This document shows positions 1-25,818 of a stretch of DNA of 25,818 nucleotides, one piece after another. The DNA comes from a virus. The notes under the pieces are model-generated. The model was given only the letters and a program-made list of their open reading frames with translations. It was not told the origin of the DNA and made no database searches. Each line of letters starts with the position of its first letter. Within the stretch, counting starts at the first letter, position 1. The position numbers and the translations under genes were made by a program. The stretch is taken from positions 1 to 25,818 of the IMG/VR virus record IMGVR_UViG_3300043446_000708; one strand, 5' to 3'.

Positions 1-438
1 AAAGCGATTGACCGATTGTTTGAACGCCTAGCAGCCAGCTACGGCAACGAGTGGACTGCCAAGTGGATGGGGCAGGATGAGGCCAAGGTGAAGAGCCTGT
101 GGGCGCACGAGCTGTCTGCCTACGAGAGCCACCTCGAGTGCATCGCATGGGCGCTTGAGAACCTGCCACCACGATCACCCAACGTGATCGAGTTCAAGCA
201 GCTCTGCCGCATGGCCCCTCGCAACGAGAGCGTGCCAGCCATCACCCATGTGAAGGCCGACCCAGCTCGAGTGGCCGCTGAGTTCGCCAAGCTGCGCGAT
301 GTGATCAAGGCCAAGCCAGCGTCTGAGTACGACCCCAAGGCATGGGCAAGGATCATCATCGCAAGGCACGAAGCTGGCGAGAAGATCAGGCCATTGAACC
401 TGCGCTTTGCACGCGAGGCATTGGGGATTGCAGCATGA
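1..438 (+). CDS. Replication protein P-like protein, 5'-truncated by window edge
   Basis: The reading frame is open from base 1 (KAIDRLFERL...) to the stop at 436-438, so the true start lies upstream; the TTG at 16 is only an internal codon. About 145 residues are visible. The segment with IDRLFERLAASYGNEW, a conserved Trp-rich stretch, WALENLPPRSPNVIEFKQLCR and a basic C-terminal helix resembles the C-terminal part of phage replication P-like or helicase-loader-type proteins and related phage hypotheticals, which I associate with beta- and gammaproteobacterial phages. If that is right, it recruits host DnaB helicase to the phage origin. The next gene starts inside its stop codon (ATGA at 435-438), implying translational coupling. 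The fold is recognised from memory of the family, not from a search. Confidence 0.6.
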   Translation, partial: KAIDRLFERLAASYGNEWTAKWMGQDEAKVKSLWAHELSAYESHLECIAWALENLPPRSPNVIEFKQLCRMAPRNESVPAITHVKADPARVAAEFAKLRDVIKAKPASEYDPKAWARIIIARHEAGEKIRPLNLRFAREALGIAA

Positions 439-566
439 CGGTCACGCAATTCTTCCTACTGCTGTCGGCCATCTACATCGCGCCACACCTCAACAAGTCA
501 GGCTCCCAAGTGGTCGGCATCATCATGCTGGGCTGCGGGATCATCGCATTGTGGGGTGGAGCATGA
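435..566 (+). CDS. Small two-helix hydrophobic protein (43 aa)
   Basis: The ATG at 435 overlaps the stop of the preceding gene by 4 nt. The 43-residue product has a hydrophobic N-terminal segment (FFLLLSAIYIAPHL), a short polar turn (NKSGSQ) and a second hydrophobic segment (VVGIIMLGCGIIALWGG). This looks like a membrane hairpin. I do not recognise a family. A location in a string of coupled micro-genes before the terminase is typical of phage accessory genes. A role at the host membrane, such as holin-like or superinfection exclusion, is possible, but nothing in the sequence proves it. Confidence 0.5.
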   Translation: MTVTQFFLLLSAIYIAPHLNKSGSQVVGIIMLGCGIIALWGGA

Positions 567-670
567 GCCGCGCACACGCCCACCAAATCCTCAACGCAGT
601 GCGTGCTGGTGTGCGCTACCCTTTGCACATCATCAACACCGCGCTGGCCGTGACAGGCGACTTGGCATGA
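563..670 (+). CDS. Hypothetical small protein (35 aa)
   Basis: The ATG at 563 overlaps the previous stop by 4 nt (ATGA), and the stop is at 668-670. The product begins MSRAHAHQILNAVRAG and ends in a moderately hydrophobic segment (YPLHIINTALAVTGDLA). There is no recognisable domain. The main support is the precise stop/start overlap on both sides and G/C-ending codons; the short length keeps confidence modest. Confidence 0.4.
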   Translation: MSRAHAHQILNAVRAGVRYPLHIINTALAVTGDLA

Positions 671-720
671 CCATCATCATCTTCTGCGCGGCCATCGACA
701 TCATCTTCTTTGAACTCTGA
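667..720 (+). CDS. Hydrophobic micropeptide (17 aa)
   Basis: An ATG at 667 overlaps the preceding stop by 4 nt and encodes MTIIIFCAAIDIIFFEL, followed by TGA at 718-720. Almost all residues are Ile, Phe, Ala, Leu or Cys, so a translated product would insert into or lie on a membrane. It fits the overlapping chain but may only be a coupling leader that delivers ribosomes to the ATG at 728, eight bases downstream. No homologue is known to me. Confidence 0.25.
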   Translation: MTIIIFCAAIDIIFFEL

Positions 721-727
721 AAAAAAT

Positions 728-955
728 ATGACACTCGACGAATTGATCCAGACCCTGCGCATGGCAGCGGTCAACGAGAACACCATCACGGCCATGACCA
801 ATGCCTACAACCTCGGTTTTGAGGAAGCTCAAAGCTCACGCTATCAGCCTGTCGCTGTTGTGCATGACTGGAAAGTGCATGGGCCAGAGTTCAAAGGACT
901 CACCAACAACTGGCCTACGGTTGGCACAATCCTCTACGCAAAAGAGGCAGCATGA
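728..955 (+). CDS. Hypothetical phage protein (75 aa)
   Basis: I choose the ATG at 728 (MTLDELIQTLRMAAV) over an in-frame TTG at 710, because the TTG would lengthen the protein by only six residues and has no ribosome-binding site. The N-terminal 40 residues are predicted helical. The C-terminal part contains VHDWKVHGPEFKG and NNWPTVGTILYA, which looks like a compact mixed fold. The family is unknown. Its stop overlaps the next start (ATGA at 952-955), so it belongs to the same coupled string of small early or accessory genes. Confidence 0.6.
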   Translation: MTLDELIQTLRMAAVNENTITAMTNAYNLGFEEAQSSRYQPVAVVHDWKVHGPEFKGLTNNWPTVGTILYAKEAA

Positions 956-1113
956 AAACCGTACTCGCACCCAACGCGCCTTGGCCTTATCTCAAGCCAG
1001 CAGCACCAGCACCTGCACCTGAGAAAAAAAAGAGAGTGCCAAAGCCACCACAGAACCAGAGCAAGAGACGGCAGACCGATGCCAAGTTTGAAGAATGGAT
1101 GGCAAAGCTGTGA
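952..1113 (+). CDS. Small Pro/Lys-rich basic protein (53 aa)
   Basis: ATG at 952 overlaps the previous stop by 4 nt; stop at 1111-1113. After an N-terminal MKTVLAPNAPWPYLKP the chain becomes an Ala-Pro run, then a Lys/Arg/Pro/Gln-rich stretch (EKKKRVPKPPQNQSKRRQ) and a short C-terminal helix (DAKFEEWMAKL). The product is strongly basic and probably disordered, which suggests nucleic-acid or protein binding. I do not recognise a family. It overlaps the next gene by 19 nt in another frame, which is more than the usual 1-4 nt here. Confidence 0.5.
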   Translation: MKTVLAPNAPWPYLKPAAPAPAPEKKKRVPKPPQNQSKRRQTDAKFEEWMAKL

Positions 1114-1364
1114 TCGATACCTACAGCGAAGAGTACCGACACCAGTGCGAGGTGCGCACCGTCCTTCGCTGGCGGCGTGACTATGGTGGCTACAAGGCTC
1201 ACGAGTACATCGACAGCATCGAGAAAAAGCGCGGCAAAGCAGCAGCCGAGCGCCTGATGCGTGACTGCCAGATGCAATGGAGCTTTGGCAACCGAGGGCA
1301 AGAAGGGCAATGGCTTGATGCCCCTGTTGCGAAATTCACATCAGAGACTAGAATCGCGTCATGA
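1095..1364 (+). CDS. Conserved phage hypothetical protein (89 aa, DUF7696-like)
   Basis: The 89-residue product has a helical core with the pattern YSEEYRHQCEVRTVLRWR, then YIDSIEKKRGKAAAERL, then QWSFGNRGQEGQW. This layout recalls a small phage family found just upstream of terminase genes in many proteobacterial prophages (DUF7696-type, from memory). Function is unknown. The start at 1095 lies inside the previous gene, and the stop (1362-1364) is inside the ATG of the small-terminase frame, so it is probably co-translated with the packaging genes. Confidence 0.65.
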   Translation: MDGKAVIDTYSEEYRHQCEVRTVLRWRRDYGGYKAHEYIDSIEKKRGKAAAERLMRDCQMQWSFGNRGQEGQWLDAPVAKFTSETRIAS

Positions 1365-1834
1365 CTACCGAACCAAACAAGCAGGGAGAAAAGCGCATGG
1401 GTCGCCCTCCCGAGCCAGTACCCCAAGCCAAGGCCAACGAGATCATCGAATGGATCGCGTCAGGCCAGACGCTGCGTGAGTTCTGCCGTCAAGAGGGCAA
1501 CCCAGCTTGGCGCACTGTGTACGAGTGGCTGGAGAAGGATGAAGAGTTCGCCGCACGCTTCGCACGCGCACGCGAGATGGGCCACGATGCCATCGCAGAG
1601 GAATGCCTTGAGATCATCGACAGCGAAGCAGAGATGGCCGAGACGTTTTCGCAGTCTGGTGGCAGCAAGCACCGCGACAGCGCCCACGTTTCGTGGATGA
1701 AAAACCGAGTCGAGATGCGGCTCAAGCTGTTGGCGAAGTGGAACCCCAAGAAGTACGGCGACAAGGTCGATGTGACCTCCGCTGGCGAGAAGGTCGGCTT
1801 TGCCATCAACATCGATATGGGAGAAAAGCCTTGA
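1361..1834 (+). CDS. terS: Terminase small subunit (TerS)
   Basis: This is the DNA-recognition subunit of the packaging motor: it binds the phage packaging site and presents DNA to the large terminase. The product is up to 157 aa. It has a GRPPEP motif, then an N-terminal helix-turn-helix-like region (ANEIIEWIASGQTLREFCRQ...WRTVYEWL), acidic helices (AEECLEIIDSEAE), and RVEMRLKLLAKWNPKKYGDK, all characteristic of the Sf6 gp1-type small terminases. The ATG at 1361 overlaps the previous stop. However, an in-frame ATG at 1397 (MGRPPEP) has an ideal GGAG eight bases upstream, so the mature protein may be 12 residues shorter. Large terminase lies 214 nt downstream. Confidence 0.88.
   Translation: MTTEPNKQGEKRMGRPPEPVPQAKANEIIEWIASGQTLREFCRQEGNPAWRTVYEWLEKDEEFAARFARAREMGHDAIAEECLEIIDSEAEMAETFSQSGGSKHRDSAHVSWMKNRVEMRLKLLAKWNPKKYGDKVDVTSAGEKVGFAINIDMGEKP
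1385..1388 (+). promoter_or_regulatory. Ribosome-binding site for the alternative TerS start
   Basis: GGAG is placed eight bases before the in-frame ATG at 1397. The ATG at 1361 has only weak purine-rich sequence upstream. This argues that the internal ATG, directly before GRPPEP, is used at least part of the time. Confidence 0.5.
1820..1823 (+). promoter_or_regulatory. Ribosome-binding site supporting the TTG start at 1831
   Basis: GGAG within ATGGGAGAAAAGCC lies seven bases before a TTG that overlaps the TerS stop. It is the reason for choosing a TTG start for the membrane protein that follows. Confidence 0.55.
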
Positions 1835-2049
1835 TCTACTTTGCCTACTTTTGCCTCGGCCTGTTCGTTGGCGTTGGCCTCACCGTGCTGTGGCTCGCCG
1901 TGTTTGCTGGCCCACCTGTCGACCATGTCACGCTCGAGCCAGTGCAGCGTCAGCCTGACTTTGGTGATGCCTACATGGAGCGCGAGGCTCGTCGCGTCGA
2001 GCGCCCACTGTACGAGAAGAGCGTGGCTGGCGTGGTGGTCAAAGACTGA
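1831..2049 (+). CDS. Single-pass membrane protein between terminase genes (72 aa)
   Basis: I choose the TTG at 1831. It overlaps the TerS stop (TTGA) and has GGAG seven bases upstream; a longer reading from 1693 would overlap TerS by 140 nt. Residues 2-26 (IYFAYFCLGLFVGVGLTVLWLAVFA) form one strong membrane segment without a leading charge cluster. The remaining ~45 residues are soluble and charged (MEREARRVERPLYEKSV). The topology resembles an N-anchored small protein. The family is not recognised. The stop overlaps the large-terminase ATG by one base, so it is embedded in the packaging operon. Roles in membrane tethering or lysis are guesses only. Confidence 0.6.
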   Translation: MIYFAYFCLGLFVGVGLTVLWLAVFAGPPVDHVTLEPVQRQPDFGDAYMEREARRVERPLYEKSVAGVVVKD

Positions 2050-3437
2050 TGGCCGTCATCAACTACGCCCCGACTGGCCCTGTCTCCCGCGCCTTCATGT
2101 GGGACGACAGCTTCTTTCGCGGCATCATGGGGCCGTTCGGCTCTGGCAAGTCCACCGTCTGCATCATGGACATACTGCGCAGGTCGCAGCAGCAGAAAGT
2201 TGGAAGCGATGGCAAGCGCCGCAGCCGTTGGGCCGTGGTGCGTAACACCTACCCAGAACTGCGCACTACCACGATCAAGTCATGGCATCAGTGGGTTCCA
2301 CCACAGCTTGGCCGTTGGGTCGACACTGGCCCACCCACGCATCACATCCAAGAGGGCGACCTCGACATGGAGATCATCTTCGTGTCGCTCGACCGTCCTG
2401 ATGACGTTGCCAAGCTGCTCGGTATGGAGCTGACAGGCGCATGGATCGACGAGGCCCGTGAAGTACCCAAGGCCGTAGTCGACGGCCTGACTGGTCGTGT
2501 CGGTCGCTACCCCAGCAAGATGATGGGTGGCTGCTCGTGGTCTGGCATCATCGCCTCGACCAACCCGCCTGACAGCGATCACTGGTGGTACAAGCTGGCC
2601 GAGGACGTTCACCCCGAGGGCTGGCGCTTCTTCCGTCAGCCATCAGGCATGTCGCCCGATGCAGAGAACCGTGAGAACCTGCCGCCCAACTACTACGAGC
2701 GCCAGATCGCAGGCAAAGACGAGGATTGGGTCAAGGTCTACGTCCACGGCGAGTACGGCTTCGTGCGCGATGGCCGACCCGTCTATCCCGAGTACAAGGA
2801 CGCGATCCACTGCAAAGAGTTCGACCTGCTGCCCTCCGTGCCGATCCATGTGGGCATCGACTTTGGTCTGACACCTGCCGCCGTGATCGGCCAGAAGACC
2901 GCGATGGGCCAATGGCGCTGGCACTCTGAGCTGGTGACCGAGGACATGGGTGCGGTGCGCTTTGCCCAGCTCCTGAACCAGCACATCCAGACGCACTACA
3001 AAGGCTTTCCGATTGGCTCGATCACGGGCGACCCTGCTGGTGACATCCGTGCGCAGACCGATGAGATCACGCCCTTCCAGATTCTGAGAGCCAACGGCGT
3101 GATGGCAAACCCTGCCGCAACCAACGACTTCATCAAGCGCCGCGAGAGTGTGGCCGTGCCTCTCACGCGCCTAATCGATGGCAGCGCAGGCCTGATCATT
3201 CACCCGCAATGCAAGATGCTGCGCAAAGGCATGGCAGGGGGCTACAATTACAAGCGACTACAAGTCACGGGCGAAGAGCGCTACCGCGATGTTCCCGACA
3301 AAGGCAAATACTCCCACGTTTGTGAAGCTGGGCAGTACATGATGGTCGGCGGCGGCGAAGCGAAAGCGCTTGTCAGGCGTGATCGTCCTGCATTTCGGCA
3401 GGCGACCGCAATCTCAGACTACAACATCATGGGGTGA
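2049..3437 (+). CDS. terL: Terminase large subunit (TerL), ATPase/nuclease
   Basis: This is the motor that translocates and cuts phage DNA at the portal. The 462-aa length is normal for a podovirus TerL. Visible landmarks are the Walker A motif GPFGSGKS (residues 28-35), an adenine-binding-type segment after WAVVRNTYPELR, Walker B GAWIDEA with the Asp-Glu pair at 134-135, and a coupling-type segment ASTNPP. The RNase H-like nuclease domain starts at GIDFGLTP (Asp271), with a second acidic site at GDPAGD (Asp328). The start overlaps the upstream stop by one base. The order TerS, small membrane protein, TerL, small proteins, portal fits T7/BPP-1-like podoviruses. Confidence 0.95.
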   Translation: MAVINYAPTGPVSRAFMWDDSFFRGIMGPFGSGKSTVCIMDILRRSQQQKVGSDGKRRSRWAVVRNTYPELRTTTIKSWHQWVPPQLGRWVDTGPPTHHIQEGDLDMEIIFVSLDRPDDVAKLLGMELTGAWIDEAREVPKAVVDGLTGRVGRYPSKMMGGCSWSGIIASTNPPDSDHWWYKLAEDVHPEGWRFFRQPSGMSPDAENRENLPPNYYERQIAGKDEDWVKVYVHGEYGFVRDGRPVYPEYKDAIHCKEFDLLPSVPIHVGIDFGLTPAAVIGQKTAMGQWRWHSELVTEDMGAVRFAQLLNQHIQTHYKGFPIGSITGDPAGDIRAQTDEITPFQILRANGVMANPAATNDFIKRRESVAVPLTRLIDGSAGLIIHPQCKMLRKGMAGGYNYKRLQVTGEERYRDVPDKGKYSHVCEAGQYMMVGGGEAKALVRRDRPAFRQATAISDYNIMG

Positions 3438-3440
3438 AAT

Positions 3441-3716
3441 ATGGGCGGTGTAGTGAAATCAGTCACCAATGCAGTCAGCGGTTTTGTTGGCGGCATGTTC
3501 GGTGCAAACGATACAACTCAGTACCAAACAATCCAGCAGCAAGCGCCAACGCCAACGGCTCCAGCGCCTGCGCCAACAATCGATGCAGCGCGTCAATCGC
3601 AGCAGTCGTCTGACCGTGCAGCAGAGCGCCGTGGCCGTGCAGCAACCATCTTGACCAGTCAGCAGGGCGACTTGAGCGCAACGCAAACTGGCACAAGCAA
3701 ACTCTTGGGAGGCTGA
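3441..3716 (+). CDS. Small virion-region protein, paralogue A (91 aa)
   Basis: The protein begins with an amphipathic or hydrophobic N-terminus (MGGVVKSVTNAVSGFVGGMFG) and continues with a Gln/Pro/Ala-rich disordered middle. It ends with RRGRAATILTSQQG and a TGTSKLLGG tail. The same plan (MGG-hydrophobic helix, low-complexity linker, Arg-rich turn, GTK/S-LLG terminus) recurs in the very next gene, so the two look like tandem paralogues. Genes of this shape commonly sit between TerL and portal in podoviruses. Their role is unknown to me; a head or ejection component that touches membranes is an inference from the N-terminus. The start follows TerL by 3 nt. Confidence 0.7.
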   Translation: MGGVVKSVTNAVSGFVGGMFGANDTTQYQTIQQQAPTPTAPAPAPTIDAARQSQQSSDRAAERRGRAATILTSQQGDLSATQTGTSKLLGG

Positions 3717-3717
3717 C

Positions 3718-4044
3718 ATGGGTGGAGCAATCAAATCAGCGGTGAGCGCAGTCACATCGACAGTGGGCAAAGTGATTGGCGCAGATGCGCCGTCTGCTGG
3801 TTCATCATCGGCATCGCCTGCCGCAGCATCTCCTACGGCCACATCACCCATTGCAGCAACCGCAGCCACGCCATCGTATGCGCCGCCACCCGAGTTGCGC
3901 GGCACTATGCAGGACGCACAGAACGCAATGGACTTTCAGAACAACGCATCACGCCGCAGGCCTTCTGGCGGTGGCGCACAGATGCTTGCAGGCAACAGCC
4001 CAGCGCTCACCAACGCTGGAACGAAAACCCTTTTGGGGAGCTAA
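3718..4044 (+). CDS. Small virion-region protein, paralogue B (108 aa)
   Basis: This is the second member of the tandem pair. It has MGGAIKSAVSAVTSTVGKVIG at the N-terminus, a long Ala/Ser/Pro-rich linker, then SRRRPSGGGAQMLAG and a TNAGTKTLLGS tail. A GGGAGG ribosome-binding site lies five bases upstream, and the gap to the previous stop is one base. It is longer than its neighbour, mainly through the linker. Function unknown; portal follows 3 nt downstream. Confidence 0.7.
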   Translation: MGGAIKSAVSAVTSTVGKVIGADAPSAGSSSASPAAASPTATSPIAATAATPSYAPPPELRGTMQDAQNAMDFQNNASRRRPSGGGAQMLAGNSPALTNAGTKTLLGS

Positions 4045-4047
4045 GAC

Positions 4048-5703
4048 ATGACCGACTCTCGCGTCGATGACATCATTCGCCGTCAAGAAAAGATGGCGAC
4101 CGACAGGGCTATCTTTGACAGCCACTGGCGCGAGATTGCAGAGCGCATCTTGCCCCGTTCCGATCACTTCAAGGTCAACCGCAACGCAGGCGACAAGCAC
4201 ACCGAGCGCGTGTTCGATGCCACGGCCAACCTTGCCCTCGAGCGCTTTGCTGCCGCGATGGAATCGATGCTCACGCCTCGCACCCAGCGCTGGCACAAGC
4301 TCAAGACTGGCGTGCCTGAACTCGATGAGAACCAAGAGGTCAAAGAGTATCTCGATGCCCTGACCCAGATTTTGTTTCAGGTGCGCTATGCACCCAAAGC
4401 CAACTTCGCGTCACAGGCCAACGAGTGCTACATCGGCCTCGGTGCTTTCGGCACGAGTGGCATGTTCATCGATGACCTGATCGGCCACGGCATTCGCTAT
4501 CGCTCCGTGCCACTCAACGAGATGTTCATCGCTGAGAACCACCAAGGCATGGTCGACACCGTGCATCGTCGCTTTCCGATGACAGCACGCCAAGCCGCCC
4601 AGCGCTTTGGCACAAAGATGTTGCCAGAGGCCATCAAGAAGGCCGTCGAAAAGTCGCCCGAGCAAAACTTCGACTTCATCCATGCTGTGATGCCTCGCGG
4701 CGAGATTGATGGCAACCGCAAAGACTACAAAGGCATGCCCATCGCCTCGTGCTACATCGCCATCGATGGCCGCAGCATCGTGGGCGAAGGTGGCTTCCAC
4801 ACCATGCCGTATGCCGTGGGTCGCTACGTCACTGGCCCCAAAGAGGTCTATGGCCGCAGCCCTGCGATGACCGTGCTGCCTGACATCAAGATGCTCAACG
4901 AGATGAGCAAGACGGTGATCCGCGCTGCTCACAAGATGGTCGACCCTCCTCTGCTTTTGCAGGAAGACGGTGCGCTGGCTGCATTCGACATGCGACCAAG
5001 CGCCCTCAACTACGGTGGTGTCAACGAGCAGGGCCAGCAGCTCGTGCATGCGTTGCAGACCAACGGTCGCGTCGACATCGGCCTCGACATGATGGATCAG
5101 CGCCGCAAGGTCATCAACGATGCCTTCTTGGTCACGCTGTTCCAAATCCTCGTCGACTCGCCACAGATGACGGCGACCGAGGCCATGCTGCGTGCGCAGG
5201 AGAAGGGCGCTCTGTTGGCTCCGACAATGGGCCGTCAGCAGTCCGAGTTCCTTGGCCCACTGATCGAGCGCGAGATCGACATCTTGGCTCGAGCTGGTGT
5301 GCTGCCGCCCATGCCTGACGTTTTGCGTGAGGCTGGTGGCTCGGTCGACATCGAGTACGCATCGCCCTTGAACCGCGCCCAGCGTGCCGAGGAAGGCGTG
5401 GCGATCATGAACACCTTGCAGGCCATCGCGCCGCTGGCTCAGATCGACCCGTCTGTGATGGATGTGTTCGACCCAGAGGCCGTGGCCCGTGAGTTGGCCG
5501 ACATCAACGGCGTGCCTGCCAAGGTCATGCGCTCTGCCGAAAAGATGAAGGCGCTCAACGATCAGAAGGCACAGGCTGCACAGGCCCAGCAACTGCTCGA
5601 GGCTGCACCCGTGGCCGCAAGCACTGCAAAAGACTTGGCACAGGCGCAGGCGTTGGCCTCGTCCAGCCCTTCACAGCAAACCCCTAACCTGTTCGCAGCA
5701 TGA
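4048..5703 (+). CDS. Portal protein (head-tail connector)
   Basis: This is the dodecameric ring at the packaging vertex through which DNA enters and leaves. The 551-residue product matches the T7 gp8/head-to-tail connector family in length and layout: an N-terminal helix with RQEKMATDRAIFDSHWREIAERILPR, then ATANLALERFAAAMESMLTPRTQRWHKL, a central YCI/RS-type beta region, and a C-terminal Ala/Gln-rich helical tail (residues ~500-551). GGAG lies seven bases before the ATG. The stop overlaps the next ATG by 4 nt. The family assignment is firm. Confidence 0.93.
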   Translation: MTDSRVDDIIRRQEKMATDRAIFDSHWREIAERILPRSDHFKVNRNAGDKHTERVFDATANLALERFAAAMESMLTPRTQRWHKLKTGVPELDENQEVKEYLDALTQILFQVRYAPKANFASQANECYIGLGAFGTSGMFIDDLIGHGIRYRSVPLNEMFIAENHQGMVDTVHRRFPMTARQAAQRFGTKMLPEAIKKAVEKSPEQNFDFIHAVMPRGEIDGNRKDYKGMPIASCYIAIDGRSIVGEGGFHTMPYAVGRYVTGPKEVYGRSPAMTVLPDIKMLNEMSKTVIRAAHKMVDPPLLLQEDGALAAFDMRPSALNYGGVNEQGQQLVHALQTNGRVDIGLDMMDQRRKVINDAFLVTLFQILVDSPQMTATEAMLRAQEKGALLAPTMGRQQSEFLGPLIEREIDILARAGVLPPMPDVLREAGGSVDIEYASPLNRAQRAEEGVAIMNTLQAIAPLAQIDPSVMDVFDPEAVARELADINGVPAKVMRSAEKMKALNDQKAQAAQAQQLLEAAPVAASTAKDLAQAQALASSSPSQQTPNLFAA

Positions 5704-6005
5704 TCGGCAACCTCACCAAAGCAGTCCAGCGCATCCTGAATCGCAAGCACGCCTATCGTGCCGTGTTCTTTGATGCGTCTGGCAACGTCAGCCCCAACGC
5801 CGAGATCGTGTTGGCCGACCTCAAGAAGTTCTGCCGCGCACAGTCCACCACGGTGACGGTGTCGCCCATCAGCAAGAACATCGACCCTCTGGCAATGGCA
5901 ATGGCCGAAGGTCGCCGCGAGGTGTGGATGCGCCTGATGGCCCACCTGCACATCGACGAGAAACAAGTCTTCAACCTCGAGGAACCAAACAATGGCAACG
6001 ACTAA
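5700..6005 (+). CDS. Bbp19-like phage structural-module protein (101 aa)
   Basis: The product has the motif order RAVFFDASGNVSPNAEIVLADLKKFCRA, ISKNIDPLAMAMAEGRREVWMRL and a short helix. This matches the small protein family typified by Bordetella phage BPP-1 Bbp19, encoded right after the portal. The conserved D...G...VL.DL..FCR and D....A..EGRR...R elements are all present. The function of the family is not established; its constant position suggests a morphogenesis role. It starts inside the portal stop (ATGA) and overlaps the next gene by 14 nt. Confidence 0.78.
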   Translation: MIGNLTKAVQRILNRKHAYRAVFFDASGNVSPNAEIVLADLKKFCRAQSTTVTVSPISKNIDPLAMAMAEGRREVWMRLMAHLHIDEKQVFNLEEPNNGND

Positions 6006-6444
6006 CGCAGCCAAGATGCTGTCTGGTGACAACCCAGCAGACGAGGCAAAAGAGTACAGCACAGCCGAGGGCAGCAGCACCAACGCAAAGGCTGCTGAGT
6101 TCTTCATGGTGTTGCTGATGGCCGCGCCAATGGCCCACATCCTGCACTTGCAGACGCGCAGCTTTGCCGAACACATGGCGCTCAACACGCTGTACTCAGA
6201 GCTGCCCGAGCTGACCGACACGTTGATCGAGTCCTACCAAGGCAAGTACGGCATCGTCGAGAACTACCCCAACCAAGCGACCATGCCGCCGTACAACAAC
6301 GCGCTCGAGTTCGTTGTGCATCTCAACAAGTTTGTGGACGACACGCGATACCTCGTGTGCGACGACAGCGAGATGCAGAACGCCATCGATGAGATCGTCA
6401 CGCTGCTGAACTCCACCACCTACAAGCTCAAGTTTCTTTCTTGA
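5992..6444 (+). CDS. Dps/ferritin-like phage protein (DUF5856-like, 150 aa)
   Basis: A GAGGAA ribosome-binding site lies just upstream. After a ~30-residue disordered N-terminus the protein is all helical. FFMVLLMAAPMAHILHLQTRSFAEHMALNTLYSELPEL...LIESYQGKYG closely follows the phage DUF5856 pattern, which I recall as a ferritin-like four-helix bundle. His49, His61, Asp76 and Glu80 have the same spacing (12, 15, 4) as the ferroxidase ligands His51, His63, Asp78 and Glu82 of E. coli Dps. The fifth Dps ligand, Asp67, corresponds to Asn65 here. A second histidine, His52, is an alternative to His49. Iron or DNA binding is an inference. The position between portal and scaffold is unusual for such a fold. 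Confidence 0.72.
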   Translation: MATTNAAKMLSGDNPADEAKEYSTAEGSSTNAKAAEFFMVLLMAAPMAHILHLQTRSFAEHMALNTLYSELPELTDTLIESYQGKYGIVENYPNQATMPPYNNALEFVVHLNKFVDDTRYLVCDDSEMQNAIDEIVTLLNSTTYKLKFLS

Positions 6445-6569
6445 TCTGCAACGAATAGGCCGAAAGCTGATGCGCCCCGAATGCTTGAATCGCGGAGATG
6501 AGTAGCGCGGTATCTGGACGAAGCAAGTAGGCCACCCCTTTTTTTCAACCACTCCAAAGGAGCTTCTCG
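6445..6569 (+). other. Intergenic region before the scaffold gene
   Basis: This is the longest non-coding stretch of the head module, at 125 bases. It holds a run of seven T (6539-6545) without a convincing hairpin before it. It also has a very short frame (ATG at 6470, 11 codons) and a string, GAGTAGCGCGGTATCTGG, that looks like a tRNA D-arm but has no matching anticodon or T arm. AAAGGAG just before 6570 is the ribosome-binding site of the scaffold gene. I see no clear sigma-70 promoter; a phage-specific promoter or processing site is possible. Confidence 0.35.
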
Positions 6570-7466
6570 ATGACTGATGCAACAAGCGGGTCTGCAATCA
6601 TTGCAGGCAACCCAGCAGGTGAACCCACTGCTGGAAATACTGGCGGTGATCCCACCGCATCAACTGGAATGACGGGCCAATCTGGTGCTGCCTCTGGCGA
6701 CATCGGCAAGCAGCCCGACACATCCACTGGCAACTGGTACGACAAGATCGAGGACAGCGAACTCAAGGGCTACGTTCAGAACAAGGGCTGGAAAGACCCA
6801 AGCGAGCTGGCCGTTGGCTACAAGAACCTCGAGAAGTTGCTCGGTGGTGAGAAGCTCCCACTGCCCAAGGGCGCAGACGATGCCGAAGGCTGGGGTCGCG
6901 TGTATGACGCGCTTGGCCGTCCGAAGTCTGCCGAAGAGTACAAGCTCCCCCTGCCCGAAGGCGACGATGGCTCATTTGCCAAGACCGCAGCCGCATGGAT
7001 GCACGAGGCTGGCCTGAACCAGAAGCAGGCCGAGCTGATCGCTGCCAAGTGGAACGAACACATGCAGGGCGCGATGGGCCAGCAGACCCAGCAGAGCGCT
7101 CAGAAGGTTGAGCAGGACATCGCCGCGCTCAAGGGCGAATGGGGTCAGGCTTGGAACGAGAACATCGCTCTCGGCTCACGCGCTGCCAAAGAGTTCGGCC
7201 TTGATGCTGACAAGCTCACAGCCATCGAAGGCGCTATCGGCACGGGCGAGATGCTCAAGCTGATGTCCCGTATTGGCCGTGGTTTGACCGAACACAACTT
7301 CGAGGGTGGCAACACCACACAGAGCTTTGGCATGACACCCGAGGCAGCGAAGCAGCGCATCGCCGCACTGCGTGCCGACACCGAGTGGGCAACCAAGTAC
7401 ATGAGTGGCAACGCTGACGCACAGGCTGAACTCAAGCGCCTGATGACAGTTGCATACCCAGAGTGA
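6570..7466 (+). CDS. Capsid assembly scaffolding protein
   Basis: This is the internal chaperone for prohead assembly, expected to leave before or during packaging. The 298-aa protein has a disordered Gly/Ala/Thr-rich N-terminus (to about residue 50). It then has the motif block WYDKIEDSELKGYVQNKGW, YKNLEKLLG, LPLPKGADD and YDALGRPKSAEEYKLPLP, seen in many podovirus scaffolds. Long charged helices with Gln-rich spacing follow, ending in a helical C-terminus (RADTEWATKYMSGNADAQAELKRLM) likely to contact the capsid protein. It lies directly upstream of the capsid gene region with a strong AAAGGAG site. Family identity comes from the conserved motif block and context. Confidence 0.85.
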   Translation: MTDATSGSAIIAGNPAGEPTAGNTGGDPTASTGMTGQSGAASGDIGKQPDTSTGNWYDKIEDSELKGYVQNKGWKDPSELAVGYKNLEKLLGGEKLPLPKGADDAEGWGRVYDALGRPKSAEEYKLPLPEGDDGSFAKTAAAWMHEAGLNQKQAELIAAKWNEHMQGAMGQQTQQSAQKVEQDIAALKGEWGQAWNENIALGSRAAKEFGLDADKLTAIEGAIGTGEMLKLMSRIGRGLTEHNFEGGNTTQSFGMTPEAAKQRIAALRADTEWATKYMSGNADAQAELKRLMTVAYPE

Positions 7467-7485
7467 TGCGAAGGGCGCACCAGTG

Positions 7486-7722
7486 ATGGAAAACTTGCAA
7501 CACTCACCGCAAATCAGGCTAGAATGCCTGAAATTGGCGCACCGCGCCGACCTCTTGCCAGATGAGGTGATCGCGAAAGCGAGAACGTATTTGGCTTGGG
7601 TCAACGGTGTGCCGAACTCGACAACCCCACAAGGGCCGAGTGACAGCTCGAAAGAGAGCAAATTGGCCCCGACAGCTACTGCTCGGACAAGCCCCACGAA
7701 GAGTGCTGGGAAACCAGCTTAA
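7486..7722 (+). CDS. Small protein between scaffold and capsid genes (78 aa)
   Basis: I choose ATG 7486 (MENLQHSPQIRLECLKLAHR). A TTG at 7450 in the same frame would overlap the scaffold gene. AAGGG lies about ten bases upstream. The first 45 residues contain two helices (QIRLECLKLAHRADLLPDEVIAKARTYLAWV), after which the chain is a disordered Ser/Thr/Pro/Lys tail. The pattern of a short helix pair beginning IRLECLKLA is common in phage genes next to capsid genes, but I know no assigned function. Capsid start is 27 bases downstream. Confidence 0.6.
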   Translation: MENLQHSPQIRLECLKLAHRADLLPDEVIAKARTYLAWVNGVPNSTTPQGPSDSSKESKLAPTATARTSPTKSAGKPA

Positions 7723-7749
7723 TCAACCTAACCTTCAAAGGGTAGAAAT

Positions 7750-8706
7750 ATGTCTTTCAACGTCTCCACGGCGTTCGTTCAGCAGTACAGCACGAACGTC
7801 CAAATGCTCTTGCAACAGCAAGGCTCTCGTCTGCGCAACACTGTGCAGAACTTCAAGTTCCAAGGTAAGGCCGCTTCTATGGCCGAGCAGTTCGGTCAGG
7901 TTTCTCCTGTTCGCAACCAGTCTCGCCACAGCGACACTCCCTTGATCTCCACTCCCCAAGACAAGCGTTGGATTTATCCAAACGACTACGATTGGGCTGA
8001 CTTGATCGACTCGCAGGACAAACTGCGCATGTTGATCGACCCAACTTCCAGCTACGCAATGGCTGGCGCTTGGGCGATGGGCCGCGCCATCGACGACGAA
8101 ATCATCTCTGGTTTCTACAACTCCAACAACACTGGTGAGAACGGCACGACCACCACTGGCACTTTGTACGCCTACAACAGCAACAGCCAGTCTGTTCCCG
8201 CTGCTACTGGCGCTGCTTCTGCCACTGGCCTGAACATTGCCAAACTCCGCGCCGCAAAGCGCAAGCTGTTGGAAGCCGAAGTCGATGTGGACAACGACCA
8301 GTTGTTCATGGCGATCACTGCCAAGCAGCACGACGACTTGTTGAACGAAGCTCAAGCGATCAGCTTGGACTACAACAGCAAGCCAGTGTTGGTTGACGGC
8401 AAGATCAGTCAGTTCATGGGCTTTAACTTCGTTCACAGCGAGCGCATCGCTGGTGGTGCAAACTTCAACACTGCCATCAACCCAGCCATCGCGTCTGGTT
8501 CTTCTGATGGTCAGTTCACCACTGGCTCACGCTACTTGGTTCCTTGCTGGGCTAAGTCTGGCATGGCCTTGGGTGTGTGGAACGATGTGCAGACCTCCAT
8601 CGACCGCCGCGCCGACAAGCGCAACTCTTATCAGGTGTATGTCACTGGCACGTTCGGTGGCGCACGCATGGAAGAGAAAAAGTGCGTCATCATCAACTGC
8701 GCTTAA
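7750..8706 (+). CDS. Major capsid protein
   Basis: This is the main shell protein, 318 aa, of the HK97-fold type used by many non-T7 podoviruses. It has an N-terminal arm (SFNVSTAFVQQYSTNVQMLLQQQGSRL), then DKRWIYPNDYDWADLIDSQDKLRMLIDPTSSYA, A-domain helices (LNIAKLRAAKRKLLEAEVD), and LFMAITAKQHDDLLNEAQ. The C-terminal part has RYLVPCWAKSGMALGVWNDVQTSIDRRADKRNSYQVY, a typical capsid closing segment. Codon use is distinct: 13 of 19 leucines are TTG, whereas CTG/CTC prevail in the large downstream genes. AAAGGG provides the ribosome-binding site. The family call is confident. Confidence 0.9.
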   Translation: MSFNVSTAFVQQYSTNVQMLLQQQGSRLRNTVQNFKFQGKAASMAEQFGQVSPVRNQSRHSDTPLISTPQDKRWIYPNDYDWADLIDSQDKLRMLIDPTSSYAMAGAWAMGRAIDDEIISGFYNSNNTGENGTTTTGTLYAYNSNSQSVPAATGAASATGLNIAKLRAAKRKLLEAEVDVDNDQLFMAITAKQHDDLLNEAQAISLDYNSKPVLVDGKISQFMGFNFVHSERIAGGANFNTAINPAIASGSSDGQFTTGSRYLVPCWAKSGMALGVWNDVQTSIDRRADKRNSYQVYVTGTFGGARMEEKKCVIINCA

Positions 8707-8724
8707 TCGAAGGAGTAACGCAAC

Positions 8725-9171
8725 ATGGCAACCTATCTTTCTAACGAACTTGGCGGCAGCGCCAACCAGACCAGCACTCCTGTTGGTTACAAGCCTCGCG
8801 CTTCCGTCTACGGCGGTCGCTTGAAGCGCTTGCGTGCAACCATCACGTTCGCATCTCAGACCACAAGCGACATCATCCAGTTGGGCAACTTGCCTGCTGG
8901 TGCAGTGTTCGCTTTCGGTACGATCAACGTGTCGGCCACTACTGGCTCTGCAACTCTCGCCATCGGCATCTCTGGCACTGCTGCCAAGTACGCCGCTGCT
9001 GCTGCTTACACCACTGCTGACGTTCCCACCTTGTTTGGTAAGAACGCTGTTGTGGCTGCAAGCGATGCAGGCTTGACCACTGAGGAAACTGTGATCGCCA
9101 CCATCGCTGGTGCGTCATTGCCCTCTAGCGGCACAGCCGTTGTGGACTTGTTCTACAGCGCTCCGAACTAA
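8725..9171 (+). CDS. Probable capsid decoration/cement protein (148 aa)
   Basis: It follows the capsid gene by 18 bases with AAGGAG before the ATG. The 148-residue protein is Ala/Thr/Ser/Gly-rich and almost all beta-strand: RLKRLRATITFASQTTSDIIQLGNLPAGAVFAFGTINVSATTG is followed by repeated short hydrophobic strands. Position and composition match beta-sandwich decoration proteins that trimerise on the capsid surface, as in the Bbp16-type cement position of BPP-1, but I see no diagnostic motif. A terminator-like hairpin follows 14 bases after the stop. Confidence 0.6.
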   Translation: MATYLSNELGGSANQTSTPVGYKPRASVYGGRLKRLRATITFASQTTSDIIQLGNLPAGAVFAFGTINVSATTGSATLAIGISGTAAKYAAAAAYTTADVPTLFGKNAVVAASDAGLTTEETVIATIAGASLPSSGTAVVDLFYSAPN

Positions 9172-9185
9172 TCGGAAATGAAACG

Positions 9186-9207
9186 GGGGCTGGGGAAACC
9201 TAGCCCC
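9186..9207 (+). terminator. Terminator-like hairpin after the decoration gene
   Basis: Arms GGGGCTGGG (9186-9194) and CCTAGCCCC (9199-9207) pair over nine base pairs with one G-U, closed by a GAAA tetraloop of the GNRA class. The downstream tract TCCTTCCATTC is only partly T-rich, so termination would be incomplete. The position, after the two most abundant head proteins, fits a partial terminator or an RNA-stabilising structure that raises capsid mRNA relative to the tail genes. Confidence 0.5.
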
Positions 9208-9231
9208 TCCTTCCATTCATAGGAGAAACTC

Positions 9232-9420
9232 ATGGCTTACTATTTCGGCATCAACGTGGGTGCTGGTGCAATGGGCAGTGTGACCGAAGGCTCTTCGACC
9301 ACATCCAAAGACATCGAGCTGGTGATCAACACCAACGCAAACGTACCTGCCAAAGAGGACTTGATCCTCGCACAGCAGAAGCTCAACGATTACATCGTTG
9401 CCGCATCTAAAAACTGGTGA
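9232..9420 (+). CDS. Small conserved head-module protein (62 aa)
   Basis: Strong TAGGAG upstream. The product starts MAYYFGINVGAGAMGSVTEGSSTTSKDIELVIN and ends with a helix (KEDLILAQQKLNDYIVAASKNW). The pattern (glycine-rich N-terminal strand, TSKDIEL, then a single helix with a terminal Trp) recurs in small podovirus genes near the capsid. Function is not known to me. It lies in a run of small head genes, with eight bases to the next start. Confidence 0.65.
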   Translation: MAYYFGINVGAGAMGSVTEGSSTTSKDIELVINTNANVPAKEDLILAQQKLNDYIVAASKNW

Positions 9421-9428
9421 GGTAACTT

Positions 9429-9746
9429 ATGCCTATTCGTCGCGCAGATGACAAACAATACACGCTGCTAACCGCAGGCTCTGCTACTGGTTCGGCTGTC
9501 CCTATCAGCGGCGGCGAATACCAGTTCATGGTTGACGGCACTGTCGGCAGCTCAACGATCAGCTTGCAAATTCAATCGCCATCTGGCGCTTGGATGGATG
9601 TGCAGGTGTTTACTGGTTCCGTGGTGAAGTTCACCGTGTTGCCAGCCAATCAGTCGGCCATCGACTTGCCTGCTGGCAATGTGCGTTGTGCTTGCACTGG
9701 TGGCACACCAAGCAACATCAACGCCTACCTCGTCGGCTTGGGTTAA
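9429..9746 (+). CDS. Small beta-rich virion protein (105 aa)
   Basis: GAGG precedes the ATG. Strand-rich sequence such as YQFMVDGTVGSSTISLQIQSPSGAWMDVQVFTGSVVKFTVLP suggests a single beta-sandwich of the kind seen in decoration, tail-collar or carbohydrate-binding phage proteins. A pair of cysteines (RCACTGG) is present near the end. The neighbourhood is the head-to-tail transition: the gp11-like adaptor starts 13 bases later. Function not assigned. Confidence 0.65.
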   Translation: MPIRRADDKQYTLLTAGSATGSAVPISGGEYQFMVDGTVGSSTISLQIQSPSGAWMDVQVFTGSVVKFTVLPANQSAIDLPAGNVRCACTGGTPSNINAYLVGLG

Positions 9747-9758
9747 TAGGAGGCGCAC

Positions 9759-10358
9759 ATGGCCTCAGTCATCCAAGTCGCCAACCGTGCGCTGACCAAA
9801 CTCGGATCGGCGCGTATCACTTCACTCAGCGATGATGTGAAGGCTGCGCGTGCGATCTCGTCTTGCTTTGAAGACTTGCGAGACGACGAGCTGCGTACCA
9901 GCCGCTGGCAGTTCGCCATGAAGCGCACCTCTTTGGCCGCGCTTGCTGATGCACCTGCGTTTGGTTTCAATTACCAATACGCACTGCCGTCAGACTTTTT
10001 GCGTCTGGACATGATCGGTGACCAGTACCCATCTGCCGTGATGGACAACTACATCGGTGCAGAGACGCAGGAATACATGATCGAGGGCAACTTGATCATC
10101 ACTGATTTTGAAGCTCCCTTGAAGCTGCGATACATATCGCGCATCGAAGACCCCAACCAGTGGGACGTAAACTTCCGCGAGATGCTGGCCGCACGCATTG
10201 CAGCCGAGATCGCAGAAGACCTCACACAATCTGACACCAAGAAGCAGGCAGCTTGGGCCGACTACAAGCGTGCCAAGAGCAATGCCATTCGCATTGGCGC
10301 AATCGAGAAACCACCAGCCACGCCGCCTGACAACTCTTGGATCATTTCAAGGATTTAA
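9759..10358 (+). CDS. Tail tubular protein A / head-tail adaptor (T7 gp11-like)
   Basis: This is the adaptor ring between portal and nozzle in short-tailed phages. The 199-residue protein begins MASVIQVANRALTKLGSARI, the classic start of the gp11 family. SDDVKAARAISSCFEDLRDDELRTSRWQFAMKRTSLA follows, then YQYALPSDFLRLDMI and a C-terminal helix with MLAARIAAEIAEDLTQSDTKK. All are recognised gp11 signature blocks, and length is right (T7 gp11 is 196 aa). A perfect AGGAGG lies before the ATG. The nozzle gene follows immediately. Confidence 0.92.
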   Translation: MASVIQVANRALTKLGSARITSLSDDVKAARAISSCFEDLRDDELRTSRWQFAMKRTSLAALADAPAFGFNYQYALPSDFLRLDMIGDQYPSAVMDNYIGAETQEYMIEGNLIITDFEAPLKLRYISRIEDPNQWDVNFREMLAARIAAEIAEDLTQSDTKKQAAWADYKRAKSNAIRIGAIEKPPATPPDNSWIISRI

Positions 10359-10361
10359 GAG

Positions 10362-12644
10362 ATGCCCAAGGCCTCACCACTACGTTCCTCGTTCAACGCT
10401 GGCGAGTTGTCGCCTCTTATGGCTGGCCGCACTGATGTCAACAAGTACAGCAGCGGCTGCGATGAGATGCTCAACTTCATCCCTGCCGTGCAAGGCCCAG
10501 CGGTGCGTCGAGCAGGTTCTCGCTTTGTGGCAGAGGTCAAGAGCAGCGCCAACCGCACATGGCTGTCAAAGTTCGAGTTCAGCACAACGCAGGCCTATGT
10601 GCTTGAGTTCGGCCACCTCTACATTCGCTTCTACACCAACCACGGCCAGCTTCTGTCTGGTGGCTCGCCCTACGAGATCGTGTCGCCCTTCACTGCTGCT
10701 GAGATGACCAACAGCGATGGCACGTTTGCGCTGTCGATGGTGCAGTCTGGTGATGTGATCTACATCGCCCACCCAAATCACCCGCTGCAAAAGCTCTCGC
10801 GCTTTGGCAACACCAACTGGACGATTGCAGATGCGCCGCTGATCAACGGGCCGTACCAAACCCAGAACACCGACCGCACGATCACCGTCTACGCCAGCGC
10901 TAACACAGGCACGGTGACGCTGACAGCCAACTCGAGCATCTTCACCTCGAGCATGGTTGGCTCGTTCTTCTACCTCGAGCCAAAAGACCTGTCGGCCATC
11001 AAGCCGTGGACTGCTGGGCAGGAGTACACCACCAACCCCAACGGCGTGTATCGCCGCAGTGACGGCAAGACCTACATCTGCACGACCAACGGCACACCCA
11101 CGGCTGGCAAGGTATGGCGCACTGGCCCAGATAAACCGATCCACACCTACGGCACTGTGGCCGATGGCGACTACCAAGGCATCAGCGGCACGACCTGCGA
11201 GCGACAAGGCCTCGACTGGCAGTTCGTCGACTCTGGCTTTGGCTACGTCAAAATCACTGGCTACACCAGCGGCACTTCGGTGACCGCCGTGGTGCAGGGT
11301 ACAACCGTGCTGCCCACTGGTGTGGTTGGCTCTGGCAACGCGACCTTCCGCTGGGCCAAGGCTGCGTTCAATGCTGCTGATGGCTACCCTACCAAGGTCA
11401 CGTTCTTCCGCGAGCGCCTGACGCTGTCCAAGGGCATCCAGCTCTACTTCTCGGTGGCAGGTGACTTCGAGAACTTTGCGTCGAAAGACGACAGCGGCCA
11501 AGTGGTGGCCGACCGCGCCATTCAGTTGACGATCTCGAGCGACGAGGTCAACCAAGTGCAGTGGCTGGCCCCAACGCAGGCGCTGCTGGTCGGCACATCT
11601 GGCGGCGAGTTTGCATGCGCGGAGAACAGCACCAGCGATGTGTTTGCGCCATCCAACGTCAAGATCGAGCAGCAGACCTCCGAAGGCTCGCGTTCGGTTG
11701 CCCCTGTGCGCGTGGGCTATTCGACGCTGTTTGTGCAGCGCTCTGGCCGCAAGCTCAAAGAGGCCTCGTACAACTTCCAGCAAAACGGCTACGTCACCAA
11801 CGACCTGACCGTGCTGGCCGAGCATGTCACCTACAGCGGCATCGTCCAGACTGACTGGCACAAAGAGCCATACGTCTGCATGTGGGCTGCTCGAGGTGAC
11901 GGCAAGCTGCTGGGCTTCACGTTCAACAAAGAGCAGGACGTTCTCGGCTGGCATCCTCACCAGCTCGGCGGCGATGGCATTGTCGAGTCGGTGTGCGTTA
12001 TCCCGAACCCAAGCCAAGACCGTGACGACCTGTGGCTCATCGTCAAGCGCACGATCAACGGCACGACCAAGCGATACGTCGAGTACCTCGAGCGCGAGTA
12101 CCGCGATGGCGATGCTCAGTCGAGCTGCTTCTATGTCGACTGCGGCCTGACCTACAACGGCACGGCCACCACGACGATTAGCGGCCTGTCGCACCTCGAG
12201 GGCCAGACCGTGGCGATATTGGCTGATGGCGCGTCTCACCCAGATCGCGTGGTGACCAGCGGCTCGATCACGTTGCAGCGCTCTGCCTCTGTCGTGCAGG
12301 TCGGCCTGCCCTGCCCTGCGTGGCTCAAGACTACGCGCATCGAGGCTGGCGCTGGTGATGGCACAGCCCAAGGCAAGAGCAAACGCATCACCAAGGTGGT
12401 GTTTCGCTTTTACAATACGCTCGGTGCGTTGGTGGGGCCAGATGAGAACAACCTCGACACAGTCGAGTTCCGAACTGGCTCTGACTTAATGGATCAAGCG
12501 CCGCCGCTGTTCACTGGCGACAAAGGCCCGATTGATTGGGCTGGTGGCTATGACTTCGACGGCTTTGTGATGGTTAAGCAGGAGCAGCCGCTGCCGATGA
12601 CGGTGGTGGCGATCATGCCGCAAGTACACACATTCGACCGATGA
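10362..12644 (+). CDS. Tail tubular protein B / tail nozzle (T7 gp12-like)
   Basis: This is the hexameric nozzle at the tail tip. The 760 residues (T7 gp12 is 794) start with PKASPLRSSFNAGELSPLMAGRTDVNKYSSGCDEMLNFIPAVQGPAVRRAGSRFVAE, the hallmark N-terminus of this family. A long all-beta body follows with VQWLAPTQALLVGTSGGEFA and RSVAPVRVGYSTLFVQRSGRKLKE. No insertion or break is visible. The reverse strand carries a 601-codon open frame across it, which I treat as a composition artefact. The last codons overlap the ATG of the next gene (ATGA). Confidence 0.93.
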   Translation: MPKASPLRSSFNAGELSPLMAGRTDVNKYSSGCDEMLNFIPAVQGPAVRRAGSRFVAEVKSSANRTWLSKFEFSTTQAYVLEFGHLYIRFYTNHGQLLSGGSPYEIVSPFTAAEMTNSDGTFALSMVQSGDVIYIAHPNHPLQKLSRFGNTNWTIADAPLINGPYQTQNTDRTITVYASANTGTVTLTANSSIFTSSMVGSFFYLEPKDLSAIKPWTAGQEYTTNPNGVYRRSDGKTYICTTNGTPTAGKVWRTGPDKPIHTYGTVADGDYQGISGTTCERQGLDWQFVDSGFGYVKITGYTSGTSVTAVVQGTTVLPTGVVGSGNATFRWAKAAFNAADGYPTKVTFFRERLTLSKGIQLYFSVAGDFENFASKDDSGQVVADRAIQLTISSDEVNQVQWLAPTQALLVGTSGGEFACAENSTSDVFAPSNVKIEQQTSEGSRSVAPVRVGYSTLFVQRSGRKLKEASYNFQQNGYVTNDLTVLAEHVTYSGIVQTDWHKEPYVCMWAARGDGKLLGFTFNKEQDVLGWHPHQLGGDGIVESVCVIPNPSQDRDDLWLIVKRTINGTTKRYVEYLEREYRDGDAQSSCFYVDCGLTYNGTATTTISGLSHLEGQTVAILADGASHPDRVVTSGSITLQRSASVVQVGLPCPAWLKTTRIEAGAGDGTAQGKSKRITKVVFRFYNTLGALVGPDENNLDTVEFRTGSDLMDQAPPLFTGDKGPIDWAGGYDFDGFVMVKQEQPLPMTVVAIMPQVHTFDR

Positions 12645-13066
12645 GGACTGTTCAGTTTGAGCCAGAGCATTTAGCCACCCTTCTACTTCAACCGAGTCAA
12701 GCCATGCTGCAACCACTTCTCACTGATCCCGAATACGGAGCCAGCTTGAAAGCAGCAGGCCCGTCATACACGGCGCTCGATGGCGACAAGGTGGTGGCGT
12801 GCATCGGCATGATCAACATTTGGAACGGCAGGTCACAGGTCTGGGCGCTGATCAGCAATGACGCTGGTCGCAAGTTCTTCTACATCCACAAAATGGTCGA
12901 GCGTGCGTTGCGCCTGCACCCCGTCAAGCGCGTGGAGACGACAGTCACCAGCGACTTCGCGGAAGGCCACCGCTGGATGCAAATGCTCGGTTTCCAGCGC
13001 GAGGGCTGCATGCGTGCATACACGCCCGATGGCGTTGATACCGATCTCTACGCGAGGGTTTCATAA
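12641..13066 (+). CDS. T7 gp13-like internal virion protein (GNAT-like fold)
   Basis: The 141-aa product has the acetyltransferase-like pattern seen in the T7 gp13 family. It has a start MRTVQFEPEHLATLLLQ, then YTALDGDKVVACIGMINIWNGRSQVWALI, then RVETTVTSDFAEGHRWMQMLGFQREGCMRAYTPDG. The terminal W-MQ-LGF-REG block matches the GNAT motif-B strand. In T7, gp13 is needed for infectivity and prohead/tail assembly rather than known catalysis; a working acetyl-CoA site is not evident here. It sits exactly at the T7 gene order position, between nozzle and gp14. Confidence 0.8.
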   Translation: MRTVQFEPEHLATLLLQPSQAMLQPLLTDPEYGASLKAAGPSYTALDGDKVVACIGMINIWNGRSQVWALISNDAGRKFFYIHKMVERALRLHPVKRVETTVTSDFAEGHRWMQMLGFQREGCMRAYTPDGVDTDLYARVS

Positions 13067-13548
13067 TGGGCGGCATTTTCAAAGCGCAAGGCTCGATCTA
13101 CGAGGCGCAAGCAGCGCAAGGCACATATCTGTCCAAAGCTCAGTCGGACGAATACAACGCGACCGTAGCCACCAATAACGCGCAGGTCGCCAACGAGCAG
13201 TCAAACGCACAGCAAGAAGCCGCGCTTCGCAAGTTCCACGACACGCAGGGCAAGGCCTATGCCGCTGTCGCTCAGTCTGGTGCTGGCTTTGATGGCAGCA
13301 ACGCAGACATCTTGCAGCAGAACGAAGTCAACTCGATGCTTGACCAACTGGCGATTCGCTACGATGGCGCAAGCAAGTCACGAGGACTGATCGATCAAGC
13401 CGCGCAACTGCGCTATTCCGCAAAGGTCAACCGCATCAATGCAGACATGGCGATGAAGGCTGGCAAAGCTGCGGCCACCGCTGCGCTCTTCGACAGCGCT
13501 TCTCAGATGTACAAAATGTCGCAAAGTGGCGGCTCATCAGCAGCATAA
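13066..13548 (+). CDS. T7 gp14-like internal virion (ejection) protein
   Basis: The start overlaps the previous stop by one base (TAATG). The 160-residue chain starts MGGIFKAQGSIYEAQAAQG. It has AVAQSGAGFDGSNADILQQNEVNSMLDQLAIRYDG and is Ala/Gln-rich and helical to the end, typical of the gp14 ejection-channel family, whose T7 member forms an outer-membrane pore for DNA entry. The hydrophobic segment needed for that is weak by eye. Gene order supports the assignment. Confidence 0.82.
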   Translation: MGGIFKAQGSIYEAQAAQGTYLSKAQSDEYNATVATNNAQVANEQSNAQQEAALRKFHDTQGKAYAAVAQSGAGFDGSNADILQQNEVNSMLDQLAIRYDGASKSRGLIDQAAQLRYSAKVNRINADMAMKAGKAAATAALFDSASQMYKMSQSGGSSAA

Positions 13549-13557
13549 GGGGCGTTA

Positions 13558-16161
13558 ATGTCAGTAAAAATTCCAACCTACGAGTCGACACTCACGCCCA
13601 ACGGCTTTGGCGTTACGCCACAGGCTGCGCATGTCGAGTTTTCTGGCGCGTATGGCAAGGCCATGCAGCAGGTCGGCAGCGCGATTGACACTGGCGTTGG
13701 CCTCTACAAGCACAAGCTCGACGGCGATGCCGTGGCCGCAGCGGGTCAGACCGTGCAAGACTACTACCTGCAAAACATCGATCACCTCGATGAACTGAAA
13801 AAGAATGCTCCCGATGGTGCGCCTGATTTCAGCAAGGATTTCCTCAAGTCTTTCCAGACTGGCAAGGACAAGCTCATCTCGAGCATGACCAACGAGAAGG
13901 CCAAGAAGTTTGCGCAGGACAGGCTCAACAGCATCGAGCTGCACCTGTACAGCCAAGCCAAGCACTTTGAAACTCAGGCAGGCGAGGCCTTTGCTGACAA
14001 GAAGCTCGACGAGTCGACGGCCACCGCCGCTGCTATCGTCGCCAAAGAGCCGCAGGCGTTTGAGCTGGTCAAAGAGAACATGATGACCCAGCTTGCCAAC
14101 GCTGGGTACACAGACCCAAACAAGCGAAACGCTCGCGCTCAGTCCACGCTGCGCACGCTCACAGACGCTGCAAATTGGGCCGAGATCAAACGCAACCCTG
14201 CGCTGTTCAAGGCTGCGATGGAAGAAGGCTACGGCAAGACTGGTGGCGGCTTCGACAGCGCTTTGAAGTTCACGTTTACGCACGAGGGTGGCTACAACCC
14301 CAAGGACAGCAACGGCGCAGAAGTCAACATGGGCATCAACAAGGAACACAACCCTGATGTTGATGTGAAGAACCTGACCAAAGAAGGCGCAACCAAGCTC
14401 TACCGCGAGCGCTATTGGGACAAGATCGGCGGCGACCAGCTCGCTGCTCAGAACCCACAACTCGCCACGGCTGCGTTCGACACCGCTGTGCTGGCTGGCC
14501 CTGATCGCGCCAAGAAGCTGCTCGCGCAAGCTGGTGGCGATGTCAACAAGTTCATCGAACTGCGTCAGCAGTACCTCGATGGATTGGTTGCCAAGAACCC
14601 AGAGAAGTACGGCCCCTACAAAGCCGCATGGGACACCCGCACCAACGACCTGCGAGCCAGCAGCGAAACCGCTGTGGCCGTGCCTGAGTACATGCGTTCG
14701 CTGGTCAAAACCATTGAGCCTTCGCGATACCACGCATGGCTCGAGCATGCCACCACAGCCGTGAACCAAGTCAATGCGGTCGATCTGGCACGCTTTCAGG
14801 ACAGCCTGACAGACAGCAAGGCACGCGCCGACATGGGCATCACTGACAGCATCCCAAAGAGCGCTGTCGAGTTCACCAAGTTCTTGGGGCCAGAGAAGGG
14901 CCAGATCGCCTACCGCGAGTACCTCGGCCAGCAAGAGTACGCAGGCATGGTGTCAAAGCTCACCACGGCCACGCCCGAGCAGTTTCAGACGATGCTCAAC
15001 GAGCATAAGGCCGTCGACCCTCAGTCTGCTGGCTACGCTGGCGCACAGGAGCGCATTGGCAAGCTGACGACCGCATGGGCCAACGTGGTCAAGATGCGCA
15101 CGGACGACCCCGCCGCCTACTCGATGAAATACTCGCAGCCCGTCAAGGATGCGTTTGCAGCGCTGACTAGCGCACAGACACCAGATCAGGTCAAAGCCGC
15201 CGCATCGAGCTTTGCCACAGCTACGCTTGCAGAGCAGCAGCGCCTTGGTGTGTTGAAGCCACAAATCCTGACTGACGGCTACAAAAACCAGATCGTGGCT
15301 CAGTTCAGCCAGCAAGGTGACGGTGGTCAAAACGCCGCGCAGATGCTGCAAACGCTGGCCGACACATGGGGCAACCGTTGGCCCGAGGTGTACAAGCAGC
15401 TCGCGCCTGATCTGCCGCCCGTGGCAAAAGTCATCGGCACGCTTGGCCCAGAGATCAGCCCAGCCACCAAAGCGCTGATGGCCTCGACCGCCAAGATGAA
15501 GATGGACGACCTCAAATCTGGCGTGCCAAGCGATGTGTCGAAAGACCTCGAGGACAAGCTCAATGGCGCGTTCTCTGACTTCAAACGCTCAACCTCGTTT
15601 CAGGTTGGCGGCGTGTCCACGTTCGATGCCGTCTACGACTCGGCCAAGCGCTTGGCCTACGTCTACGCTGCGCAGGGCGCGAAGCCCTCTGATGCGGCGA
15701 ACAAGGCCTATCAAGAGATCATCGGCAAGAGCTATGAGTTCAGCGGCGCTGCACGCATCCCGAAGGGCTACGATGTCAACGCTATCGAGCGCGGCGCTCA
15801 GAACGCCATCGATTTGCTGCACACCTACGACTTGGCCTTGCCTCCGATCCCCGCTGGCATGACCGAGAAAGACGCAAAGAGCCAGTACATCGACGGCTTG
15901 AAATTCAACAGTCAGTCTGTTTGGTTGACCTCTGGCGATGAAAAGGGCTTGGTGTTGTATGACGCTGTGTCTGGCACGCCTGTGAAGCTCAAAGATGGCC
16001 GCGATGTGCGCTTCTCGTGGGATACTCTCATCCAGAACGGTGGCCCCTCTCTGTTGCAGAAGTTGACCTTCCAGACTCCGCAGACCAAGTCGAGCGAGCA
16101 GCCCAACACAGCGGCAGTTCCCGACATGAAGGCCAAAGACACAAAGACTTGGAATAAATAA
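13558..16161 (+). CDS. Ejection protein (T7 gp15 position) with embedded muramidase-like domain
   Basis: This 867-aa internal virion protein lies between the gp14-like gene and two larger core proteins, where T7 has gp15 (747 aa). Residues ~1-230 and ~380-867 are long helices with no clear family mark. Between about 235 and 370 lies a lysozyme-like segment: FTHEGGYNPKDSNG with Glu243 as candidate catalytic acid, VNMGINKEHNP, LTKEGATKLYRERYWDKIGG (YWD at 286-288), then FDTAVLAGP and LRQQYLDGLVAKNP. The order matches GH108-type muramidases. It would locally open peptidoglycan while DNA enters. In T7 this activity is in gp16 instead. GGGG lies before the ATG, and TAATG couples it to the next gene. 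Confidence 0.82.
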   Translation: MSVKIPTYESTLTPNGFGVTPQAAHVEFSGAYGKAMQQVGSAIDTGVGLYKHKLDGDAVAAAGQTVQDYYLQNIDHLDELKKNAPDGAPDFSKDFLKSFQTGKDKLISSMTNEKAKKFAQDRLNSIELHLYSQAKHFETQAGEAFADKKLDESTATAAAIVAKEPQAFELVKENMMTQLANAGYTDPNKRNARAQSTLRTLTDAANWAEIKRNPALFKAAMEEGYGKTGGGFDSALKFTFTHEGGYNPKDSNGAEVNMGINKEHNPDVDVKNLTKEGATKLYRERYWDKIGGDQLAAQNPQLATAAFDTAVLAGPDRAKKLLAQAGGDVNKFIELRQQYLDGLVAKNPEKYGPYKAAWDTRTNDLRASSETAVAVPEYMRSLVKTIEPSRYHAWLEHATTAVNQVNAVDLARFQDSLTDSKARADMGITDSIPKSAVEFTKFLGPEKGQIAYREYLGQQEYAGMVSKLTTATPEQFQTMLNEHKAVDPQSAGYAGAQERIGKLTTAWANVVKMRTDDPAAYSMKYSQPVKDAFAALTSAQTPDQVKAAASSFATATLAEQQRLGVLKPQILTDGYKNQIVAQFSQQGDGGQNAAQMLQTLADTWGNRWPEVYKQLAPDLPPVAKVIGTLGPEISPATKALMASTAKMKMDDLKSGVPSDVSKDLEDKLNGAFSDFKRSTSFQVGGVSTFDAVYDSAKRLAYVYAAQGAKPSDAANKAYQEIIGKSYEFSGAARIPKGYDVNAIERGAQNAIDLLHTYDLALPPIPAGMTEKDAKSQYIDGLKFNSQSVWLTSGDEKGLVLYDAVSGTPVKLKDGRDVRFSWDTLIQNGGPSLLQKLTFQTPQTKSSEQPNTAAVPDMKAKDTKTWNK

Positions 16162-19100
16162 TGCCCATCTATCTCGATGAAACCCGCAACGGCCTGTCTC
16201 CCCTGACTGACTACCAATCGGGGTTCGGTGAGTACGTTGGCGCAAAGGCCGTGGGTGCTTTCAAGGAAAGCCCTGCGATGCTGTCGGCTCAGACGGCCAC
16301 GGTGTTTGATGCCGAGCATGGCACGAACCTGACCGACCAGATGTTCGACACTGGCCTGACTGGTTCAGAGATCGTCGGCAAGTACATCGACAGCACGCCA
16401 AAAGAGGTCGTGCGCCTGTCAGCAGATGATGCTCGCAAGAAGATCAAAGAGACGGGTGTCAAGCTCACCGTGCCAGACAGCGGCATCAGCGCCGAGGCTC
16501 TCGACCTGCTGATCAAAAACCAGCAAGACCGCACAGCTCGAAACCTAGCCATCGAGCGCTCGCCCAACGGCCTGCGCAACGTGGCTGGCTTTGGTGCTGC
16601 TTTCGCTGGCTCGCTGCTCGACCCCATCAACGTGGCAACTGGCCTTGTGCCGATCATCGGTGAGGCTCGCTACACCTCCCTGCTCGCTCAATCCGCTGGC
16701 AGCTTTGCTGGCCGCACTGCGATTCGCGCAGGCGTTGGCTTTGCCGAGGGTGTGGTCGGCACTGCCGCGCTCGAGCCAATGATGATGGGCCTGAACAAGC
16801 AGCTCCAGAACGACTACAACATGACCGACTCGCTGCTGAACGTGGCGTTCGGTGGTGTGTTCGGTGGTGGCCTGCACACCATCGGTGGCGGCTTTGGTGA
16901 AGGCCTGCGCAACTACGGCGGCAAGGCCCACCCGTGGGACGCATATCGCGGTCTGTCGATGAACGAGTCGATGACCGTGATGAAGTTTCAGTCCATGCTC
17001 GAGGCTGGAAAAATCGAAGACGTTGGCGCGGCCACTGCTGGCTGGACTGAACGCATGCGCGAGGCCGCTGGCTTCAAAGGCGCAGAGCCGCCTGCCGTGG
17101 TGCGTGAAGATGGCTACCAGCCACGAGAAGCGCCAGAGGCTCCCTTTGCACGCCTGTACGAAACAACGCCCGAAGCCGCACGCATGCAGGCCATCGGTGA
17201 TGTGCGTGAGACGATCCGCGCTGACTTGCTCGCCACTGCTGGCAACCGCGCCGAGGGCGGCGACATCGCCCAGCTTCGCAGCCAACTGGACGACACCAAG
17301 AGCAGGCTCGAGTCGCTCAACGAGGCCGACTTCAAGCGCCGCGCCAAGGAAGCCCAGCAGCAGGGCATGAGCCGCAAAGAAGCCGAGTCTGCTGCGCGTA
17401 AGCAGATCAATGACGAGCTTTCGAGCCTCGAGGCCACCAAGAAGAACATCGAACAGCAGATCGACACCAACGCCAAGGCCAGCCAAGCCGAGCAGATGAT
17501 GGCCGCGCTGGACAAGGGCGAAGTGCCACCAGCCTACGAGCATTTGGTGCAGGCTCGCATCGAGCAGATCGCTGCCGCTGCTGACATGGCCCGTGCCACG
17601 TTGCAGATGGATCAGATGCCTGCCCCGTTCGTGATCGGCATGGCCTCGCCACAGACCCGTCAGGTTGCCCTGTCCACAGCCGTTGCGCACCTTGCCCAAG
17701 GCCAGAGCGTCAACGTCGAGCCGATCTTTCACATCGAGGCTGGCAAGATGTCGCCTGCCGATGTGGTGGCCGCAGCCCAGCGCCAGCAGCAACCCAGCGC
17801 GTCTGGCTTGGCCGACGAAAGCGCATCGGCACAGGCAACCGAGCGCCTTGCTCGCAGCGACAAAAAAGACGCAAACCTCGAGGCCGCACAGAAGGCCAGC
17901 GACAGTGCCGTCGAGCGCTTGAACCAGACAATCGCCAACCTCGAGAAGAATGGCGCAAGCCCTGAACTGATCGAGCGCCTGCGTGCCGAGCAGAAGCAGC
18001 AAGGCTTGTACTCTCGCGGCCAAAGCGCTGGCTCCACTGTTGAGGAAACCACATCGGCGTTGCGCGAATCGTTTGACGGTGATGGCGGCAAGCTCGTCGA
18101 CAGCGGTGCGGTCAAGGTCGTGCAGACCGTGGCCGAGCTGCCAGCTCGAGCAGACGGCCAGCCTCACCCTGCCGACACCAAAGGCATGTTCGACGGCAAA
18201 AACGGCTACATCGTTGCCGACAACGTGGCCGCTGCCGATGCGCCTCGCGTGCTGCTGCACGAGGCTGGCGTTCACTACGGCATGCGCCAGATGCTGGGCG
18301 AAGGCCTGTTCCGCAAGCTCACCAAAGAAGTTGAGAAGCGTGCAGCCGCTGGTGAAGAAGGCTTTGTGGACGGCTTGCGCCAAGTGCCAAGCGACACGCC
18401 AGACCATCAGGTGGCCGAGGAGATCATGGCCTATCTGGTCGAGAACCGCCCAGAGCTGCCATTGGTCAAGCGCATCATCAGCCAGATCAAGGCGTTCCTG
18501 TATCGCGTGCTTGACGGCAACCTGATCAACCTGTCGCCCGACGACATTCGCACGATGGCCGTGGCCGCGCTCAAGAAGGTGTCGAGCGCCGAAGCAATGG
18601 GCGCACGCAGTGCAGAGCCACCGAACTACGCCCGTGGTGCAAAGCAGGCCATCGAAGCACAGGGCGGCACGGTCAAAGAGGTTGCGCCTCTCGACCAGAT
18701 CGCCTCGTCCGACCGCATCCCGATGATCACGCTCAAAGACCTGATCGGCATGCGCCTCATCCCAACGATTGCTGACCGCACCAAGGCTGGCGCGTTGTTT
18801 ACTGGCATCGATGGCTCCAAGCTCCAGATGGCCGTGCCTTTGCTGGGTGGCCCCAACTTCCCTCTGCGCGAATCCAACATGGACGCAGGCGTGGTGTGGG
18901 CAAACCGTGGCAAGTCTGTCGCATCGCTCAAAAAGGGCAAGATGGATCAGGGCGCGGAGTACATGATGGTGGTGTTGGGTTCGCCCGACATGCACAAATC
19001 GAACTCGACCGTGGCAAACGCGATGATCGGCCAGATCAGGTCTTACTTGAGCGACCGCCGCATCACCAAGGGCAATGCCGAGAAGCTGACCAACCTGATC

Positions 19101-20645
19101 CGCAACACCAAAGAAGCTGACGCAAACATCGCAGAGGCGCTGCGCAACTTCCCTGACCTGTCGGACAGCGAGAAGGCGATCAGCTACCTTGACAGCATCT
19201 CGTTTGAAGCACGCAAGCGCGTGGCGACCGTGCTGTCATCAGTGCAAGCCAGCGACATGGGTGCGCCCAACTTTCAGAAAATCCTCGATGCCACCGTCGA
19301 GCCTGAGTACGCAGGCAACCGCTGGGGTGACGGCGTTCTGGTGGTCAAGCTCAACCGCGAAAACCCCTTCATCACCCTTGGCGAGAACGGCACACAGCCT
19401 CACCCAGATTACCCTCTGGGCATGACGGGCGAAGTGGTCGGCAAGCTCAAGACCCCTGTGAACTACGAGCTGCTGTGGCAGGACTGGCTGTCAAAGGCCA
19501 ATGCCGATGCCCTCGCCCGTGGCACGCCAGCGGAAAAGATCAACACACGCCGAGCCTTTGAGCTGGGCAAGCCGATGGTCGAGATCACCCCTGATCTGGT
19601 CAAGCGCATTGGCGACCTCAACAGCGGCGACCTGACCCCTCGCCAAGCCAAGCTGGTCACCAGCGCCATGAACGACCGCTGGGCCACCTCTGACACCTTT
19701 GGCAAGGGCGGCATGCGTAGCGCCTCGCCTACCGAGTTCTGGCACGAAATGCAGCGCTCGCAGGCCTCGGCCATCATGCCGCGCCTTGATGCCAAGGAAA
19801 TCACCGACCAAGTCAGGGCCAAGACCCGCACGATCTACCAGCTCGACGATGCGGCCAAAGACGGCCCAGCCAGCCGCATCTATTTCAGCCTCCGCAAAGA
19901 GGCCAACCGAGTGGTATTGGATTCTTGGCTGAACAACGAAGTGGGTGCAAAAGGCTACGGCGGTGCTACAATCGCAAAAGCTGTTGCGGAAGGCGCAACA
20001 CATGCAGAGGTTCTGGCCGTGCCGACCGTGGGCCACCCGATGGGTCGCACCATCGAGATGCTCGAGGCGCTTGGCTTCAAGGTCGAAAAGGCTAAGAAGG
20101 CAGACCTCGGCGGCAAAGCAAACCGTGCTGACGCGCTGGACTATTTCAAGCGCAACGGCTGGAAAGAAGGCGAACCCGAGCCTCAACTGGTAACGCTGAA
20201 ATGGAGTGGAAACGATGGACAACGAGCAGGATTCTCAGAGCGTTATCTCGCAGGCAATTTTGACGGCATTCGACGCGAAGGAGCTGTCGACCATGTCGCA
20301 GCCGCAACGGACGCTGCTCAATCATCTGATCGATCTGCAAATCGAAAGGGCGGGGGTTCCGAGCCTAACGCCCGAGCGAATGAAGGGGATCAAGGACAGT
20401 CTGGGTCACCTGTGGGATCAGACCTTCGACAGCTCGCTGCCGACATCGGGCGGCTCTCAGACAACGAACTCCTGAACCTTGGCCTGACCCGCAACGAGCT
20501 GGGTCGGATCGCTGACGGTGACTTCCAAGCCAAGCTGCTTGATGAAGTAAAGTCCATCAACAAAGCCTTCGATGAAGGTGTCAAAGACGCACAAGGACTA
20601 GGTGAGGCCGTGAACGCCGCAGCCGTCTGTGGCTTGAGGAACTAA
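16161..20645 (+). CDS. Large internal virion protein, multidomain (1494 aa)
   Basis: It is the largest gene and starts inside the previous stop (TAATG). Residues ~140-170 and ~225-250 are Gly-rich hydrophobic segments that may insert in membranes. Residues ~370-445 and ~570-615 look like coiled coils. HEAGVH at 700-705 is an HExxxH zincin-like motif, with EE at 753-754 as a possible further ligand. Residues ~860-1150 form a domain I do not recognise. Residues ~1235-1300 (KGYGGA at 1264-1269, then MLEALGFKVEK) look like the C-terminal half of a GNAT fold. Such domain strings recall phage polyvalent ejection proteins. Codon signal in residues ~1352-1428 is abnormal because another gene is nested there. 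Position corresponds to T7 gp15/gp16. Confidence 0.75.
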   Translation: MPIYLDETRNGLSPLTDYQSGFGEYVGAKAVGAFKESPAMLSAQTATVFDAEHGTNLTDQMFDTGLTGSEIVGKYIDSTPKEVVRLSADDARKKIKETGVKLTVPDSGISAEALDLLIKNQQDRTARNLAIERSPNGLRNVAGFGAAFAGSLLDPINVATGLVPIIGEARYTSLLAQSAGSFAGRTAIRAGVGFAEGVVGTAALEPMMMGLNKQLQNDYNMTDSLLNVAFGGVFGGGLHTIGGGFGEGLRNYGGKAHPWDAYRGLSMNESMTVMKFQSMLEAGKIEDVGAATAGWTERMREAAGFKGAEPPAVVREDGYQPREAPEAPFARLYETTPEAARMQAIGDVRETIRADLLATAGNRAEGGDIAQLRSQLDDTKSRLESLNEADFKRRAKEAQQQGMSRKEAESAARKQINDELSSLEATKKNIEQQIDTNAKASQAEQMMAALDKGEVPPAYEHLVQARIEQIAAAADMARATLQMDQMPAPFVIGMASPQTRQVALSTAVAHLAQGQSVNVEPIFHIEAGKMSPADVVAAAQRQQQPSASGLADESASAQATERLARSDKKDANLEAAQKASDSAVERLNQTIANLEKNGASPELIERLRAEQKQQGLYSRGQSAGSTVEETTSALRESFDGDGGKLVDSGAVKVVQTVAELPARADGQPHPADTKGMFDGKNGYIVADNVAAADAPRVLLHEAGVHYGMRQMLGEGLFRKLTKEVEKRAAAGEEGFVDGLRQVPSDTPDHQVAEEIMAYLVENRPELPLVKRIISQIKAFLYRVLDGNLINLSPDDIRTMAVAALKKVSSAEAMGARSAEPPNYARGAKQAIEAQGGTVKEVAPLDQIASSDRIPMITLKDLIGMRLIPTIADRTKAGALFTGIDGSKLQMAVPLLGGPNFPLRESNMDAGVVWANRGKSVASLKKGKMDQGAEYMMVVLGSPDMHKSNSTVANAMIGQIRSYLSDRRITKGNAEKLTNLIRNTKEADANIAEALRNFPDLSDSEKAISYLDSISFEARKRVATVLSSVQASDMGAPNFQKILDATVEPEYAGNRWGDGVLVVKLNRENPFITLGENGTQPHPDYPLGMTGEVVGKLKTPVNYELLWQDWLSKANADALARGTPAEKINTRRAFELGKPMVEITPDLVKRIGDLNSGDLTPRQAKLVTSAMNDRWATSDTFGKGGMRSASPTEFWHEMQRSQASAIMPRLDAKEITDQVRAKTRTIYQLDDAAKDGPASRIYFSLRKEANRVVLDSWLNNEVGAKGYGGATIAKAVAEGATHAEVLAVPTVGHPMGRTIEMLEALGFKVEKAKKADLGGKANRADALDYFKRNGWKEGEPEPQLVTLKWSGNDGQRAGFSERYLAGNFDGIRREGAVDHVAAATDAAQSSDRSANRKGGGSEPNARANEGDQGQSGSPVGSDLRQLAADIGRLSDNELLNLGLTRNELGRIADGDFQAKLLDEVKSINKAFDEGVKDAQGLGEAVNAAAVCGLRN
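20203..20206 (+). promoter_or_regulatory. Ribosome-binding site for the nested gene
   Basis: GGAG eight bases before the ATG at 20215, inside the host gene. It is better placed than many genuine sites in the window, including the one for the host gene itself, and supports independent translation. Confidence 0.5.
20215..20475 (+). CDS. Nested overlapping gene in another frame (86 aa)
   Basis: It lies wholly within the 1494-codon gene, in a different frame, with GGAG eight bases upstream of its ATG. By my hand count 65 of 86 codons end in G or C (about 76%). In the host frame of the same stretch only 29 of 75 do (about 39%), although the host frame elsewhere is clearly G/C-ending. Its product reads like a real small protein: acidic N-terminus, helices (VISQAILTAFDAKELS; PQRTLLNHLIDLQIERAG; LTPERMKGIKDSLGHLWDQTF) and a Ser/Thr tail. 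The host frame here encodes a Gly/Ser/Asn/Arg-rich linker. I do not recognise a family. Confidence 0.55.
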   Translation: MDNEQDSQSVISQAILTAFDAKELSTMSQPQRTLLNHLIDLQIERAGVPSLTPERMKGIKDSLGHLWDQTFDSSLPTSGGSQTTNS

Positions 20646-20648
20646 AGC

Positions 20649-23102
20649 ATGGCCTACGAAAACTGTATCAACGTCATCAAAGAGGCCGCTGGCCGCGATC
20701 TGTCCGACGACGAATTGCTGATGATGCTTGAGTCGTTGCAAGCACGCGAGCGCTACTTCAAGCTCAAGGGCATGGCGAGCGACGACCGCGAGGCGACCAT
20801 GATGGCCGCTGACGAACTGGCCCGAACCATCGAGATGTCTGCCGTGATCGAGCGCCGCCAAGCCGCGCTCAACATGATCAAGCGCGTCGAGAAGGTGTCG
20901 TGGGTGCAAAACAATTTTGGCAACAACTTTGCCGAGGGCATCGAGGCGCTGCTGGTGGGCGTGAACCGCGCCAAGACAGGCGCACGCTTGAGCGCCGCCC
21001 AGACCCAGCACAAGCTGATCAGCACCTACATGGCTGGCCTGACAACCGACCTCGAGGCCACGGGCCACCTGTCGCTGTTCACCAGCGGTGCGCTCGACCG
21101 CGAGGTGTCGCGTGCGCTGTGGTCGATGGGCAAAGAGGGAGAGGCCAAGGCGCTTGCCAACCTACCCAAAGAGGCCGTCGACATCGCAAAGGTGCTGCAC
21201 AAGTGGCAAGAGGTTGGCCGTACCGATGCCAACGAAGCTGGCGCGTGGATCAGGGAGAGCCGTGGCTACATTGTCAAGCAGAGCCACGACCGCGCCAAGA
21301 TTTACGCCGCAGGCGAGAAGCAGTGGAAGGCCGATGCCGAGCGCTTCTTTGACCTCGACCGCATGAGCCTGTCTGGTGGCAGCATTGATTTCATTCTTGC
21401 CAAGCTCTACAGCGACTTCTCATCTGGTCAGCATCTCAAGCCGATCCCAGACGACGAGCTGGCAGGCTTCAAAGGCCCGAGCAACCTTGCCAAGAAGATC
21501 AGCCAGCAGCGCGAGGTGTACTTTAAAGACGCTGATGCGTGGTTTGACTACAACGAAAAGTACGGCAGCGGCAACGTGCGCGAGTCGTTTGTTGGTGGCC
21601 TGCGCCAGCGTGCAATGGCAACTGGCCTGATGCAGACCTTGGGGTCAAACCCAGAGGCCATGCTGCGCACCATCATCAACGACCTCGACCAGTCGGCCAT
21701 GATGAAGGGCGACACCGACAACCGCCAGCGCCTTGCCGACTTCACCAAGCCGAACGGCATGGCCGACACCTACCTCAAGGCGGTGGATGGCCGCGCTGAC
21801 ATCGCCGTCAACGAAATCTGGGCGCGTCGAGGTTCAGCCTTCCGCGCTTGGGAGACGATGGCAAAGTTGGGCGGCATGATCTTTTCTCAGCTCAACGACA
21901 TTGCGGTGTTTGGTTCCGAGATGAAATACCAAGGCCGCAGCTTTTTCTCAGGCATGGCCGATGCCGTCACTGGCTTGGGTACAAACCTCAAGCAAGAAGA
22001 CCGCCGTCAACTGCTGGCCTCGCTCGGTGTGGCCGTTGACAACATCGCTGGCGAGCTGGGCGCAATGGGGTCGCTGCAAGAAGCAGGTTCCATGAGCAAG
22101 GCCATGCGCATGTTCATGAAGCTCAACCTGTCTCAGTTCTGGACTGAAAAATTCCGTGCGTCTGCTGCGTTGGGATTTGCGCATCATCTTGCGCTAAACG
22201 CACCAAAGGTTTGGGATGATCTGGGCGACGAGCTGCGCCGTGTTCTCAGCCTGTACGACATCGGCGCGAAAGAGTGGGAGACGATCCGCGCTTCGGCCAA
22301 GAAGCACATCGACGGCAACGACTACATCACGCCCGAGCTGGTGGCCGATCCAGAGGTTGCCGACAAGCTGCGCACCTACTTTACCGACCGCACATCGTTT
22401 GCCGCGCTCGAGCCTGACGCAAAGACCAAGGCGCTGATGCTGCAAGGCACGCAGGCTGGCACGATCAACGGCGAGTTCATGCGCTTCATGATGCAGTTCA
22501 AGTCGTTCACTGGCGCGTACATGCAAAAGGTCATGGGCCGCGAGCTGTATGGCCGTGGCTACGAGGGCGAGGCTGGCTTCAAAGGTATCGTCGGCGCACT
22601 GCGCAACGGCAACGGCGAGATGCAAGGCCTTGCCAACGTGATCCTGTGGTCGACGCTGGCAGGCTACGCCTCGATGTCGCTCAAGGACTTGGCAAAGGGC
22701 CGCACACCACGCGATCCGATGGAGGCCAAGACATGGCAGGCCGCGATGCTGCAAGGCGGCGGCATGGGCATCTGGGGCGATTTCCTCTTCGGTGAGGCCA
22801 GTCGCTTTGGCGGCAAGTTCTCAGACCTGCTCGTTGGCCCCGTGCCTGCGATGGCAAGCGACTTCGTCGACCTCTACCACAAGGCATTGCAGGGCGATGA
22901 TGTGGCAGCGCAGGCATTGAAGAAGGTCATCGATCACACGCCCTTCCTCAATCTCTTCTACACCCGCATGGCGCTTGACTACCTTATAATCTATCGCATG
23001 CAGGAGGCCATGAACTCTGGCTACCTGCGCAGGATGGAGCGAAGGGTAGAAAAGGAAAACGCCCAAACTTTTCTGCTCCGACCCTCCGAGGTCGTGCGCT
23101 GA
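20649..23102 (+). CDS. Large internal core/ejection protein (817 aa)
   Basis: This mostly helical 817-residue protein follows the 1494-aa gene, with AGGA eight bases before its ATG. The N-terminus (ENCINVIKEAAGRDLSDDELLMMLESL) is a common opening in phage core proteins. Residues ~380-480 are helical with moderately hydrophobic parts (AKLGGMIFSQLNDIAVFG). The C-terminal ~150 residues contain MRFMMQFKSFTGAYMQKVMGREL, a hydrophobic LANVILWSTLAGYASMSLKDLAKGRTPRDP and an ending SGYLRRMERRVEKENAQTFLLRPSEV. That ending is shared by many podovirus ejection proteins with the polyvalent-type helical domain (LPD38-like, from memory). It probably acts as the gp16-like part of the ejectosome that spans the cell envelope. 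Confidence 0.75.
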   Translation: MAYENCINVIKEAAGRDLSDDELLMMLESLQARERYFKLKGMASDDREATMMAADELARTIEMSAVIERRQAALNMIKRVEKVSWVQNNFGNNFAEGIEALLVGVNRAKTGARLSAAQTQHKLISTYMAGLTTDLEATGHLSLFTSGALDREVSRALWSMGKEGEAKALANLPKEAVDIAKVLHKWQEVGRTDANEAGAWIRESRGYIVKQSHDRAKIYAAGEKQWKADAERFFDLDRMSLSGGSIDFILAKLYSDFSSGQHLKPIPDDELAGFKGPSNLAKKISQQREVYFKDADAWFDYNEKYGSGNVRESFVGGLRQRAMATGLMQTLGSNPEAMLRTIINDLDQSAMMKGDTDNRQRLADFTKPNGMADTYLKAVDGRADIAVNEIWARRGSAFRAWETMAKLGGMIFSQLNDIAVFGSEMKYQGRSFFSGMADAVTGLGTNLKQEDRRQLLASLGVAVDNIAGELGAMGSLQEAGSMSKAMRMFMKLNLSQFWTEKFRASAALGFAHHLALNAPKVWDDLGDELRRVLSLYDIGAKEWETIRASAKKHIDGNDYITPELVADPEVADKLRTYFTDRTSFAALEPDAKTKALMLQGTQAGTINGEFMRFMMQFKSFTGAYMQKVMGRELYGRGYEGEAGFKGIVGALRNGNGEMQGLANVILWSTLAGYASMSLKDLAKGRTPRDPMEAKTWQAAMLQGGGMGIWGDFLFGEASRFGGKFSDLLVGPVPAMASDFVDLYHKALQGDDVAAQALKKVIDHTPFLNLFYTRMALDYLIIYRMQEAMNSGYLRRMERRVEKENAQTFLLRPSEVVR

Positions 23103-23105
23103 TTT

Positions 23106-23110
23106 AGGAG
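23106..23110 (+). promoter_or_regulatory. Ribosome-binding site supporting the TTG start at 23117
   Basis: AGGAG six bases before a TTG codon. There is no ATG near the start of this frame that would keep the conserved fibre-anchor domain, so TTG is the likely start. Confidence 0.6.
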
Positions 23111-23116
23111 TCCATC

Positions 23117-23809
23117 TTGACCGTCTCAACAACCACATCGAAAGTCAGCTTTGCTGGCAACGGCTCGACCACAGCGTTCGCCGTCAACTTTTATTTCCTC
23201 GCCAACAGCCACCTCAAGGTCGTGCTGCGTGCCGCTGACGGAACTGAAACCGTCAAGACGCTGACTACAGACTACACCGTCACTGGTGCAGGCGTGAGTT
23301 CTGGCGGCACGGTCACCATGAACACAGCGCCTGCATCTGGTCAGACGCTGGTGATCTTGCGCAACGTGCCGATCACTCAGGACGTTGACTATCAGCCAAA
23401 CGACCCCTTCCCTGCGGCCACGCATGAGCAGGCGCTCGACAAGCTGACGATGATCGCGCAGCAGGAGCAAAACTCGCTTAACGGCGTGATCCGTTTTCCA
23501 GACACCGATTCGTCAAGCCTGACGGCCACCCTGCCCTCTTCGAGTGCGCGAGCCAACAAAGCCATCGTGTTTGACGCATCTGGCAACGTGATCGTCTCCA
23601 CTGACAATTACGTCAACCAAGCAGCCAACGCAGCAGCGAGCGCGGCGGCAGCAGCATCATCGGCAGGCGCGGCATCAACCAGCGCCACGGCTTCGGCAAG
23701 CAGCGCGACAGCATCAGCAGGCTCGGCAACCGCAGCAGCAGCAAGTGCAGCAAGTGCTGCGGCAGCGGCAACTGATGCAGCAATCGCGATGGCAATCGCT
23801 CTAGGTTAA
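23117..23809 (+). CDS. Short tail fibre: T7-type anchor domain plus Ala/Ser stalk
   Basis: The TTG start has AGGAG six bases upstream. Residues 1-~140 match the N-terminal tail-attachment domain of T7-like fibres (gp17 family): [29 protein letters not shown], then DYTVTGAGVSSGGTVTMNTAPASGQTLVILRNVPITQDVDYQPNDPFPAATHEQALDKLTM, then GVIRFPDTD. From about residue 168 to the end the chain is almost only Ala and Ser with some Thr/Gly, a probable coiled-coil or stalk. No receptor-binding domain follows (T7 gp17 is 553 aa, this is 230), so it is likely an adaptor onto which another protein docks. The beta-rich gene at 23822 follows closely. Confidence 0.85.
   Translation: MTVSTTTSKVSFAGNGSTTAFAVNFYFLANSHLKVVLRAADGTETVKTLTTDYTVTGAGVSSGGTVTMNTAPASGQTLVILRNVPITQDVDYQPNDPFPAATHEQALDKLTMIAQQEQNSLNGVIRFPDTDSSSLTATLPSSSARANKAIVFDASGNVIVSTDNYVNQAANAAASAAAAASSAGAASTSATASASSATASAGSATAAAASAASAAAAATDAAIAMAIALG
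23620..23785 (+). repeat. Ala/Ser-rich low-complexity stalk repeat
   Basis: Irregular GCA/GCG/AGC/TCA codon repeats encode an Ala/Ser stretch of about 55 residues at the C-terminus of the short fibre. The reading frame is kept. Such DNA is prone to slippage, so repeat number may vary between isolates. Confidence 0.7.
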
Positions 23810-23821
23810 AAAGGAACCATC

Positions 23822-24148
23822 ATGGCAAACACATTCACCTCTTACGTCAACAAAGACGTTGGCACATCGGCAGCAACCATCGTCACTGTTGGCGCAGCCA
23901 CTACGACCACTATCATCGGCTTGTCTTGCGCGAACACCAGCGCGTCACCCGTGACGACTGACGTTTACGTCACACGCTCTGGCACAAACTACTACCTCAT
24001 TAAAGGCGCGACAGTGCCAGTTGGTGGTGCGCTTGTTGTCGTTGGCGGCGACCAGAAAGTCGTGTTGGTCACGAGCGATGTCTTGAAGGTGGTGTCCTCG
24101 GCTGCTGCTTCCATCGACGCAGTGACCAGCGTTCTCAACATCGCCTAA
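23822..24148 (+). CDS. Small beta-rich protein between fibre genes (108 aa)
   Basis: AAGGA precedes the ATG by about six bases. The sequence MANTFTSYVNKDVGTSAATIVTVGAATTTTIIGLSCANTSASPVTTDVYV, followed by GTNYYLIKGATVPVGGALVVVGGDQKVVLVTSDVLKVVSS, is a compact beta-sandwich. It resembles a small protein repeatedly found beside tail-fibre genes in aquatic phages. The family appears conserved but its function is not known to me; a fibre or tail decoration role follows from its place between the two fibre genes. Confidence 0.7.
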   Translation: MANTFTSYVNKDVGTSAATIVTVGAATTTTIIGLSCANTSASPVTTDVYVTRSGTNYYLIKGATVPVGGALVVVGGDQKVVLVTSDVLKVVSSAAASIDAVTSVLNIA

Positions 24149-24158
24149 GAGGTAGCGC

Positions 24159-25502
24159 ATGTCCTATCTTGGAAATAACCCAACACAGCAAGCGTTTACG
24201 CCAGCGGTCGATGTGTTCAGCGGCAACGGCTCGACCACTGCCTTCACGCTGTCGCGCCAAGTCGCTTCCGTGGCGCAGGTCGAGGCCGTCATTGAAAACG
24301 TGGTGCAAAGCCCCGTCGATGCGTACACCGTCAGCGGCAACACCATTACATTCACCAGCGCACCGCCTTCTGGCAGCAGCAACATCTATGTGCGCTACAC
24401 CAGCCCGATCACTCAAGTGGTGCAGCCAACTGATGGCTCTGTTGGCTTGCGTCAGTTGAGTGGTGATTTGCAGAACGCCACCTATGGCATGAAGAACCGC
24501 ATCATCAATGGTGCGATGATAATTGACCAACGTAATGCTGGTGCGAGTGTTACTGGTATTACAACTACACAAACATATCCTGTCGATAGATTTTATGTTT
24601 TACAAGCATCAGGTGCGACCTTAACGGCACAAAGATCATCTACTGCGCCAGCAGGATTTACAAGCAGCTTAGCTTTAACTGTTACTTCTGCGGGAACTCC
24701 AAGCTATTCTTTTTTCCAACAGTCCATTGAAGGATTCAGTGTGGCTGACATGGGCTGGGGAACAGCAAACGCCAAAACTTCAACGCTTTCTTTCTGGGTT
24801 CAATCCAGTATTGCTGGAACTTATGCGGTATCTTTGCAAAGTAGTGATTATGGATATTCGTATGTGGCGACATATACGATTACTTCTGCAAACACATGGC
24901 AGCAAGTTTCATTGACAATTCCAGGGAACACTACTGGAAACTGGTACACAGATAATAGAAGTGGTTTGAACATTCGTTTTTGTTTAGTTGCTCAAGCGGG
25001 TGCGCCAACAAATACATGGGCTGCAGGATCATATAATGGTGCACCAACAGCTGTAAACTGGACGGCCACAAACGGAGCTACCTTCTACATCACAGGCGTT
25101 CAACTAGAAAAAGGCAGCACAGCCACATCGTTTGACTACCGCCCGTATGGTACTGAGTTGGCTTTGTGTCAAAGGTACTACTACAAGTGGATTAACAACA
25201 TTGGAGCTGCCAGATACAACATATTATTTCAGGCATATTCATCAAGCGCAGCGTTTGGAAAAATTTTTGACCTACCTGTAACTATGAGAGCGCAGCCAAC
25301 GGCGACAGCTTCTGGCACGTTTACAGCCGTAAACGCAACAGGCTCAATTACAACCGCTTATAGCAACAAACCTATTGATTCAACAACAGCTCAAACAATT
25401 GCCACTGGGGCGTGGACTGGCTCATCTGGTTTGGTGGCTGGAAATTGCACAATTGTAGAAACGGCATCTAATGCCTACATTGAAGTATCAGCGGAGTTGT
25501 AA
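24159..25502 (+). CDS. Receptor-binding tail fibre/spike, mosaic (447 aa)
   Basis: GAGG precedes the ATG. Residues 1-~105 form an attachment-type domain ([20 protein letters not shown], then [23 protein letters not shown]), sharing GNGSTTAF with the short fibre upstream. Then [18 protein letters not shown] (~108-125) opens a beta-rich lectin-like module ([61 protein letters not shown]) that closes with [37 protein letters not shown] variable C-terminal domain of ~100 residues follows. Base composition falls sharply after the conserved RIINGAM block, indicating module exchange. Expected role: host surface binding. A polysaccharide ligand is inference. Confidence 0.85.
24520..25070 (+). other. 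A+T-rich exchanged fibre module
   Basis: Sixty-base samples counted by hand give G+C of about 63% at 24241-24300, 35% at 24541-24600, 40% at 24841-24900 and 48% at 25081-25140. Codons switch from G/C-ending to A/T-ending at the same place. The left edge falls within or just after the conserved RIINGAM block. The right edge runs into the GVQLE...[14 protein letters not shown] block. This looks like a module acquired from a lower-G+C phage by recombination at conserved blocks. The C-terminal domain after 25190 is again A+T-richer. Confidence 0.7.
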
Positions 25503-25503
25503 T

Positions 25504-25677
25504 ATGTACAAACTGTATCGTTCACCTAGAACAAATGAAATGTGTAACTGCGTCATACGCACCGCAGACGGCGCTTGCATCCCTTTCGACCCAGCCAACA
25601 CAGACTACCAGCAATACCTCAAATGGCTCGAAGAGGGCAACACGCCTGAGCCAGCCGATGAACAAGGAGGTCAGTGA
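25504..25677 (+). CDS. Small fibre-associated protein (57 aa)
   Basis: ATG 25504 follows the fibre stop by one base. The protein reads [52 protein letters not shown]. The NTDYQxYLxWLxEGNTPxPAD motif is very common in small proteins, or at the ends of proteins, next to tail fibres, where assembly-chaperone or fibre-tip roles are suspected. No ribosome-binding site is obvious, so it is probably translated by coupling to the fibre. Its stop overlaps the next ATG by one base. Confidence 0.65.
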
Positions 25678-25818
25678 TGGCTATCAGCAAGATCAACCCG
25701 AACAGCCTTGGCGGTGCGCCATGCTTTAGTGCGTACCAGAGCAGCGCACAAACGCTGTCTGGTGCAACATGGACAAAGTTGCAGTTTCAAACAAAAGAGT
25801 GGGACACAACAACTGCGT
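25677..25818 (+). CDS. Fibre/C1q-like protein, 3'-truncated by window edge
   Basis: ATG at 25677 with a perfect AAGGAGG about nine bases upstream; it overlaps the previous stop (TGATG). The 47 visible codons run open to the window end, starting [46 protein letters not shown]. The FSAYQS...TWTKLQFQTKEWDT pattern resembles the start of the C1q/TNF-like jelly-roll domain found at phage fibre tips. It probably encodes a further receptor-binding or fibre-tip component. The rest lies outside the window. Confidence 0.7.
   Translation, partial: MAISKINPNSLGGAPCFSAYQSSAQTLSGATWTKLQFQTKEWDTTTA

Follow-up and report, generated by a model that had tools for sequence, protein, structure and literature searches.

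A DUF5856 protein encoded in a phage head module as a probable reduced Dps-type mini-ferritin

Results

The head module and the position of the DUF5856 gene

The window analysed here is the whole stretch of 25,818 nucleotides of the viral record IMGVR_UViG_3300043446_000708, and the features discussed below are collected in Table 1. The ORF of interest lies between the portal and the scaffold-position gene, where the initial annotation had put it, with a Bbp19-like gene intervening after the portal. It starts within the final 14 bases of this Bbp19-like gene, and a GAGGA motif is found 8 bases 5' of its ATG; the overlap and the motif suggest translation coupled with the Bbp19-like gene. The vicinity of the ORF shows no promoter of the sigma-70 type. 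A Bbp19-like protein (PF25181, function unknown) also sits between the portal and the putative mini-ferritin in two other loci (L036 and L037).

Several further observations concern the surrounding genes. The scaffold-position gene also has weak matches to PHROGs labelled 'protease' (phrog_458, 1e-8; phrog_18242), which may be a misannotation of the scaffold region. An ORF of 1,494 amino acids (16161-20645) follows the gene for a lysozyme-like internal protein (13558-16161), and very long antisense ORFs are present on the minus strand opposite coding genes (16545-18995, 816 aa; 10566-12371, 601 aa; 4411-5592, 393 aa), probably as a by-product of codon bias.

Table 1. Genes of the head module and codons of conserved or ligand-position residues in the window
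Feature	Position	Strand	Matches and remarks
Terminase gene	2049-3437
Portal / head-tail connector	4048-5703	+	PF12236 4e-132, phrog_332
Bbp19-like small protein	5700-6005	+	PF25181 1.5e-12
DUF5856 / PHROG 858 protein, 150 aa	5992-6444	+	Pfam 6e-22, PHROG 4.2e-27, AlphaFold2, Foldseek/VIA
His49 codon	6136-6138	+	near-invariant (154/155); candidate extra metal ligand
His52 codon	6145-6147	+	invariant; corresponds to Dps His51 by sequence comparison
His61 codon	6172-6174	+	invariant; corresponds to Dps His63
Asn65 codon	6184-6186	+	at the Dps Asp67 position; variable (N, G, Q, E, R)
Asp76 codon	6217-6219	+	invariant; corresponds to Dps Asp78
Glu80 codon	6229-6231	+	invariant; corresponds to Dps Glu82
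Asp133 codon (helix D)	6388-6390	+	near-invariant; possible second-shell or extra ligand
Scaffold-position gene	6570-7466	+	phrog_3742 (annotated as unknown function)
Major capsid protein	7750-8706	+	PF19821 6e-83, phrog_3437

Family membership and predicted fold

The window protein is a member of DUF5856 (PF19174; 79 bits against a curated cut-off of 34.6) and of PHROG 858, which bears a Dps-type name, 'starvation-inducible transcriptional regulator'. A tblastn search detected relatives in 1,132 phage records; T4 (gene rI.-1), RB16, 44RR, and numerous Ackermannviridae are among them. The window protein gave no match above cut-off with the PF00210 profile, no match in NCBIfam, and no match in the PDB when searched as a single sequence, and one relative (L129) reached 12.8 bits with PF00210, below the cut-off of 24.5. 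The first PDB matches in a sequence search with a relative of the HW type (a sub-lineage described below) were HP-NAP, MrgA, and Dps chains. Canonical Dps proteins of gut and Lactobacillus phages, and those of Bacteroides and Streptomyces phages, are likewise phage-encoded members of the ferritin superfamily (PMC8008677), yet they match bacterial Dps directly by tblastn, which DUF5856 does not; DUF5856 is a lineage separate from, and far more diverged than, these proteins. Our literature search found no paper naming DUF5856 and no mechanism or ligand analysis of DUF5856 or PHROG 858.

The proposed ferritin-like bundle was borne out by structure prediction: AlphaFold2, run with 54 relatives, gave a four-helix bundle for the window protein (helices 32-53, 58-86, 104-122, and 126-148; pLDDT 88, pTM 0.80). 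Dps proteins lead the Foldseek matches of this model in the PDB with a probability of 1.00 and a weak E-value of 0.08, and VIA-align superposes it on Dps with Z-scores of 11-12 (maximum 12.2) over 123-130 residues, tied with other ferritin-like folds such as PA2169 and of a middling size that comes easily to helical bundles. The model of a HW-type relative was predicted with a pLDDT of 95, its Foldseek list is also led by Dps, and it reaches a VIA Z-score of up to 14.0 over about 120 residues to Dps. It is the ligand pattern, and not the fold scores alone, that tells Dps from other ferritin-like families.

Ferritins and bacterioferritins have a di-iron centre within each subunit, with ExxH motifs in helices B and D, whereas the window protein has no ExxH in helix B (58-86) and no histidine in helix D (126-148). 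The short BC helix in the B-C loop of Dps sits at the Dps dimer interface, and the model of the window protein shows no helix at the corresponding residues 87-103. Matches of the model in BFVD also include predicted proteins of Pithovirus and Fadolivirus, which are giant viruses of eukaryotes (A0A481ZC29 and A0A7D3V608, TMt 0.78 and 0.74), as well as long proteins labelled 'prohead protease' (label only).

Conserved ligands and their register with Dps

The initial annotation had noticed that H49, H61, D76, and E80 reproduce the 12/15/4 spacing of the iron ligands of E. coli Dps, with N65 at the place of the fifth. Residues and numbering in the window protein are as it gave them, and the Dps ligands H51, H63, D67, D78, and E82 were confirmed by reading Dps from MG1655; H51, H63, D78, and E82 are invariant in ten Dps compared, and D67 is the exception. 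Written strictly as H-x11-H-x14-D-x3-E, the pattern is above chance and nearly exclusive to the family, occurring in 114 of 115 family ORFs and in 1 of about 4,450 other ORFs of the same loci. The part of this claim that failed concerns the first histidine, as set out below.

Across 156 distinct members aligned to the window protein, full invariance is confined to the columns of H52, H61, D76, and E80, so the four Dps ligands are conserved among homologues as the Dps reading anticipated. D133, K145, Y68, and H49 are each 99.4% conserved in this alignment, and G84, L146, Y144, and S57 each 98.7%. The early homologues had been fetched with a seed containing H61, and conservation was therefore re-checked in the phage records found by tblastn and in contigs retrieved with a D...E...QG seed; SFAEHMALN had seemed invariant among the first homologues, a search-seed artefact that was discarded. 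H49, H52, H61, D76, E80, and D133 are present in every row of 80 further loci retrieved with another seed, and H49, H52, H61, D76, and E80 are also invariant between the window protein and those of T4, RB16, 44RR, and Kuttervirus. N65 falls on Asp67 in the profile alignment, as had been proposed, and this position varies freely in the family.

Sequence comparison identifies H52, and not H49, as the equivalent of Dps His51. H52 and H61 are spaced by 12 in 35 members and by 9 in 119, and 33 of the 35 members with the spacing of 12 have a Dps-style tryptophan directly after H52. In this HW sub-lineage the sequence reads A-H-F-A-H-W-R-A-K-G-D-G-S-F-A-K-H-M, where the second histidine, followed by tryptophan, stands 12 before the next histidine, exactly as in H51-W...H63 of E. 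coli Dps. One relative (L127) has a tryptophan at position 49 and retains H52. Two profile-profile alignments of the family with Dps (E 1.6e-4 and 4.5e-6) have the H52 register, pairing H52 with His51, H61 with His63, N65 with Asp67, D76 with Asp78, and E80 with Glu82 when the family is set against the ten Dps; this register needs a gap of three residues. The window protein thus carries a three-residue deletion in its A-B loop relative to Dps, since HW relatives keep the full 12-residue Dps loop and the profile alignment is gapped at this point. An ungapped register, with H49 on Dps His51 or HP-NAP His25, was returned by one smaller profile alignment and by HMMER, and was rejected as the HW intermediates and the other two profile alignments overrule it. 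H49 is itself nearly invariant, and the spacing of 12 counted from it is therefore partly fortuitous. Some Dps (L133 and L136) also have a histidine three residues before His51, matching H49. Viral contigs commonly carry the HW-loop sub-lineage (L129, L130, L140-L219), in many cases close to tail-fibre genes.

Genomic context across the family

Of the 92 dereplicated loci, 31 have the DUF5856 gene within 700 bases of a portal or terminase gene; the sample is biased towards relatives of the window, and most of its head-module rows come from one P22-portal lineage. Such portal-adjacent genes accompany four different portal families, and on a tree of the 92 dereplicated members the adjacency label needs five changes, at least three of which are forced by supported branches. 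The gene follows P22-like portals (phrog_156) directly in some loci, and it directly follows a phrog_1216 portal in two (L001 and L110), with scaffold and capsid genes coming next. It lies between terminase and portal in L046 and L058 and is followed by the portal gene in L118, while the window groups with L036, L037, L225, L229, and L232 by its Head-tail_con portal. At L041:3966-5339, between a phrog_12 portal and a phrog_10 capsid, an S49 peptidase of head-protease type carries the DUF5856 domain fused at its C-terminus, and the same fusion recurs between portal and capsid genes in a second metagenome assembly (L223:4107-5480).

Other members are found elsewhere. Those of T4, RB16, and 44RR lie directly after rI, that of P19250A directly before the holin gene, and others adjoin tail-fibre or HNH genes; no portal gene adjoins the T4-like and Ackermannviridae members.

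Discussion

We regard the ORF as probably encoding a minimal mini-ferritin of the Dps type, with an iron site across a dimer that oxidises Fe2+, made together with the head proteins. Its predicted four-helix fold is that of Dps and other mini-ferritins (E. coli Dps, HP-NAP, L. innocua Dps), and it has, in register with them, four of the five ligands of the ferroxidase site at their subunit interface. It differs in an A-B loop shorter by three residues, the missing BC helix, a variable Asp67 position, an extra histidine at 49, an acidic tail, and a core of about 120 residues. H52 lies at the end of helix A and H61 at the start of helix B, with D76 and E80 lying 15 and 19 residues further along the same helix. 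From helix geometry, the two pairs would be separated within one chain by about 15 helical residues, or roughly 22 A, and one chain alone could therefore not unite them; that all four are invariant together is understandable only if the pairs come into contact across an antiparallel dimer. Two subunits would thus pair in a Dps-like antiparallel fashion, with iron held by H52 and H61 of one and by D76 and E80 of its partner, while H49, one helical turn before H52, and perhaps D133 might take the place of the missing Asp67 ligand. The dimer may nevertheless differ from that of Dps, since the fifth ligand and the BC helix are missing.

The window protein probably still binds and oxidises iron. 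The site would use H2O2 or O2 to oxidise Fe2+, which late in infection might spare phage DNA or capsid proteins some of the damage done by hydroxyl radicals. The protein would be produced along with the head proteins, from a gene that overlaps the preceding one, and in some phages the mini-ferritin may reside in or on the virion. The initial interpretation thus holds for a Dps-type bundle with conserved ligands, which structure prediction, fold search, profiles, and conservation agree on, and fails for the His49 ligand; DNA binding in the manner of Dps finds no support. A Lys/Arg-rich terminal tail for DNA binding is present in some Dps only. Tail and core of the window protein are acidic (net charge -11 for the whole protein and -2 for the N-terminal 33 residues), so that tail-based DNA binding is unlikely, nor would one expect the protein to condense DNA as Dps does. 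With the BC helix absent and the tail acidic, neither Dps-like DNA binding nor a standard dodecamer can be assumed.

Among other explanations, a Dps-fold protein that serves in head assembly or inside the virion, and in which iron or zinc merely holds the dimer together and nothing is catalysed, accounts best for the data, and we still consider it unlikely. Adjacency to portal or terminase genes in four portal families, with its repeated changes on the tree, and the peptidase fusion between portal and capsid genes would fit such a role, as would the presence of a family member in virions of Sajous1. However, in two thirds of the sampled loci, and for the members from T4-like phages and Ackermannviridae, no portal gene is adjacent, the sample is skewed towards relatives of the window, and a set of four ligands suited to a redox site is kept without exception. 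Portal adjacency is thus suggestive and not proof, given the bias of the sample and the weight of one P22-portal lineage among its head-module rows, and a head role cannot be general to DUF5856, as the T4 gene adjoins rI outside the head module.

The virion evidence comes from gp217 of Sajous1, which was detected by mass spectrometry in CsCl-purified virions with 10 spectra and called 'Ferritin' by Phyre2 (PMC10892097); low spectral counts could reflect carry-over according to its authors, which applies to the ten spectra of gp217. We confirmed gp217 as a DUF5856 member with all ligands. Like the window protein it is a family member, whereas Sajous1 is a contractile-tailed member of the Ackermannviridae in which the gene lies by a tail-completion gene cluster and a primase, and not by a portal. 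Some DUF5856 members may therefore travel in the virion, and those of the head-module lineages could have a role there. Iron handling and a virion role are both inferred, with this published proteome as outside support. Going further, it is conceivable, and we propose it tentatively, that a Dps-type mini-ferritin has come to lie next to the portal gene repeatedly in unrelated phages, was once fused to the head protease, and is thereby carried inside or on the head.

A lysis-timing accessory that works through the holin/antiholin system, a function that has been proposed for T4 RI.-1, seems improbable. The positions after rI in T4, RB16, and 44RR and before the holin gene in P19250A would agree with it, as does the slightly longer lysis inhibition upon over-expression of T4 rI.-1 (Golec et al. 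2010, as summarised in PMC6832632). On the other hand, the reported effects are slight and stem from over-expression, the window protein, encoded in a head module, and most of its relatives have no rI neighbour, and RaK2 carries a DUF5856 member while having no rI, rIII, or t (PMC3622015).

Entry via host iron uptake by an iron-carrying virion protein (Ferrojan Horse) has been put forward for gp217 of the Vi01-like Sajous1, but entry was independent of TonB and FeoB in the tested host (PMC10892097) and the window protein has no tail association, leaving this reading very improbable. Least probable of all is chance resemblance in an unrelated helical bundle, for although four-helix bundles are common and the fold scores alone are middling, exactly four ligands are invariant, the HW intermediates have the Dps loop, and the better profile-profile match to Dps is in register, which already contradicts it.

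DUF5856 is classed as a family of unknown function and occurs in more than 1,100 phage records, and the invariance of its ligands gives a specific claim about function, namely a reduced Dps ferroxidase site in which H49 possibly replaces Asp67. T4 RI.-1, previously discussed only for lysis inhibition, is recast as a likely metal protein. If the head-module members are packaged, phage heads would carry a protein for iron or peroxide defence; the capsid would then bring its own iron-oxidising DNA guard, as encapsulins carry ferritin-like cargo.
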